Source of the DNA: Oceanirhabdus sp. W0125-5
Lineage (GTDB): Bacteria; Bacillota; Clostridia; Clostridiales; Clostridiaceae
Length of the DNA stretch: 64,000 nucleotides
Direction: 5' to 3'
Assembly: GCF_027938815.1 (NCBI RefSeq)
Contig: NZ_CP115913.1
Span: forward strand, 1,026,001 to 1,090,000
The translations under genes and the position numbers were made by a program. Below the pieces are notes generated by a model. The model had not been told where the DNA came from. It made no database searches and saw only the letters and a program-made list of their open reading frames with translations. Shown one piece after another: positions 1 through 64,000 of this stretch. How positions within the stretch are numbered: position 1 is the first letter of the stretch; each line of letters starts with the position of its first letter.

Positions 1-2
1 AG

Positions 3-25
3 AGCGCGTGAAACGCGCTTTTTTT
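3..25 (+). terminator. Rho-independent terminator of an upstream gene
   Basis: A 7-bp GC-rich stem (agcgcgt/acgcgct) with a 3-nt loop is followed by seven T on the plus strand. It would end a plus-strand gene that lies before the window. Confidence 0.8.
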
Positions 26-71
26 GATAATGATAGATTTTTAGACTCATATAAAGTAAAAAACTATAATA

Positions 72-106
72 ACACCCTTAAAATAATTATATTGCTTTAA
101 GGGTGT
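72..106. terminator. Hairpin between upstream gene and M42 peptidase
   Basis: An 11-bp perfect inverted repeat (acacccttaaa/tttaagggtgt, loop 96 minus 83 = 13 nt) lies just past the stop of the minus-strand peptidase gene. The T tract on the minus-strand side is weak, so it is a likely but not certain terminator for that gene. Confidence 0.55.
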
Positions 107-133
107 ATTTATTAATAAATATGTTATATGAAA

Positions 134-1189
134 TTATTCAAGTGGCTTTAAATTCTCATTTCCACTCATGCTTAAGATAGTTTGAACTAATAATTCAATT
201 TCATTCTCGATATCTTTAATGCTTACAACCTCAGAAGGCGAGTGCATGTATCTAAGTGGTAGAGATACTAGTGCTACTGGTACTCCTGTACCTGTTAATC
301 TAATCTTATCTGCATCAGTTCCTGTTGCTCTAGGAGTAAGTTCGTATTGAACAGGAATCTCATTTTCTTCAGCTGCTTTTTCTAGAAGAGCATTTATTTT
401 ATCGTTTATTGGAGCACCCTTAGATAGGATAGGTCCTTTACCAAGATCAATATTTCCGCTTTCTCTTGAATCAATTCCAGGATAATCAGTTGCAAAGGAA
501 ACGTCACATGCAATACCCATAGTTGGTTTTATATGGCTTGCAGCAAAGTAAGCTCCACCCATGTTTGTTTCTTCGTTTACTGTACTTACAGCATAAACGG
601 CAACATTAGGGTCTTTATCAGCAACTCTTCTAAGAACTTCAGCAACAATAAATGCACCAGTTCTATTATCTAGAGCTCTTCCTGCAAAATTATCATTTAG
701 CATATACTCATAATCAACATCATATATTACGTAATCACCGATGCTAACATGCTTAGTTATTTCTTCTTTATTAGCTGCACCGCAATCAATGAAAAGATCT
801 TTAGCTTTGATTTTATCGCCAGCGCCACCTTGGTGCTCAGCTTTAACACCAACTACACCTTTTAGTATTCCGTTTTTACCTAAAACTCTTACTCTCATAC
901 CAAGAGCTAGCTTAGGGCTTATACCACCAGCTTTAGTAACATAGATATAACCATTACTATCAATGTGATTTACCATAAATGCAATTTCATCACAGTGACC
1001 CGCAAGCATTACCTTGAATGGTTTATCAGGGTTAACAGATGCCATAACATTACCAACAACATCAGTTTCAATTTTATGAGCAAAATCTTTAACATATTCC
1101 ATCCATAACTTCTGTAATTCAAACTCATTACCAGATGGAGATGGTGTTACAATAAGTTTTTCTAAGAAACTTTTTGATTGTTCTCTCAT
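134..1189 (-). CDS. M42 family metallo-aminopeptidase (glutamyl aminopeptidase/endoglucanase-like)
   Basis: A 351-residue cytosolic metallo-peptidase of the M42 family, which removes N-terminal residues from peptides as a large di-metal oligomer. The family metal-site pattern is present: H65 in AGHCDEI with D67, D174 in ALDNR, the E206-E207 pair, D229 in ACDVS and H316 in RYMHSPSE. The length is normal for the family. The start has an AGGAGGAAAAGG-type ribosome site directly upstream. It stands alone, with a hairpin after its stop and a divergent regulator upstream. The usual AHMDEIG motif reads GHCDEIA here, a small departure close to the metal ligand. The family call is firm; substrate preference cannot be told. 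Confidence 0.93.
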   Translation of the reverse strand: MREQSKSFLEKLIVTPSPSGNEFELQKLWMEYVKDFAHKIETDVVGNVMASVNPDKPFKVMLAGHCDEIAFMVNHIDSNGYIYVTKAGGISPKLALGMRVRVLGKNGILKGVVGVKAEHQGGAGDKIKAKDLFIDCGAANKEEITKHVSIGDYVIYDVDYEYMLNDNFAGRALDNRTGAFIVAEVLRRVADKDPNVAVYAVSTVNEETNMGGAYFAASHIKPTMGIACDVSFATDYPGIDSRESGNIDLGKGPILSKGAPINDKINALLEKAAEENEIPVQYELTPRATGTDADKIRLTGTGVPVALVSLPLRYMHSPSEVVSIKDIENEIELLVQTILSMSGNENLKPLE

Positions 1190-1513
1190 ACCTTTTCCTC
1201 CTCAAAATTAATCATACAATAATAAACTATCTGAAACTTAATTTATACTTGTTCCATAATATCTATGCATTTCTTAGATATGGGCTTGTATAAATTAATA
1301 GTTACAGAGATCTATTTACATATATATATGATAACATACATAGGCATAAGTGGTATATATTGAAAAGAAACAGTTGAAAATTTCATGCAACCAGCAGTTG
1401 CAAAAGAGAAAAAATTAAATTCAACTAGCAGTAAATAGCCATTTATTGGGGAGGATGATATACTGTGAGTAGGATAATTATCCCAAATAGTTGACGCGTA
1501 TGAGGTGATAATA
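1190..1513. promoter_or_regulatory. Divergent intergenic region with palindromic operator candidate
   Basis: This stretch separates the minus-strand peptidase from the plus-strand XRE regulator. It holds a perfect 17-bp inverted repeat at 1386-1402 (tgcaac-cagca-gttgca), with similar half sites nearby (gttgaaaa, tttcatgc, ttcaact). I infer a binding site for the adjacent XRE protein. No gene is visible here. Confidence 0.35.
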
Positions 1514-2968
1514 ATGTTAAATAGTAAAAAGATTGGTGCATACATTTCGGAGCAGAGAAAGAATAAGAATTTGACTCAAGCAGAGTTGGCAGAAAAGCTA
1601 AATATTACACATCAGGCTATATCAAAATGGGAAAAAGGAAGCTCCCTTCCTGATATAGCAATATTGGTTGAATTGGCTGAAATATTTGAAGTTACAGTAG
1701 ATGAGATATTAAAGGGTGAAAGTAATCAAGTAATTCAGAAAGAAAATAAGAAAGATATAACTGAAACAACAGATATGATTAATAATAGTATAAAAGAAGT
1801 TAATGAGAAAAATGGTGTAGATGAGATAATTGAGTCAGTAAAGAAGATGGAGAAAAACTTTGGAGAAGGTCTTGGAGAAGGATTTGCAGTGGGTTTTGGA
1901 GATGAAATTATGAAGTCAGCAAAAGATATTAAGAAATCCTTTGAAGGAATTGACTCTAGAAGGACTGTAATTCAATCTAGATTTAAAGAAGAAAAATCTA
2001 AATTTAAAGAAGAAAAATCTAAATTTAAAGAAGAAAAATCTAAATTTAAAGAAGAAAAAGCTAGATTTAAAGAACAAAAAGAAATGATGAAAAAAAATAT
2101 CAAGGAAAAGTTTAACAAGATAAACTCTATTAATAGTGATCAGCTTGTTACAATAGCCCCATATCTAGACAGGGAATCAACAGAGAAGGGTATAGATATA
2201 GTAACAGATGGAATGGACATAAAAAATATAATTTCATTAGCTCCTTTTTTAGGAAAAGATAAAATTGATAGTATGGTAGATAATGCTATGAACAAAGAAG
2301 AGTTAGATTTGGATATCCTTATGGGATTATGTCCATTTATAAGTAGAGATAAGATAGATGAATTAGTAGATATAGCTTTGGAAAATGAAGTTAATATTGA
2401 AATGATATCAGGAATTGCACCATTTGTAAGTAGAGAAAAAATGGGGTATATAGTGGATAAAGCAATGGAAAGTGATAAAATTGATTTTGAATTACTAGCT
2501 TCAATTGCTCCATTCATAAAAAGAGCTAAGATGGATGAGATAATAAATAAAATGATGGAAAATGAAATAGACATAGAGGTATTATCAACATTAGCACCAT
2601 TTATAAAGAGAAAAACACTGGATAACATTATTGACAAGTGTATTAACAAAGAAGAAATGGATGTTGAATTGTTAACAATGTTATGCCCATTCATAAGTAA
2701 AGAAAAGGTTGATGAGTTAGTTGATAATATATTAGATCATGAATCCATTGAAGAGATACTAAGTGGATTAGCACCATTTATAAGTGCAGATAAATGCGAA
2801 GAAATTTTTTATGAACTGTTAGATGAAGAAGATAGAAATTATGAAGTAATATCTACTTTAGCACCATTTCTAAGAAAAGAAGTAATAATTGAAGCAATAA
2901 ATATTGAGTTAAAGAGTGGAAAGAACGATGGAGAGCTCTTAGCGATATTAGGACCGTTTATTGGGTAA
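1514..2968 (+). CDS. XRE-family transcriptional regulator with long C-terminal repeat scaffold
   Basis: A 484-residue protein. Residues 1-60 form a Cro/C1 helix-turn-helix (AELAEKLNITHQAISKWEKG). A charged linker, a Gly-rich patch and a KFKEEKS coiled-coil segment follow. The C-terminal half is about eight degenerate repeats of about 34 residues, each carrying an APF[IL]-type motif followed by a D-[EK]-x-D-x-[IL]-[VI] helix. The ATG at 1514 is chosen because GAGGTGAT sits 5 nt upstream; a GTG at 1505 lies within that site. The N-terminus is a DNA-binding domain by family knowledge. The repeats look like a helical protein-interaction scaffold, but I do not recognise a named family. It probably regulates itself or the divergent peptidase. 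Confidence 0.8.
   Translation: MLNSKKIGAYISEQRKNKNLTQAELAEKLNITHQAISKWEKGSSLPDIAILVELAEIFEVTVDEILKGESNQVIQKENKKDITETTDMINNSIKEVNEKNGVDEIIESVKKMEKNFGEGLGEGFAVGFGDEIMKSAKDIKKSFEGIDSRRTVIQSRFKEEKSKFKEEKSKFKEEKSKFKEEKARFKEQKEMMKKNIKEKFNKINSINSDQLVTIAPYLDRESTEKGIDIVTDGMDIKNIISLAPFLGKDKIDSMVDNAMNKEELDLDILMGLCPFISRDKIDELVDIALENEVNIEMISGIAPFVSREKMGYIVDKAMESDKIDFELLASIAPFIKRAKMDEIINKMMENEIDIEVLSTLAPFIKRKTLDNIIDKCINKEEMDVELLTMLCPFISKEKVDELVDNILDHESIEEILSGLAPFISADKCEEIFYELLDEEDRNYEVISTLAPFLRKEVIIEAINIELKSGKNDGELLAILGPFIG
1976..2080 (+). repeat. Five tandem 21-bp units inside the XRE gene
   Basis: The unit tctaaatttaaagaagaaaa(a) repeats five times; the middle three copies are identical and the outer ones diverge slightly. 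It encodes the heptad KFKEEKS, so a gain or loss of units would lengthen a coiled coil without breaking the frame. Confidence 0.9.
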
Positions 2969-2971
2969 AAC

Positions 2972-3219
2972 AAATTGAGAATTGAGAATGTAGAATTGAG
3001 AATGATGGACATTTCTCTCAGAGAAATTTTAATTGTATATTTTTTAGACAATAAGTTTTTACTCGTTTCATTTGCAATAAAACATTGTGTTTAAATACAA
3101 TATTTTATCGTAGATAAAATGAGTGAACCCTCTTTGTTCTAAAGAACAATAAAATGTAGCTTCTGACTTATGTCAGAAGCATCCATCGTTTTCAATTTTC
3201 AATTTTCAATTTTCCATTT
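2972..3219. repeat. Dispersed multi-hairpin intergenic repeat, copy R1
   Basis: First of seven copies of a roughly 240-bp intergenic repeat in this window. The ends are degenerate short tandem units (attgaga type at left, caattttc type at right). Inside is a row of small palindromes: an atttctct/agagaaat hairpin near the left end, an attttatc/gataaaat hairpin in the middle and a gcttctgac/gtcagaagc hairpin near the right end. Other copies lie at 5371, 43101, 52076, 53118, 59126 and 61521 (partial). It sits between convergent genes. Confidence 0.85.
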
Positions 3220-3236
3220 ATTTAGAGCTGTAAGCT

Positions 3237-4016
3237 CTAAATAGTAAGTTGGTCTTCTTCATTAAAGAAAGTCTTATATCCTAGTTGAACAAATAATATT
3301 ACTGTTAATGAAACACTGCCTAGAATACCGAGCATTATTGCTATTTGATATTCAATAGCTGTGATTGGGGAAATTCCTGATAATATTTGTCCAGTCATCA
3401 TACCAGGAAGAAATACTATTCCCATACCAATCATAGAGTTTATTGTTGGTAGAATTGCAGAATCAAAAGCATTGTCTACTATTTCTTTAGATGCAGATTT
3501 AGGGGTTGCCCCTAACATTAAGGCTGTTTCTACAAGGTTTTTCTGAGATTGCATTCCATCAACCAGCCTAGTAACACCTAAAGAGATTCCTGTCATGGAG
3601 TTCCCAATGAGCATACCTGCTATAGGAATGAAATATCTAGGGTCATACCATGGTGAGATATGTATCACAATAAAAACAAAGAAGAATAAACTTGTAAGAG
3701 TTCCTATAGTCATTGAAATAGCTATAATCTTCTTGAGTTTCTTAGAGAGAGTTAATTTTACTCTCTTGTATATATTATATATAGCGAATATCTCCATTAG
3801 GATTATTATTAGTATAGTATAAACTGGGCTAGGATTATCAAAAACATACACAAGAATATACCCTGTTAATATCAATTGTATAGTCATCCTGAAAGCAGAG
3901 ATAACTATCTGTTTTTCTCTATTGATACCTCTTATTTTAACAATAGCTAACAGTACAAGTATAAAAATATAAGCAGAAATCATTTGCCATATCTGTATAT
4001 CTATTACCTTATCCAT
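3237..4016 (-). CDS. fetB: FetB/YbbM-type ABC transporter permease
   Basis: A 259-residue membrane protein with about seven hydrophobic segments. It belongs to the UPF0014 family, of which E. coli FetB (iron export) is the characterised member. Supporting family signatures are the conserved central segment around PIAGMLIGNSMTG (residues about 130-145), LGATPKSA, and the FLPGMMTGQILSG segment before the last helices. Its start overlaps the end of the ATPase gene by 13 bp, so the two are translationally coupled. The role is inferred from the family: an efflux permease with the neighbouring ATPase, under the upstream PadR regulator. Substrate (iron or another metal) cannot be read from the sequence. 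Confidence 0.85.
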   Translation of the reverse strand: MDKVIDIQIWQMISAYIFILVLLAIVKIRGINREKQIVISAFRMTIQLILTGYILVYVFDNPSPVYTILIIILMEIFAIYNIYKRVKLTLSKKLKKIIAISMTIGTLTSLFFFVFIVIHISPWYDPRYFIPIAGMLIGNSMTGISLGVTRLVDGMQSQKNLVETALMLGATPKSASKEIVDNAFDSAILPTINSMIGMGIVFLPGMMTGQILSGISPITAIEYQIAIMLGILGSVSLTVILFVQLGYKTFFNEEDQLTI

Positions 4017-4657
4017 GATGACACCTCCCCTTGAGAAATAACATTACCATCAGATATCTCAATAATATAATCTGAGTAATTTTCAGCTACATTCTTAGAA
4101 TGGGTAACCATTATAAGGGTGCTATTATTTTTTTTAGCGTAATCAACTAACTTTTCTATAATTAGTTTTTCAGTTTCCTCATCAAGTGCTGAAGAAGGCT
4201 CGTCTAATAAAAGCACTTCAGGTTCCAAAAGAAGAACTCTAGCAAGGGCTAGTCTTTGTTTTTCTCCACCTGATAGAACATCAGATTTATCATTTAGATC
4301 TTTGTTCAATTGAACTATTTTCAGTATATTTTTCAATACATCATCAGAAGGTAGAGCTTTTTCACTAAATTTCAATCCAATGTTAAGGTTATCTCTTATA
4401 TTTCCTTTAAATATAGCAGGGGATTGAGATAACATAGCCACTTTTCTTCTATGAGTTATTGAATTAATTTCACTTAAAGGAATATCATTAAACAGGATTT
4501 CTCCACTGTCATTTGAAATAAGCTTGTTCAATAAACGTAGTAGGGTAGTCTTACCACTTCCACTTCCGCCTACTATACATGTTATTTTATCTTTGGGTAT
4601 ATGAAGCTGATTGATATTTAAAACATCTTTGTAAATTACATTTTCAAGATTAAACAT
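4004..4657 (-). CDS. fetA: FetA/YbbL-type ABC transporter ATPase
   Basis: ATP-binding subunit paired with the downstream permease. Walker A is GGSGSGKTT, the signature is LSGGEKQRLALAR, Walker B is VLLLDEPSSALD and the switch His lies in MVTHS. The 217-residue form is chosen because GGAGG lies 8 nt before the ATG at 4657; a longer reading from 4690 would start inside the PadR gene with no ribosome site. The short length is normal for this single-domain family. The order PadR-ATPase-permease with overlaps points to one operon. Confidence 0.9.
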   Translation of the reverse strand: MFNLENVIYKDVLNINQLHIPKDKITCIVGGSGSGKTTLLRLLNKLISNDSGEILFNDIPLSEINSITHRRKVAMLSQSPAIFKGNIRDNLNIGLKFSEKALPSDDVLKNILKIVQLNKDLNDKSDVLSGGEKQRLALARVLLLEPEVLLLDEPSSALDEETEKLIIEKLVDYAKKNNSTLIMVTHSKNVAENYSDYIIEISDGNVISQGEVSSWIR

Positions 4658-4670
4658 GTACACACCTCCA

Positions 4671-4979
4671 CTATTCTTTAATTTCATCAATAAGTTCTAA
4701 GGCTTTTTCTTTGGCCTCATTAAGAATCTCTATTCCAAAGCTAGTTATGGAATAGTATTTACGTATCTTGCCATTAACCAATTTTTCTTCTTTTTTCAAT
4801 AAGTTATTAGATTCCATGTTATGAAGAAGAGGGTATAGAGTACCAGGGCTCATTTCATAACCATGTTCATGTAATTCTTCAATCATCCATGAACCAAAGA
4901 TAGGTTCTTTTTTTGCATGATGCAGTATGTGTATTTGAATAAATCCAAGAAAAAGTTTTCTCATTATTTTATCTTTCAT
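4671..4979 (-). CDS. PadR-family transcriptional regulator
   Basis: A small winged-helix regulator of the PadR type, about 102 residues. The pattern HILHHAKKEPIFGSWMIEEL followed by MSPGTLYPLLHNME is the classic PadR N-terminal domain, and the C-terminus is a single dimerisation helix (PadR subfamily 2 size). The ATG at 4979 has AGGAG 8 nt upstream; the ATG at 4985 is too close to it. It is the first gene of the exporter operon and probably represses that operon through the palindrome at 5017-5033. Confidence 0.88.
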   Translation of the reverse strand: MKDKIMRKLFLGFIQIHILHHAKKEPIFGSWMIEELHEHGYEMSPGTLYPLLHNMESNNLLKKEEKLVNGKIRKYYSITSFGIEILNEAKEKALELIDEIKE

Positions 4980-5016
4980 TGTCATAACTCCTAGTTTATA
5001 TTGATATTGTAAAACG

Positions 5017-5033
5017 ATATCGGTTTTCGATAT
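5017..5033. promoter_or_regulatory. Candidate PadR operator
   Basis: A perfect inverted repeat atatcg-gtttt-cgatat lies 38-54 bp upstream of the PadR start, nested in a longer run of gatat half sites. The position fits autorepression; binding is inferred. Confidence 0.5.
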
Positions 5034-5228
5034 TATTATATCATTTTAATGTATACTGATTCAAGATTGAATAAAAAAATTTAAAATTAATAAGTTTAAA
5101 GATAAGATTATTTGGTAAAAACACATCATAGAAGAGTATAAACTTGCCAAGAATTTTTAAATTATAAAAGAGAATAATAAATATATAGATTTAAGTTATC
5201 TATATAAACAAAAGAGGAGGACTTTTTT

Positions 5229-5363
5229 ATGGCAAAGAAAGGGCAACAACATTCTTATGAGAAAAGAAGATATCAAGGACATGTGAAAAATGAAGTAGAG
5301 CCAGTACCAGAAGTTAGGAATAAACAAATGAGCAGAAAGACAAATAAAGACGTAAAAATTTAA
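5229..5363 (+). CDS. Small basic hydrophilic protein (44 residues)
   Basis: An ATG follows a strong AGAGGAGGA ribosome site. The product (MAKKGQQHSYEKRR..., ending in KTNKDVKI) is very hydrophilic, rich in Lys, Arg and Gln, with no signal peptide or membrane segment. I do not recognise it. Its style resembles the 68-residue protein at 37613 in this window. Small abundant spore or nucleic-acid-binding proteins look like this, but that is only a guess. The intergenic repeat R2 begins directly after its stop. Confidence 0.6.
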   Translation: MAKKGQQHSYEKRRYQGHVKNEVEPVPEVRNKQMSRKTNKDVKI

Positions 5364-5370
5364 AACCGTA

Positions 5371-5600
5371 ATGTAGAATGGATAATGTATAATGGACAAT
5401 GATTGATATTTCACTCCGTGAAATCTTAAATATTATTGTTCAGGGAACAAGAGATGGTATCTATTTCACCTTGAATGCAACAATGTATTCGAATTACAAT
5501 ATTTTTAAAGTCTATTGGTCTTAAGAACAATAATAATGTAGCTTCTCACTCAAGTGAGAAGCATCCATCATTATACATTATCCATTATCAATTTTACATT
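5371..5600. repeat. Dispersed multi-hairpin intergenic repeat, copy R2
   Basis: Same family as R1. The left hairpin is atttcac/gtgaaat and the right hairpin gcttctcac/gtgagaagc, both changed relative to R1 on both arms. In this copy the two ends match each other well as inverted repeats (shared ggataatgtataatg motif). Confidence 0.85.
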
Positions 5601-5611
5601 TGTTTAAGCTC

Positions 5612-6667
5612 TCAACTCTCAGTTTCTTTTTTATCTCCCTTCGGTTTTATATCAAAAAGATAGTCCAAAAATGGCACTTCAAATTTTACTTTTTTGAGAA
5701 GTAATTTCTTTGATTTTAAATCATTTATGTTTAGCTTTAGTAATATATATTTTGCTAAAAAATATTCAAAAGGTAGCCAACCTGTGTGAGTTATAGGAAG
5801 TAGATATTTATTGGCTTCGCCCATCTCCTTAGATAGTAGTATTCTACTGGTTAAAGGTAAGGTTTCATCAAATAATGCATTTATAGAGGTTATTTTTGAT
5901 TTGTTTAATAGGTGTACATAGGAAATAGGATCAATTTTAAATAGAGGGTGAATGTCTTCATTGCTTATAAGTTCTTTTAAAGACATTTGTTTTACTAAAG
6001 GAAATTGTTCATTATATGTTTTATATAATCGTTCTTTATCATGAAGATAATAAGGGGTTTTTAATCCATCTTCAAAAAGCTTTCTTGCAAATCGTGTTGC
6101 TTTTGATTTATATAGTATTTTAGGAATATGTCCTCCTGTAGCCATAAAGACTGTTTCGTTAATTCTATCATCCATAGAGGATGCTATTGATGCAAGCATA
6201 CCACCAAGACAGTAACCTAAAACACAATTATTTTTTTTCCAAAGATTTAGCTGATCTAGTAAATCAATTGTTGAAAGTATATCAACTACTGCATGTTCCC
6301 AAAATCTATACATAACTTTTATTTCAGGCCATAAATAACTCCTGCCGCTGACAGACTTATGTTCCACACGAGTATAATTACCTGGAAGTATAACAATAGT
6401 TGAATTGACTCCAGCAGAGGCAAGATGAGTTCCCATCCACAATAGGAACTTTATATTTCTACTGCCTAATCCGTGTAATATTAACACTGATGCTCTTACT
6501 TTAGATTTAGGATTGAAATTGTATAATTCAACAGTTTCAGTACCTAAGGCAGGTCTATTATAAAGTGTTTTGAATCTTATATAATTGCATCTATAGAACT
6601 TGCTTTTTAAAAGGTATCCATCAACGTATGGAATAGGTCTTTTATAGTAATAAAAATTAATTTTCAT
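5612..6667 (-). CDS. Alpha/beta hydrolase with Cys nucleophile (PhaC-like elbow)
   Basis: A 351-residue cytosolic alpha/beta-hydrolase-fold protein. The oxyanion segment is LILHGLGSR (65-70). The nucleophile elbow reads LGYCLGG with Cys153 where most lipases have Ser. Probable acid and base are D267 (ALFDETLP) and H294 (ITHTGW). A Cys elbow GxCxGG is characteristic of polyhydroxyalkanoate synthases and a few hydrolases such as dienelactone hydrolase. The protein is too short for a standard PhaC and has no phasin or PhaE next to it, so I call the fold and the catalytic triad but not the substrate. The start has GAGAGGA 10 nt upstream. Confidence 0.75.
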   Translation of the reverse strand: MKINFYYYKRPIPYVDGYLLKSKFYRCNYIRFKTLYNRPALGTETVELYNFNPKSKVRASVLILHGLGSRNIKFLLWMGTHLASAGVNSTIVILPGNYTRVEHKSVSGRSYLWPEIKVMYRFWEHAVVDILSTIDLLDQLNLWKKNNCVLGYCLGGMLASIASSMDDRINETVFMATGGHIPKILYKSKATRFARKLFEDGLKTPYYLHDKERLYKTYNEQFPLVKQMSLKELISNEDIHPLFKIDPISYVHLLNKSKITSINALFDETLPLTSRILLSKEMGEANKYLLPITHTGWLPFEYFLAKYILLKLNINDLKSKKLLLKKVKFEVPFLDYLFDIKPKGDKKETES

Positions 6668-6879
6668 TTTATGAGAATCCTCTCAATATAGAAATACTAT
6701 TCACTTATTAGTATATGGTTTCTGCTTTTTGAATATTCTTATTTGGTAAATATAAAACAAATGAAAAATAAAAGATAATATGTAAAAAGAAATCACAACA
6801 TACAAAAAACTACAAAAGGTGACAAGAAGTTTATTGTATAATTAGTGGTATTTTGAAAAAATGAAAGGAGGATGATAGC

Positions 6880-7416
6880 ATGAAACAATTATTAAAAATA
6901 AGTATTATTCTATTTTTAGTTATAGCTTTTACTTTTAAAGGTGAATTTGTTTTTGGTGATACATCGGAAGATAACTTAAATAATTTATGTAATCAACAAG
7001 AACAATTACAAAGCTTCTTAGCTGAATTGGACAAGCTGATTGAAGTTAATATTGAAAATACTAATAAAATAGAGTCTAATACAGATGATTTAGTGATTCA
7101 ACAAGAATTTTTATTAAATATGCTTACTGAGTTAGATATACTTGTTCAATCAAATTCTGAAAAAAATATCACAATGACTGAAAAGGTTAATAATAATACA
7201 GATAAGCTTGTAGAAGAAAATAATTTTTATGTGACATTATTAGAGGAAATTGATGTCCTTAATAAAGTTCTTAAGGAAAAATCTAATTCAGAATTAATTT
7301 ATGAGTATGATAAAGAAAATAAATTGAAAGTAATTAGAAACAAAGACAATAATGAAATAATTTATGAGTTTGAATATGATGATAACGGAAACATGATAAA
7401 AATCAAAAAACATTAG
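6880..7416 (+). CDS. Secreted coiled-coil protein ending in one YD (RHS-type) repeat
   Basis: A 178-residue exported protein at the head of the toxin island. Residues 1-30 form a signal peptide (KQLLKISIILFLVIAFTF). A heptad-rich helical stretch of about 100 residues follows with two similar Q-Q-E/E-N-N-x-L blocks. The C-terminus (about 140-178) reads YEYDKENKLKVIRNKDN... and EYDDNGNMIKI, a single YD repeat as found in RHS proteins. It is 20 bp upstream of the next secreted gene and upstream of the giant RHS gene. The link to RHS assembly or export is inferred from the shared YD motif and position. The ribosome site is AAAGGAGG. Confidence 0.7.
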   Translation: MKQLLKISIILFLVIAFTFKGEFVFGDTSEDNLNNLCNQQEQLQSFLAELDKLIEVNIENTNKIESNTDDLVIQQEFLLNMLTELDILVQSNSEKNITMTEKVNNNTDKLVEENNFYVTLLEEIDVLNKVLKEKSNSELIYEYDKENKLKVIRNKDNNEIIYEFEYDDNGNMIKIKKH

Positions 7417-7435
7417 ATTAAATGGAGGAAGTATA

Positions 7436-9304
7436 ATGCTAAATAAAAATATTAATAAATTTTTCGCTACAATTTTATGTTTACTATTCGTAGCTACGAA
7501 TACTGTGTTTGCTATAGAGGGATATTCAGAGGTGATTGAGGAAACTTCTAATATTATTTCTTTTCCAGAAAATACTGTGAAAGGGAAGATTGATTTTAGT
7601 ATTGAGGGGAATACTGGAGTAAATATACTAGGTAAAGGTTATGCAGACTATGACAAAATGTATGATTTTGATGCATTTTATATGGGGGATGGTTATGCAA
7701 AAATCACAATGGATGGAACGTATAAGAATACGTTTTTTAAATTTAGTGATCATCCAGTAAAATCTAATACTCAATATACAGTATTTGCAGAAGTTAGAAA
7801 AAACACTAGTAATGGCTTATTTGTGCTTGTTGATTCTCATTCTAGTTCAGCTTTTACTTCTGAAGCGATTATAGATGCAGGAGAAACTGGTATATTTAAG
7901 TTTTTAAGAACAACTAAATCTGATTTAACAGGTATTACAGTTACAATGCGTAGCTGGAATAATCTTTCTTCTACGTTAGGAGAAATCGAATTAAGGGTAA
8001 TGCTTCTAGAAGGTGATTGGACGAATAAAGAAATTAGTTATTTTGAAGGTGTGCAAGGGGCTAAAGTACATAATGTAAAGATATTAACTAAGAACTTAAT
8101 ACCTAGTGTACAAATTGGAAATATCGGTTCCGATGGAACAATGTTAAGTGATTATAATCATTCTATTTACACTGGGTTAACAGAAATTAAACCCAATACA
8201 GAATATATATCATCATTTAACAATGAAATATATAAAACATCAGCCTTGTATATTACAACTTATGATGCTGACTTAAATATCATTCGACCAAGGACAGCGT
8301 TGACGGGAACTAAGAAATTCACATCACTAAATAATGAAAAGTATGTTCGATTATATGCTTACAATGTGAAAAATAATCTCGTAGCTTTAACACAAGCAGA
8401 ATTAGATAATCTTAATGTAATGCTTGTAGAAGGCTCTACAGCACCAATAGAATATATACAATATCAAGAACATACAGAAAATATCGGAGTAGAACTACAT
8501 GGAATTAACGGAATACATGATACGTTTGAGGGCAATACAGTTAAAAGGCGAATTAAAGAGCATACAATAACTGCTGAGGATTTTGCAACAATGTATACTG
8601 GTTTCACACATTATGATTTAGCACAAACAAATGTTAATCTGCTTAATGGATTTAAAGAACCAACTGACAATAATGTACTTGAAAATACAACTTTAATCCA
8701 AGGATATAATAGAGGTGTTCTAAATGATAGAGGAATTTCAGGTAAAACAAATTATTATTATGTAACCATTGAGGGTAGGATAGACTTTTTATTTCCTAAA
8801 GGAACTACAATAGATCAAGCAAAAACATTACTTGTAGGTACTAAAATTCTTTACGTGGCAAAAGAACAATACCACGAAACACAACAATTAATATTACCAT
8901 CCATAATAGCAGAACCAAATGGAACTATGATAATAGATAATTCTACTAAATTTGCTGCAATGTATACAGATGGATTAACTATTGAAAATAAAGACCTTCC
9001 AATCGAACATGTAGAAAAGGTTTACAAAATTAAAGATGGAATAAAAACAGCTATTGATTTAAATAATGTTAAGGTTGAAGGTGGACAAGTTATTACTATT
9101 GCTGGAGCTATAAATGGTGAAATTTATGAAGTTTCATACAAATTTCCTAGCCAATTAACAACAACTCCTACAATTAAGTATTCAGTACCAATCAACATGC
9201 AAGGACAAATTAATGGAAACCTTGAAATTGTTGAGAACAATAACAAACTAATGCAAGAAATTAAGAATCGTCTTCAAATACTTAGACAGCAGATGGGCTT
9301 ATAA
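7436..9304 (+). CDS. Secreted phage-tail-like protein with repeated carbohydrate-binding-like domains
   Basis: A 622-residue exported protein; residues 1-27 form a signal peptide. Two related beta-rich modules occur (about 50-210 and 215-360). Each ends in the pattern M-L-[LV]-E-G followed by an aromatic and EY/EI segment (MLLEGDWTNKEISYFEG, then MLVEGSTAPIEYIQY). This wording is common in minor structural and tail-tip proteins of Firmicute phages, where it marks carbohydrate-binding-like domains. The last 40 residues form a coiled coil (NKLMQEIKNRLQILRQQ). It lies between a YD-repeat protein and the RHS toxin, so a surface-binding or delivery role is plausible but inferred. Confidence 0.65.
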   Translation: MLNKNINKFFATILCLLFVATNTVFAIEGYSEVIEETSNIISFPENTVKGKIDFSIEGNTGVNILGKGYADYDKMYDFDAFYMGDGYAKITMDGTYKNTFFKFSDHPVKSNTQYTVFAEVRKNTSNGLFVLVDSHSSSAFTSEAIIDAGETGIFKFLRTTKSDLTGITVTMRSWNNLSSTLGEIELRVMLLEGDWTNKEISYFEGVQGAKVHNVKILTKNLIPSVQIGNIGSDGTMLSDYNHSIYTGLTEIKPNTEYISSFNNEIYKTSALYITTYDADLNIIRPRTALTGTKKFTSLNNEKYVRLYAYNVKNNLVALTQAELDNLNVMLVEGSTAPIEYIQYQEHTENIGVELHGINGIHDTFEGNTVKRRIKEHTITAEDFATMYTGFTHYDLAQTNVNLLNGFKEPTDNNVLENTTLIQGYNRGVLNDRGISGKTNYYYVTIEGRIDFLFPKGTTIDQAKTLLVGTKILYVAKEQYHETQQLILPSIIAEPNGTMIIDNSTKFAAMYTDGLTIENKDLPIEHVEKVYKIKDGIKTAIDLNNVKVEGGQVITIAGAINGEIYEVSYKFPSQLTTTPTIKYSVPINMQGQINGNLEIVENNNKLMQEIKNRLQILRQQMGL

Positions 9305-9391
9305 CAGAATCGTCTTTTAGCTTATAAAGTAACTTAAAAATAATAAGAATTATGAAAAGGTTATTCTTGATAAAAGGGGGCGATTAATAAA

Positions 9392-12300
9392 GTGAATAAA
9401 TTTTATAAGAGACTTATATCTGCTTTTCTTATGGTTGTATTTTTAAGTAGTACCATTGTTTCTCCCATTGCAGCGCAGGGGATTACCATTGCAAAGTCAG
9501 AGAAAAAACAAGATGTGAAGAATTCTAATAATAGTATAGAAAGTAAAGAGAAAAAAGATAAGAATGATAAATGGAATAAACAAAATCAAAAAGATAAATC
9601 AATTATAAAAAATAATAATGGAAAAGAAAATCATAACAATAACAATAACAATAACAATAATAGTAATAAAGAGAAAGATAAAAAAGAAAGTAAACAAAAA
9701 AATAAAAACAAAAACAATATTGAAGAAACTGATAGGTTTATAGTTAAGTATAAGAAAGACAAAAATGGCTATAATAAAAAGTTTGCAGAAGATAATATTA
9801 ATCAGTCTAAAAAAATTAAAGAAGCTTTAAAGGGGAAGATAAAAAAGTCAAAGAAATCTAAAAAGAAAGATTATGAATTAATCTTAACAAATTCAAAAAT
9901 CAGTTATGAAGAATTAGAAAAATTGGCATCTTCTGATGAGGAGATAGAATATATTGTACCTGATTATAAGATTAAGCTCATGAGTAATGACACCTATTAT
10001 GATGCACAGTGGGGACTTCAATATATATTTAAGAATAATAATTCATTTGATATATTGAATACAACTACAGGTAGTGCCATAAGTATTAATGATTCTACCA
10101 CTAGTAGTGCAATTAAAATTGATGGATCTAAAATTAACAGCGAAATTAAGTATAATACTTCCACTACTAGCAGTGCAATAAACCTTGATGATATTCAAGG
10201 TGATGGAGTTGTAGTGGGAGTAATTGACACAGGAATTGATATAGCACATGAAGATCTAGCAAAGAATATTTGGATTAACACCAATGAAATTCAAAATGGG
10301 ATAGATGATGATAATAACGGTTATATAGATGACATTTTTGGATGGGACTTTATCAACAATTCAAATAGTGTTTTTAATGCTTATGAATACCAATCAGAAA
10401 ATCATGGGACTCATATAGCGGGAATTATTTCAGCTACAAAAGATAATGGAATAGGGGTATCAGGTACAGCGCCAAAGGCTAAGATTATTCCTCTAAAGGT
10501 TTTCGAAAATGGAGAAGCATACACAAGTGATATTATTGAAGCTATAGAGTATGCAACGAACAAGAATGTTAAGATAATGAACTGCAGCTGGGGAAGTGAA
10601 CATTATAACCCAATTCTTAGAGATGTTATTGAAGAATCAGGAATGTTATTTATCTTCCCCGCAGGGAATCAAGGAGAGAATATAGATAGCAAACCTTTCT
10701 ATCCAGCATCATATGATAGCGAAAACATAATAACTGTTGGTTCAATAAATCAGAATGAAGAATTAGCATACAACTCAAACTATGGACAAGTATCTGTAGA
10801 TGTATATGCACCTGGAGAAAATATAATAAGTACACTGCCAAATGATGAATATGGTTATTTGAGTGGTACTTCAATGGCAACAGCCTTTGTAACAGGTCAA
10901 GCAGCATTGATTTTAGGTGAATATAGAGATATTGGAATAAGTGAGCTTAAGAATGCAATTATTGAGTCTTCTGTAGAAGTGCCATCATTACCTCAAGGAA
11001 GAGTTATTAATAATGTTGAAGCTTTTAGGTATTTAGAGGAGAATCCTCCTGTAAATGAAATGGAATTGATAACAGAGATTTTAAACAAATACCATAGAAT
11101 AAGTGATTTTTCACAAGAAGACTTAAATATCATACTTAATTTTTATGATATTGATTTAACTACACTTATTAGTTGCGAAGAAAAGGGATATACAATAAAT
11201 GAAGCAATTGATATATCTATTTTAGTTAAAAAGTATGATTTTACTATTGAAGAAGTAGAAGAGATTATGAGAAGTAATAGAGATTATTATAACATAACCT
11301 ATGAACTTATGATGCTAAATGTTTCAAAAGTAGTTCTTGGTTTAACTAACGATGAATATGGCATATATAAATCCTATTTTTTAAGGGGATATAGCTATAG
11401 GAATATTGATTCAGCATTCATTATTAGTAATGCTCTTGGTATACCTATGGAGGAAATAATAATAAAAGACAGTGAAGCTAATAATGAGAGTGTGATTAAA
11501 GCTTTAATAGAGAATTTTTCTGATGAAGAAAAGGAAAGAGTTGAGTTCTTAGTTAAAGTATATAATGTGAACTTTACAAATCTATTAAATTTTAGTAAAG
11601 AACAAGGTTACTCAATAGAAGATATTGATGATAAAATACTAGATTATCATAGAGAAAGAATCATAGTAAAAGATGAGATGTATTATTTACAAACTGAGGA
11701 AGAAATCGTTGACACTATAGAGAATAAGGTTCCTATGCTAGTGGGAAATGGAATTGATGAAAGTATTGAATCAAAATCGGGAAGCTTGAATAGAACTATA
11801 CAAGGTATAAATCTAGCAGGAAGGAATGGAATGGATTTAGACCTTTATCTAGATTATAGTTCTGATGATGCATTACTATATAATGTTACAGGATCTGTTA
11901 GGACTAGAAATTTAAGTGGATATTATATAAGGTACACCACAACAAAGAATGGAGTACAGTGTGGTAGTGGTATATGTGGTGTATCCCCAAATATGAATTA
12001 TCAGGATACAACATGGATAGATTCAGAGGGAAATATATATGTAAAAGATTATGGAATTCCTTATTATGTATATAATATACAAACAGACTACAATCATAGA
12101 ACCTCATATGGATCACTAAAATACAAAAAAAATCAAATGGGTATTGGATGGAGTTGGAATATAGACAGCTTAGATAGAATAGGTAATAATTTAGTTTTAA
12201 ACCTTAGTTCAGGAGCTGTATATGAAGTAGATTTTAGTAAAGGTGGATCTAACTTAGAAAAATATGACTTAGTAGATATGGTATTTAAACGAAGTAAGAG

Positions 12301-15300
12301 TTTTAGTGAAGATGAGCGTATTTCAGAGTATGTACTTGAATATAAAAATGGAGTTAAGAAATATTTTGATAATAATGGTTATTTATTATGTACTGAAAAC
12401 GTATATGGAGAAAAAATAAAATATTATTATGAATATAACTCTAATTTTTTTGGAATAAGTGATACAAAAGTTTTATATAAGATAATTGATTCAATGGGAA
12501 GAGAAGTTAATGTAAAATACCTTTCAAGCACAGACAGACTAACAAATGGTAAAGAAATACAGTTGGTTTTACCTGATAGAAATAAAATAAGATATATTCT
12601 GCAAAATGTTGAAAATAGAGTATATAAACTTGTTGAAACAATAGACCAGAATAATAGAGCCACAAAATATGATTATGCAGTTAATTATATTAAAGAAGAT
12701 GTATGGCAAAAAAGTGGTTTAAGAGTAGACAATAAGCAAATTTTACTTGAAAAAGTAACATATAATACTGGAGCATCAACAACGTATAATTATGAAAAAT
12801 CAATTAGGAATAAAGGAAAAGAAGGAGCAGAAGAATACTTCAGAATAAAATCAAGATGGGATACAAAACGTGATGGGAAGCAAAATAATTATTCTGAATA
12901 TACCTACCAAGGCAATTACACAGGATTTGGACAACATAATGATCCAAGCAGTTTACCTGATACTTTTGAATATGAAACTATAGTATCTGATTCAAAGGGA
13001 ATAAAAACAACTTTCACCTTTAATAATAAACATCTACTGAAAAAGGAAGAAGTTAAAGATAATGAGGTATTAACAAGCGAAGTTGTAACAGAGTATGACT
13101 CTAATAAACTGCCTTTAAAAGTAATTAACAAGACTTATGATAAACTAGACAGCACTCAGGTAATTAAAAAGGTTAAAAATTACCAGTATGACAGCAGTGG
13201 TTATGGTGATTTAACAGGTCAGTGGGATGTACAAGCTGATAGAAATAGTGAAAACGTGCCAATCAATGATGAACATAAAACAACAATGGAATATAATTCT
13301 GTTTATCATTATGTAACCTCAAAGACTTATAAGAAAGACAAGGATACCATAATTAAAGAGGAACTTACTCCTTACCCTGATAACAAAAATATTCAATTTG
13401 CAAGAGTGTATGAGAATAATGTGCTAAAAGCTCAAACAGAATATCGCTATGATTCATTTGGAAACATAATAGAAGAGAGACAATATTATAAAGATGGAAA
13501 TGGAAACTGGACAAAATATATAGCCACAAAATACAGCTATAATGACAATGACCTTAATAGAATAAACTCTGGAAAACCACTTAATGGAGCTTATTTAACA
13601 AAACAGTGGGTTGAAGGAGTAGAGGATTTTGATGGTAATAATCTAGGAAATGTAGAACAAGAATTTAAATATGATTATTTAGGTAATGTCATAGAAAAAA
13701 TTGACAGTAAAAAGAATAAAGTTTTCTGTGAATATGATAACCTAGGGAGAATTACAAAAGAAATCAATGCTGATTCAAGCTTTAAAAGTTATCAATATAA
13801 TGATATTTCTAATAGCATGTTGGTTACAGATGAAGAAGGAAATCAATTCAGTGCAGAGTATGATAGTCTAGGGAATTTAAAGTCCTTAATAGATGTACAA
13901 ACAGTGGTACCTTATAATGATACCAATAGTCAAGAATATAAAGATAATGGACCATTTGTTGTAACAGGCAAAATAATTAAAGAATGTAATTATGATTCCA
14001 ATATGAAGCTTAAAGAAGAAAAAATATACAATGAGAATGAAGCTAATAAAGGACATATCACAACGTATACTTACTTCAATGATGGCAGACTTAAAATTAA
14101 AGAAATAAAAGAATTTGATGGAACCCTTCTCTATTATGAAAGTTATATATATGATGATGCAGATCCACAAGGAAAATATTCATCAGTAACAAAAGTAGTA
14201 AAAGGAGATGCAAGCTCTCCGAAGATAACAACTAAAACATATATAGATAGAGTTGGAAACACATCAATACTAGAAAGAAACCATGAAGGAAAGATATATA
14301 AAGATACATTTACCTATGACTATCTAGGAAACAAAGTTCAAGAAAAATCAGCTAGAGCTTACGATGAAAATTGGACAGAACCATATACTGCTAAGTTTGA
14401 ATATGATTTTGCAGGAAGACTCATTAGACAGTACAACATAGATGGAAATTATTCTTCTACTAAGTATGATGACCTAGGAAGAGTAAAATCCACAACAGAT
14501 ATGAAAGGTAACAATGCAGCAGAAAAGTATTCAACAACCTTTGAATACGATAAACTTGGAAGAGTCTTAAAAGAAAAGATTCCATTTGAGAATAAAAATG
14601 GAACAATGCATTACTCAGTTAAAAAGTACCATTACGATAAAAATGGAAACCTAATAGAACAGTATGTACAAAGAAATAAAATAGGTGAAGCAGAAAACTA
14701 TAACAAGATAACCTATGAGTATAACCCAAGAAACATGCTCACCAAGGTAACAACCTATGATAATGGAATCACAGAGAATTATACTCAATATTTCTATGAC
14801 AAATTAGGAAACAAACTAAGAATGTACACAGGACTATCCCAACCACTAACAATAAACGGACTAGATAACATAGTGGAAAATGGTGATAGGGAATACTCAG
14901 TAACAAAATATGAGTACGATAAATACAGCAATCTATCTAAAAGAATAGACCCATTAAGCAAAGAAGAAACCTACGATAAATACAATAACACAGGGAAAAT
15001 TCTTCAAAAAACAGATAGAAATAAAAACATCATCAAGATAACATATGACGGATTAAACAGAATAAAAACAAGAACAGTTACAACACCATCAGGAGAAGGA
15101 AATACATCTGTAAACTATACCTACACTCTAACAGGGCAGATAAAAACCATGAATAGTGAAGGCATAACAACAGAATATCTCTATGATGACTTAGGCAGAC
15201 TAACAACAGAAAAAGATTCCACAGGAGTAAAAAAACAATACACCTACGATGCAGCTAATAACAGAAAAAGCTTTATACTATCAATCAATGATAATATAAA

Positions 15301-17014
15301 ATCAAAAATAAAATATGATTACGACAAACAAAACAGACTTGCAAAAGTATATAAATCAAACAACGGAATCCAAGAAGAAACAGCATCATATACCTACGAT
15401 GACAATGGAAATAGAGAAACACTACAATATCCAAATGGAATAACAGTAGTATATAACTATAACCTATTAAACCTTTTAACAGAACTAACAAACAAAAAAG
15501 GGACAACAGTACTATCAAAATACACCTACTCCTATTATTTAGATGGAAACAGAGAAAAAGAAACAGAAGAAAGACAAGGACAATCATCAAGAACAAGAGA
15601 ATTCAAATACGATGGCTTAGGCAGACTAGAAACTGAGAAAGAGCAAGGAAAAGACCCAGTTGAATATGACTACGATGATAGCAATAACAGAAGTAAGAAG
15701 ATAGAACCATTTGACATTCAAAACATTGCTAACAACATAGTTGAAGTATCATATAAATACAATGGGTTAAATCAATTAACTAATGCTCAAATAGGCAGTA
15801 CAACAGCTTCATACACCTACAATGGAAATGGTTTAAGAATAACTAAAACAATTAACGGAAAAACAACTAATCACATTTGGGACGGACAAAATATAATAGC
15901 TGAAACAGATGCTGCAAACAACATAATATCTGAATATATCAGAGGAATTAACCTTATAGCTGTAGAAAAAGATAATAAGAAAATATTCTATCTATACAAC
16001 GGGCATGGTGATGTAATACAGCTAACAGATGAAAATGGTAATGTTATAAAGAACTATAAGTACGATGCATTTGGAAACGAATTAAGTATTGATTCAAATG
16101 ACACAAACCCATTTAGGTATGGTGGAGAGTATTTTGATAGTGAAACCGGATTATACTACCTGAGAGCAAGATATTATGATCCAAAGATAGGAAGGTTTAC
16201 AACAGAGGATAGTTATTGGGGAAAAGATAGTGATCCGTTGAGTTTGAATCTTTATACTTATTGTACGAATAATCCTGTTATGTATTTGGATCCAAGTGGG
16301 CATTGGCCGCAGTGGGGTAAATTAGGGTTAGGTTTATTAAAAGTAGCAGGTGGTGTTTTAACTATAGGAGCGACTATTGTGGCAGCACCAGCGGTTGGAA
16401 CAGTAGGAGGAATAATTTTAGCTGGAACCGCAACTTTTGGTTTAATACAGGGATTAATGGGTTCTGCTGAAGTAGTTGAATCATTTACAGGTAATAATGT
16501 TATTAGAGATGATTTTATGGCAGGAAACGAAACTTTGTATAATGTAACAGATGGGATTACTGGTTTAGGAAGTTTTGCGGGAGATATGTATATAGCTAAT
16601 ACACTTTTGAAAGCTGCAGTTAACACATCGGTTAATATATCTGTGAGGAGTGCTTCTAAGGGGGCTAGTAATCTTGATTTATCGGATGATGTTCTCAAAT
16701 GGTTAAATAAAGGTGATGTTGACAATGTTGTATACTTCGGTATGAAAGATGGCGAGGCTGTTTATACAGGTATAACAAAACAAACTTTAGCAAAGAGATT
16801 GTATCAACACAATTATGGACCTAAAGGAAAAGGGTTAGATTATTTAGAAACCCAATTATCAAACTTAACAAGAAATCAAGCTAGGGCGTTGGAACAATAT
16901 TTAATAGAACATGGCCCTGCTGCTTTGAATAAAGCCAATAGTATTAGCCCTAAATCTAAATACTACAAAGAGGCTCTTAAGTGGGCTGAGAATTATATAA
17001 ATAGTTTAAAATAG
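9392..17014 (+). CDS. Subtilase-RHS polymorphic toxin with GIY-YIG-like nuclease tip
   Basis: A 2540-residue exported toxin; GTG start with AAAAGGGGG 11 nt upstream. Order: signal peptide 1-29; Lys/Asn-rich low-complexity region 35-110 with a poly-Asn run; subtilase prodomain-like 112-198; S8 catalytic domain about 205-540 with D279 (VIDTG), H338 (HGTHIAG), oxyanion N426 and S494 (SGTSMAT); helical linker to about 780; RHS/YD repeats to about 2240; RHS core (RYGGEYFDSETGLYYLRARYYDP) ending at DPSG 2300-2303. The variable tip holds a hydrophobic stretch and a GIY-YIG-like nuclease: VYF 2447-2449, YTG 2458-2460, R2469 and E2501. By analogy with WapA and Rhs toxins the YD shell encloses the toxin. 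The N-terminal subtilase presumably processes the protein. The insert at 222-268 is a low-complexity TTSSAI-type repeat. The immunity gene follows 10 bp later. Confidence 0.88.
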   Translation: MNKFYKRLISAFLMVVFLSSTIVSPIAAQGITIAKSEKKQDVKNSNNSIESKEKKDKNDKWNKQNQKDKSIIKNNNGKENHNNNNNNNNNSNKEKDKKESKQKNKNKNNIEETDRFIVKYKKDKNGYNKKFAEDNINQSKKIKEALKGKIKKSKKSKKKDYELILTNSKISYEELEKLASSDEEIEYIVPDYKIKLMSNDTYYDAQWGLQYIFKNNNSFDILNTTTGSAISINDSTTSSAIKIDGSKINSEIKYNTSTTSSAINLDDIQGDGVVVGVIDTGIDIAHEDLAKNIWINTNEIQNGIDDDNNGYIDDIFGWDFINNSNSVFNAYEYQSENHGTHIAGIISATKDNGIGVSGTAPKAKIIPLKVFENGEAYTSDIIEAIEYATNKNVKIMNCSWGSEHYNPILRDVIEESGMLFIFPAGNQGENIDSKPFYPASYDSENIITVGSINQNEELAYNSNYGQVSVDVYAPGENIISTLPNDEYGYLSGTSMATAFVTGQAALILGEYRDIGISELKNAIIESSVEVPSLPQGRVINNVEAFRYLEENPPVNEMELITEILNKYHRISDFSQEDLNIILNFYDIDLTTLISCEEKGYTINEAIDISILVKKYDFTIEEVEEIMRSNRDYYNITYELMMLNVSKVVLGLTNDEYGIYKSYFLRGYSYRNIDSAFIISNALGIPMEEIIIKDSEANNESVIKALIENFSDEEKERVEFLVKVYNVNFTNLLNFSKEQGYSIEDIDDKILDYHRERIIVKDEMYYLQTEEEIVDTIENKVPMLVGNGIDESIESKSGSLNRTIQGINLAGRNGMDLDLYLDYSSDDALLYNVTGSVRTRNLSGYYIRYTTTKNGVQCGSGICGVSPNMNYQDTTWIDSEGNIYVKDYGIPYYVYNIQTDYNHRTSYGSLKYKKNQMGIGWSWNIDSLDRIGNNLVLNLSSGAVYEVDFSKGGSNLEKYDLVDMVFKRSKSFSEDERISEYVLEYKNGVKKYFDNNGYLLCTENVYGEKIKYYYEYNSNFFGISDTKVLYKIIDSMGREVNVKYLSSTDRLTNGKEIQLVLPDRNKIRYILQNVENRVYKLVETIDQNNRATKYDYAVNYIKEDVWQKSGLRVDNKQILLEKVTYNTGASTTYNYEKSIRNKGKEGAEEYFRIKSRWDTKRDGKQNNYSEYTYQGNYTGFGQHNDPSSLPDTFEYETIVSDSKGIKTTFTFNNKHLLKKEEVKDNEVLTSEVVTEYDSNKLPLKVINKTYDKLDSTQVIKKVKNYQYDSSGYGDLTGQWDVQADRNSENVPINDEHKTTMEYNSVYHYVTSKTYKKDKDTIIKEELTPYPDNKNIQFARVYENNVLKAQTEYRYDSFGNIIEERQYYKDGNGNWTKYIATKYSYNDNDLNRINSGKPLNGAYLTKQWVEGVEDFDGNNLGNVEQEFKYDYLGNVIEKIDSKKNKVFCEYDNLGRITKEINADSSFKSYQYNDISNSMLVTDEEGNQFSAEYDSLGNLKSLIDVQTVVPYNDTNSQEYKDNGPFVVTGKIIKECNYDSNMKLKEEKIYNENEANKGHITTYTYFNDGRLKIKEIKEFDGTLLYYESYIYDDADPQGKYSSVTKVVKGDASSPKITTKTYIDRVGNTSILERNHEGKIYKDTFTYDYLGNKVQEKSARAYDENWTEPYTAKFEYDFAGRLIRQYNIDGNYSSTKYDDLGRVKSTTDMKGNNAAEKYSTTFEYDKLGRVLKEKIPFENKNGTMHYSVKKYHYDKNGNLIEQYVQRNKIGEAENYNKITYEYNPRNMLTKVTTYDNGITENYTQYFYDKLGNKLRMYTGLSQPLTINGLDNIVENGDREYSVTKYEYDKYSNLSKRIDPLSKEETYDKYNNTGKILQKTDRNKNIIKITYDGLNRIKTRTVTTPSGEGNTSVNYTYTLTGQIKTMNSEGITTEYLYDDLGRLTTEKDSTGVKKQYTYDAANNRKSFILSINDNIKSKIKYDYDKQNRLAKVYKSNNGIQEETASYTYDDNGNRETLQYPNGITVVYNYNLLNLLTELTNKKGTTVLSKYTYSYYLDGNREKETEERQGQSSRTREFKYDGLGRLETEKEQGKDPVEYDYDDSNNRSKKIEPFDIQNIANNIVEVSYKYNGLNQLTNAQIGSTTASYTYNGNGLRITKTINGKTTNHIWDGQNIIAETDAANNIISEYIRGINLIAVEKDNKKIFYLYNGHGDVIQLTDENGNVIKNYKYDAFGNELSIDSNDTNPFRYGGEYFDSETGLYYLRARYYDPKIGRFTTEDSYWGKDSDPLSLNLYTYCTNNPVMYLDPSGHWPQWGKLGLGLLKVAGGVLTIGATIVAAPAVGTVGGIILAGTATFGLIQGLMGSAEVVESFTGNNVIRDDFMAGNETLYNVTDGITGLGSFAGDMYIANTLLKAAVNTSVNISVRSASKGASNLDLSDDVLKWLNKGDVDNVVYFGMKDGEAVYTGITKQTLAKRLYQHNYGPKGKGLDYLETQLSNLTRNQARALEQYLIEHGPAALNKANSISPKSKYYKEALKWAENYINSLK
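9632..9670 (+). repeat. AAC/AAT microsatellite encoding poly-Asn
   Basis: An uninterrupted aac-aat triplet run in the linker after the signal peptide of the RHS toxin. Slippage would change linker length by whole codons. Confidence 0.8.
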
Positions 17015-17024
17015 GAGGAATAAT

Positions 17025-17633
17025 ATGTTATTAAAAGGGATTAATGATAATCCGCTTTCAGCGAGATGGAAAAAAAGATTTTCAGAACAACCAATTGAAA
17101 CTCAAAAGAAACTTGAAGCTTTAAACAGTATGAATTCAAAAGACTACCAGTTTAAGGTTATTAAAAAAACCAAAAATCCACCTAATGAGGGAGACATATT
17201 TTTGGTGAGTCCAAGGGAAGGTGTATATTTCTATGGACGTGTTTTAAAGTCTGATATTAATCACATTACTAAGGATACCTTTATTCATGGCAAAAGCGTA
17301 GTGGTTATATTTAAGAGCAAAACAAATTCAATTGATATGGCAAATTACTTTCCAAATTATGATGACTTGTTAATCGGACCTGAAATTGTTGATTCAACGT
17401 ACTGGTCAAAAGGCTTCTTTTTTACAATAGCAAATTTACCAATTGACCAAAAAGAGAAACAACTTGATTATGGTTTTTACAGTATTGGAAAAGGAAAGTA
17501 TTTCAAAGAGAATGGTATAGAAATTGATCACAAACCAATAATTCTTGGAACATATGGAATAGCAACAATAACTGGTATTGCTCGTAATGTTGAAAAAGAA
17601 TTGATTATTGATCCAGCGCTATTAGATTTTTAA
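17025..17633 (+). CDS. Immunity protein of the RHS toxin (Imm26-like)
   Basis: A 202-residue cytosolic protein starting 10 bp after the toxin stop with ATAGGAGGAATA before the ATG. The core around residues 50-75 reads GDIFLVSPREGVYFYGRVL, the pattern of the Imm26 family (GDIF followed by a strand with G-x-V). The position directly behind the toxin tip is the strongest evidence that it neutralises the GIY-YIG-like nuclease. It is followed by a strong hairpin. The family assignment comes from memory of the motif and is moderately sure. Confidence 0.7.
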   Translation: MLLKGINDNPLSARWKKRFSEQPIETQKKLEALNSMNSKDYQFKVIKKTKNPPNEGDIFLVSPREGVYFYGRVLKSDINHITKDTFIHGKSVVVIFKSKTNSIDMANYFPNYDDLLIGPEIVDSTYWSKGFFFTIANLPIDQKEKQLDYGFYSIGKGKYFKENGIEIDHKPIILGTYGIATITGIARNVEKELIIDPALLDF

Positions 17634-17655
17634 GTTATTGTGTTACAATGAGTTT

Positions 17656-17689
17656 ACGTCAACCCTGCATTAACCTGCAGGGTTGGCGT
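17656..17689 (+). terminator. Terminator after the active RHS toxin-immunity pair
   Basis: A near-perfect 14-bp stem (acgtcaaccctgca with tgcagggttggcgt, one T-G pair, 6-nt loop) is followed by a short T-poor tail. It separates the expressed RHS module from the downstream inserted genes and silent cassettes. Confidence 0.65.
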
Positions 17690-17699
17690 TTAAATTATA

Positions 17700-17933
17700 T
17701 ATTAAAAATTTAGCAGTTTATAAATGATTTTAATAAAGGAGTTTTTGGTGTAGATATAATGGTATTCCAGAAAGAAGTAATGCAACTTATTCATAAACAA
17801 CTTAAATTGTTTCGGATTATGGAAAATTTAAAAGAAGATAGGTGACACTTCTAACATAGGAATAAATGAATTAGGTAATATAATTCCCAAAGATGTTAGA
17901 AGCGGAAAAATAGTAGAAACTAATTTTCTTTAA
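17700..17933 (+). pseudogene. Remnant of a small gene
   Basis: No intact gene is present. A ribosome-site-like aaaggag is followed by broken reading frames. The clearest piece is an open frame from about 17844 to the stop at 17931-17933 reading ...IGINELGNIIPKDVR..., which looks like the C-terminus of a lost cassette gene. Confidence 0.3.
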
Positions 17934-17992
17934 TTTTATGAGTTTTTTATTATATATTATTTAGAAATATGTAATAAAGGAGAAGAAAAATA

Positions 17993-18421
17993 ATGGATAA
18001 AGCAATTACTTTACATACAGATAAACAGAACTCTATAGATGAATTAAGTAAAAAAGCAATGGCATTATTAAGATACATAAAATACTATGGTAAAAAGAAA
18101 GGATGGAATTATGAAATCATCTTAGTTGTTTCACAACATAAAAGTAATTTTGCTATAAAGTATAAAGAGTTAACCAGTAAAAAAGGTAGACCAAAAGATA
18201 AGTTCTATGAACCTAAAAGAATAAATTGTAAAACTAAACCACATATACATATTGCTTTAATAAATGCACAGCCCTGCAATACTATAACAAAAGCTTTGAA
18301 TAAGTATTGGAAAGAGCGAGAAGGAATTAAGAAAGTACATTTTAAAAATATTTATTACTTAGAAGGGTATTTAGAATACATTGAAAACCAAAGTACTTTA
18401 TTAAGAAAATCAAAATTATAG
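17993..18421 (+). CDS. Small HUH-endonuclease-like protein (Rep/Y1-transposase type)
   Basis: A 142-residue protein with AGGAGAAG before its ATG. It shows the marks of a single-domain HUH nuclease: a predicted strand YEIILVVSQ near residue 40, KPHIHIALI with H84 and H86 as the HUH pair, and a later Tyr-rich helix YYLEGYLEYIENQ (Y126 or Y129 as the candidate nucleophile). That helix resembles the YI-x-NQ motif of Y1 transposases and the Tyr helix of rolling-circle Rep proteins. I have not matched it to a named family. It lies upstream of a tyrosine recombinase and an IS110 transposase, which suggests a mobile unit inserted in the toxin island. It may be a Rep relic from an integrated small plasmid. 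Confidence 0.5.
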   Translation: MDKAITLHTDKQNSIDELSKKAMALLRYIKYYGKKKGWNYEIILVVSQHKSNFAIKYKELTSKKGRPKDKFYEPKRINCKTKPHIHIALINAQPCNTITKALNKYWKEREGIKKVHFKNIYYLEGYLEYIENQSTLLRKSKL

Positions 18422-18770
18422 GTATTTATTTTTACAAAAGAAAATGCTGAAGTTACTGACTTTACAAGGGTTAGGGATATTTGAAAAGCCTATATAATTA
18501 ACAAGTATATAAGTAATACTTACATATCAAGGAATTAAGTATTATTAAATAATATATCAGTATTACTACAGATTTTTGTATAAAATATATTATATATTTT
18601 TATTAGCCACCAAAAAGCCTATTTACATTGATTAACCATAAAAACGGATAAACATATGGAGTGGAGTAGGAAGCTTTGACAGCAAGGCAATAAAGTGGAG
18701 ATAAAATGGAATTAAATTAATTGTTTATAGTTATACAGACAGGAGGAATTAACCTGCTGTATTTTTTTGC
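18422..18770 (+). terminator. Non-coding stretch with a terminator at 18735-18768
   Basis: No gene is visible between the HUH-like gene and the recombinase. At 18735-18768 an acag-a-cagg/cctg-ctgt stem with a 9-nt loop is followed by seven T, a fair Rho-independent terminator. It could end a transcript from the HUH-like gene or a small RNA in this stretch. Confidence 0.5.
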
Positions 18771-18924
18771 TTTAATATTAACTAATAAAAGAAGTTAATA
18801 TTAAATTAATTCTATATAAAGCCTTACCATGAAAGGGAAAGTAAAGAATATACTAATTTATGTATAAACTTAGAGTTTACTTTTATATTAACTTCTGCTA
18901 TTGTAATTATCAAAAGTTAATATA
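18771..18924. promoter_or_regulatory. Two inverted-repeat pairs, candidate recombinase sites
   Basis: At 18771-18805 there are perfect 13-bp arms (tttaatattaact and agttaatattaaa) around a 9-bp spacer. At 18884-18924 there are 11-bp arms (tatattaactt and aagttaatata) around a 19-bp spacer. All four half sites share agttaatat. They lie just before the tyrosine recombinase gene, and another copy (aaagttaatatgg) lies after the IS110 gene at 20981. The 13-9-13 geometry resembles simple recombinase core sites. They could equally be operators. Confidence 0.45.
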
Positions 18925-18941
18925 TGGAAGAAGGTGGAGCT

Positions 18942-19559
18942 ATGGAAGTTAACAAAACAAGTCGAGGAATACCAAAGGCTGGTGAAGTGGAGCCTATAAA
19001 AAAATTAAAAGATATAGCAAAAATAAAGCAGTATTTTTTAGGTAAGGAAAATAAAAGAGATTACCTTTTATTTGTTTTAGGTATAAATATTGGGCTTAGA
19101 GCAGGAGATTTATTAAATTTAAAAATAAGAGATGTAATAGAAGGTAATAAAATTATTGATAGTGTGAAAATAGTTGAAGAAAAAACAGGGAAGACTAGAG
19201 AATTTGTTTTAAATAAAAGTGCAAAGGAAGCAATAAAGCGATATATAACCAGTTTAAATACTTATAACATTGATGATTACTTGTTTAAAAGTAAAAAAGG
19301 TGGACACATAACTGTTAATTATGCACACAGCATAATAAAAAATACTCTTAGAGATCTTAATGTTAAAGGTAATTATGGTACACACAGCCTAAGAAAAACA
19401 TTTGCTTACCACACATATATAAATAATATTGGAACAAATCATATGATATTAGAAACTCTACAAAGAATGTTAAATCACAGTAGTAGTGCTGTTACTTTAA
19501 GATATATAGGTATTACTAAAGAAGTTATTAAAGATGTTTATACAAGTTTAAACTTATAA
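18942..19559 (+). CDS. Tyrosine recombinase (phage integrase family), catalytic domain only
   Basis: A 205-residue recombinase read from the ATG at 18942, which has GAAGGTGGA 4 nt upstream; the ATG at 18924 lies within an inverted repeat and has no ribosome site. The catalytic set is complete: R53 (GLRAGDLL), K81 region (EEKTGK), H148-x-x-R151 (THSLRKTF), H179 (LNHSS) and Y188 (TLRYIGI). There is no full N-terminal core-binding domain, so it is a short form like those on integrated plasmids and cassette elements. It could act on the inverted repeats upstream, or on the RHS array; both are inference. Confidence 0.88.
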   Translation: MEVNKTSRGIPKAGEVEPIKKLKDIAKIKQYFLGKENKRDYLLFVLGINIGLRAGDLLNLKIRDVIEGNKIIDSVKIVEEKTGKTREFVLNKSAKEAIKRYITSLNTYNIDDYLFKSKKGGHITVNYAHSIIKNTLRDLNVKGNYGTHSLRKTFAYHTYINNIGTNHMILETLQRMLNHSSSAVTLRYIGITKEVIKDVYTSLNL

Positions 19560-19625
19560 AAACTTACTAATGTACTTTAATTTTAAATAAAAAGACTTAT
19601 ATATTTAGTGTCAGAAACAAGTAAA

Positions 19626-19712
19626 ACAAAAAGGATAGATTGGCTGTCGCCCCCTTGCAAATGCAGAATTGCATTAATGCTCAGTAGCTGAGGTTGCCTG
19701 TATCCTTTTGTT
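19626..19712 (+). ncRNA. Candidate IS110 bridge RNA
   Basis: Upstream of the transposase, a closing stem (caaaaaggata with tatccttttgt, one bulge) encloses two perfect inner hairpins: aatgca-gaat-tgcatt at 19660-19675 and ctcag-tag-ctgag at 19680-19692. IS110-group elements encode a structured bridge RNA in this left-end position whose internal loops pair with target and donor DNA. The architecture and position fit; the guide loops cannot be assigned without the insertion junctions. Confidence 0.55.
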
Positions 19713-19741
19713 TATAAATGCACAAGAATAGGAGTGAGTTT

Positions 19742-20974
19742 TTGCATAAGAAACAGAATTATATTTATATTGGTGTAGATTTGCATAAAGAAACCCATAC
19801 AGCAGTTATTATTAACTGTTGGAATGAAATATTGGACAGTATAACTTTTGAAAATAAACCTAATGCCTTTAGTAAATTGCTTAAAATAGTACATAAACAT
19901 AGTAAAGAATTGATTCCTGTTTTTGGGCTTGAAGATGTAGGTGGTTATGGAAGAAGTTTAGCTGTTTATCTATTAGAAAAAGGGTATGAAGTAAAAGCAG
20001 TAAATCCATCATTATCATGGGCACAAAGAATGAGTTCTCCAACAACAAAAAAGAATGATAATTATGATGCTTATTGTGTAGCTTGTGTACTTATAGCTAA
20101 GCTATATACATTACCAAATGCTAATCCAAATGATTTATATTGGACACTAAAACAACTTGTAGGTAGGAGAAATTCTTTAGTAAAGGATTTGATTATATTA
20201 CAAAATCAATTAAATGAACAGTTAAAGCATAATTATCCAAGCTATAAGAAATTTTTTTCTGATATAGGTGGTAAAACAGCTCTAGCATTTTGGGAAAAGT
20301 ACCCATCACCTCAACATTTAAAGAATATTACTGTAGAAAATTTAACTGTGTTTTTACGAAAAGCAAGCAATAATGCATGTTCAACAAGAAAATCACTTAA
20401 TATATTAGAGTTAATGCAAAGTGATGGAAATACATTTAGAGACCATCAAGATGTGAGAGATTTTATAGTTAAAAGTATAGTAAAGCAGATTAGATTTAAT
20501 AAAGAACAAATGAAAGAAATTGAAGAAGAATTAAGGATAATTGTAGGAAAAATGGGATTTAAATTGCATACAATGCCTGGAATAGATATAGTTACAGAAA
20601 CACAGCTTATAGCTGAAATAGGGGATATTAATAGGTTTAGTAATGCTGATAAGCTTGCAAGGTTTGCAGGTATTGCCCCTATTAAATTTAGTTCAGCAGG
20701 TAAAGGGAAAGAGCAAAAAAGCAGGCAAGGAAACAGAACACTTCATGGAGTATTCTATTTTTTAGCAATACAGCAGGTACAAACAGCAAAGGGTAGTAAA
20801 TTACCAAGGAATCCTGTGTTTTATGAGTATTATAATAAGAAAATAAGGGAAGGGAAAACAAAACCACAAGCTTTGGTATCTGTAATGAGAAGGCTTGTAA
20901 ACATAATATATGGAATGTTAAAAAATAGAACAGAATATGTAATGCCAGTTATTACAAACAAAGAAGCAGTATGA
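19742..20974 (+). CDS. IS110-family transposase
   Basis: A 410-residue recombinase. The N-terminal DEDD RuvC-like domain starts with IGVDLHKETHT, continues with GLEDVGGYGRSL and ends with the Asp-rich NDNYDAYCVA motif. The C-terminal transposase_20 domain contains MPGIDIVTETQLIAEIGDI, ARFAGIAP and QGNRTLHGVFYF, the usual Ser-domain region. The TTG at 19742 is taken as start because AGGAGTGA lies 3-10 nt upstream; a longer reading from the ATG at 19718 would place that site inside the gene. The gene appears intact. Confidence 0.9.
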   Translation: MHKKQNYIYIGVDLHKETHTAVIINCWNEILDSITFENKPNAFSKLLKIVHKHSKELIPVFGLEDVGGYGRSLAVYLLEKGYEVKAVNPSLSWAQRMSSPTTKKNDNYDAYCVACVLIAKLYTLPNANPNDLYWTLKQLVGRRNSLVKDLIILQNQLNEQLKHNYPSYKKFFSDIGGKTALAFWEKYPSPQHLKNITVENLTVFLRKASNNACSTRKSLNILELMQSDGNTFRDHQDVRDFIVKSIVKQIRFNKEQMKEIEEELRIIVGKMGFKLHTMPGIDIVTETQLIAEIGDINRFSNADKLARFAGIAPIKFSSAGKGKEQKSRQGNRTLHGVFYFLAIQQVQTAKGSKLPRNPVFYEYYNKKIREGKTKPQALVSVMRRLVNIIYGMLKNRTEYVMPVITNKEAV

Positions 20975-21033
20975 TAAAATAAAGTTAATATGGAAACCTT
21001 TGTATAGGCTTTAAGCCATTTATTTTAGGTTAT

Positions 21034-21408
21034 TTGTTTTATGCAGAGGGGGCGGGTAATCTTAATAAATATGGTATAGATGCATCTGATTTAAAGTTTA
21101 CAAAAACTGCTCAAAACCATATAAATGATGTCTACAAATCAGACAAAATTTATAAAATTGGTGAGGATGCATTTCAAACAAAGTTTTATAAGGGAGAATC
21201 TACAAGACCATATGTAGAAAAAGGAACTTCGTTATTACTAGATTCGATTATGAATGCCAAAAGCCCAATTTCAGACCCAGGTGGAATAGTGAATGGATTA
21301 AGATGGGATGTACCAGGAAGTTTTGCAGGAAAAGAAGGAGTGTGGGAATTAGTGGTAAATGGAGATACAAACACTATTGTACATTTTCTTTTCAATTCAA
21401 GAAAGTAA
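21034..21408 (+). pseudogene. Detached RHS toxin tip, Ntox35-like
   Basis: An open frame of about 124 residues with no ribosome site and no RHS core in front. It reads KFTKTAQNHINDVY..., RPYVEKGT, DPGGIVNGLRWDVPGSFAGKEGVWELVV and ends NTIVHFLF. The RWDVPG-x-F and final H-F pattern is that of polymorphic toxin type 35 (a BECR-fold RNase group), recalled from family knowledge. The upstream part was lost, most likely when the insertion arrived. As it stands it is a silent toxin tip available only by recombination. The gene behind it is its candidate immunity partner. Confidence 0.65.
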
Positions 21409-21472
21409 TAAGTTAATAGATAATTGAAATGTAAAACTATAAACTAATTTAAAAGGAAGAAGGGATTAAGAA

Positions 21473-21928
21473 ATGATTTTTAAGGTTGAGGAGCATGTAC
21501 AAATAAATCAGGGAGAGGTTATATACTCAAAAGACGATTTATCCTTTGATTTTGAACCTATACAAAATTCTGATTGTACACTTCTTATAGGATATATAAA
21601 TCTTACTTTTGATTCTGAAACCAAACTTGCTTGTCAAGTTTGGGGATACAATGATATTAATACTTGGATAAGTAGAGAATTAGTAAAACCAAATTCAATT
21701 AAAGGTAGATTATATCTAGAAGATGGAATTGACGCAGGTGAAAATATAAGATTAATTGATGCTGGAGTATGGACAACTTATTTTGATAAAAATTCAGGTT
21801 GGGTTTGTATTGGTAATGATAAAATTGAAGATAATGATTTTTCTGTTGAATTTGCAAAAAACACAATTGCTGTAACCAATCAAAATAGGTTAAAAGCACT
21901 ATGGTTGAAACCCTACTTTATCCAATAA
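21473..21928 (+). CDS. Candidate immunity protein for the Ntox35-like tip
   Basis: A 151-residue acidic, beta-rich cytosolic protein with AAGGAAGAAGGG before the ATG. I recognise no family. Its place 64 bp behind a toxin tip, small size and acidity are usual for immunity genes of polymorphic toxins. The ribosome site is intact, so it may still be made even though the tip in front has no start. Confidence 0.5.
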   Translation: MIFKVEEHVQINQGEVIYSKDDLSFDFEPIQNSDCTLLIGYINLTFDSETKLACQVWGYNDINTWISRELVKPNSIKGRLYLEDGIDAGENIRLIDAGVWTTYFDKNSGWVCIGNDKIEDNDFSVEFAKNTIAVTNQNRLKALWLKPYFIQ

Positions 21929-22162
21929 AATGTAAATATAAACTTGATGAAACTTAAAGATAATAATTTGGAATATCAATAGCTCAATAGGTGTAAAGAC
22001 AGATTTTGAGTGAAGTAAATGCATTATGTAGTGAAATCTCACTACATTATCAGGTATAAATTAATAGATGATATGACTAATTAATAGTTTTATAGCTTCT
22101 GTTATTTAGTAGTTATAAAAAATTCGATGCATAAACTAAATTCTGTAGCGAGCTGAGATTAA

Positions 22163-22201
22163 GGCTAACATGGGAAAGAAAATTCCTGTGTTAGTCTTTT
22201 T
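22163..22201 (+). terminator. Terminator closing the Ntox35-like cassette
   Basis: Fourteen-pair stem (ggctaacatgggaa with ttcctgtgttagtc) and a T tract. Almost the same hairpin recurs at 30657 and a diverged one at 35135, each at the start of a header repeat. Confidence 0.8.
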
Positions 22202-22460
22202 AAAATAATACAATTGAAAGCGCTAAAGCGACTTTAATGCGAAGCTTTGATGTATTAGCAGTTAGTATAATTTTAAAACAAAGTATAAGAGGAGCAAAAA
22301 CTAAGAAAAGTTTTGAGCCGAAAGGCAAGGACTTCAGAGTGTATTATGGATATATATAAATTATTGTAGGGTGGAATAGGTTTAATTAGATGAAAATTTC
22401 TCGGAGAGAAATCACAATCATTATACATTATCCATTATCAATTATACATTAAGCGAAGCG
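22202..22460 (+). repeat. RHS-cassette header repeat H1
   Basis: Non-coding sequence between a terminator and the first headless RHS cassette. The conserved core starts near 22309 with ttttgagccgaaaggcaagg, contains a gcc-gaaa-ggc hairpin with a GNRA-type loop and an atttctc-gga-gagaaat hairpin, and ends in short tandem units (cattatacattatccatt) and aagcgaagcg. The outer part (22206-22308) is shared with H4. Its last 60 bp match the reverse complement of the left end of the dispersed intergenic repeats. Confidence 0.85.
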
Positions 22461-22463
22461 TTG

Positions 22464-23915
22464 AGTTATTTAGATGGAAACAGAGAAAAAGAAATAGAAG
22501 AAAGACAAGGACAACCATCAAGAACAAGAGAATTTAAATATGACGGATTAGGCAGACTAGAAACAGAGAAAGAGCAAGGAAAAGACCCAGTTGAATATGA
22601 CTACGATGATAGCAATAACAGAAGTAAAAAGATAGCACCATTTGACCTTCAAAACATTACTAACGACATAGTAGAAGTATCATATAAATACAATGGGTTA
22701 AATCAATTAACTAATGCTCAAATAGGCAGTACAACAGCTTCATATACCTATAACGGTAACGGTTTAAGAAGAAGCAAAACAGTAAATGGCAACAGAGTAA
22801 ATCACATTTGGGACGGACAAAACATAATAGCTGAAACAGATGCTGCAAACAACATAATATCTGAATATATCAGAGGAATTAACCTTATAGCTGTAGAAAA
22901 AGATAATAAGAAAATATTCTATTTATACAACGGGCATGGTGATGTAATACAGCTAACAGATGAAAATGGTAATGTGATTAAGAACTATCAATATGATGCA
23001 TTTGGTAATGAGTTAAATATTGATTCAAATGATACAAACCCATTTAGGTATGGTGGAGAGTATTTTGACAAAGAAACAGGATTATATTATTTAAGAGCAA
23101 GATATTATGATCCAAAGATAGGAAGGTTTACAACAGAGGATAGTTATTGGGGTAAAGATAGTGATCCGTTGAGTTTGAATTTGTATACTTATTGTCATAA
23201 CAACCCAATAATATATGTTGATCCGTCTGGAAACTTTCCATCGCTGTCTGAACTTTTACACAGGTCAGATAAGTTTGTAAATGATAAGCTTGAATCATTG
23301 TCTACTTTTGTTAGAGAGAAAACAGATTACAAGAATTTCTCCGTTGACACTTCTGATATAGGAGGATTTTTCTTGCAGATGGATGTAGATGATGATGGCA
23401 TTTACCACGCAAGCTTTGATTGTTGGCAGCAATATTTTGGTTATAATGATTTGTACGACTTAGCATTTGATTTAGGCTCAAGTATGGATAAAGCTAAATT
23501 TGAATTTGAATATAAAGGAAAAGATTTAATCTTTTGGGCATGGAAAGGTGATTATATAAATTTAGGAGCAGGTGCTGAGTTAGGAATATACAGAAGACTA
23601 GAAATAATGGGTTTTTCAACACCACACTGGCTTGTGGATCAAAGCTTAGCTTTACCCATGTCATTGACACTAAAGGACAATGGTGGGAATACTATAATTA
23701 ATAATTACAAGCCGAATCAAAATCAATGGTGGATAACAGGTTTTAATCCGAAATTTAAGGATGATATTCAAGCCAGCAACTTGAAAGCTATTTACACAGT
23801 TGACTTTTCCGGCAAGGAAGATATGTATGATGCTTTTATTGAATCAGATGACTACTTGAAAAATATAGATAAATGGTCCATAGTAAAAGAATATTTATTA
23901 AGATTCGAATTTTAG
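22464..23915 (+). pseudogene. Orphan RHS cassette A: truncated RHS core with DUF4474 tip
   Basis: An open frame of about 484 residues that joins the header directly at a point equal to residue 2048 of the full RHS toxin. It reads as RHS core without a signal peptide, shell or ribosome site; a TTG at 22461 falls at the junction. The DNA is nearly identical to the main gene up to the DPSG boundary. The tip (about 230 residues) is a DUF4474 domain: SFDCWQQYFGYND, FDLGSSMDKAKF, FWAWKGDYINLGAGAELGIYRR, HWLVDQSLALPM and WWITGFNP. The frame is open to the stop. It is silent by itself but could move onto the full RHS gene by homologous recombination. Confidence 0.8.
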
Positions 23916-23933
23916 TAGGGAGGAAAATGGCTT

Positions 23934-24485
23934 ATGAATAAATTTATAATTAGCTCAATACTTATACTTAGTATGTTGTTTTTAAGTTCATGTTCGGTAG
24001 GATGTTCAAGAACGGGAAGGCTTTTCAAGGATAACGATGATAAAAAAGCAGAGGCTAGATTGAAAGAGGTAATTGAAGCATTGGAGAATCAGGATAAAGA
24101 TGCCTTGAAGGTGGTGTTCTCCGAAAAGGCTCTGGATGAAGCCGATGATTTTGACGATAGCATGGATAACTTATTTGATTTTTTTCAAGGTGAAGTTGAT
24201 TCATGGAAAAAATCAAGTGGCCCCACAGTGTTCGAATCAAATAATAATGGACATAAAATTAAAGAAGTCAGTTCATATTATTATGTAAATACCGATAAAA
24301 AAAAATACTTCTTTTTACTAGAAGATTATCCAGTTGACACAGAACACCCTAATAATGTTGGTCTTTATATGCTCTTGGTAGTAAAAGCAGAAGATAGAAA
24401 AAAAATATATGATGGCGAGCAAAAGATATTATTTGATGGCCGCAAAAGGATACCGCGTGTCGGAATCTATATACCATTTGAATAG
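23934..24485 (+). CDS. DUF5104 lipoprotein, partner of the DUF4474 tip
   Basis: A 183-residue lipoprotein: signal peptide with lipobox LSSC at Cys20, then a charged helix (DKKAEARLKEVIEALENQDKDAL) and the DUF5104 fold (LFSEKAL-like segment, NLFDFFQGEV, YYVNTDKKKYFFLLED, NNVGLYMLLVVKAEDR). AGGGAGGAAAATGG precedes the ATG, so it can be made although the RHS cassette in front lacks a start. The same DUF4474-DUF5104 pairing recurs at 31 to 32.7 kb, which supports a functional pair. Being surface anchored, it may neutralise the toxin outside the membrane; that is inferred. Confidence 0.75.
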   Translation: MNKFIISSILILSMLFLSSCSVGCSRTGRLFKDNDDKKAEARLKEVIEALENQDKDALKVVFSEKALDEADDFDDSMDNLFDFFQGEVDSWKKSSGPTVFESNNNGHKIKEVSSYYYVNTDKKKYFFLLEDYPVDTEHPNNVGLYMLLVVKAEDRKKIYDGEQKILFDGRKRIPRVGIYIPFE

Positions 24486-24570
24486 CAAAAGATAAAAATA
24501 ATCACAATCGACTTTGGGCAAACTTAGTTAGGCCAGCCAGCCTTCATTAGGGGTGAAGTATAAACAAAAA

Positions 24571-24608
24571 AGAGTAACAAAGTAAATAAAGACTTTGTTA
24601 CTCTTTTT
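24571..24608 (+). terminator. Terminator after cassette A
   Basis: Perfect 13-bp stem (agagtaacaaagt with actttgttactct), 8-nt loop, then five T. Confidence 0.88.
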
Positions 24609-24907
24609 AAAATAATATATAAGAAAGTGATTAAGCGACTTAATACGAAAGCTTTGATGGTTTAAAAGGTTTAAGGTTTTAGAACGAAGTTCTTTAGGAT
24701 TAGTAGTTATAAGGAGTAAGAGATAAAGGTAACAAATAAGGAGAAAGTAAAAAAAGTTTTGAGCCGAAAGGCAAGGACTTCAGAGTGTTTTATGGATATA
24801 TGAAAATTATTGTAGGGTGGAATAGGTTTAATAAGATGTAAAATTTCTCGGAGAGAAATCACAATCATTCTCAATTCTACATTCTCAATTCTCAATTAAG
24901 CGAAGCG
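24609..24907 (+). repeat. RHS-cassette header repeat H2
   Basis: Same header family as H1. The conserved core runs from about 24755 with the gcc-gaaa-ggc and atttctc-gga-gagaaat hairpins, and ends in attctcaattctacattctc units and aagcgaagcgtgg. The part before 24755 is only loosely like H1. It joins the RHS sequence about 290 bp further downstream in the RHS gene than H1 does. Confidence 0.82.
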
Positions 24908-26045
24908 TGGAAGTGATGGTTTAAGAATAACTAAAACAATTAATGGCAACACAACAAACCATATTTGGGATGGACAAAGTATTGTTGCAGAAACAGATTC
25001 ATCAAACAACATAATATCAGAATACATCAGAGGAATTAACCTTATAGCTGTAGAAAAAGATAATAAGAAAATATTCTATTTATACAACGGGCATGGTGAT
25101 GTAATACAGCTAACAGATGAAAATGGTAATGTTATAAAGAACTATAAGTACGATGCATTTGGAAACGAATTAAGTATTGATTCAAATGATACAAATCCAT
25201 TTAGGTATGGTGGAGAGTATTTTGATAGTGAAACCGGATTATACTACCTGAGAGCAAGATATTATGATCCTAAAATTGGTAGATTTACGACTGAGGATAG
25301 TTATTGGGGAAAAGAGAATGATCCATTAAGTCTAAACCTTTATACGTATTGTACAAATAATCCTGTGATGTATGGAGATCCGAGTGGGCATATGCCAGTT
25401 AAAGCTCTACGTGGTATAAGTGGATTATACAATGACGGCATATTAGATGATAAATTGATATCTACCTTTACTTTAATCGCAAATGGTGGAGCTGTTTGGA
25501 CGGCTTTTCATGAAATAGCTCAACTTAATATTGCAAAGGAATTGAACAAACGTGGATATGATTCTATCTTGGAATATGAAATTACATCAAAAACTCAAAA
25601 AAACCGGTGGGGTAGAGCAAAAAAATATGAAGCAGATATTGTATCCGGAGATATGGTTTGGGAAGTTAAACCAATAGGGACAGACGGAACAGCCCAATTA
25701 AATAAGTATATGACTGATGGGGATTTAATGGAAGGATTTACAATGAAACCAATCACGGATATAGACGTAATTAAAGACATAAAAATGATGATAACTTTCG
25801 ATAAACCAGGATTAGCAAATTACTCTTTCTATAAATATGACAAATTTGGAGATAGAGTAACTGTAACATCTACTGCAGTTAAAAGCTTATATAAAAAACG
25901 ACAATTTGCAGCATCAGTTGTTGTAGGAGGCATAATATTAGGAACACTTGCAGAAGATGTATTTACTGGAGGAGCAGGAATTGCTGATGATATTCCTAGT
26001 CTTGCAGGGGCATTAGGATCAGCATCATATATTTTAGGACATTAA
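24908..26045 (+). pseudogene. Orphan RHS cassette B: truncated RHS core with PD-(D/E)xK-like nuclease tip
   Basis: Open frame with no start codon or ribosome site; it equals the main RHS toxin from about residue 2145 to DPSG with near-identical DNA. The tip of about 220 residues contains KKYEADIVSGDMVWEVKPIG: an Asp, then ExK ten residues later, as in restriction-endonuclease-fold (PD-(D/E)xK) nuclease toxins. A hydrophobic C-terminal segment (FAASVVVGGIILGTLA) follows, unusual for a nuclease and possibly linked to membrane entry. The family assignment rests on this motif alone. Silent as it stands; candidate immunity genes follow. Confidence 0.68.
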
Positions 26046-26069
26046 AATAAACAACAAGGAGTGATATAG

Positions 26070-27302
26070 ATGATTAATAACATATCTCAATTTGATAATA
26101 ATGAAGGAGTAGGGGGATTCAAAAATGGAGCATATGACAAGTATGCAGTTCATCCTACTGACATTAATTGGACAAGACAATCAAGGTTTGCAATACCAGA
26201 TAATCCTAAATTATTGTGGAAGGTGACCGAAGAGAATTCTTATGTAGATGAAACGATTGTATCAGGATCATTTGTAGTGGATAGGGAGAATAATATATTA
26301 GTTTCCGACTGTGATAATAATATATTTGGAGAACATTTTGGACGAATAATCAAAGTGAGTAATAGTGGAGATAAAAAAGAAGTTTTTAAAACTGATATGA
26401 GATTAAAACCATCTGTAATTAGTAAAAGTGGATTAATTTATTTAACAACAACAAATGATTTTGAAAGTGAAAATGATAAACTATTCTGTCTTTATCCAGA
26501 TGGTACTATAAGGTGGGAGTTTCCGCTAAATCAGAGCCCCCACTCTAAACCAGTTCTTGATGAAGAAGAAAATGTATATTTATTTACTTATAGTAACGAG
26601 GTTGGAACATTGTACAGCATTTCTTCTAATGGTATATTGAACTGGAAATGTGAATTTGATTCTATTAATTGGTATGAACCTATTATATCAAAAGATGGCA
26701 TAATTTATATCGGGCTTAACAATCACCATACTTTATGTGCTTTTAATAAAATGGGACATAAACTATGGGAAAGAAAATTAGGACAAGGATTGGGATCATA
26801 TCCGCCTACAATTAAAAATGATGGAACAATATATGCTCGCTTATCAAGAAAATTACTTGCTTTAGATTCAGAAGGAAATGTTCTATGGACATACACTCCA
26901 AAAGAGGGGAATGTAGTAACTTCACCAGCAATTGATATGGAGGGCAATCTTTATTTAAATTTAAGTAATTTTAGATTAGTTTCTTTGGATAGTTCTGGGA
27001 AGGAAAGATGGATAACAAAAGTATCAGGTGGAGTAAGAGTACCACCTATAATTGGAAAATGCAAAAAAATTATTCAACAAAGTTTCATGCAAAATTATCC
27101 CCATTATAAGTCGTGGATTGAAGTATTTTCTGAAAAAGGTGAAAAGATCTGGACTTATGAATTAAATGGGGTTATTATCTCCAGTGTTTTAGGAAAAGAC
27201 AATCTAATATACATTCTTTCTAACTGTCATACTTTTAGAAAAAAAGGGTGGAAAGATAAAAAAATTGTAAAATGGGAGTTATATTCACTTGGGGAAGAAT
27301 AA
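26070..27302 (+). CDS. PQQ-like beta-propeller protein, candidate immunity gene
   Basis: A 410-residue cytosolic protein (no signal peptide) 24 bp after cassette B, with AAGGAG before the ATG. It is built of repeating blades with the pattern [GN]-x-[IL]-x-W and D-G-x-I/L-Y: DGTIRWEF, NGILNWKCEF, DGIIYIGL, MGHKLWERKL, DGTIYARL, EGNVLWTYTP, SGKERWITKV, GEKIWTYEL. This is the PQQ/quinoprotein-like propeller pattern. Propeller and repeat proteins are used as immunity factors in polymorphic toxin loci, so I infer that it protects against the nuclease tip. A PQQ-dependent dehydrogenase is excluded by size and missing catalytic motifs. Confidence 0.68.
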   Translation: MINNISQFDNNEGVGGFKNGAYDKYAVHPTDINWTRQSRFAIPDNPKLLWKVTEENSYVDETIVSGSFVVDRENNILVSDCDNNIFGEHFGRIIKVSNSGDKKEVFKTDMRLKPSVISKSGLIYLTTTNDFESENDKLFCLYPDGTIRWEFPLNQSPHSKPVLDEEENVYLFTYSNEVGTLYSISSNGILNWKCEFDSINWYEPIISKDGIIYIGLNNHHTLCAFNKMGHKLWERKLGQGLGSYPPTIKNDGTIYARLSRKLLALDSEGNVLWTYTPKEGNVVTSPAIDMEGNLYLNLSNFRLVSLDSSGKERWITKVSGGVRVPPIIGKCKKIIQQSFMQNYPHYKSWIEVFSEKGEKIWTYELNGVIISSVLGKDNLIYILSNCHTFRKKGWKDKKIVKWELYSLGEE

Positions 27303-27364
27303 AGTATAATTTTAGAAATCAGATTATTAACTACATTTGGTAGCATAAAACAAGGAGGGATTAA

Positions 27365-27412
27365 ATGGCTTCTTCACAACCTATTATTAGACAAATAAGA
27401 TGCTTGGTGTAA
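27365..27412 (+). other. Strong ribosome site and 15-codon reading frame
   Basis: AAGGAGGG is followed 5 nt later by an ATG that opens a 15-codon frame (MASSQPIIRQIRCLV) overlapping the next gene in another frame. It is either a leader peptide coupling translation to the TPR gene or the head of a gene whose body was replaced. Confidence 0.35.
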
Positions 27413-27849
27413 TAATTAAACTAATGGTTTTCAGCTTAATTTCATATGTTTTTAGCTTTTTTCAAGTAGATGAGCCGGTTTTTTATGGTGCTATAATTTA
27501 TTTTGTATTAATTGTATTATTAAAGAGAACTATACCTAGATATCATAGAAAGGGAATTAAATACTTTAAAAATAAAAAATATGATTTAGCAATAAAAGAA
27601 TTCAAAAAAAGCTATGCTTTTTTTAAAACTTTCAATTGGATTGATAAATATCGAATAATTGTTTTGCTTTCTTCAAGTAGAATTTCCTATTCTGAAATGG
27701 CTTTAATTAATATGGCTTATTGTTATAGTCAGATAGGTGAAGGAAACAAGTCTAAAGAACTATATGAAAATGTATTACAGGAATTTCCTAATAGTGAGAT
27801 AGCTTTATCAGCATTAAAAATATATGAATCAGCAAAAAAAATTAATTAG
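27400..27849 (+). CDS. Membrane-anchored TPR-like protein
   Basis: A 149-residue protein with two hydrophobic N-terminal segments (about 3-22 and 27-43) and TPR-like helices (KGIKYFKNKKYDLAIKEFKKSYAFF, MALINMAYCYSQIGEGNKSKELYENVL). It has no ribosome site of its own, since the strong one belongs to the 15-codon frame overlapping its start. It may be a second immunity gene of cassette B or the remnant of a swap. Function unknown. Confidence 0.5.
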   Translation: MLGVIIKLMVFSLISYVFSFFQVDEPVFYGAIIYFVLIVLLKRTIPRYHRKGIKYFKNKKYDLAIKEFKKSYAFFKTFNWIDKYRIIVLLSSSRISYSEMALINMAYCYSQIGEGNKSKELYENVLQEFPNSEIALSALKIYESAKKIN

Positions 27850-28008
27850 AATTTATGGAAATTTCTTTAGGTAATCATTATGTAAAACCAAAAGCCCTTT
27901 TGATATGTAGTTTAAGGTAAATCATTACAAAAGGTACATTTGAACTTATGAATATATTATAATAATGCCTATGATTGATGGATGATTATTGCTAGTGATA
28001 GGAACATA

Positions 28009-28049
28009 AATAGACATTTAGTCGATTTACGGCTAAGTGTCTATTTTCA
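28009..28049 (+). terminator. Terminator after cassette B
   Basis: Thirteen-pair stem with one T-G pair (aatagacatttag with ctaagtgtctatt) and a short T tail. The stretch 27850-28200 around it holds no gene. Confidence 0.75.
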
Positions 28050-28200
28050 AGGTTTTAAAGCTTAGTGGAGTGATCTGAGTAAAATAGACACGAGAAAAGT
28101 ACGATTTTCTTTAATATTCATAGTAATACTGGTTACTTATATTCATTTATAAATAATCACTTTTATGTATTATTATGTAATTAATTTAGTTCAGAAAGCC

Positions 28201-28354
28201 AAAGTTTTGAGCCGAAAGGCAAGGACTTCAGAGTGTTATATGGATATATGAAAATTATTGTAGGGTGGAATAGGTTTAATAAGATGTAAAATTTCTCGGA
28301 GAGAAATCACAATCATTATACATTATCCATTATCAATTATACATTAAATGAAGT
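28201..28354 (+). repeat. RHS-cassette header repeat H3
   Basis: Core of the header family with both conserved hairpins, ending in cattatacattatccatt units and attaaatgaagtgg, a slightly changed form of the usual junction. It joins the RHS gene at the point equal to residue 2203, further downstream than H1, H2 and H4. Confidence 0.82.
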
Positions 28355-29272
28355 GGACATGGTGATATAGTTCAGTTAACAGATGAAAATGGTAATGTTA
28401 TAAAGAACTATAAGTACGATACATTTGGTAATGAACTGAATATTGATTCAAATGATACAAACCCATTTAGGTATGGTGGAGAGTATTTTGATAGTGAAAC
28501 CGGATTATACTACCTGAGAGCAAGATATTATGATCCAAAGATAGGAAGGTTTACTACAGAGGATAGTTATTGGGGAAAAGAGAATGATCCATTAAGTCTA
28601 AATCTTTATACTTATTGTACGAATAATCCTATTATGTATGTGGATCCGAGTGGGCATTAGGTAAATAAGACCAATAATTCCGATTTTTGGGGTACTCTTT
28701 CTGGTGGAATAGGTACATATGGTGGAACTGGTCAAGTATCACTTCCTCAAAGTCGAGGACTATTTAATGGATTAATGGGGATATTTGAGGCTGTAGGAGA
28801 AACTGCCAGATTTGTCATACCAGCATTTAGAGCTCTGGAGAATATGCATTATGCAAAGAAGAAGGAATCTTCAAAGAAAAAGAAGAAAAAAAAAGAGTTC
28901 TAATCCTCCTATTGATGATGGTTTAACGGATCAAGGTAAGCGTTTAGATGAAGATTATGAAAATAATGATCAATGGCCAAGTGATCCAGGAAGGATGGTT
29001 CTAACCGTGGTAAAATAAAGCAAAAATTGGATGAGTTATTTGGTGTAAAAGGAAGGTCAATAGCGGATGGTAAAAATACTAAAGGACGAAAAGCTGTCGA
29101 ATGGACCTTGCTAGATAGAACCAAAATAAAATGGGAAGGGCACCCTTATGATAATAAGACAGTTAATGATCGGGTACACGTTAACAGACATTGGCATATC
29201 AGAAGACCAGGTGCTTCAGACTATGATAAAGGGTTCCCACCCAATATACCTTGGGAGAAATTATTTAATTAG
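28355..29272 (+). pseudogene. Orphan RHS cassette C, broken by an amber stop and two frameshifts
   Basis: RHS core of 101 codons, ending DPSGH followed at once by TAG (28658-28660). The same frame then continues as a toxin tip (FWGTLSGGIGTYGG...) to an A9 run at 28886-28894, where the frame shifts (SNPPIDDGLTDQGK...). A second shift near 28993 leads to KLDELFGVKGRSIADG... and the end RVHVNRHWHIRRPG...NIPWEKLF. Restoring the stop and two single bases gives a tip of about 205 residues. I do not recognise the final domain; its His-rich HVNRHWHI motif suggests a metal or catalytic site. A leucine-rich repeat gene follows. Confidence 0.7.
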
Positions 29273-29311
29273 TTAGTTAAAAAGCATATTTTGTAAAAGA
29301 GGGGTTTAAAG

Positions 29312-30635
29312 ATGAAAGTAAAATTCTACGATCATACTATGGAGGCAGCTGTAAGAAAAGAAATAAATAAACCACATGGAGATATAACGATTACTGAATT
29401 AGAAAGTGTTAAAGAGCTATATGTTGCCCATTTTTCAGATCAAGGGTCCTTATCTAGCATAGATTTATTACAGTATTGTACTAATTTAAAGAAATTATCT
29501 TTATTAGAGACAGGTATAAGGGATATTTCAATATTAAGTAAATTAAAAAAACTTGAATATTTAGATTTACAGGATAATTCCATTGAAGATTTAGAACCTT
29601 TAAATTGTTTAAATAATTTAGTATATTTAGATTTGAGTTATAATCCTGTAACTGATATGAACCCAATAGGAAATTTAAACAAAGTAAAATACTTAAATTT
29701 ATATGAAACTAAGGTAGTAGAAATAAAATTAGATGGTTTTCTAGAACTGGAATTTTTTGGGATTTCCTTGTGAGTATGAAGATTTTGATATAATAAATAA
29801 TTATCCAAAGATTTCAGCCATAATGTTGCCAGCATTTATGAGTGACTTATCCATTATAAATAAAATAAAAAATAAAAATCAAATTAGAGAGTTGCATATA
29901 TATAACAATAAAATTCATGATTTGAAATTTATAAAGGATTTTGAGAATTTGGAGAAATTAAAGTTATTTGCAGATGGGATTAATGATGTAAGTTATTTAA
30001 AGAATTTAACTAAATTAAAGGAATTAGATTTGGAAACTAATGAAATTACTGATATTACACCACTTTCCAACCTTAGAAATTTAGAAAAATTATCATTAGA
30101 CTCAAATATACTTAAAGATACATCTCCATTAAAACAACTTAAAAATTTAATCTATTTAAACCTATCAGCATGTGGGATTAAAGACTTACAATCAATTAGT
30201 AACTTATATCATATCCAAGAACTTGATTTATCACATAATGAGCTAGAAAATATTGAGTGTTTAATTGAGTTAAATAATTTGGTAGAGCTTAATTTATCAC
30301 ACAATCAGATAGAAGGTATCGAATGTTTAAGTGGATTAAAAAATTTAGTGGAGCTTGACTTATCATATAATGAGTTAGAAGATATTGAAAGTTTAAGTGA
30401 ATTGAAAAAGTTAGAGAAGCTTGATTTATTTTATAATCAAATAGAAGATATTCAATGTTTAAGTGGATTAAAAAATTTAGTAGAGTTATGTCTATCATAT
30501 AATATGATTGATGATATTAATCCTATAAAAAAAATAAAGAATTTAAAGATGTTAAGCATATTCCATAATGAAGATATTGATGTAGATGAGTTAGAAAACA
30601 TGAAATTTGAGACAGGTATGGATATATTTTATTAA
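29312..30635 (+). pseudogene. Leucine-rich repeat immunity-like gene split by a T6 run
   Basis: Two frames, 29312-29773 and 29757-30635, form one leucine-rich repeat protein of about 440 residues if the T6 run at 29753-29758 loses one T. Repeats follow L-x-x-L-x-L-x-x-N-x-[IL]-x-[DN]-[IL] at a 22-residue period (KKLEYLDLQDNSIEDLEPL, KLKELDLETNEITDITPL, NLVELDLSYNELEDIESL). It follows cassette C with AAGAGGGG before its ATG. The position suggests an immunity protein that binds the tip. The break could be a real frameshift, a slip-prone switch, or a sequencing error in the homopolymer. Confidence 0.75.
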
Positions 30636-30656
30636 TATAAATTAGTATCAGAAAAA

Positions 30657-30694
30657 GACTAACATAGGAAATAAATTCCTGTGTTAGTCTTTTT
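30657..30694 (+). terminator. Terminator after cassette C
   Basis: Perfect 14-bp stem (gactaacataggaa with ttcctgtgttagtc), 5-nt loop, T5 tail. It is a close copy of the hairpin at 22163. Confidence 0.88.
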
Positions 30695-30938
30695 AAAATA
30701 ATACAACTGAAAGCGCCAAAGCGACTTTAATGCGAAGCTTTGATGTATTAGTAGTTAGTATAATTTTAAAACAAAGTATAAGAGGAGCAAAAACTAAGAA
30801 AAGTTTCTAGCCGAAAGGCAAGGACTTCAGAGTATATAAAGGAGATATGAAATTTATGTAGGATGGAATAGGTTTAATAACATGTAAAATTTCTCGGAGA
30901 GAAATCACAATCATTCTCAATTCTCAATTCTCAATTAA
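30695..30938 (+). repeat. RHS-cassette header repeat H4
   Basis: Close copy of H1 over its whole length, including the outer part. The core starts with ctagccgaaaggcaagg in place of gagccgaaaggc. It ends in ttctcaattctcaatt and aagcgaagcgtgg and joins RHS sequence at the same point as H2. Confidence 0.85.
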
Positions 30939-32102
30939 GCGAAGCGTGGAAGTGATGGTTTAAGAATAACTAAAACAATTAATGGAAAAACAACAAACCA
31001 AATTTGGGATGGACAAAGTATTGTTGCAGAAACAGATTCATCAAACAACATAATATCAGAATACATCAGAGGAATTAACCTAATTGCCGTAGAAAAAGAT
31101 AATAAGAAAATATTCTATTTATACAACGGGCATGGTGATGTAATACAGCTAACAGATGAAAATGGTAATGTTATAAAGAACTATAAGTACGATGCATTTG
31201 GAAACGAATTAAGTATTGATTCAAATGATACAAACCCATTTAGGTATGGTGGAGAGTATTTTGATAGTGAAACCGGATTATACTACCTGAGAGCAAGATA
31301 TTATGATCCAAAGATAGGAAGGTTTACAACAGAGGATAGTTATTGGGGAAAAGATGCAGATCCATTGAGCTTGAATTTGTATACTTATTGTCATAACAAC
31401 CCAATAATATATGTTGATCCGTCTGGAAACTTTCCATCGCTATCTGAACTTTTACACAGGTCAGATAAGTTTGTAAATGATAAGCTTGAATCATTGTCTT
31501 CTTTTGTTAGAGAGAAAACAGATTACAAGAATTTCTCCGTTGACACTGCTGATATAGGAGGATTTTTCTTGCAGATGGATGTAGATAATGATGGCGTTTA
31601 CCACGCAAGCTTTGATTGTTGGCAGCAATATTTTGGTTATAATGATTCGTACGACTTAGCATTTGATTTAGGCTCAAGTATGGATAAAGCTAAATTTCAG
31701 TTTGAATATAAAGGACAGGATTTAATTTTTTGGGCATGGAAAGGTGATTATATAAATTTAGGAGCAGGTGCTGAGTTAGGAATATACAGAAGACTAGAAA
31801 TAATGGGTTTTTTAACACCTCACTGGCTTGTGGATCAAAGCTTAGCTTTACCCATGTCATTGACACTAAAGGACAATAATGAGAATACTATAATTGATTA
31901 CAATCCTAAAGAGAATCAATGGTGGATAACAGGTTTTAATCCGAAATTTAAGGATGTTTAGGCAAGGAACTTGACAGCTATTTATACTGTTGACTTTTCT
32001 AACAATAAAGATATGTATAATAATTTTTATGATACATGGAACGATGATAAAAGATGGAAATTTAATAAAAAAACATATTCAGCGACATTCACTTTTAAAT
32101 AA
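30939..32102 (+). pseudogene. Orphan RHS cassette D: RHS core with second DUF4474 tip, amber stop
   Basis: Open frame without start codon that joins the header at the same point as cassette B and matches the main RHS gene up to DPSG. The tip is a close copy of the DUF4474 tip of cassette A (SFDCWQQYFGYND, FWAWKGDYINLGAG, WWITGFNP). A TAG at 31959-31961 interrupts it where cassette A reads DIQASN. The same frame then continues as ARNLTAIYTVDF... to the natural stop at 32100. So this copy has lost its last 46 codons, by one codon deletion plus a stop. Its DUF5104 partner gene is intact. Confidence 0.78.
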
Positions 32103-32116
32103 AAGAGGTGGTATAA

Positions 32117-32668
32117 GTGATTAAGAAAATTATATTTTTATTATTTCTTTCAAGTGCTTTTGTATTTTCATCATGTTCTTTTGGTAGTGGAAGAAGGCTT
32201 GTTAGTAGTGAAGATAAAAAAGCAGATGCGAGAATAGAACAAATACTTGAAGCAATTAAAGCTAAAGATGAAGGAGCAATCAAAGCATTATTTTCCAAAC
32301 AAGCATTGGTGGAAATCGATGATTTTGATTACGGAGTTGATTATTTATTTGATTTTTTTCAAGGTGATGTAGAATCTTGGAAAAGAGATAAGTGGTCTTC
32401 TGATGAATCAATAGAAAAAGGTAAAAAGTCTGTAATGCTTAGGTATTGGTATACAGTAAGTACAAATAAGGAAAAATACATGTTTTTCGTAATTGATTTT
32501 ACCGAAGACACCATAAATTCTAACAATGCTGGATTATATACATTACGTGTAATTAAAGCAGAAGATAGAGATACACAATTTACCTACTGGCAAGATATGA
32601 ACATAGCTGGAATTTATAAACCTAAGGATAACGAAAAAACTGGCACAACACCTGCAATAAACCCTTAA
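32117..32668 (+). CDS. DUF5104 lipoprotein, second copy
   Basis: A 183-residue lipoprotein with GTG start after AGAGGTGG; lipobox FSSC at Cys20. It is a diverged homologue of the lipoprotein at 23934 (DKKADARIEQILEAIKAKD, YLFDFFQGDVESW, NNAGLYTLRVIKAEDRD) with a different C-terminus (IAGIYKPKDNEKTG). It accompanies the second DUF4474 tip. The lipoproteins differ more than the tips do, which could reflect specificity or relaxed selection. Confidence 0.75.
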   Translation: MIKKIIFLLFLSSAFVFSSCSFGSGRRLVSSEDKKADARIEQILEAIKAKDEGAIKALFSKQALVEIDDFDYGVDYLFDFFQGDVESWKRDKWSSDESIEKGKKSVMLRYWYTVSTNKEKYMFFVIDFTEDTINSNNAGLYTLRVIKAEDRDTQFTYWQDMNIAGIYKPKDNEKTGTTPAINP

Positions 32669-32760
32669 TTTTAGAATGAATTGACTTACAGTGATTTCCT
32701 AGTATCTTGGAGGAGAAAACAAGATAATCAAGCATAAGCAATTAAGGAAAGATAAGTAAT

Positions 32761-32801
32761 GATAAAATTACCACTATAAGAAATAATGGTGGTAATTTAT
32801 C
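32761..32801 (+). terminator. Hairpin after cassette D
   Basis: Stem of 13 pairs with one bulged A (gataaaattaccac with gtggtaatttatc). The tail has few T, so termination is possible but weak. No gene is visible from 32669 to about 32957. Confidence 0.5.
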
Positions 32802-32956
32802 ATAAATAACAATGAAAAAAGCATATGCCAACCAAGAATAACATCAAATCTGGGATATTTTATGTTATAAAGGGAAAGGTTTAATGAAATAAAGTAATAT
32901 GTTAGGACCCTAGGGGGTTGTGAACAAAGTGATAGAGCAATAAAAAATATAAACCG

Positions 32957-33347
32957 TATAAATGGTTTCAAAAGAAAACAAAAGATGGAAAGTTACCTTG
33001 GTTTTTTAAGTTAGCTGGATTTAATAGGGATGAAAATGGAGTTTATCATGCTAGACAGAATTTATCATTGCAGAGTTTTAAATATTCAGGGTACAACGAT
33101 TTTTATGATTATGTGTTTGATTTAGCCTGTGATATGGATAAAGCTGATACAAACCCATTCAGATATGGTGGAGAGTATTTTGACAAAGAAGGAAGTTAGT
33201 AAAGGACTTTCTGTTTTGGGATATTTATTAACTGCCAAGAGTGTTATTGATGATATAGGCTATAGTGAATATGAATTAGAATATGTGATTGATTATGTAT
33301 TTGGACATTCACTAAGTGCAGAATCTAAAGAGGGGGGTAATAATTAA
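32957..33347 (+). pseudogene. Decayed cassette: DUF4474-RHS chimera and toxin tail
   Basis: A frame from about 32957 to the stop at 33197 reads as part of a DUF4474 domain (ENGVYHARQN, YSGYNDFYDYVFDLACDMDKA). It switches at about 33140-33146 into RHS core (DTNPFRYGGEYFDKE), the reverse of normal order, and then stops. In another frame KKEVSKGLSVLGYLLTAKSVIDDIGYSEYE...SKEGGNN runs to 33347 and looks like the end of a different toxin. This is the scar of recombination between cassettes. Confidence 0.65.
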
Positions 33348-33366
33348 ATATTATTATGCTAGAAAA

Positions 33367-33522
33367 ATGACACTTGAATTAATTCAAAGTGGAGATATAA
33401 ATTATACTTTTGAAAGAAAATGGTATGAACTATATAGTCATATGAATAGCTATGGTATTTCTAAGGATGGGATTGAAAAGTGTGAACAAATTAAGAAGGA
33501 ATTAGAAAATTTATTAGATTAA
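33367..33522 (+). CDS. Small acidic protein, possible immunity gene
   Basis: A frame of 51 residues from an ATG (MTLELIQSGDINYTFERKWYE...KKELENLLD). A good ribosome site (GAGGGGGG, near 33330) lies too far upstream for this ATG but at the right distance for an ATT or TTA-like codon near 33348, so the true start may be an unusual codon a few residues earlier. Unrecognised; it follows a toxin remnant and could be its immunity gene. Confidence 0.4.
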   Translation: MTLELIQSGDINYTFERKWYELYSHMNSYGISKDGIEKCEQIKKELENLLD

Positions 33523-33598
33523 TAAAATAAAATAAAATAAAATTAGTTTGAATATGAATTTACTTTCTCTTCGCTGATATAAAGGAGTGGATTTTAAA

Positions 33599-33748
33599 TT
33601 GGTGTTGTTGATTTTTATTGCTCTTCTGATACTTAATACAGGCGGATGGTTTAGATTATCAATGTCTGGATTTACAACTAGACAAATAATAATATTTTTA
33701 CTTATTACAAATATTATACTAGTGGTTTTAATTGTATTAAAAATATAA
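33599..33748 (+). CDS. Small two-helix membrane protein (49 residues)
   Basis: TTG start with AAAGGAGTGG 11 nt upstream. The product has two hydrophobic helices (VLLIFIALLIL and IIIFLLITNIILVVLIVLKI) around GGWFRLSMSGFTTRQ. Unknown function; in this array it could be a small immunity protein or the remains of one. Confidence 0.5.
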   Translation: MVLLIFIALLILNTGGWFRLSMSGFTTRQIIIFLLITNIILVVLIVLKI

Positions 33749-33817
33749 TATTTTTAGACTAGAGTAACAGTAAACTATCCAATAGAATAAAATAATAAAA
33801 TTGAGTTAAAGTTTAAT

Positions 33818-33856
33818 ACCAATCCGGGAAGTAAAATCCTTGGGTTGGTTTGTTTT
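33818..33856 (+). terminator. Terminator between decayed cassette and HINT cassette
   Basis: Stem accaatcc with gggttggt (one T-G pair), 17-nt loop with some inner pairing, tail tgtttt. No gene is visible from 33749 to 33989. Confidence 0.5.
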
Positions 33857-33989
33857 AAGGGTTAAAGTTTATAAGCGCAGATTCATAGGGGGAGTAGTTA
33901 GTAGCAAGTTCAATCGTGCCTTTTTCACTAAAAACCTCGGTGGATGTTAGCAAGGATATGAATTTCAATCATTTCCTAGGATTTCAGGG

Positions 33990-34646
33990 ATGATTATTTT
34001 TACATTTATTCAAAAATGGGTTAATATTTGTTTCACAGAAGAGACAGAGATTCTAACTGAAGAAGGAACAAAACAAATAAAAGATATAAAAGTAGGAGAT
34101 AAAGTATTCTCAAAGAATGAATTCACAGGAGAAAAAGCCTACAAAGAAGTAGTAAGACTCTTTAGAAACAAAGTATCTGAACTTGTAGTAATAAAAATAA
34201 ACGGAAAAACAATAAGGACAACAAGTGAGCATCCATTCTGGACAAAGAATAGAGGTTGGGTAGGTGCAAAAGAGTTAACAGAAGAAGATATATTAGAAGA
34301 TGCAGAAGAAAATGAAATATATCTTGAAAGTATAGAAATAAAACAATTTGATGAACCAATAAATGTTTATAATTTTGAGGTTAAGGACTTCCATACTTAT
34401 TATGTAAGTGAAGAGTTTGTGTTGGTGCATAATAAGTGTAAGGGTATAAAAAATCTTGCTGAAAATTGTTCTATTGACTCAAAGGTTCTAAAAGAATTAA
34501 AAAGAATGGGGCAAAAAGTAGGTGGCTTTTTTATAAATTTCATACCATATAAAGGAACTTATGATGGACTTGATAAGCTACTTACTAGTGAACCATGGGT
34601 TATTATTATAGATAAGGAGGATGTAGATGAGTATTACAAAAAATAA
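33990..34646 (+). pseudogene. Headless HINT-linked toxin module
   Basis: A frame of 218 residues containing a full HINT (Hedgehog/intein-type) pretoxin domain: Cys14 in NICFTEETEILTEEG, the block B TTSEHPFW with H81, VYNFEVKDFHTYYV, and the terminal VLVHN (H147, N148). In such toxins the HINT domain releases the C-terminal tip by self-cleavage after Asn. The tip here is only 70 residues (KCKGIKN...DVDEYYKK) and is unrecognised. No RHS core or ribosome site precedes the Met, so it is probably a detached module. The DNA of the HINT part is A-rich like the RHS core. Its end overlaps the next gene by 20 bp. Confidence 0.7.
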
Positions 34647-34983
34647 TGAAAAAGCAAAATGGTATAAAAATCCAATAATTCATTTTCCTTTATGGTTAAT
34701 ATTTGCTTTTAAGTTTGCTAATCATATAATGAAATTACCAGACAAAGAGTTATATTTTTCATTGGGGATATTTGTATTTGTTACGGGGATATGGGGAATT
34801 ATTTCAGATATGTTTTTTTTAAGAATACCATTCTTAGGAAAATTAATATATGAAAAGAAGTTTGTGATTCAATCGAATATAATATTAATGATTATAGGGA
34901 TTATTTTTTGTGTTATTGCAATTACTCTTGGAGGTATAGCAATTGCTAATAAATTTATAAAAGATTTAATGAATTTATTATAA
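34627..34983 (+). CDS. Membrane immunity protein for the HINT-linked toxin
   Basis: A 118-residue protein with three hydrophobic segments (about 18-36, 44-64 and 85-110). Its ATG and its ribosome site (AAGGAGG) lie inside the last codons of the toxin tip, so the two genes were coupled. A membrane immunity protein suggests that the tip acts at the membrane, or that it is met during entry; that is inference. Confidence 0.6.
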   Translation: MSITKNNEKAKWYKNPIIHFPLWLIFAFKFANHIMKLPDKELYFSLGIFVFVTGIWGIISDMFFLRIPFLGKLIYEKKFVIQSNIILMIIGIIFCVIAITLGGIAIANKFIKDLMNLL

Positions 34984-35134
34984 TTAATATAGCATACAAT
35001 AAATTTGTTAGAATTCAAGATAATATTATATTTGAGTTTAGTATAAAAATTGAAATATAGAAAACTAAGAGTAGAAAAATTTTATTTTTATGAATTACTA
35101 CTATAATCGATAGATAATATTTTAAACTGAGATT

Positions 35135-35173
35135 AAGACTAATACAGGAAAAACTTCTGTATTGGTCTTTTTC
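35135..35173 (+). terminator. Terminator after the HINT cassette
   Basis: Thirteen-pair stem (aagactaatacag with ctgtattggtctt), 9-nt loop, T-rich tail. Same family as the hairpins at 22163 and 30657. The stretch 34984-35134 holds no gene. Confidence 0.82.
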
Positions 35174-35389
35174 TTAAAGGTATAAAAGCAAAGCTTTTTA
35201 GGAATAGTAGTCAGTAAAACTTATAACGAAAGTAGCGGATAATAGAGAACACAAGAAACTTTTCTAGCCGAAAGGCAAGGACTTCAGAGTATATAAAGGA
35301 GATATGAAATTTATGTAGGATGGAATAGGTTTAATAAGATGTAAAATTTCTCGGAGAGAAATCACAATCATTCTCAATTAAGCGAAGCA
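35174..35389 (+). repeat. RHS-cassette header repeat H5, end of the island
   Basis: The header core starts near 35257 (tttctagccgaaaggcaagg) with both conserved hairpins and the aagcgaagcatgg junction, but no RHS sequence follows. Its tandem-unit tail is the shortest of the five (a single ttctcaatt). It marks the downstream edge of the toxin island. From 35390 to 35603 there is only AT-rich sequence with a promoter-like tataat before the next gene. Confidence 0.82.
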
Positions 35390-35603
35390 TGGAAAATTTT
35401 CCTCAAGCAGAAATAAGCATAGTAAGAACCTGATATTTTATATTCCATAATTCATGAAATATTTATTATGTTTCATTACTTTATATAAATAATTTGTTAC
35501 TACGAAACAACTAACATTGTATATTTACATAAAAATACTATAAAGTAAAAATGTGATATAATAATAAAGTTAAAACAAATTATATATGAAAGTGAGGAAA
35601 ACA

Positions 35604-36152
35604 ATGAAGAAAAAATATTTTTTCGGATTTTTAATTTTAATTATTTTACTTGGCGCTATTTTTGTTATTTCTCCTGATAAAAAGAGTCAAGAAGTATTTT
35701 TTTCAGAAGTAAAAACATTTCCAGAATTTAAGTGTAAAGATATGAACAATAATGAGATAACAGATGAAATTATTAAGGATTACAAGCTTACATTAATCAA
35801 AATTTGGACTACCACTTGAAAACCTTGTGTTGAAGAATTGGAGATTCTTGAATCAAGTTATAAAGAATTAAATGAAAAAGGAATTAATCTAATAGGAATC
35901 GTTACAAATGCTTCAGAAAAAGGTAATAATGGCAACCTAAACAAGATTTTAAGCGGCAATAAAGTAACCTTTACAAATATTATCCCAAGTAAGGAGCTAA
36001 AAGAAGAATTTACTGATTATATTCATTTGTTTCCAACTACTGTGTTTGTAGATAACAATGGAAATATTGTTGATGTAAAGATTGGTGCTAGTACTGAAAA
36101 AGAATACTTTTTAGAAAAGGTTTACAAGGTGTTTAATAATATGTCTTTATAA
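35604..36152 (+). CDS. TlpA/thioredoxin-like membrane protein with in-frame UGA, probable selenoprotein
   Basis: Read through the TGA at 35817-35819, this is one 182-residue frame. An N-terminal membrane anchor (residues 4-25, YFFGFLILIILLGAIFVI) is followed by a TlpA/AhpC-TSA-type thioredoxin fold: FPEFKCKDMNNNEIT, LIKIWTTT-U72-KPC75-VEELEIL, INLIGIVTNAS, and the cis-Pro strand FPTTVFVDNNGNIV. The UGA falls exactly at the first Cys of the W-x-x-x-C-x-P-C redox motif, which is where selenocysteine replaces Cys in known UxxC redox selenoproteins. A SECIS-like hairpin follows. The ATG at 35604 has GTGAGGA upstream. The alternative is a pseudogene with TGT or TGC mutated to TGA, but both halves are otherwise well kept. 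Extracytoplasmic thiol-disulfide exchange or peroxide reduction is inferred. Confidence 0.75.
35820..35860 (+). promoter_or_regulatory. Bacterial SECIS-like hairpin after the UGA
   Basis: A 6-bp stem aagaat/attctt with a 5-nt loop tggag starts 13 nt after the UGA. After a G-G mismatch it extends with three more pairs. The loop begins 20 nt after the UGA and has G at its second position, both within the usual bacterial SECIS rules. The stem is AU-rich, so the support is moderate. Confidence 0.5.
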
Positions 36153-36247
36153 TTAGTTTGCAGACGGTATAATATAGGTATACATAATAGTTAGCGAAGT
36201 TAGTAAAGTAAAATAGAACAATATGTTAGTGAATAGGAGTGTATACT

Positions 36248-37423
36248 ATGACAGAAAAACTTTATTATAAAGATTCTTACATAAAGGAATGTGAAGTGGA
36301 AATAGTTCAGGTGTTAAAGGAAGAAAACAAGGTATTAGTAGTTTTAAATAAAACTCCATTTTATCCAGAAGGGGGTGGGCAACCTTCTGATACTGGTTAT
36401 ATAAATGGCGTTAGAGTTAAGTATGTTTTTGAAAAAGAAAATATAATTTATCATGAAGTTGATGGTGAACTGGAATGTGGAAAGGCATTATGTACCGTTG
36501 ATTTTGAAAGAAGATTTGATTTCATGCAGCAGCACTCTGGGGAACATATTGTGTCAGGGATTATATATAAATTATTTAAAGGAAATAATAAAGGATTCCA
36601 TTTAGGTGAAGATTATATAACCATGGATATTGATATTTATCCTTTTACAGATGATATGATAGATTCTTTAGAAGAAGAAGTGAATAATGCAATCTATAAA
36701 AATGTACCTTTTAAAACTTATATTGTAGATAATGAAGGTTTAGAAAAAGTTAATGCAAGAAAGAAGTTTAAAGTAGATGGAGATATAAGAATTGTTGAAG
36801 TTGATAATATAGATTGTTGTCCTTGTTGTGGAACTCATCTATCAAGAACAGGAGAAATAGGTATAGTAAAAATACTTAAAGTAGAAAAATATAAAGGTAT
36901 GAGCAGATTATATTTAAAGTGCGGTAATAGAGCATATAAAGATTATAAACAAAAGCACAATGTAATAAGCGAATTAAACAAAAACTTTTCAACTGATGAA
37001 TATAATTTATTAAAATCTATAGATAATCAGCAACAACTATTTAATAATTTGAAAAAGCAGCTAAGTGAGCTAAAAAATCAATTAGCCATAGAAGAAGCAT
37101 CAAAGTTAATAAAGTCTACTGATAATAACTTAATATGTAAAAGATATGAAAATAAATCATTTGAAGAAATTAGAGATATAGGAGAAATTTTAAGTGAAAA
37201 GAACTACATACTTGTTCTAGCCTCAGAAATAGATAAAAAATTATTGTTTATTAACAATAGTGACATGCAGATAAGCTGTGGTAAAGTTTTTAAAGAGCAT
37301 ATCAAAAAATTTAATGGTAAAGGTGGCGGAAGAGATAGTATGGCTCAAGGAGCCTTTGATACTTTAAATGACTTAAAAGAATTTTACTCCTTTTTATGTG
37401 AAATGGTAAAAGGTGGTATGTAA
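36248..37423 (+). CDS. AlaX-type alanyl-tRNA editing protein (long form with DHHA1)
   Basis: A 391-residue free-standing editing protein that hydrolyses mischarged Ser- or Gly-tRNA(Ala). It has an N-terminal beta-barrel (TPFYPEGGGQPSDTG), the zinc-binding editing core with QQHSGEHIVSG (HxxxH) and CCPCCGTHLSRTGEIG (Cys and His ligands), a coiled-coil linker and a C-terminal DHHA1 domain (FNGKGGGRDSMAQGAF). The ATG at 36248 has AGGAG 8 nt upstream. The sequence is in good order. It is a single gene after the probable selenoprotein; a promoter-like tataat lies near 36167. Confidence 0.88.
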   Translation: MTEKLYYKDSYIKECEVEIVQVLKEENKVLVVLNKTPFYPEGGGQPSDTGYINGVRVKYVFEKENIIYHEVDGELECGKALCTVDFERRFDFMQQHSGEHIVSGIIYKLFKGNNKGFHLGEDYITMDIDIYPFTDDMIDSLEEEVNNAIYKNVPFKTYIVDNEGLEKVNARKKFKVDGDIRIVEVDNIDCCPCCGTHLSRTGEIGIVKILKVEKYKGMSRLYLKCGNRAYKDYKQKHNVISELNKNFSTDEYNLLKSIDNQQQLFNNLKKQLSELKNQLAIEEASKLIKSTDNNLICKRYENKSFEEIRDIGEILSEKNYILVLASEIDKKLLFINNSDMQISCGKVFKEHIKKFNGKGGGRDSMAQGAFDTLNDLKEFYSFLCEMVKGGM

Positions 37424-37493
37424 TATTTTAATAGTAGAAATTTACCTAGAATTTTTACAATATAAAGGACAATACTAAATATATCAACTATAT

Positions 37494-37590
37494 AGAATGA
37501 TAATAATTTTGTTATCAGATTCATATGAAACATCTATGGTTTAAAGAGATTTCATATGTAATATGGTTACAAAATTTCATTCTATTATAA
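37494..37590. other. Long imperfect inverted repeat upstream of a small gene
   Basis: Outer arms tagaatga/tcattcta, then attttgt/acaaaat, then a pair of ttcatatg-type palindromes, forming a roughly 97-nt stem-loop that ends 15 bp before the ribosome site of the next gene. It may be an RNA leader or a DNA-binding site. Confidence 0.4.
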
Positions 37591-37612
37591 TAAAAGAGGA
37601 GGAATATTTAGT

Positions 37613-37819
37613 ATGGTACAAAAAGGATCTAAAGCTTCTATTGTTAAAAAGGATGAAGCAAACCCACCTAGAAAAGATTGGCAACCTATTCAACCCTTAG
37701 ATAATGCTACTCATCAAGAACATGTAGGACCACAAGCAGCTAGAATCAAGAATAGTGTTAGGATTAAAGGAAAAACAGAAAAACAAGAAATGGCACACCT
37801 ACAAGAAAAGTTAAGATAA
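37613..37819 (+). CDS. Small hydrophilic protein (68 residues)
   Basis: ATG with AGAGGAGG about 10 nt upstream and a strong terminator after the stop, so a single expressed gene. The product (MVQKGSKASIVKKDEANPP..., then NATHQEHVGPQAARIKNSVR, ending HLQEKLR) is charged and lacks membrane segments. No family recognised; similar in character to the 44-residue protein at 5229. Confidence 0.65.
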   Translation: MVQKGSKASIVKKDEANPPRKDWQPIQPLDNATHQEHVGPQAARIKNSVRIKGKTEKQEMAHLQEKLR

Positions 37820-37824
37820 ATTAT

Positions 37825-37879
37825 AAAAAACAACATGTGACTTTGAAAGCCAGAGCTTCAGGTCATATGATGTTTTTTT
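37825..37879 (+). terminator. Terminator after the 68-residue gene
   Basis: Outer stem aaaaaacaacat with atgatgtttttt (11 of 12 pairs), inner pairs tgac/gtca, and the T6 arm followed by more T. Confidence 0.75.
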
Positions 37880-37973
37880 AATAAATATAAAGAAAATATT
37901 GTAAGTAATTGACTTTAATAATAAAATATAGAATATGGGTAAAAAATATTAATTTGATTTTTAGGAGAAAATT

Positions 37974-38909
37974 ATGAAAAAGATATTTATAGTAATTTCT
38001 ATTATGTTTTTGTTTATTGGAAAGGGAGAGATAATAAAGGGGGAAGAAATTGAGTTTGGAAAAGAAGTAGGAATACATAAAATATGGACTATAGAATTCA
38101 ATAAGGAGATTAATGAAGCAGATTTTAATAGCAGTGGAATAAGGATTATGGACGACAAAGGTGGGGTGTTGATATCAAGTACTAAAGTTCAAGGAAACTA
38201 CGTAAATGTATATCCTGTGGACGGTTATGAGTATGGGAAAAAATATCAGCTATTCATTGGAAAAAATATAAATCAAAAGGAAAATCTGAAGGAAGAAATC
38301 ATAATGAATTTCACTACAAAAAGCTTGTTCGACTCTGAATTATTTGATGAGTGTTTTAAGCAAGGAACTTTAAAAGGTAATATATCTATGGAAAATGGTA
38401 ACCTAATTATTGATGGGAATGAAGTTGAAAGTAACTTAAGATTAGATAAAAATGAATTAGTTTATAAAATTATGGATTTATTCTTGCAGGAGAATTGTTA
38501 TAACAATCAACTTGAAGTAACAAGAGATGATATAAAAACGGAAATAGTTCTATCTAAGAGAGAAAGATTTTGTTCTTTTGAGATAGTAACGAATGATCTA
38601 TTAAAAACTGAAATAGTATTAACACTAAATAAAACCAAATCACCATGGAGATTTAAAACTGAGAAAAAGCACTATATGGAAAAACTTGAAAAATGCATGA
38701 GATATATTTCGAAGAGTGATAATTATTATGAAAAATATGATGAAGAAATATCTGAACAATTATTTGATTTAATTGATGAATATATTTTCAAAAATGGATA
38801 TAACACGACTTTTGAGAAAGAATTTAAAAATATAAAAGTTTATGTTGTTAATAATGATGACATTTTAAAAATTGATTTCATAATAAATGATAGGATAATG
38901 AATGATTAA
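37974..38909 (+). CDS. Secreted protein with SbsA-type Ig-like (Big_5) domain
   Basis: A 311-residue exported protein with AGGAG before the ATG; signal peptide 1-23 (KKIFIVISIMFLFIGKG). Residues about 30-115 have the Big_5/SbsA Ig-like pattern: WTIEFNKEINEADF, IRIMDDKGG, VNVYPVDGYEYGKKYQLFIGKNI and a final MNFTT. The rest (about 150-311) is a charged alpha/beta region with a repeated EIVL motif that I do not recognise. Probably acts at the cell surface. It ends at a shared terminator facing the symporter gene. Confidence 0.75.
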   Translation: MKKIFIVISIMFLFIGKGEIIKGEEIEFGKEVGIHKIWTIEFNKEINEADFNSSGIRIMDDKGGVLISSTKVQGNYVNVYPVDGYEYGKKYQLFIGKNINQKENLKEEIIMNFTTKSLFDSELFDECFKQGTLKGNISMENGNLIIDGNEVESNLRLDKNELVYKIMDLFLQENCYNNQLEVTRDDIKTEIVLSKRERFCSFEIVTNDLLKTEIVLTLNKTKSPWRFKTEKKHYMEKLEKCMRYISKSDNYYEKYDEEISEQLFDLIDEYIFKNGYNTTFEKEFKNIKVYVVNNDDILKIDFIINDRIMND

Positions 38910-38933
38910 ATATATTGTAAATTTAACTATAAA

Positions 38934-38957
38934 AACAGCAACCGTTAGGTTGCTGTT
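38934..38957. terminator. Bidirectional terminator between convergent genes
   Basis: Perfect 10-bp stem aacagcaacc/ggttgctgtt with a gtta loop. The minus-strand side has a T5 tail, so it ends the symporter gene, and probably the plus-strand gene as well. Confidence 0.85.
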
Positions 38958-38961
38958 CATT

Positions 38962-40350
38962 TTATTTATCAACCTCTATATATCCTTCGCTTATTGCATC
39001 AAGATTATCTTCCCAAAGATATTTTCTTGTTTCTGAAACAATAACTCCGCTCATTAATAATAATGAGATTAAGTTTGGTAATGCCATAAGTCCGTTTGCT
39101 ATGTCTGATAACATCCAAACAACCTCTAAAGACCATATAGAGCCAAAGAATACGAAAACTATAAAACAAATTTTATACATGAATGCAACTTTTTTACCTG
39201 CTAAGTATTCAATAGCTTTGTCAGCATAATATGACCAACCTAGAATTGTTGAGAAAACGAAAGTTATTAATGCAACTGTAAGTACAACTTTACCTATAGT
39301 ACCAAATGTACCAAAAGCAGCATTTGTAAGTTCTCCACCTGATAAGCCTTGGTTCCATACTCCTGTATTAACTAAAACAATACCAGTAACAGCACAAACG
39401 ATTACTGTATCCCAAAATGTACCTGTAGAAGCAACTAATGCCTGTCTAACAGGATTTCTCGTTTGAGCAGCAGCAGAAACAATTGGTGCACTACCTAGAC
39501 CGGATTCATTTGAGAATAATCCTCTTGCAACACCATATCTAGCAGCTATCATAACAGTTGCACCAGCAAAACCACCTGTTGCAGCTTGACCAGTGAATGC
39601 TGACTTTACGATAAGTACAACTGTATCGGGAATTGTTTTATAACTCATAGAAAGAATAATTATACAACCTATGATATAGAAAACTGCCATGAAAGGAACT
39701 AATTTATCACATACTTTTGCAATATTTTTTATTCCACCTATAATAACAACAGCAACTAATGCTGCAAGTGCTAAACCAATAATCCATTTTTCAATTCCAA
39801 AAACATCATTTATCATCCCTGTAGCAGAATTTGCTTGAGCCATACAACCTATACCTAAGGCTGCAAGAGCTGTGAATACAGCAAATAGTACACCTAAAAC
39901 TTTTCCAGTTACTTTAAGTCCGTATTTCTCTCTTAAACCATGTTCAAGAACATACATAGGCCCCCCAGCCATAGTACCATCTGACGTTTTAATTCTGTAT
40001 TTTACTGAAAGAAGTGCTTCTCCATATTTTGTTGCGATACCAAAAACACCAGTAAGCCAAGCCCAAAATACTGCACCAGGACCACCAATGGCAACAGCAG
40101 TTGCAACACCAACTATATTACCAGTACCTATAGTTGCTGCAAGTGAAGTTGCTAAAGCACTAAATTGACTTACATCACCTTGAGCAAGTTCATCTTTGGT
40201 TACTGACAGTTTGATAGCTCTACCGATATGTCTTTGAATAAATTTTAATCTAACAGTTAGAAAAATATGAGTAAATAATAGCATTAATAATAGTGGAGCA
40301 CCCCAAACCATATCTGCGATTTTACTAATTAAATCAACAAAATTCCCCAT
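38962..40350 (-). CDS. Sodium:alanine symporter, AGCS family
   Basis: A 462-residue membrane protein with about 11 transmembrane segments. The AGCS signature is GPGAVFWAWLTGVFGIATKYGEALL near residue 90; other family blocks are SLAATIGTGNIVGVATAV, DGTMAGGPMYVLE, ARGLFSNESGLGSAPIVSAAA and STILGWSYYADKAIEYL. It imports alanine or glycine with sodium. The start has AAGGAGGAT 6 nt upstream. It is a single gene. Confidence 0.95.
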   Translation of the reverse strand: MGNFVDLISKIADMVWGAPLLLMLLFTHIFLTVRLKFIQRHIGRAIKLSVTKDELAQGDVSQFSALATSLAATIGTGNIVGVATAVAIGGPGAVFWAWLTGVFGIATKYGEALLSVKYRIKTSDGTMAGGPMYVLEHGLREKYGLKVTGKVLGVLFAVFTALAALGIGCMAQANSATGMINDVFGIEKWIIGLALAALVAVVIIGGIKNIAKVCDKLVPFMAVFYIIGCIIILSMSYKTIPDTVVLIVKSAFTGQAATGGFAGATVMIAARYGVARGLFSNESGLGSAPIVSAAAQTRNPVRQALVASTGTFWDTVIVCAVTGIVLVNTGVWNQGLSGGELTNAAFGTFGTIGKVVLTVALITFVFSTILGWSYYADKAIEYLAGKKVAFMYKICFIVFVFFGSIWSLEVVWMLSDIANGLMALPNLISLLLMSGVIVSETRKYLWEDNLDAISEGYIEVDK

Positions 40351-40515
40351 AAAAAATATCCTCCTTCATAAAATATTTTTTTCATATTTTAATTATAATA
40401 TATTTCGAATATTCTGACAAAATTAATAAAATTTTAACAAAGTTCAAAAAATGGAAATTAAATTTTGTTGTATATTGGGTTTATATCTGATTTTTTGTAT
40501 GTTTACATGGTGTGA

Positions 40516-40535
40516 GAGAAGCTTGGTAGCTTCTC
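40516..40535 (-). terminator. Hairpin after the 70-residue gene
   Basis: Perfect 8-bp stem gagaagct/agcttctc with a tggt loop lies just past the stop of the minus-strand gene. No T tract follows on that strand, so termination is uncertain. Confidence 0.5.
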
Positions 40536-40539
40536 CCTT

Positions 40540-40752
40540 CTAGTCAGTAAGATTATCAGATGTATTAGTTACATCTTTTATATCTTGAATCCAACGAACA
40601 TCTTTAGTTTGAATAACACTATTGGCAACAGCGGATGTAATCACCTGACTGTTATTCATTTCTTCAGTACAATCATAGTCACAATCAAATACAATTTTTT
40701 TATTTGGTGCACTTCCTTCATTTATAGTAATCTCATAAGTTTTTTTGCTCAA
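40540..40752 (-). CDS. Small conserved-type protein of unknown function (70 residues)
   Basis: TTG start with GAGGTGAT about 6 nt upstream. The protein (SKKTYEITINEGSAPNKKIVFDCDYD..., SAVANSVIQTKDVRWIQDIKDVTNTSDN) is probably beta-rich and soluble. No family recognised. It stands between the symporter and the divergent TPR-S41 gene. Confidence 0.6.
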   Translation of the reverse strand: MSKKTYEITINEGSAPNKKIVFDCDYDCTEEMNNSQVITSAVANSVIQTKDVRWIQDIKDVTNTSDNLTD

Positions 40753-40890
40753 AACAATCACCTCACATAATTAATACATTTAGTTTCTACATTATCTATG
40801 AGAATTATTTTTAAGTTTTTAAGAATTTAATGTTATTTTGTGCAATATAATACAATAATGTGATAAAATTTCAAGGTGGGAGGGATGACA

Positions 40891-43095
40891 ATGAGCAAAT
40901 CACATAAGATTAGTTTTATGACTTCAAAATATTTTGTTGCTTTAATAGTTATTATAATGTTTTTTGTAAGTTTAACAGGGTGTTATAAGATTAAAAATAG
41001 TATAAATAAAATGAGTTCCCAAGATAGACTGAAATTAATAGAATTATTAGAGGATGCGGAAACCTTAAATAATCAGGGGAAATATGAAGAAGCAATAGTA
41101 AAATTAACTGAAGCTAAAGAGTATAATGAAGAAATCGCATCAATATATAATAAATTATCAGTATCTTACTATAACATAGGTGAGATTGAAATGGCTCTAG
41201 ATAATGCTAATAAAGCTTTAAGCTTAGGAAAGAAAACAAGTGTGGTATACACAAATAAAGGGAATGCTTTGTACAGTTTAGGGAGAAATGAAGAGGCTCT
41301 TGAATGTGTAAATAAAGCCATTGAACTTGATTCTGAGATGACATATGCATATTATTGTAAGGGATTAATTTTATATGAAAAAGGAGAATATGAAGAGTCA
41401 AAAACGGCTATTGAGAAGGCTGATAAATTATTACCTAATCATTTAAAGTATATCCATAAGTTATTTCAAATTTCAGTTGCACTTGAAAACTATTCAGAAG
41501 CTAAGGAGTATGCAGAAATAATTAAAAAAAATCATAGTGAGGATTATTTATATAACCTTTCTATTGATGAATTATATTTTGCTAAAAATAGTTTAGATGA
41601 ATTATTAAATTTTTATAAAGAGTATTATGAAATATATAAGGATAACCCTGATGCGGTGTATGAGCTTGGGATTAAATATTATAATATAGAAAAATATAGA
41701 ATAGCAAAGAAACTATTTGGAGAAGTATATAATGATTTTAAAGAGGAAGATAAAAATATTTATCTATGGATGGCTTACTGTGAGATGGAACTTGGAGAAT
41801 ATGATCTTTCGAAGGAATATTTGATTAAATACGAGAGTGTATTTGATAAAGATTCTGCTTTATATAAATGTTATGGGGCTTTATATGAATATATGGGAAG
41901 GTATTTAAAAGCTTCTGAAGAATATGATAAGGCTATGAAAGAAGATTCTTTAAATTATAGAGCAGTAGAAGGTTTGATTTCTAATTTATACTATTCCATG
42001 AGATATCGAAGGTTATTAGAAGCTTACGATAATCTGGACGAGCAGTTAAAGGAAGATGAGGATTTTAAGTTCTATAGAGGATTAGCATATTCTCAATTGA
42101 ATGAGAGGGATAATGCAATAAGAATATTTAAAGAACTTACAAACAGTGAAACCAACGGCACATATGCCCTTAAAAAACTTATAAATGAATATATGTATAA
42201 TCAAGATTATGCTGAGGCAAAAAAATATGCAAATATGTTAATAGAAAAAGATTATGAGGATGAGGAAGCATATAACATATTAGAAATAATAAACAGAAGA
42301 GAAAATTCAGTTATGAATCAGGTGATTGAGTTTTTCAATGACAATTATTTATATATAAATGATACTAAAATAGCTGAAATAGCAGAGAAATACAAGGATA
42401 AAAGAGGCGGTATTAATATAATAAGTAGTTTTCTTCAAGAGGTAAAAGAGGAGAATGATATATTTACTTATATGATATATGGAGAAGATTATAGAGCATT
42501 GGAAGAAGAAGAATATAAATCAGTATGGTTTAAAGAATTAGATCAGAATAATGTTTATGTAAGAGTATATGGATTTGATATGAACAGCGATAATTTGTTT
42601 ATTGAAGGTTTAGATATGATTGAGAACAAAGAAGAAAAAACATTGATAATTGACTTAAGACATAATGGTGGAGGATTAATAAGAGCGGCTAATAATATTA
42701 TAAACCAATTCCTTACAGGAGATGTTGCTAGTAATCTAATATATAGAGATGGAAGTACAGATTCATATTATTGTGATAATGATGCTGTGAACTTTAATGA
42801 AATTAAGATTCTAGTAGATGAGTATACGGCTAGTTCAGCTGAACTATTAGCACTATCATTAAGATCATATTTAAATAATGTAGAGATAATAGGAAGAGAG
42901 ACATTTGGAAAAGGTGTGGGACAGGATGTTTATGATAATAAGGATATGGGGTTTTGTATTTATGTAGTTTCACTTTACTGGAATGTTAAAGAGAAGAACA
43001 TAATGGAAAACAAGATTTCTCCAGACGTTTATGTGAAAGGAAACAAACTAGAAGATTATTTAGACGTATTTAATGTTAAATGGAAACATGATTAA
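40891..43095 (+). CDS. Lipoprotein with TPR array and C-terminal S41 peptidase domain
   Basis: A 734-residue surface lipoprotein. The signal peptide ends in lipobox LTGC (Cys about 31). About ten TPR-like repeats follow (residues 50-480; GKYEEAIVKLTEAKEYN, VVYTNKGNALYSLGRNEEALECVNKAIELD). The C-terminal 200 residues are a tail-specific protease (S41) core: LIIDLRHNGGGLIRAANN, LVDEYTASSAELLALSL with the nucleophile Ser, and GRETFGKGVGQ with the general-base Lys. There is no PDZ domain, so the TPR array probably recruits substrates instead. The ATG at 40891 has GGAGG 7 nt upstream. Confidence 0.82.
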   Translation: MSKSHKISFMTSKYFVALIVIIMFFVSLTGCYKIKNSINKMSSQDRLKLIELLEDAETLNNQGKYEEAIVKLTEAKEYNEEIASIYNKLSVSYYNIGEIEMALDNANKALSLGKKTSVVYTNKGNALYSLGRNEEALECVNKAIELDSEMTYAYYCKGLILYEKGEYEESKTAIEKADKLLPNHLKYIHKLFQISVALENYSEAKEYAEIIKKNHSEDYLYNLSIDELYFAKNSLDELLNFYKEYYEIYKDNPDAVYELGIKYYNIEKYRIAKKLFGEVYNDFKEEDKNIYLWMAYCEMELGEYDLSKEYLIKYESVFDKDSALYKCYGALYEYMGRYLKASEEYDKAMKEDSLNYRAVEGLISNLYYSMRYRRLLEAYDNLDEQLKEDEDFKFYRGLAYSQLNERDNAIRIFKELTNSETNGTYALKKLINEYMYNQDYAEAKKYANMLIEKDYEDEEAYNILEIINRRENSVMNQVIEFFNDNYLYINDTKIAEIAEKYKDKRGGINIISSFLQEVKEENDIFTYMIYGEDYRALEEEEYKSVWFKELDQNNVYVRVYGFDMNSDNLFIEGLDMIENKEEKTLIIDLRHNGGGLIRAANNIINQFLTGDVASNLIYRDGSTDSYYCDNDAVNFNEIKILVDEYTASSAELLALSLRSYLNNVEIIGRETFGKGVGQDVYDNKDMGFCIYVVSLYWNVKEKNIMENKISPDVYVKGNKLEDYLDVFNVKWKHD

Positions 43096-43100
43096 AAGAA

Positions 43101-43343
43101 AATTGAGAATTGATAATGTATAATGATGGATATTTCTCTTCGAGAAATTTTTATCGTACTGTTTTTGAGAGACAATGGGTGTTTACTTGTTTCATATTAA
43201 TGAAACGTTGTATTATAAATACAATATTTTATCTTAGGATAAAATGAGTAAAGCCCTTTTGTTATAAAGAAAAATCAAAATGTAGTTTCTGCGTAAGCAG
43301 AAACAACCATCATTCTCCATTCTACATTATCAATTCTCCATTT
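43101..43343. repeat. Dispersed multi-hairpin intergenic repeat, copy R3
   Basis: Family member between the S41 gene and sbcD. Left hairpin atttctc/gagaaat, middle attttatc/gataaaat, right gtttctgc/gcagaaac. Confidence 0.85.
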
Positions 43344-43426
43344 CTTTTTATAAGCGTGCTTTTTTTATGCTATAATTTATGGTAAAGCAAATATTTAACA
43401 AATGTTCGTGATTTCGAGGTGATTAG

Positions 43427-44596
43427 ATGAAAATAGTACACACAGGAGATTGGCATATAGGAAAGTTAGTTCATGGTATTCATATGACAGAGGAACAAAG
43501 ATATGTTTTGGATAAATTTATTGAGTTTTTAAAGGAAGAAAATCCAGATGTATTAATTATTGCTGGAGATGTTTATGATAGATCTATTCCTCCAGTTGAA
43601 GCGGTAGAATTATTAGATGAATTTTTGAGTAAAGTATTAATTGATTTAGGCATAAAGGTTATGGCTATTGCAGGGAACCATGATAGTCCAGATAGATTGG
43701 CATTTGGGAGCAAGATATTAGAGAAGAAGGGTTTATATATATGTGGAGAGTTAAAGGAGAAGCTTGAGCCAATAGTATTTGAAGATGAATATGGGAAAGT
43801 GAATTTTTATTTAATTCCATATCTTGAGCCTGCTATTATTAGAGAAAAATTAAAGAATAATGATATAAAGACTCATGATGATGCTTATAAAGAAGTGTTA
43901 AATAAGATAAAAGCAAATATTAATGAAAATGAAAATGAAAGAAATGTATTAGTTACCCATGCTTACCTAGGTGGTGGGGTTGAAATTGAAACTAGTGAAT
44001 CTGAGAGACCTTTATCCATTGGTGGAAGTGATATTGTATCAGTAGAGTATTTTAAGGATTTTGATTATGTTGCACTTGGTCATATACATAAACCACAGAA
44101 GGTAAAATATAATCATGTTAGATATGCAGGGTCTCTAATGAAATATTCATTTTCGGAATATAATCAGAAGAAGAGCTTCACCATTGTTAATTTAGGAGCT
44201 GATGGATGTGATATTCAATTAGAACCTATAGAAGTGAAGAGGGATATGAGAAAGATTAAAGGGGAATTAGAGCAATTGATTTCAAAGGATGTATATAAGG
44301 ATGGAAATAATGAAGATTATATAATGGCAATCCTTACAGATAAAGGAGAAGTTGTTGATGCTATAGGAAAACTTAGGGCGGTATATCCTAATGTTCTTAG
44401 AATAGAGAGAGAGTCACTAGAGAGAATTAATGAAGGGGAGAGGACATCTGCTGGAGAGGATTTTGTAAAGAAGAATCCTTATGAGTTATTCAAAGAGTTT
44501 TATGAGAATATTGTTGGTCAGGACCTTGATGAGATAGAAGAGAATATTTTGAAAGAAACAATTGGTAGTATTGTAAGAGAAGGGAGGGAGCAGTAG
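43427..44596 (+). CDS. sbcD: SbcD nuclease subunit (Mre11-type)
   Basis: A 389-residue exonuclease subunit of the SbcCD complex, which opens DNA hairpins and processes double-strand ends. The five phosphoesterase motifs are present: GDWHIGK, AGDVYDRS, GNHDSPD, THAYLGGG and GHIHKPQ. The end of sbcD and the start of sbcC share one base (TAG/GTG), so translation is coupled. The start has GAGGTGATTAG just before the ATG. Confidence 0.95.
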   Translation: MKIVHTGDWHIGKLVHGIHMTEEQRYVLDKFIEFLKEENPDVLIIAGDVYDRSIPPVEAVELLDEFLSKVLIDLGIKVMAIAGNHDSPDRLAFGSKILEKKGLYICGELKEKLEPIVFEDEYGKVNFYLIPYLEPAIIREKLKNNDIKTHDDAYKEVLNKIKANINENENERNVLVTHAYLGGGVEIETSESERPLSIGGSDIVSVEYFKDFDYVALGHIHKPQKVKYNHVRYAGSLMKYSFSEYNQKKSFTIVNLGADGCDIQLEPIEVKRDMRKIKGELEQLISKDVYKDGNNEDYIMAILTDKGEVVDAIGKLRAVYPNVLRIERESLERINEGERTSAGEDFVKKNPYELFKEFYENIVGQDLDEIEENILKETIGSIVREGREQ

Positions 44597-47500
44597 TGAA
44601 ACCCTTAAAATTAATAATAAGTGCTTTCGGTCCATATGGAGGAAAGGAAGAAATAGATTTCACAAAGTTAGGAAACAAGAGCATATTCCTCATAACAGGC
44701 AGAACAGGTGCAGGAAAGACCACTATATTTGATGGAATATCTTATGCCCTTTATGGTGAGACCAGTATAACAGAAAGAAATGCTGAGAGTTTAAGGAGTC
44801 AGTTTGCTGATGAAAGCGAACTCACAGAGGTGGAGCTTTGGTTTGAATTAAAAGGAAAAGAGTATAGGGTTTATAGAGTACCAAAACAGTTAAGAGCTAA
44901 GAAAAGAGGAGAAGGGGTTGTTGAGTGTAAGCCTGAAGCGACTCTTGAAATATTTAATGGTGAAGAGAAAAAAGTAATAACAGGAGTAGCTAAAGTTAAT
45001 AAGAAGATTGAAGAACTCATGGGCATAAGCGGTGAGCAATTTAGGCAGATAATGATGATACCACAGGGAGAGTTTAGAAAGCTTCTTACATCTGATAGTC
45101 AAGAGAGAGAAAGGGTTCTTAGAAAAATCTTTGATACAAAGATATATAGTTTACTTCAAATAAAATTAGATAATAAAGCAAAAGAGATATATGGAAGAAT
45201 TAAAAATAAGAAAACATTAAGAGATGGAGCTATCTCAAGAATAGTAATTGATGAAAATACTGAAAATCAAGAACTCATAAAAATATTAAATAGTGAGGAT
45301 AGAAATATTCAGCAAATAGTAGATGAAATGGAAAAATACATCCTCCAAGATAAACAAAATCTAAAAGAAAAAGAGCAAGAAATTGATAATATAAACAAAG
45401 AAATCAAGCAAGAGATTGAACTGAAAAATAAAGCCATTCAGAAGAACAAGATTGTTGATGATATTAAAGCACTCCAAATTAAAAAAGAGGAGCTTAATGG
45501 TAAGAAGGAGATTTTCTTATCAAAAGAAGAAATGTTGAGTAAAGCATTACTATGTGAAAAAATAATTCCTCTCGAGATGAATGTTCTTAAAAGAGAAGAA
45601 GAAATTAATAATACTAAGAAGAAAATTCAGTTTGAGGAGAGGGAATTACAAGAATTAAATGAGAAAATATTAAAAGAGAAGAAAGAATATACTCAATTAA
45701 ACACACAAGAGCATGTAGAAGAGATAGAAAGAAAAAAAGAAGAAGTTATCTTATTAAAGAAATATGTTGAAAAGGTAACTAAGATTGAAGAATTAAAGAA
45801 AGAAGTTAATGTTAATAAATCTAGACTTGATGATTTAAAAAAGCTCAAAAGTAGAGAGGTAGAGAAAAGAGAAAAGCTTTTAAGTGACTCAGAAGAAAAA
45901 GAAAAATTAAGAGAGCAACTTTCTAAAGAGTTAGTGAGTTTAAGTGAGATAAAGGGTAACTATACTAATAAGAAGAGTGTATTTGATGAGATTGCAATAG
46001 CATCAAAAGAATATGATGATGTATATGGTTCACTTCTTCAATTATATAAAGAGAAAAAGCAGTATTCAGGGGAGCTAGAGAGCGTTGAGAAATGGATTGG
46101 TGAATTAGAATTAAAAAAGAAAGCGTTATTTGATGACTTTATAAAATCTCAAGGGAGTATTTTAGCTAGAGAATTACATGATGGTGAGCCATGTCCAGTT
46201 TGTGGATCCAAGGAACATCCTAATCCAATGAAGGATAGTGGTGAGCAGATCAGTATTGAAAATATACAGACTCTAGATGAGAATATTAATTCTATTAAGG
46301 AAAAGTATAATACCTTAAAGAATGAGTATTCTGTTTTAAATGAACGATATAAAGGGGAAGAGAGAAATTTTAATAAATTAAAATCAAGATTATCAGATAA
46401 AGCATCTCTTGATAGTATCATAGATATGAAATATAAAGAATCAAAGATTGAGTTAGATAAGAGAATAGAGCTATTAAAAAATGAACTTAAAGATATGAAT
46501 GAAAAGATTAAATTAAGAGCTGAAATAGAACAAAAAATTAATGTGATTTCAAAGGAAATAGAAGATAGCAAGAGAGAATACAAAAATACCATTGATAAGA
46601 TAGAAGAATTAACAAAAGAACATGATAAAGTATTTGAAAGGTATTCTAAGAGTGAGGCAATGCTTAAAGAAATAGAAGCATCTGTTCCAAAAGAATATCA
46701 ATCAAGAGAGAGATTAGATAGAGGAATTAAAGATAAGGAAGAGTTTGTTCTTTCTTGGGAAAGAAATATTAAGGAATTTGAAAATAAGATTAAAGCTTTG
46801 GAAAATTCTTTGTCATCGAAAGAAGGTGGGTTGAAGACTTTAAAACAATCCTTAGTAGAATTTGAAAAGACAATGAAAGAGGTATTCCATAGTTTTAATG
46901 AGGCTGTGAATAAAAATTTCACAAGTAAAGATGAGTATGAGAAGAGTAAGTTATCAGAAGTAGAGATTGGTGAACTGAAAAAGGGTATAGAACTATTCAA
47001 GAAGACTATGGAGGAAACTAAAGCTAAGTTAGAAGAATTAAATAAACATGTTGATTCTATGGAAAAAGATGATATTGAAAAAATCACATCTAAAATATTA
47101 GAACTTGAGAATTATAGAGGGGAAATAGATAAATGTAGAGGGGGAATAAACTCTAGATTATCAAACAATGATAAGGCATTACAGGAAATAAAGAGTATTT
47201 CAGAAGATATAAAAGGGGAGGAAAAGGAATATAATGTTATAGGATACCTTGCAAAAGTATCAAGAGGTGAAAATTCCTATAGAATAACCTTTGAAAGATA
47301 TGTATTAGCTGCATTCCTTGAGGATATTTTACATGCTGCTAATACCAGATTCAAAGTTATGACAGGAAATAGATATTTACTATACAGAACTGATGAACTT
47401 CAAAGAAAAAATAAGCAGAGTGGACTTGAACTAGAAGTATATGATAACTATACAGGACAGAGGAGACATGTAAAAACACTTTCAGGGGGTGAAAGTTTTA

Positions 47501-47769
47501 AGGCATCCTTATCAATGGCATTAGGTTTGTCTGATGTTGTACAGTCATATGCTGGAGGGGTAAGGCTTGACACAATGTTTATAGATGAAGGATTTGGTAC
47601 CCTTGATCCTGAATCCTTGGACAGTGCGATAGCTTGCCTTATAGACCTTCAGAAAAGTGGAAGACTTGTAGGGATAATATCTCACGTACCAGAGCTTAAG
47701 GAAAGAATTGATGCACAGCTGATAGTAAAGGCAACAAATAAGGGGAGTTGTACAGAGTTTAAAATTTAA
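44596..47769 (+). CDS. sbcC: SbcC ATPase subunit (Rad50-type)
   Basis: A 1057-residue SMC-like ATPase. Walker A is GRTGAGKTTIFD (35-46). Two long coiled coils flank the zinc hook CPVCG near residue 535, and the C-terminal half has LSGGESFKASLSMALGLSD and the Walker B FIDEGFGTLD. GTG start overlapping the sbcD stop, with GGGAGGGAG upstream. SbcCD cuts long palindromes, which is relevant in a genome that carries many palindromic repeats. Confidence 0.95.
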   Translation: MKPLKLIISAFGPYGGKEEIDFTKLGNKSIFLITGRTGAGKTTIFDGISYALYGETSITERNAESLRSQFADESELTEVELWFELKGKEYRVYRVPKQLRAKKRGEGVVECKPEATLEIFNGEEKKVITGVAKVNKKIEELMGISGEQFRQIMMIPQGEFRKLLTSDSQERERVLRKIFDTKIYSLLQIKLDNKAKEIYGRIKNKKTLRDGAISRIVIDENTENQELIKILNSEDRNIQQIVDEMEKYILQDKQNLKEKEQEIDNINKEIKQEIELKNKAIQKNKIVDDIKALQIKKEELNGKKEIFLSKEEMLSKALLCEKIIPLEMNVLKREEEINNTKKKIQFEERELQELNEKILKEKKEYTQLNTQEHVEEIERKKEEVILLKKYVEKVTKIEELKKEVNVNKSRLDDLKKLKSREVEKREKLLSDSEEKEKLREQLSKELVSLSEIKGNYTNKKSVFDEIAIASKEYDDVYGSLLQLYKEKKQYSGELESVEKWIGELELKKKALFDDFIKSQGSILARELHDGEPCPVCGSKEHPNPMKDSGEQISIENIQTLDENINSIKEKYNTLKNEYSVLNERYKGEERNFNKLKSRLSDKASLDSIIDMKYKESKIELDKRIELLKNELKDMNEKIKLRAEIEQKINVISKEIEDSKREYKNTIDKIEELTKEHDKVFERYSKSEAMLKEIEASVPKEYQSRERLDRGIKDKEEFVLSWERNIKEFENKIKALENSLSSKEGGLKTLKQSLVEFEKTMKEVFHSFNEAVNKNFTSKDEYEKSKLSEVEIGELKKGIELFKKTMEETKAKLEELNKHVDSMEKDDIEKITSKILELENYRGEIDKCRGGINSRLSNNDKALQEIKSISEDIKGEEKEYNVIGYLAKVSRGENSYRITFERYVLAAFLEDILHAANTRFKVMTGNRYLLYRTDELQRKNKQSGLELEVYDNYTGQRRHVKTLSGGESFKASLSMALGLSDVVQSYAGGVRLDTMFIDEGFGTLDPESLDSAIACLIDLQKSGRLVGIISHVPELKERIDAQLIVKATNKGSCTEFKI

Positions 47770-47792
47770 TAAGTGTTAAGGGTGAAGCTATA

Positions 47793-48518
47793 ATGGGTGA
47801 AATGATAAGAAAAATGTTTCGGAATTTTAGAAGATATTCTTTGTATTTAGTACTTGAGATAATTGTTTTAATATGCCAATACACAATCTTTATTGATAGG
47901 ACATCGGATATAATTGGAGGAAAAAGCATAAGATCAACTTCAGGTTTAACTTTTTTAGGAAGTATTATTATCTTCTTTATTACACCTCTCTTAGCGGGAT
48001 ATTTGGCTACAATTAACAAGAATATATTAACTGGTAAAAGAAAAAAATTTAGAGAGGAATTATCAGAAGGGATATCATACTACTGGAGTGTCTTAGGGGG
48101 GACATTATTAGTTGGACTTATGATGGCTGGAGTTATTATTTTGATGGTTATATTTATTGCGGTACCTTTAATAGGGATACTAGGAGCAATTGCTGGATTT
48201 TTATTTATTATATATTTAGCTGTAAAATACTCTGCACTTACTGAAGCTATAGTTTATAGAGATTGTGGGGTTTCAGAAGGAATGGATGCTTGTAAGAATG
48301 TTACTAAAGAATATTTTGGTGAGTTATTTATTTTAATTATTCCAGCATCTGCTTTAAGCATAATCAGTAATTTTGTTGCAGGAGTATATGTATTATTTAG
48401 CATTTCAGTAATGGTAATGCTATACTCAATGTTTGCTTCATACTATAGAATTACCCTGATTTCTAGAGAGTATGGGGAAGAGTATAATGAAGTTATACAA
48501 GAAGAGGAAGAAGAGTAG
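47793..48518 (+). CDS. Polytopic membrane protein of unknown function
   Basis: A 241-residue protein with about five hydrophobic segments (about 15-33, 49-68, 95-125, 130-145 and 180-220) and an acidic tail (EEEEE). It starts 23 bp after sbcC, so is probably co-transcribed, then a terminator follows. No domain recognised; the pattern of paired Gly-rich helices is common in clostridial DUF-type membrane proteins. Confidence 0.7.
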   Translation: MGEMIRKMFRNFRRYSLYLVLEIIVLICQYTIFIDRTSDIIGGKSIRSTSGLTFLGSIIIFFITPLLAGYLATINKNILTGKRKKFREELSEGISYYWSVLGGTLLVGLMMAGVIILMVIFIAVPLIGILGAIAGFLFIIYLAVKYSALTEAIVYRDCGVSEGMDACKNVTKEYFGELFILIIPASALSIISNFVAGVYVLFSISVMVMLYSMFASYYRITLISREYGEEYNEVIQEEEEE

Positions 48519-48562
48519 GGACCTGGTTGCATTTTGTTATGAAATATTGAAGTTTATACTAA

Positions 48563-48609
48563 AACAAAGTTAGTGGCAATATAACTTGTCACTAACTTTG
48601 TTATTTTTA
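48563..48609 (+). terminator. Terminator of the sbcDC operon
   Basis: Thirteen-pair perfect stem (aacaaagttagtg with cactaactttgtt), 14-nt loop, followed by a T-rich tail. Confidence 0.88.
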
Positions 48610-48772
48610 TTATAACAGAATAATAAAATGCGGTTTCTGTATGTGTAGAAATATTTATTAAATATATTTACGATTTTGGATAAAATAAAAAGTTTTGTTG
48701 TAAAATGGTTGATTGGTATTATAAAATTAAATAAGGGATATTATAATAAATCAACTAATAGAAGGAGTATTT

Positions 48773-49720
48773 ATGAAAAAACATAGACATATTTCTATTA
48801 TTATAAAGTTACTAACACGAGAAAAAGTAACTGCCAAGGAGTTAGCTGAACAACTAGAAGTATCGACTCGAACAATACTGAGAGATATTGATACAATAAA
48901 TGAAGCAGGAATACCTATAATTTCTTATCAAGGAAGAGAAGGCGGATTTGGAATAATGAGCAGCTTTAAAATTGATAAGAATTTTCTTTCAAAACAAGAA
49001 GTTAGTACACTGCTAATGGCTTTGAGGGGAATTGAAAAAGCATACATATCTCAAGAACTAAGAAGTATTATTAATAAACTTGAACATATTGAAGATACAA
49101 TGGAGAATACTATTCAGAGTAAAAATAATGTTTTGCTTGATTTCTCAGCATGGGGGAAAAGTTGTTATACTGAGAAAAAAGTTAATATAATTAGAAAAGC
49201 TGTAAATGACAAGAATGTAATTAAATTTATGTATTTTAATGGTAAAGGCACTTATACTGAGAGAGAGGTAGAGCCTATACATTTACTGTTCAAGAGTACC
49301 TCGTGGTATATATATGGATTTTGCAGGATGAGAAATGATTATAGATTATTTAAATTAAGTAAAATTAAAAATCTTAGAAAAATAGATGAATTTTTTGAAA
49401 GATTTAATACTGAAACTTATGAATTTGATTCTGAATTTTCATACTCAAATAACATGAATAAAGATAATGAGATATTACTAAAATTTAATAATCGAGCAAT
49501 AGATAAGTTATGCAATTATATGGATATTGAGGCTATGGAATTTAAGGACGATGGTTATGTTTATACTAAACTAGATTTTGCTATTGATGAATGGACGATT
49601 GGCTTTATATTGGGATTTGGAGAGGATGTAGAAGTTATTTCTCCTGAATTTTTGAAGGATATTATAATTGATAGAGCAGAAAAAGTATGCGAACTTTATA
49701 ATAGATTAAATAATGAATAA
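48773..49720 (+). CDS. WYL-domain transcriptional regulator (YafY/DeoR type)
   Basis: A 315-residue regulator. Residues 5-60 form a winged helix (KLLTREKVTAKELAEQLEVSTRTILRDIDTINEAGIPI, YQGREGGF). Residues about 140-205 form the WYL domain (IKFMYFNGKGTYTEREVEPIHLLFKSTSWYIYGFCR, YRLFKLSKI), followed by the WCX-type C-terminal extension. WYL domains sense small ligands or nucleic acids. GAAGGAG lies upstream of the ATG. It stands alone and its target is unknown. Confidence 0.88.
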   Translation: MKKHRHISIIIKLLTREKVTAKELAEQLEVSTRTILRDIDTINEAGIPIISYQGREGGFGIMSSFKIDKNFLSKQEVSTLLMALRGIEKAYISQELRSIINKLEHIEDTMENTIQSKNNVLLDFSAWGKSCYTEKKVNIIRKAVNDKNVIKFMYFNGKGTYTEREVEPIHLLFKSTSWYIYGFCRMRNDYRLFKLSKIKNLRKIDEFFERFNTETYEFDSEFSYSNNMNKDNEILLKFNNRAIDKLCNYMDIEAMEFKDDGYVYTKLDFAIDEWTIGFILGFGEDVEVISPEFLKDIIIDRAEKVCELYNRLNNE

Positions 49721-49785
49721 AATGTAGTTAAGATTAAGGTTTAGAGTAATAATTTCCAATACAATTACAAATACTTTCTATAATG

Positions 49786-49814
49786 TTGACAAAATTGTAA
49801 GATTGGTTTATAAT
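49786..49814 (+). promoter_or_regulatory. Consensus sigma-A promoter
   Basis: TTGACA at 49786-49791, a 17-bp spacer and TATAAT at 49809-49814: a perfect consensus promoter. Transcription would start near 49821, 264 bp before the histidine kinase. Confidence 0.85.
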
Positions 49815-49820
49815 AGCAAT

Positions 49821-49976
49821 AGATCGACTAATTAAAAAGAGGGTTTTAATATACACGGGGGACGGTATATTATTCAGAAGGATTTCAAATAGAAGAATTT
49901 CTTTTAATAATATACCAAATTTATGTTTTGGATACAAAGAGAAATCTTTCCTAATTGGGAAGATTTATTTTTGTTT
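49821..49976 (+). ncRNA. Structured leader with alternative stems and terminator (riboswitch-like)
   Basis: Between the strong promoter and the kinase gene. The segment ggtatattatt (49864-49874) can pair perfectly with the downstream aataatatacc (49906-49916) or, by its inner 8 nt, with the upstream taatatac (49847-49854). These pairings exclude each other. A third stem, aaatctttcc with gggaagattt (49942-49966), followed by atttttgttt, is a terminator. This is the layout of a transcription-attenuating riboswitch, or of an independent roughly 155-nt small RNA. I could not match it to a known class; the loop acgggggacg may be the conserved part. Confidence 0.5.
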
Positions 49977-50084
49977 ATACAGAAATATTGTATATGTAAA
50001 TATAAGCATGGATTTTACTTGTAAAGTATAGTTTATAAGATTTATAATTAAAGTAATAATTAATTTTGTTAAAGGAGGATTAAA

Positions 50085-51503
50085 ATGCATAAAAATGGTA
50101 GTGTTAAGAAAACACTGTTTGCAAATTATATAGTATTTACAATAACCTCCTTATGTTTATTGATAGTATGCCTATTGGGTGGTGCTTTTTTATATGCCAC
50201 ATCACTACAAAGGGGATCAAGAGATTTCATAAGGGTATACAATGTAATGGCTGAAGATATTGTAAGACGTGATTATAAAAATATAAATACAGATGATCTT
50301 GAAAAATTAAATGGATGGATAGAAATTGTAGATGAAGAGGGGAGTGTAGTATATTCAAATGGAGTTGTTCAGAAGGTAACAATGAACTATGGGCCAGGGG
50401 AAATATATGATCTTCTTGTAGATGAGCATGAAAAATATTTTATAAGCAGCACAAAATTTGAAGGATACAATGGAGTAAAATATAGATTAATTGTTAGAGC
50501 AGATAAGAATTTGTATCATGAACAATTTACTGAAGATTTTTTATATGATTTTATAGCATCTCTTAAAAGTTCTCTTATGGTTTTTCTTATACTATTCTTT
50601 TTAAATATTTATTTATTCTCAATATGGGTAGGAAAAAGGATAACAAACCCATTGACTATACTTACAGAGAGGCTTAGAAATTTTGCTAGATCAGAGAAAA
50701 AGAAGAAAATACATTTTGATAATTCTGTAGAGATAGAATTTGTTGAAATTGCTGATTCTTTTAATTATATGATAGATGAAATTGAGAGAATTGAAGAGGA
50801 AAAGAAAGAACTTGAAGATAGTAAACAGAAATTGATAGTAGATATTTCACATGACATAAAAACGCCGATAACAACAATCCAAGGATATGCAAAAGCGATT
50901 ACTGATGGAATGGTAAAGGATGAAGAAGATCAAAAGAGATATTTAAATACAATTTACATGAAAGCCAAAAGTGTAACTGAGTTAATTAATCTTCTTTTTG
51001 ATTACGTAAAATTAGATCATAGAAGTTATGAATTAAACTTTGAAAAGAAAGATATAAATGAACTAGTAAGACAGGTTATTGCGGAATATTATGAAGAGAT
51101 AGTTGTAAATGGATTTGAAATACAAGTGAATATTAAAGATGAGAAGTTGCTAATTGATGTTGATTTCATGCAAATGAAGAGGGTGATATCAAATCTTGTT
51201 TCAAATTCACTTAAATATAATTCTCCAGGAACAAAAATAATAATAAGTATAGAAGAGGAAGATGATTCTGTAATAGTAAGAGTTGGAGATACTGGAGTGG
51301 GAATACCAAAGGATATAAAAGGTACTATATTTGAACCTTTTGTTAGAGGAAAGAAAGATAAAGCATCTAAGGTTGGAGGAAGTGGACTGGGATTATCTAT
51401 TGTAAAGAAGATAGTTGAAATGCATAGAGGGACAATTGAACTTTATGATGAAGTTGGAGAAATGAATAGTTTATTCGAGATTAAGCTCCCAAAGGAAAGA
51501 TAA
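50085..51503 (+). CDS. Membrane sensor histidine kinase (orphan)
   Basis: A 472-residue kinase with AAAGGAGG before the ATG. Order: membrane helix about 15-38, extracellular sensor about 40-160, second helix 163-182, HAMP about 182-240, HisKA with H256 (VDISHDIKTPITTIQGY), then HATPase: N box NLVSNSLKYN, G1 VGDTGVGIP and G2 GGSGLGLSIVKKIVE. All catalytic boxes are present. No response regulator gene lies next to it, so its partner is elsewhere. Expression is probably gated by the structured leader upstream. Confidence 0.92.
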   Translation: MHKNGSVKKTLFANYIVFTITSLCLLIVCLLGGAFLYATSLQRGSRDFIRVYNVMAEDIVRRDYKNINTDDLEKLNGWIEIVDEEGSVVYSNGVVQKVTMNYGPGEIYDLLVDEHEKYFISSTKFEGYNGVKYRLIVRADKNLYHEQFTEDFLYDFIASLKSSLMVFLILFFLNIYLFSIWVGKRITNPLTILTERLRNFARSEKKKKIHFDNSVEIEFVEIADSFNYMIDEIERIEEEKKELEDSKQKLIVDISHDIKTPITTIQGYAKAITDGMVKDEEDQKRYLNTIYMKAKSVTELINLLFDYVKLDHRSYELNFEKKDINELVRQVIAEYYEEIVVNGFEIQVNIKDEKLLIDVDFMQMKRVISNLVSNSLKYNSPGTKIIISIEEEDDSVIVRVGDTGVGIPKDIKGTIFEPFVRGKKDKASKVGGSGLGLSIVKKIVEMHRGTIELYDEVGEMNSLFEIKLPKER

Positions 51504-51633
51504 AGTAAAATTAATAATTAAGTCAAAATGTTAAAATAATATAAAGTTTTATGAACAAATGAGATTATCTTAAGGGAATATGATATAATAACTAAAAGAG
51601 TAAATAAAACTATATTAGGTGGTGTAATAAACT

Positions 51634-52068
51634 ATGAAGAGAGGTTCAGGTATTTTTTCAAAGTTAGTTTTAGCATTGACAATAGTTCCAATATTAGAAT
51701 TATATATATTATTTAAACTTGCAGGTGCTATAAATTGGGGACCAACAATACTTCTTGTTATTTGTACAGGGGTAGCAGGAGCGTATCTTGCAAAACAACA
51801 GGGAAGAGAAATATTAAATAAAATACAGATGGAATTAAGTAGAGGCAACATGCCAGGAGATTCATTATTGAATGGATTATGTGTTCTTATAGGTGGAGTA
51901 TTATTATTAACACCTGGGATATTAACAGACATTACTGGATTCTTACTGATAATACCAATTTCAAGAATAATGTTTATTAAATTCTTAAAGAGCAAGTTTA
52001 AAGGGATGATAAACACTGGAAATGCTAGATTTGTGTATATAAATAAAGACGACTATAATGAATATTAA
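51634..52068 (+). CDS. fxsA: FxsA-family membrane protein
   Basis: A 144-residue membrane protein. The FxsA family pattern is clear: LTIVPILELYILFKLAGAINWGPTILLVICTGVAGAYLAKQQG (residues 16-58), then LLNGLCVLIGGVLLLTPGILTDITGFLLIIP. FxsA was described as easing phage exclusion in E. coli; its normal role is unknown. AGGTGG precedes the ATG. A tataat box lies near 51583. Confidence 0.9.
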   Translation: MKRGSGIFSKLVLALTIVPILELYILFKLAGAINWGPTILLVICTGVAGAYLAKQQGREILNKIQMELSRGNMPGDSLLNGLCVLIGGVLLLTPGILTDITGFLLIIPISRIMFIKFLKSKFKGMINTGNARFVYINKDDYNEY

Positions 52069-52075
52069 AAAACTT

Positions 52076-52316
52076 AGTTGACAGTTGACAATGGACAGTG
52101 GACAACGAATGACATTTCACTCTGTGAAATTTTAATTTTATTATTCTTCAAACAATGAGGTTTGCTCGTTTCACCTTTGATGAAACATTGTATTTTAAGT
52201 ACAAGATTTTATCTAAGATAAAATGAGTAAACCTTGATTTGTTTAAAGAAAAATAAGATGTAGTTTCTGACTTAAGTCAGAAACATCCATCGTTGTCAAT
52301 TGTACACTGTCAACTT
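52076..52316. repeat. Dispersed multi-hairpin intergenic repeat, copy R4
   Basis: Ends built of ttgaca/gtggaca units that match each other as inverted repeats. Left hairpin atttcac/gtgaaat, middle attttatc/gataaaat type, right gtttctgac/gtcagaaac. Confidence 0.85.
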
Positions 52317-52405
52317 CTTTTAAAGTTTTCAAGTTTAATTAATATTTTTGTAATCTTAAGACTACTTATTGTACATAAATTCTAAAGAAAGAATGGGGTG
52401 ATAGA

Positions 52406-53128
52406 GTGAAGATTATAGTTTCACCAAGTAAGACTCAGCAATTTGATAAAAGAATATCTTATAAAAATTCAAATCCTAAGTTTCAAGAAGAAAGTCTAGA
52501 ATTAAGGAAGATACTGAAATACAAAGAAGTAGATGAAATAGCTAGAATTATGAAAATAAAAGGGAAAAAGTTAGAAGAGGTTGTTCAAATTTATCAAACA
52601 TTACCAGAAAATCTAGATAGAGTCTGTGCTATTGAGGCGTATACAGGATTTGTTTTTAAAGAATTGAACATAGAAGGGTATTCAGAGAAAGAGCTTGATT
52701 ATATGGATGATAAATTAAGGATATTATCAGCTTTATATGGAATATTAAAGCCCTTTGATGTTATAAGTCCCTATAGGTTAGATATGACTATGAAGATTAG
52801 TGATGAGAGTCTATATTCATTATGGACTGAAAGAATAACACAAGAATTTTCAGATGAAGAATTAATAGTGAATTTAGCATCAAAAGAATTTTCAAAATTG
52901 GTTAAAAGACCAATGCTAACAATTGATTTTAAAGTGATTAAGGATGGAAAGTTAAAAACTGTAGGAACATACGCAAAGAAAGCTAGAGGAATGATGCTGC
53001 ATTATTTGATATCAAACAAAATAGAAGAGGTTGGTAAAATAAAGGAATTTGATGTTGATGGATATTGCTTTAGTGAAGAACACTCTGATGAAGATAATTG
53101 GACGTTCGTTAAAAAACATAATGGATAA
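52406..53128 (+). CDS. yaaA: YaaA family protein (peroxide stress, UPF0246)
   Basis: A 240-residue cytosolic DNA-binding-type protein of the YaaA/UPF0246 family, which in E. coli limits free iron and oxidative damage. Family blocks: MKIIVSPSKTQ at the start, AIEAYTGFVFKEL, LRILSALYGILKPFDVISPYRLDM and the late ARGMMLHYLISNKIE. GTG start with GGGGTGAT 5-8 nt upstream. The last codons and the stop lie inside the left end of repeat R5, so the repeat supplies the C-terminus (HNG). Confidence 0.9.
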   Translation: MKIIVSPSKTQQFDKRISYKNSNPKFQEESLELRKILKYKEVDEIARIMKIKGKKLEEVVQIYQTLPENLDRVCAIEAYTGFVFKELNIEGYSEKELDYMDDKLRILSALYGILKPFDVISPYRLDMTMKISDESLYSLWTERITQEFSDEELIVNLASKEFSKLVKRPMLTIDFKVIKDGKLKTVGTYAKKARGMMLHYLISNKIEEVGKIKEFDVDGYCFSEEHSDEDNWTFVKKHNG

Positions 53129-53369
53129 TGGATAATGTAGAATGGAGAATGATGGACATTTCACTCTGTGAAATTTTAATCTTATTGTTTCTTGGACAAT
53201 AAGTGGTTACTTGTTTCATTTTGAATGAAACATTGTACTATGAATACAATATTTTATCCAAAGATAAAATGAGTAAACTCTTATTGTTGTTAAGAACAAT
53301 ACAATGTAGATTCTCACGCAAGTGAGAATCATCCTTCGTTGTCAATTGTCCACTATCAATTGTCCACTA
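53118..53369. repeat. Dispersed multi-hairpin intergenic repeat, copy R5
   Basis: Left end overlaps the yaaA stop codon. Left hairpin atttcac/gtgaaat, an intact gtttcat/atgaaac hairpin, attttatc/gataaaat, and right gattctcac/gtgagaatc. Left end uses ggataat units but the right end uses gtccact units, so the ends do not match here. Confidence 0.85.
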
Positions 53370-53370
53370 A

Positions 53371-53400
53371 AAAAAAGCGCACTTTTTAATGCGCTTTTTT
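53371..53400. terminator. Bidirectional terminator overlapping a stop codon
   Basis: Perfect 11-bp stem aaaaaagcgca/tgcgctttttt with an 8-nt loop; both strands carry a T tract. The stop codon of the minus-strand gene at 53386 falls in the loop, so its last codons lie in the hairpin. Confidence 0.85.
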
Positions 53401-54045
53401 TATTTCAGAAGTGAGTAGTGTAGCATTATCAACAGTTTCCTTGTGGAATTCAAAGTAATATCCACAATTTAAAGTATCTATAAAAGTACTTATCCACAAA
53501 GATCTTAAATCGTAGAATATACTTATATCTCCACCAACTTTATCCCAATAATCTTTGTGAAGGCAGTTAGAAACTTTCCATTGGAGTAATTCATCTGTGT
53601 TAATTGTAATGGATTTAACATTGTCGCAGGGCATTCCATCAAGAACAAAATCATTTATTATTTTGTTTATTTGTTCAGGTGAAGCTATAGAGGAGTTATC
53701 AACGGAAAGTGCACATCTTTCAGCTTGAGCAGTATAAACTTTTTTGATTACATCCATTCCATCTTCATACTCTCTTAAAATATAAGTAATTAAAGCTGCT
53801 TGCCTTGATTCTGCTTCTCCAATTCTTGAGTGTAACCAGCCGTGGATGTTACTTGGATCAATTAGTTCTTCAAGTGGTCGTTCCTCTAACGGATATCCAA
53901 ATTTTTGATTTATAAGATGAACATAATTATCAATTTTCTTTTCATTAGTAGCATTTATAGCCTCAATAATATTATTCTCTAAATCACCAAATAATTTAAT
54001 TTTGTTGTAAAGCCAATGATGTATTGGTCCTAAAAATAAACTCAT
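53386..54045 (-). CDS. Unrecognised protein linked to the sulfite reductase-like gene
   Basis: A 219-residue soluble protein with AGGAGGA before the ATG, 29 bp after the reductase-like gene and therefore in its operon. It has two similar helical motifs, LGPIHHWLYNKI near the N-terminus and NIHGWLHSRIG near residue 68, and a later Cys-containing segment (ERCALS, GMPCDN, SNCLHKDYW, NCGYYFEF). His-Trp-Leu motifs and Cys suggest cofactor or metal binding. No family recognised. Confidence 0.65.
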   Translation of the reverse strand: MSLFLGPIHHWLYNKIKLFGDLENNIIEAINATNEKKIDNYVHLINQKFGYPLEERPLEELIDPSNIHGWLHSRIGEAESRQAALITYILREYEDGMDVIKKVYTAQAERCALSVDNSSIASPEQINKIINDFVLDGMPCDNVKSITINTDELLQWKVSNCLHKDYWDKVGGDISIFYDLRSLWISTFIDTLNCGYYFEFHKETVDNATLLTSEIKKAH

Positions 54046-54074
54046 AAAAATCCTCCTAAATTTTAATAATTATT

Positions 54075-54767
54075 TTATTTTGTAGCGTTTGTATTTATTT
54101 CATCATATATTTTATAGACACCTTCAATAAATTTATCTAGAGTTATCTGATCTATGAAATCACCAAGTTTAGTTCCCATTTCTGCATTTTCATAATAAAA
54201 TTTGTAAATTGATTCAACTATGTTAAAAGCTTCATCTTCATTTAAATTTGAAGCAATCTTATCAGAAAGTCTTGGATGATATCCTGCACTTCCGCCAGCT
54301 ACTACTACGTAACCTTCATCTTTAGTGCCTAAAACTCCAATATCTTTAGAGTGAACACTACCACAAGCATTACGACATCCAGCAACTCCAATTTTAGTTC
54401 TGTTTGGGGTAGGTGCTCCGTAGAATCTTTTTTCAAGTCTTAGTCCTAACGTAAGTGAATTTTGCTTCATTCTTTTACAAAAAGCAGCTGGGCACATCTC
54501 TACATTCTTAACTGAATATGGAGATAGAACAGCGGGTTCCATACCTAGATCTTCCCATGCTTTTTCAACATCTTCAGCTTTTAAACCAATTATCATAAGT
54601 CTTTGACCAGATGTTAATTTTATAGATGCATTATATTTTTGAGCAACTTCTGTAATCTTTAATAGAGTTTTATGACTAACAAATCCACCAGGAATTCTAG
54701 GGGTAATTGCGTAAGTTCTTTTATTATTCCTAATTCTTTGCAAAACTGCATATTTAGGCATTTTCAT
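54075..54767 (-). CDS. Small siroheme sulfite/nitrite reductase-like protein
   Basis: A 230-residue protein of the low-molecular-weight sulfite reductase type found in anaerobes. Residues 1-75 form the ferredoxin-like half (FVSHKTLLKITEVAQKYNASIKLTSGQRLMI). The siroheme/4Fe-4S ligands are C92 and C97 (MCPAAFC) and C131 and C135 (GCRNACG). It probably reduces sulfite or nitrite, or handles a related siroheme reaction, with electrons from ferredoxin. The redox partner is not in the window. Confidence 0.85.
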   Translation of the reverse strand: MKMPKYAVLQRIRNNKRTYAITPRIPGGFVSHKTLLKITEVAQKYNASIKLTSGQRLMIIGLKAEDVEKAWEDLGMEPAVLSPYSVKNVEMCPAAFCKRMKQNSLTLGLRLEKRFYGAPTPNRTKIGVAGCRNACGSVHSKDIGVLGTKDEGYVVVAGGSAGYHPRLSDKIASNLNEDEAFNIVESIYKFYYENAEMGTKLGDFIDQITLDKFIEGVYKIYDEINTNATK

Positions 54768-55101
54768 AATATCACCTCTTTATATTTAAGATTAGTTTAT
54801 TCACTAATTTTGATTTCATGTAAAGTATAAAAAGATTATACATAATAAAAAAGAAAAAAGTGGTAACTAATGATACGTAAATATTAAGTTATAAATAATA
54901 AACATAATTACTATAATGAAAAAATGTATTTAAGGTGAAGAGTTGGGGAGAGCTACTAAAGATAACGTATATTAAAAGTGAAATGTAATAATTTTATATG
55001 AATAAAATAATGGAAAATTATATTATTTATTTCTAAAAAAAAAACTATTGATTTTTAGTTATTTATCTGTAATAATCTATAATTATGATAAAAAAAAGAA
55101 G
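54768..55101. other. Divergent intergenic region between reductase and decarboxylase
   Basis: AT-rich sequence holding the promoters of two divergent operons. A tataat box at 55077-55082 could serve the decarboxylase. I see no clear hairpin or known riboswitch. Confidence 0.4.
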
Positions 55102-56568
55102 GTGATTATTATAAAAAAAAGTCTTGAAAAACAGAATGAAGTTCCCCTATTTACAGCGCTTAAGGAATATCACGAAAAAGGCACTGTACCTTTTGATGTT
55201 CCGGGGCATAAGAAGGGGAAAGGAGCAAGTGAATTATCAGAGTTTTTTGGTGATACAATGCTTCAATGTGATGTGAATTCAATGAAACCACTTGATAATC
55301 TTTCGAGTCCTGTGAGCGTTATAAAAGAAGCTCAGCAACTAATGGCAGATGCATATGGAGCAGATGAAGCTTTTTTCATGGTTAATGGGACAACAGCTGC
55401 TGTGCAGGCAATGATTTTAAGTTCCTGTAAACCGGGAGACAAGATAATACTTCCAAGAAACGCTCATAAATCAGCATTTAATGGGATTGTATTAAGTGGA
55501 GCTAATCCCATATATGTTCAACCTAAAGTTCATAATCAGTTTGGTTTTGCTGCAGCAGTGGAATTTGAAGATATCAAGAGAGTTATAGATGATAATAAAG
55601 ATGCAAAGGCAATATTTTTAGTAAATCCTACGTATTATGGTACTGTATCTAAGATCGATAAGATTATAGAATACGCCCATATGAATGGAATGATAGCTCT
55701 TGTAGATCAAGCGCATGGTGCTCACTTTGCTTTTTCTGATAGATTACCTAAATGTGCTATTGAAGCAGAAGCGGATTTAGTTGCAGTTAGTACACATAAA
55801 ACAGGTGGATCACTTACTCAAAGTTCAGTATTATTGAGAAAAGGAGATAGGGTGAAAAGCTGGAAAGTTCATAAAAGTATTAATCTTACTCAAACAACAA
55901 GTGCTTCGTATTTACTGATGAGCAGCTTAGATGTATCAAGAAGAAATTTAGTCTTGAATGGTAAAGAAATTTTTGATAAACTTATTGATGTTTGTAGAGA
56001 AGTTAGATCAAATATTAATAAAATTGAGGGACTAAATGCATTTGGAAAAGAGATTATTGGAAAACAAGGTATAGTAGACTTTGATGAATTAAAGCTTTCG
56101 ATTAATGTGCATGGGTTAGGTCTTACAGGATTAGAAGTATATGATATTTTGAGAGATGAATACAATATTCAAGTTGAGTTAGGAGATATGTATAATATAT
56201 TAGCTATTGTAAGTGTTGGAGATGACATAAATAGTCTTATGAAACTATATGATGCTCTTTTAGACTTAGCTACTAAATATAGAAGAGAAAAGAAAAAATT
56301 TATAAAAATAAATCTCCAAAACCCAGAAATTAAGCTCTCACCAAGAGATGCATTTTATGCAGAAAAATTAAGTATTGCATTAGATGATTCTTGTGGTAAA
56401 ATAAGTGGAGAATCAGTTATGGTTTATCCACCAGGAATACCTATAATTTGTCCAGGTGAAGTAATAACTGAGGATATAATTTATCATATTAATTTATTAC
56501 GAGATCAAAATTGTATGTTAAATGGTATTGAAGATGTAAGTTTAAACACAATAAAGATAATTGAATAA
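55102..56568 (+). CDS. speA: Orn/Lys/Arg decarboxylase (probable arginine decarboxylase)
   Basis: A PLP-dependent fold-type I decarboxylase of about 488 residues. The N-terminal signature is PLFTALKEYHEKGTVPFDVPGHKKGKG, the PLP region has MVNGTTAAVQAMI, and the Schiff-base Lys lies in VSTHKTGGSLTQSS. The C-terminal domain with YPPGIPIICPGE completes the family. It leads a set with speD, speE and speB, so arginine is the likely substrate (agmatine then putrescine and spermidine). The start is uncertain: GTG at 55102 is taken, but the GGTGAT could instead be the ribosome site for an ATT or ATA codon a few bases on. An ORF from 55048 would include the tataat box and is unlikely. Confidence 0.88.
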   Translation: MIIIKKSLEKQNEVPLFTALKEYHEKGTVPFDVPGHKKGKGASELSEFFGDTMLQCDVNSMKPLDNLSSPVSVIKEAQQLMADAYGADEAFFMVNGTTAAVQAMILSSCKPGDKIILPRNAHKSAFNGIVLSGANPIYVQPKVHNQFGFAAAVEFEDIKRVIDDNKDAKAIFLVNPTYYGTVSKIDKIIEYAHMNGMIALVDQAHGAHFAFSDRLPKCAIEAEADLVAVSTHKTGGSLTQSSVLLRKGDRVKSWKVHKSINLTQTTSASYLLMSSLDVSRRNLVLNGKEIFDKLIDVCREVRSNINKIEGLNAFGKEIIGKQGIVDFDELKLSINVHGLGLTGLEVYDILRDEYNIQVELGDMYNILAIVSVGDDINSLMKLYDALLDLATKYRREKKKFIKINLQNPEIKLSPRDAFYAEKLSIALDDSCGKISGESVMVYPPGIPIICPGEVITEDIIYHINLLRDQNCMLNGIEDVSLNTIKIIE

Positions 56569-56825
56569 AAGTATAATTCATAATTAAATTTGAAAATATA
56601 GTTTTTGTAAAAATATTAAATTGTGATATTATAATAAAACTTTTAAACCCCTTGGTAATACAAGGTTTTTATATGGTCTCAAAGTTTAGTATATATAAAC
56701 ACAGAGTTTAAAATATGAAGAAAAATAAAAATATAATAATTTTCTTTACTACAAATAAACTTAAAGTTAATTTATAGTAAACGAAAAAATACTAATAATT
56801 TATGAAAAAAGGAAGGATGAGGGTT

Positions 56826-57245
56826 ATGAATATCGAGCAATTAGGGAGACATATTCTTGTTGAAATGTATAACTGTGATAAAGAGGTTTTAAATGATCAT
56901 GCACTTATTGAAAAGTACATGTGTGAAGCAGCAGAAAAATCAGGAGCAACTATAGTGCAAAGTGTATTTCACATGTTTAATCCATGGGGAGTTAGTGGTG
57001 CTGTAATTATTCAAGAATCTCATTTAACAATTCATACTTGGCCTGAATATGGATATGCAGCTATAGATTTATTTACTTGTGGAGATAGTGTAAATCCATG
57101 GGTTGGATTTGATTACCTAAAAGAAATGTTAAAAAGTGATAAGACAGAGACTACAGAGGTTGTTAGGGGAGAAACAGGAAGAATAAGACATTTCTCACAT
57201 GAGAAATTTGATAATATTCATTTCAAGCCAGTTGATGCTGAATAA
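56826..57245 (+). CDS. speD: S-adenosylmethionine decarboxylase proenzyme
   Basis: A 139-residue pyruvoyl enzyme that supplies decarboxylated SAM for spermidine. The self-cleavage site is E64-S65 in IIQESHLTIHTWPE, with the family blocks MNIEQLGRHILVEMYNCD and GYAAIDLFTCG. The ATG at 56826 is chosen because it gives the family N-terminus and has GGAAGG 9 nt upstream. Confidence 0.95.
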   Translation: MNIEQLGRHILVEMYNCDKEVLNDHALIEKYMCEAAEKSGATIVQSVFHMFNPWGVSGAVIIQESHLTIHTWPEYGYAAIDLFTCGDSVNPWVGFDYLKEMLKSDKTETTEVVRGETGRIRHFSHEKFDNIHFKPVDAE

Positions 57246-57377
57246 AAAAAATAGACTTATAAAAAAATATAATAAGTCTAGAAAATTAATAAATAATATA
57301 AATATAAATTAAATTAAACACACACACATAATTCTAACATGAAAAATAAAGAATTTAAAGGATGGTATGGATAAATT

Positions 57378-58241
57378 ATGGAACTATGGTATACAGAAAA
57401 TCATACAGATAACATTAAATTTTCAATAAAGGTTAACAAACATTTATACACTGCTGAAAGTGAATTTCAGAAAGTAGACATATTTGAAAGTGATGAAATT
57501 GGAAGATTTTTGACACTTGATGGATTAATGATGGTAAATGAGAAGGATGAATTTATGTATCATGATATGATAGTTCACCCAGCTTTCGCTGTTAAACCAG
57601 ATATTAAAAGAGTGCTGGTTATAGGTGGAGGAGATGGAGGAACAGTTAGAGAGATAACTAGATACCCATCTGTTGAAAAAATAGATATGGTTGAGATAGA
57701 TGAACTTGTTGTAAAGTCCTCTATTGAATTTTTAAACTACACTTCATGTAAGTTAAATGACCCAAGAGTGAACCTGTACTTTGAAGATGGAATAGAGTTT
57801 GTTAAAGACAAGGTAGCAGAATATGACCTTATTATAGTTGACTCTACTGATCCAATTGGACCAGGAGAAGGGTTATTTACAAGAGCATTTTATAATGATT
57901 GTTATAAGGCTTTAAGTGAAGATGGAATTCTTGTAAACCAAAATGAGAGCCCATACTATGCTAGAGATGCTAGAAATGCTAGAAGAGCTCACCAAAAAAT
58001 TAAAGAAATATTCCCTGTAAGTAAAGTATATGAGTACCATATGCCGACATATCCATCAGGTCATTGGATGTTTGGATTTGCTTCTAAAGGGTTAGATCCA
58101 ATAAATGATCTTAAAAAAGAAGAGTGGCAAAACATTGGATTAAAGACTAGATATTATAACACTGAACTTCATGTGGCTGCTTTTGCACTACCTAATTATG
58201 TAAAGGAGTTATTGGAGAAGGAGTTAGGGGAGAATGAATAA
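57378..58241 (+). CDS. speE: Spermidine synthase
   Basis: A 287-residue aminopropyltransferase that joins putrescine and decarboxylated SAM. Motifs: VIGGGDGGTVREITRYPSVE, the acidic IDSTD-type VDSTDPIGPGEGLF, and NQNESPYY. It overlaps speB by 8 bp, so the two are coupled; a putrescine supply by SpeB directly feeds this enzyme. Confidence 0.95.
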   Translation: MELWYTENHTDNIKFSIKVNKHLYTAESEFQKVDIFESDEIGRFLTLDGLMMVNEKDEFMYHDMIVHPAFAVKPDIKRVLVIGGGDGGTVREITRYPSVEKIDMVEIDELVVKSSIEFLNYTSCKLNDPRVNLYFEDGIEFVKDKVAEYDLIIVDSTDPIGPGEGLFTRAFYNDCYKALSEDGILVNQNESPYYARDARNARRAHQKIKEIFPVSKVYEYHMPTYPSGHWMFGFASKGLDPINDLKKEEWQNIGLKTRYYNTELHVAAFALPNYVKELLEKELGENE

Positions 58242-59082
58242 GAATATAATGTCTTTTATAGGATTTGATAGTGAATTCGAAGAAAGCCAAATTGTTTTAT
58301 TTGGAGCTCCATATGACGGTACTGTATCCTTTAGACCTGGAACAAGATTTGCTCCAGAGGTAATCAGAAAAGATTCATACGGTCTTGAGACTTATTCACC
58401 TTATCATGATGATGATTTAGAAGAGTATTCATTATTTGATAGTGGAGATATTGAATTCCCTTTTGGTAATAGAGATAAAACGTTATCTATGATAGAAGAG
58501 AGAACAAGAGAGATAGTTAGTACAGGTAAAATACCTTTTATGGTTGGTGGAGAACACTTAGTTACTTATCCTGCTGTTAAAGCTGTAACAGAAAAATATG
58601 AAGATTTGGTCGTGATACATTTTGATGCTCATGCAGATCTAAGAGAAGATTATTTAGGAGAAAAGCTTTCTCACGCAACTGTTATTAGAAGAGTATGGGA
58701 TATGATAGGCGATAAGAATATTTATCAATTTGGAATAAGATCAGGTACTAGAGAAGAATTTAAATGGGCAGAAGAGCACGTTTACATGAGAAAATTTGAT
58801 TTAAAAGGTATAGAAGAGGCAATAGAGATGATAGGAGACAGACCGGTATATGTTACTATTGACTTAGATGTTTTAGATCCTTCTATATTCGCAGGAACAG
58901 GAACTCCAGAGCCAGGAGGAGTATCTTACAAAGAGCTTCAAGAGGCAATTATCAAGCTTAAGAAGTTAAATATCGTTGGTTCTGATGTTGTTGAATTATC
59001 ACCTCAGTATGATGTTAGTGGAGTTTCTACTGCTGTTGCTTGTAAGGTGATTAGAGAACTTGTTTTATCTATTTTAGGTTAA
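58234..59082 (+). CDS. speB: Agmatinase (arginase family)
   Basis: A 282-residue manganese ureohydrolase. Metal motifs: GGEHLVTYP (His), HFDAHADLRE (Asp and His) and TIDLDVLDPS (Asp). The substrate is assigned by context: with an arginine decarboxylase upstream it converts agmatine to putrescine. The family also includes formiminoglutamase, which is unlikely here. GGAGAAGGAG lies before the start inside speE. Confidence 0.92.
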   Translation: MNKNIMSFIGFDSEFEESQIVLFGAPYDGTVSFRPGTRFAPEVIRKDSYGLETYSPYHDDDLEEYSLFDSGDIEFPFGNRDKTLSMIEERTREIVSTGKIPFMVGGEHLVTYPAVKAVTEKYEDLVVIHFDAHADLREDYLGEKLSHATVIRRVWDMIGDKNIYQFGIRSGTREEFKWAEEHVYMRKFDLKGIEEAIEMIGDRPVYVTIDLDVLDPSIFAGTGTPEPGGVSYKELQEAIIKLKKLNIVGSDVVELSPQYDVSGVSTAVACKVIRELVLSILG

Positions 59083-59125
59083 TATATAAAATCCTTTAAT
59101 AATGAAGGGGAGAGCAAGTATAAAA

Positions 59126-59375
59126 GATAATGGAGAATGTATAATGTAGAATGGATAATGATTGACATTTCACTCTGTGAAATTTTAATTGTATTGTTCC
59201 TTGAACAGTAGGGGTTTACTCGTTTCATTTGCAATAAAACATTGTAATTTAAATACAATATTTTATCTTAGATAAAATGAGTAAAAACCTCTTTTTCAAA
59301 AGAACAATGAAATGTAGTTTCTGCGTATGCAGAAACATCCAACGTTCTCAATTCTCAACTCACCACTCTCAACTT
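59126..59375. repeat. Dispersed multi-hairpin intergenic repeat, copy R6
   Basis: Lies between speB and the cysteine operon. Left hairpin atttcac/gtgaaat, middle attttatc/gataaaat type, right gtttctgc/gcagaaac. Left and right end units differ (ataatgtaga versus ctcaattctc). Confidence 0.85.
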
Positions 59376-59403
59376 CTTTTAAAGGTCTTTAATTTTTTAT
59401 TTA

Positions 59404-59426
59404 CACGCTTAGCGTGATTTTTTTTT
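59404..59426 (+). terminator. Terminator before the cysteine operon
   Basis: A 5-bp cacgc/gcgtg stem with a tta loop and nine T. It probably ends the polyamine operon transcript. Confidence 0.75.
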
Positions 59427-59435
59427 ATTTTGTTG

Positions 59436-59464
59436 TTGACATTTATAAACTCATTGCATATAAT
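59436..59464 (+). promoter_or_regulatory. Sigma-A promoter of the cysK-cysE operon
   Basis: TTGACA at 59436-59441, a 17-bp spacer and TATAAT at 59459-59464: full consensus, directly upstream of the T-box leader. Confidence 0.9.
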
Positions 59465-59470
59465 AAATAT

Positions 59471-59771
59471 TAATCAGAGTAATGTACTCGGAATAAAGTG
59501 GTAAAGCGTCGAAAAAGGAAAGTAGTATAAAGGGAATATACAGAGAGAGGTTTCAGAGCTGAGAGATACCTTATAGGAAATTTATATGAAGTGCCCTTTG
59601 GAGTGTGTACCGAAAAGCTTTTGCTTAGTAGGCTGCATGGGGATTCGCCCCTTATAGCGATAGAGCATAATAGTGCTTGAAAAGTGGATACTTTGTATCA
59701 ATTAGAGTGGAACCGCGGATAATACTTCGTCTCTTAATGCAGAAATGTGTATATGAGAACGAGGTTTTTTT
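59471..59771 (+). promoter_or_regulatory. T-box leader, cysteine type
   Basis: Starts just after the promoter. The T-box sequence AGAGTGGAACCGCGG is at 59704-59718. The terminator at 59725-59771 (cttcgt/acgagg and ctc/gag with one bulge, then T7) competes with it. A TGC at 59592-59594, in a position fitting the specifier loop, reads as Cys, in line with cysK and cysE downstream. Uncharged tRNA(Cys) would prevent termination. After the leader, 59787-59840 holds a twofold repeat of agaag-aggagta, meaning unknown. Confidence 0.88.
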
Positions 59772-59993
59772 ATTTTTAATTATTTTTTTAAGAAGCAGGA
59801 GTAATTTTATTAAATTTTATTTTTAAGAAGTAGGAGTATTTTTTATTTTATTGTTAGGGAATGTTTAAAAATAACTTCCACTAAATCTATTTCAAAAAGT
59901 GACAGAAACATTCACATTTTTGAAATAGAAGGGGAAGTAAATTTTAAGCCGACCATTAGGAGAAATTTTAAAAGAAAAAGGAGAGATTTGATT

Positions 59994-60899
59994 ATGTTTA
60001 AGAATGTTTTAGAAATGATAGGGAAAACACCGATTGTTAAACTTAATAACGTTGTAAATGAGGATATGGCAGAGGTATATGTTAAATTAGAAGGATTTAA
60101 TCCAGGTGGAAGTGTAAAAGATAGAGCGGCTTTAGGGATGATAGAAGCAGCAGAAAAAGAGGGGTTACTAAAAAGTGGAGACATTATTGTAGAACCTACA
60201 AGTGGAAATACAGGAATAGCTTTAGCGATGATTGGTGGGTTAAAAGGATACAAGGTAATTTTGGTAATGCCTGATACAATGAGCCAGGAGAGAAGAGCTA
60301 TGATGAAGGCATATGGAGCGGACCTTGTTTTAACAGAAGGTGCTAAAGGAATGAAAGGTGCAATAGAAAAGGCATATGAAGTTGCTGAGGGTAAAGAGGG
60401 ATATTTCATTCCACAACAATTCAATAATGAGGCTAACCCTTTAATGCACTATGAAACTACTGCAGAAGAGATATTTAGTGAGATATCAGATGTAGATTAT
60501 TTTGTAGCTGGAGTAGGTACTGGAGGAACAATTACTGGAATAGGAAAAAGACTTAAAGAATTAAATCAAAATATAATAAATGTAGCAGTTGAACCTGCAA
60601 ATTCACCTGTTCTTTCAGGAGGTGGCCCTGGACCACATAAGATTCAAGGGATCGGAGCTGGATTTGAACCTAAAATATATGATGGAAGCATAGTAGATAA
60701 AATAATTACAATCAAAGATGAAGAAGCTGTTGAGACTGCAAGAAAAATTGCTCAGAATGAAGGGTTGCTATTAGGAATATCTTCAGGAGCTAGTATTGCA
60801 GCGGCTATAAAACTTGCCAAAGAAGTAGGAAAAGGTAAGAAGGTAGTAGTTGTTTCTCCTGACAATGGAGTAAAATATTTATCAACAGGTCTTTATTAA
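59994..60899 (+). CDS. cysK: Cysteine synthase A (O-acetylserine thiol-lyase)
   Basis: A 301-residue PLP enzyme that makes cysteine from O-acetylserine and sulfide. PLP Lys in [21 protein letters not shown] substrate loop, the GTGGTITG phosphate-binding loop and ISSGAS. ATG at 59994 with AAGGAGAG about 9 nt upstream. It is controlled by the cysteine T-box and co-transcribed with cysE. Confidence 0.95.
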
Positions 60900-60925
60900 A
60901 TAGAGAATAATATAAGGAGCTGAAG

Positions 60926-61516
60926 ATGATGAGATTTTTAAGAACTTTAAAATATGATATAGATCATGTGCTCCAAACTGATCCTGCAGCTAAGAGTTTT
61001 CTAGAAGTTCTGATATTGTATCCTCACATTCATGCTTTGATAGCATATAGAATTGCTCATGTAATGTATAAGAAAAAGTGGTTTTTCTTATCAAGGATGA
61101 TAAGTCAGATAAGTAGATTTTTCACTGGAATAGAGATACATCCTGGTGCACAAATTGGAAAAGGATTGTTCATAGATCATGGTATGGGAGTTGTTATAGG
61201 AGAGACTACTATAATTGGAGATAATGTTACTATATATCAAGGTGTAACTTTAGGTGGTACAGGAAAAGAAAAGGGTAAGAGACATCCTACTCTTGGAAAT
61301 AATGTTATTGTTGGAGCTGGTGCTAAAATTCTTGGTAATATTTACATTGCCTCAGGAACTAAAATTGGAGCAAATGCCGTGGTTCTTAAGGATACAAGTA
61401 AGAAATCCACAGCAGTAGGAATACCTGCTAAGATTTTACCGAGACGACCTAAGGCTATTGATGATATTGAGAAAGATGGGAAAATAATAAGTATATACAA
61501 TGAGATGATAATATAA
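60926..61516 (+). CDS. cysE: Serine O-acetyltransferase
   Basis: A 196-residue hexapeptide-repeat acetyltransferase giving O-acetylserine to CysK. The N-terminal helical part (DPAAKSFLEVLILYPHIHAL) is short. The catalytic beta-helix is EIHPGAQIGKGLFIDHGMGVVIGETTIIGDNVTIYQGVTLGGTGK, followed by KRHPTLGNNVIVGAGAKILG. AAGGAG lies before the start. The order cysK-cysE under a T-box fits cysteine-starvation control. Confidence 0.95.
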   Translation: MMRFLRTLKYDIDHVLQTDPAAKSFLEVLILYPHIHALIAYRIAHVMYKKKWFFLSRMISQISRFFTGIEIHPGAQIGKGLFIDHGMGVVIGETTIIGDNVTIYQGVTLGGTGKEKGKRHPTLGNNVIVGAGAKILGNIYIASGTKIGANAVVLKDTSKKSTAVGIPAKILPRRPKAIDDIEKDGKIISIYNEMII

Positions 61517-61520
61517 AAGA

Positions 61521-61650
61521 AGTTGATAGTGGACAGTGGAAAACGGACACCGAATGACATTTCACTCTGTGAAATTTTAATCTTGTTGTTCCTTGGACAA
61601 TAGAGGTTTACTCGTTTAATTATAAATGAAACATTGTACTTGAATTATAA
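61521..61650. repeat. Dispersed multi-hairpin intergenic repeat, copy R7 (right half missing)
   Basis: Left end with gtggaca units and the atttcac/gtgaaat hairpin are present. The sequence departs from the family after acattgtact, so the right half is lost. Confidence 0.75.
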
Positions 61651-61678
61651 TGATTTAAATTAATATAAATTATAAAAG

Positions 61679-61721
61679 CAAAGCCGTGATTCGGATTAAT
61701 ACGAATCACGGCTTTGTTTTT
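61679..61721 (+). terminator. Terminator of the cysteine operon
   Basis: A 15-bp perfect stem (caaagccgtgattcg with cgaatcacggctttg), 8-nt loop and a T tail. Confidence 0.92.
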
Positions 61722-61845
61722 GGGTTTTTAATAGTTCTATATTAAAGGGTTATAAATGCGATTTTTGTTACTTTTATGGGAAATATAAACTTTTTAATAA
61801 AAATATGGTATACTTTAAAAGTACAAGCTGATGAGGAGGGATTTT

Positions 61846-63021
61846 ATGAGATCTCAGAAAAAAATACTTTGCTTTTTGGTAGTTATTATCTTCTTAAATG
61901 TTTTTATAGTATTTGCAGATAATGAAACAGACTTAACTAATAAAATAAATAACCTTGAGAAAAAATTAAAAAGCAATAATACAAATCAAAAGGAAATCAA
62001 TACTTTAATGGACGATATTGAAGTAGAATTAGAGGATTTAAGTATTAAAATTGAAAAACTTGATTATGAACTTGAAAAAATAAATAATGAAATAGATAAA
62101 AATGAAGAAAATATAACCAAACTTGAAATACAAATAAAAGAGCTTAACCAAGAGCTAATTGAAGAAGAAAAAAAATTAGAACAAAAAAAGAATACATATG
62201 CTAAACAAGCAAAATTTTTATATGTAAAAGGTGTTAGTAGTAAATTAGAAATAATTTTTTCATCAAAAAGTTGGGAAAATTTTATAAGCAATTTATCATT
62301 TGTAAAAAAGTTGAGTAATCATAACAGGAAATTATTTAATGAGATAACTAAAGGTATGGAGAAAATTGAAAGCGATAGAAAAAAATTAGAAGCAAATAAG
62401 AGGAATATCGAAGTTCTTAAAGCGGAGAATCTTAAAAAGCGAGCTGAAATTCAAGCTTCAAAAGATGAACAAATGTATTTGGTAAAAAAGGCAAGCGAAA
62501 AAAAGACACAATATGAGGAAACCTTAAGAGCGTATAATATAAAAGAAACTAATACAAAAAAACAAATTGAACAAGCTAAAAGGCAGTTAGAGGAAATGAG
62601 AAGGAAATTAGACGAAAAACCTGTAAAGACAGGAAATGTTACTGGTGAGGATATCATTGCTTTAGCGTCAAAGTTCTTAGATACACCATATTTATGGGCA
62701 GGCACAAGACCTTATGATGGGACACCTGGTTCGGGATTTGATTGTTCTGGTTTAGTACAATATGTATATAAACAATTTGGTATTACTACTGGGCGAAGGA
62801 CATATGATCAGATTATACATCCCAATGGAAGAGTGGTTTCAAGAGCTAATCTTAAACCAGGAGATTTGGTGTTCTTTGGGTCAAAAAGTGATCCCCATCA
62901 CGTGGGATTATATATTGGTAACAATAAGTATCTCCATGCACCAAGAACAGGCGATGTTATAAAAATATCTCCTATGACCAGGTCGGATTATGTAGAAGGG
63001 AGAAGGTTTTTACCAGATTAA
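61846..63021 (+). CDS. Secreted NlpC/P60 peptidoglycan hydrolase with coiled-coil domain
   Basis: A 391-residue exported cell-wall hydrolase. The ATG at 61846 is preceded by AGGAGGGA; a signal peptide covers 1-24. Residues about 30-245 form a long coiled coil of the CwlO/PcsB type, which in related proteins couples activity to an FtsEX-type partner. The C-terminal NlpC/P60 domain has FDCSGLVQYVY with the catalytic Cys, HHVGLYIGNN with the His and the terminal YLHAPRTGDVIKI. It cleaves gamma-D-Glu to diamino-acid bonds. Confidence 0.9.
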   Translation: MRSQKKILCFLVVIIFLNVFIVFADNETDLTNKINNLEKKLKSNNTNQKEINTLMDDIEVELEDLSIKIEKLDYELEKINNEIDKNEENITKLEIQIKELNQELIEEEKKLEQKKNTYAKQAKFLYVKGVSSKLEIIFSSKSWENFISNLSFVKKLSNHNRKLFNEITKGMEKIESDRKKLEANKRNIEVLKAENLKKRAEIQASKDEQMYLVKKASEKKTQYEETLRAYNIKETNTKKQIEQAKRQLEEMRRKLDEKPVKTGNVTGEDIIALASKFLDTPYLWAGTRPYDGTPGSGFDCSGLVQYVYKQFGITTGRRTYDQIIHPNGRVVSRANLKPGDLVFFGSKSDPHHVGLYIGNNKYLHAPRTGDVIKISPMTRSDYVEGRRFLPD

Positions 63022-63025
63022 ATTA

Positions 63026-63172
63026 TTGGTAATACATGCTAAAAGTGAATTTTATACATCAGTTATTTTACAATCTGATACAATGGATTATCTAAAGTCT
63101 AAATTAATAGACTATCTTCATATTACTGAGGAACTAAAAATTTTAATAAAGAGTGTACCTACAGTAACTTGA
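63026..63172 (+). pseudogene. Possible gene remnant
   Basis: An open frame of 48 codons (TTG start, TGA stop) reads VIHAKSEFYTSVILQSDTM..., protein-like in composition but without a ribosome site. It may be the end of a lost gene. Confidence 0.25.
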
Positions 63173-63262
63173 CACTATCAGTCTTTTTACAATGCTTTGC
63201 AGTTTTGTAATCTATATGATGCAATATAATCAATGATTAATATTTATTGGAGGATTTAACTT

Positions 63263-63811
63263 GTGCAAAAAAAAATTTCAATAATTTTAATACTATTAAT
63301 AATAGTGCTAACATCATTATTACTAAAAACTCGATTCAATAAAAAAGCAAATGAAACTATCCAAGTAAAAATAACAAATATACTTAGTCAGTCTGTTGAA
63401 GATGTTAATCCTAATATGTTAATTATTATTGACTCTATAACTAAGGATGATTATCAACTAGTAAGCTACACATATAATAATATTGTAGGTTTTAGTGTTT
63501 TTAAAAAAAATAAGAATAATAAATTTGAACATCATTCTAGTAAATATAGTTCAGACGGTAAGCCAACTAGCTTTACATGGTTTTATGGAGAGAAATTATC
63601 TTTTTTAAAGTATCTAATAATATATCCTAATGCTAATAAAGATATATCTAAAATTAAATTTACAATAAATAATAAGACTTTTGTAAAACATGTTGATTTG
63701 AACAAACCTTCTATGATTACTTTTGATGTTAATTTAAATATATTTGATGAACCTGTATATGAGTATAAATATCAAATCTTTGATAGTAATGATAATGAAT
63801 TAATAGAATAA
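63263..63811 (+). CDS. Exported or membrane-anchored protein of unknown function
   Basis: A 182-residue protein with GTG start and TTGGAGGA 8 nt upstream. A single N-terminal hydrophobic segment (5-23, IILILLIIVLTSLLLKT) is followed by a beta-rich region outside the membrane (NIVGFSVFKKNKNNKFEHHSS, TFVKHVDLNKPSMITFD). No family recognised. A strong terminator follows. Confidence 0.7.
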   Translation: MQKKISIILILLIIVLTSLLLKTRFNKKANETIQVKITNILSQSVEDVNPNMLIIIDSITKDDYQLVSYTYNNIVGFSVFKKNKNNKFEHHSSKYSSDGKPTSFTWFYGEKLSFLKYLIIYPNANKDISKIKFTINNKTFVKHVDLNKPSMITFDVNLNIFDEPVYEYKYQIFDSNDNELIE

Positions 63812-63862
63812 ATAAAAATAAAGCTAGAAATTAAAAATTTCTAACTTTATTTTTATTTATTC
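63810..63862. terminator. Bidirectional terminator between convergent genes
   Basis: A long AT-rich stem (aataaaaataaag-c-tagaaa with tttcta-a-ctttatttttatt) has T-rich tails on both strands. It lies between the exported protein gene and the minus-strand gene at the window end. Confidence 0.75.
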
Positions 63863-63872
63863 TATTTATTAT

Positions 63873-64000
63873 CTATCTATCATTAACCCAGAATTGACGT
63901 ACTCCTGTTCCGTTATTAGGAGTATAAATTGAAGATAATGTTATAGTATGGCTATGTTGTATAAGAAAACTACCTGCGGCATTAGAAACTCTTATTCCAA
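63873..64000 (-). CDS. C-terminal end of a gene running off the window
   Basis: An open minus-strand frame of 42 codons ends at the TAG at 63873-63875. It reads ...GIRVSNAAGSFLIQHSHTITLSSIYTPNNGTGVRQFWVNDR. The Ser/Thr/Asn-rich, beta-type wording suggests a secreted or structural protein. It cannot be named from this part. Confidence 0.45.
   Translation of the reverse strand, partial: GIRVSNAAGSFLIQHSHTITLSSIYTPNNGTGVRQFWVNDR

Follow-up and report, generated by a model that had tools for sequence, protein, structure and literature searches.

Is a redoxin gene that carries a TGA codon in place of its catalytic cysteine a broken gene, or does it encode a selenoprotein that ordinary gene calling cuts in two? 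The question is raised by a locus of Oceanirhabdus sp. W0125-5 (genome of one contig, 5.78 Mb), located in a stretch of 64,000 nucleotides (positions 1,026,001-1,090,000), which we refer to as the window. Our reading, to which we assign a probability of roughly 0.85, is that the gene is one frame, that its UGA is decoded as selenocysteine (Sec) by the cell's own SelA, SelB, SelC and SelD, and that the product is a predicted membrane-anchored redoxin with the active site U-K-P-C. We favor this reading because the UGA stands at the column of the catalytic Cys, the machinery genes are in the genome, a GGA hairpin of the grdB type follows the UGA, and a gene remnant in a sister genome (G191) has the TGA too. 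The initial annotation had called the gene a probable selenoprotein, a proposal supported by the sel genes, the homologue column and the SECIS-like hairpin.

A single reading frame interrupted at the active-site codon

The frame at 35604-36152 (plus strand) comprises 182 residues. It is broken once, by the TGA at 35817-35819 (residue 72), and ends at the TAA 36150-36152. The TGA falls exactly on the first Cys of the TlpA/ResA-type WxxxCxxC motif, giving U-K-P-C. The features of the locus are listed in Table 1.

Table 1. Features of the redoxin locus and of the loci of its Cys paralogues
Feature	Position	Strand	Basis
Probable ribosome binding site GTGAGG	35592..35597	+	By eye; 6 nt 5' of ATG 35604
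Predicted Sec-containing TlpA/ResA-type redoxin gene, 182 residues and TAA	35604..36152	+	Translation, Pfam, NCBIfam, structure-sequence match, codon usage
Hydrophobic N-terminal segment without a lipobox Cys, probably a membrane anchor or an uncleaved signal	35604..35675	+	Translation read by eye
In-frame TGA predicted to encode selenocysteine (residue 72, the U of U-K-P-C)	35817..35819	+	Translation, homologue column
Predicted SECIS hairpin, GGA triloop at 35840-35842	35824..35857	+	Fold prediction
Pro144 codon (FPTTVFVD)	36033..36035	+	Pro in 41/41 aligned homologues
NapH-like genes near the Cys paralogues of the same genome	L042:6760-7581, L043:5325-6158		

The standard list of open reading frames splits the gene into 35586-35819 and 35838-36152, and the 104-aa downstream piece of this genome stands as an entry of its own in the protein collection that was searched. 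The read-through product matched the Pfam families AhpC-TSA (41.9 bits, cut-off 26) and Redoxin (41 bits, cut-off 26.6), both matches spanning the TGA. When Sec is counted as Cys, the protein has all the elements by which we classed a protein as redoxin-type: a domain score over the cut-off, U72, C75 and P144. We take Pro144 to be the cis-Pro position of the thioredoxin fold. Codon usage compared with shuffled sequences gave z values of 3.6 upstream and 4.5 downstream of the TGA, each the highest of the six frames, which supports coding on both sides. The AlphaFold model of the protein was poor (mean pLDDT 52, from a two-sequence alignment) and unusable for a fold search. The initial annotation had joined the two separately called frames across the TGA, placed the TGA at the first Cys of a W-x-x-x-C-x-P-C motif, held that both sides keep the fold including the cis-Pro strand, and predicted that a gene caller would miss the gene; the observation was confirmed.

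Selenocysteine machinery and other TGA-containing genes

The genome contains a tRNA-Sec gene (63.8 bits, over the Rfam cut-off), typed by ARAGORN as tRNA-SeC with the anticodon TCA. Since 5 of 14 control genomes also scored over the cut-off in the Rfam search, this point is carried by the ARAGORN typing together with the remaining sel genes. The 18-kb stretch around the tRNA-Sec gene harbors selB, selA and part of selD, and the NCBIfam scores of SelA (636 bits), SelB (390 bits) and the partial SelD (135.9 bits) were each over the cut-off. A search for selA, selB, selC and selD had been proposed as a check of the selenoprotein reading, and all four are present.

Further genes of this genome have an internal in-frame TGA: two grdB genes (PF07355 over the cut-off), a gene that we take to be grdA-like from its motif, and selD itself (SG-TGA-AAKIG). 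From the known biology of these families we assume that the TGA codons of both grdB genes, the grdA-like gene and selD are decoded as Sec.

The hairpin downstream of the UGA

The bacterial SECIS element is described in PMC1088965 as a hairpin just downstream of the UGA, with a G in a small apical loop. The window hairpin fits this general wording, as many chance sites do, and has a GGA triloop as in the native grdB genes. Counted from the UGA, its inner stem begins at +14 and the triloop (+21 to +23) sits on 7 bp, in agreement with the earlier claim of a hairpin with G in its loop starting 13 nt after the UGA. In each of the two grdB genes a GGA triloop caps 7 bp at +19, the grdA-like gene has a UGGA loop on 6 bp, and selD has GGA at +18 without a continuous stem.

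How often such a hairpin arises by chance was estimated from 5414 other TGA triplets, taken from both strands of seven loci of the same genome (about 100 of them counted twice, in overlapping loci). A GGA triloop on at least 7 pairs at +18 to +25 followed 2 of these, and one on at least 5 pairs followed 10, counts that serve as a guide only because the GGA criterion was drawn from the native sites after inspecting them. A looser rule (a loop of 3-14 nt with an early G, at least 7 pairs) was satisfied after 480 of the 5414 triplets; it does not set the window hairpin apart and is useless here. Judged by energy alone the hairpin is mildly unusual (z -1.76; 8 of 200 shuffles equally good), and a fold of equal or better energy followed 59 of 3000 other TGA triplets. 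Among synonymous recodings of the stretch, 147 of 20000 reached 7 GGA pairs and 17 of 3000 reached the energy; the protein sequence itself therefore somewhat favors the stem. None of 3000 recodings combined a 6-bp GGA hairpin with the energy. In the two Cys paralogues of the same genome the predicted folding at the corresponding position is weak (L042, -5.4 kcal/mol; L043, -3.4 kcal/mol).

Four TGA triplets of the window have at least 60 open codons on both sides, and a GGA hairpin follows only the one at 35817. The in-frame TGA candidates at 3544 (plus strand), 56171 and 46700 (both minus strand) were rejected: they have no GGA hairpin, and their low-complexity translations look like antisense frames.

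Homologues and phylogeny

Homologues are widespread. In genome sets that overlap, matches at E <= 0.001 were found in at least 126 of 206 genomes of the family and at least 130 of 225 of the order, and matches at E <= 1e-8 in 81 of 391 genomes of the class. Aligning homologues had been suggested as a way to see Cys or Sec at the active-site column; among the best matches (47 loci, read by script) the column holds Cys in 41 and TGA in 5, and the motif is absent from 1.

With Sec counted as Cys, the window protein keeps all 8 columns that are invariant in the 41 aligned homologues. It keeps 14 of the 21 well-conserved columns, the fewest of the set (the others keep 15 to 21). Its mean identity to the rest is 0.352, three of the 41 rows being lower, and its tip branch is 1.14 long vs a median of 0.32, with a single row longer (1.15). 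The long branch and the low number of conserved columns make relaxed or shifted constraint possible. No intact orthologue was found among the matches listed for the 206 family genomes or in the searched protein collection, and the 110-aa downstream half, used as a query for split orthologues, retrieved only its own fragment. A scan of genome contigs returned one match (L010), which was rejected because it covers just the signal peptide (26 residues) in an unrelated longer frame.

In a tree of 42 sequences the window protein lies outside the clade of another family of the class (f23), which also has TGA forms; its own position was not resolved. Explaining the Sec label takes three changes on this tree and on most of 200 bootstrap trees; two of the three are forced by well-supported branches. 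One gain of Sec with later losses is possible, because a Cys row inside f23 may account for one of the changes.

TGA forms in another family of the class

Five f23 genomes have a redoxin gene with TGA at the same column (L064-L068 in G473, G416, G244, G572 and G504); the active site reads UPSC or UGSC, and a sixth f23 genome (L069) has Cys. ARAGORN typed a tRNA-Sec in four of the five genomes with TGA, as well as in that of the Cys form L069. In G504, which is 86% complete, the Rfam match to tRNA-Sec (49.4 bits) was rejected, being a tRNA-Ser according to ARAGORN.

These genes have a conserved stretch able to form a 7-bp stem with a GUU loop. Across the five TGA forms the third position is invariant in 6 of the 7 codons of the hairpin stretch vs 9 of 132 codons elsewhere (P 4e-6), for a stretch picked after viewing the alignment; restricted to codons with an invariant residue, the same comparison gave 4 of 5 vs 4 of 26 (P 0.01). 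The GUU-loop hairpin is the minimum-energy fold in two of the five (L066 and L067), and the other three fold otherwise. The Cys relative L069 also folds into the GUU hairpin (-7.7 kcal/mol vs -7.7 to -12.1 kcal/mol for the TGA forms). Covariation is weak: one pair has changed on both sides, a result reached by 85 of 500 shuffles.

The sister genome and alternative explanations

Both genomes available for the genus (2/2) were searched. In the other one, G191, a 90-bp remnant of the gene survives (L041:7308-7398) in the corresponding position ahead of alaX. This remnant has TGA at the same codon, followed by two stops; beyond these 90 bp the rest of the redoxin gene was not recognizable at that place. 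Since the TGA is at the same codon in both species, it predates their split. G191 has a tRNA-Sec (typed, TCA) and a grdB gene with TGA. A close relative with Cys here and other inactivating changes had been named at the outset as evidence that would speak against a selenoprotein; the copy in G191 is broken, yet it keeps the TGA. The shared TGA also largely refutes the least probable of the alternatives, namely that a Cys codon was misread in sequencing or has very recently mutated to a stop. TGA is just one base from TGT and TGC, but under this explanation, which we consider highly improbable, the hairpin would have to be a coincidence.

The most serious competitor is a decaying pseudogene, in which a Cys codon was mutated to a stop before the two species separated, with both copies drifting from then on, so that the window copy merely looks intact. 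The broken sister copy speaks for it, and so do the long branch of the window protein and its 14 of 21 conserved columns. We compared the window gene, which apart from the TGA has acquired no stop and no frameshift in 182 codons, with a neutral simulation (substitutions only, the present sequence as start). Synonymous divergence between the two genomes is 0.42 for alaX, 0.54 for an AGCS transporter, 0.17 for grdB1 and 0.57 for grdB2. At t = 0.2 substitutions per site, about half the alaX divergence, 5.3 new stops are expected, and none appeared in 0.4% of 2000 runs; at the slow clock of grdB1 (t about 0.1) about 2.9 stops are expected, and their absence is a 5% event. The outcome of the decay test depends on the clock chosen. 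The shared 90-bp block has 12 differences vs about 29 predicted by neutrality at 0.32 per site (P 4e-5; P 0.005 at 0.25), a deficit that recent exchange between the lineages could also produce. Seven of the 9 changed codons in the block encode another residue or have turned into stops, and G191 no longer has the GGA loop, a pattern as would be expected if the gene had long been kept and then lost in G191. The coding signal on both sides of the TGA and a hairpin with the native loop likewise argue against decay. On balance we regard a pseudogene as unlikely.

The locus might instead make two products, a truncated anchor peptide that ends at the UGA and a second protein from the downstream piece, whose translation would begin at TTG 35838 or by reinitiation. 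Both pieces are in the list of open reading frames, and the protein collection contains the downstream one; neither, however, would hold a complete thioredoxin fold with its active site, and this explanation gives no role to the hairpin or to the TGA at the same column in other genomes. We judge it very improbable, if slightly less so than an error or a recent mutation.

Relation to known selenoproteins

Selenoproteins of related kinds have been described. Prx-like thiol:disulfide oxidoreductases assigned to pfam00578 have UxxC or UxxU motifs (PMC9312934, PMC1088965, PMC1794560), and one 'distant' Prx-like member is named in Syntrophomonas wolfei, listed under Clostridia (PMC1794560). By family and motif the predicted protein is similar, being AhpC-TSA (over the cut-off) with UxxC at a thioredoxin-like site; it differs from them in being of the TlpA/ResA type, in its predicted anchor and in having been found intact in one species. 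A thiol-disulfide isomerase-like selenoprotein (cd02966/pfam13905, UxxC) and a UGC-containing TlpA family protein (cd02966) are also on record (PMC13188914, PMC9312934). The cd02966 selenoproteins share with the window protein the TlpA-like superfamily and Sec at the first catalytic position, whereas its motif is UKPC (UxxC) and not the UGC of the TlpA family protein. No match of the window protein to NCBIfam NF041054, the ResA-like WAxxUGC kind, was found at E 0.001.

The closest solved relatives by sequence are StoA (3erw, 1.1e-8) and ResA (4nmu, 1.1e-7), which have Cys where the window protein has its predicted Sec. ResA and StoA are extracytoplasmic thiol-disulfide oxidoreductases with the same layout of anchor and redoxin. 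Against the NCBIfam models of the two families the window protein scores far under the cut-off (ResA, NF002854, 65.2 of 170 bits; StoA, NF041202, 47 of 210 bits). In the tree presented here it stands apart from the other Sec forms that we found. UxxC selenoproteins of the pfam00578 and cd02966 groups are thus already known from the sources cited, and the window gene adds a likely further one; what is fresher is that two lineages of the redoxin/polyferredoxin group have TGA at this column.

Genomic neighborhood and a proposed function

A gene for a NapH-like membrane 4Fe-4S protein was found at 35 of the 47 homologue loci, including those of the Cys paralogues L042 and L043 and all six f23 loci. 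The NapH-like protein scores 71.5 of 213 bits for the family model, below the member cut-off. Because the flanks fetched for the partner search were mostly about 1.5 kb, the remaining 12 loci may have a polyferredoxin gene further off. The whole 64-kb window contains no polyferredoxin gene.

We propose that SelB with tRNA-Sec would bind the hairpin and insert Sec, and that the redoxin would be exported and anchored by its N-terminal hydrophobic segment. Outside the membrane the selenolate may attack disulfides (or peroxides), and Cys75 would then resolve the selenenylsulfide. The redoxin might be re-reduced in trans, perhaps by one of the NapH-like 4Fe-4S proteins encoded beside the Cys paralogues L042 and L043; we infer that NapH-like proteins pass electrons to the redoxin.

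A broader scenario, which we offer tentatively and at somewhat short of even odds, is one of repeated conversion within Clostridia: an exported redoxin whose usual partner is a NapH-like membrane polyferredoxin would have become a selenoenzyme more than once, always through the same residue, with at least one event in the genus of the window and a separate one in f23, each with a hairpin of its own. The window gene would then be a specialized form without a partner, acting outside the membrane and discarded by the sister species. With this locus the list of likely selenoproteins grows by one that ordinary gene callers truncate. The locus also points to an exchange of Cys and Sec at a single catalytic position in at least two lineages of the class, one lineage (G191) being caught after the loss of the gene. 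Several TGA-reading genes of this genome have the GGA-loop hairpin in common, and it could serve in a search for others. If Sec is confirmed, why a redoxin outside the membrane needs selenium becomes a testable question.

Other features were noted in the window. Directly downstream of the redoxin gene, at 36239-37423, is a gene for a stand-alone protein of the alanyl-tRNA editing type (AlaX-like; tRNA_SAD, DHHA1), which is conserved in G191. A protein with a pretoxin HINT domain (33990-34646) lies within the region 31365-34646, a fragment of which, judged by its motif, resembles the end of an Rhs-type core; these features suggest that the region is a polymorphic toxin locus. A T-box leader is located at 59500-59737 (Rfam RF00230, 106.6 bits).
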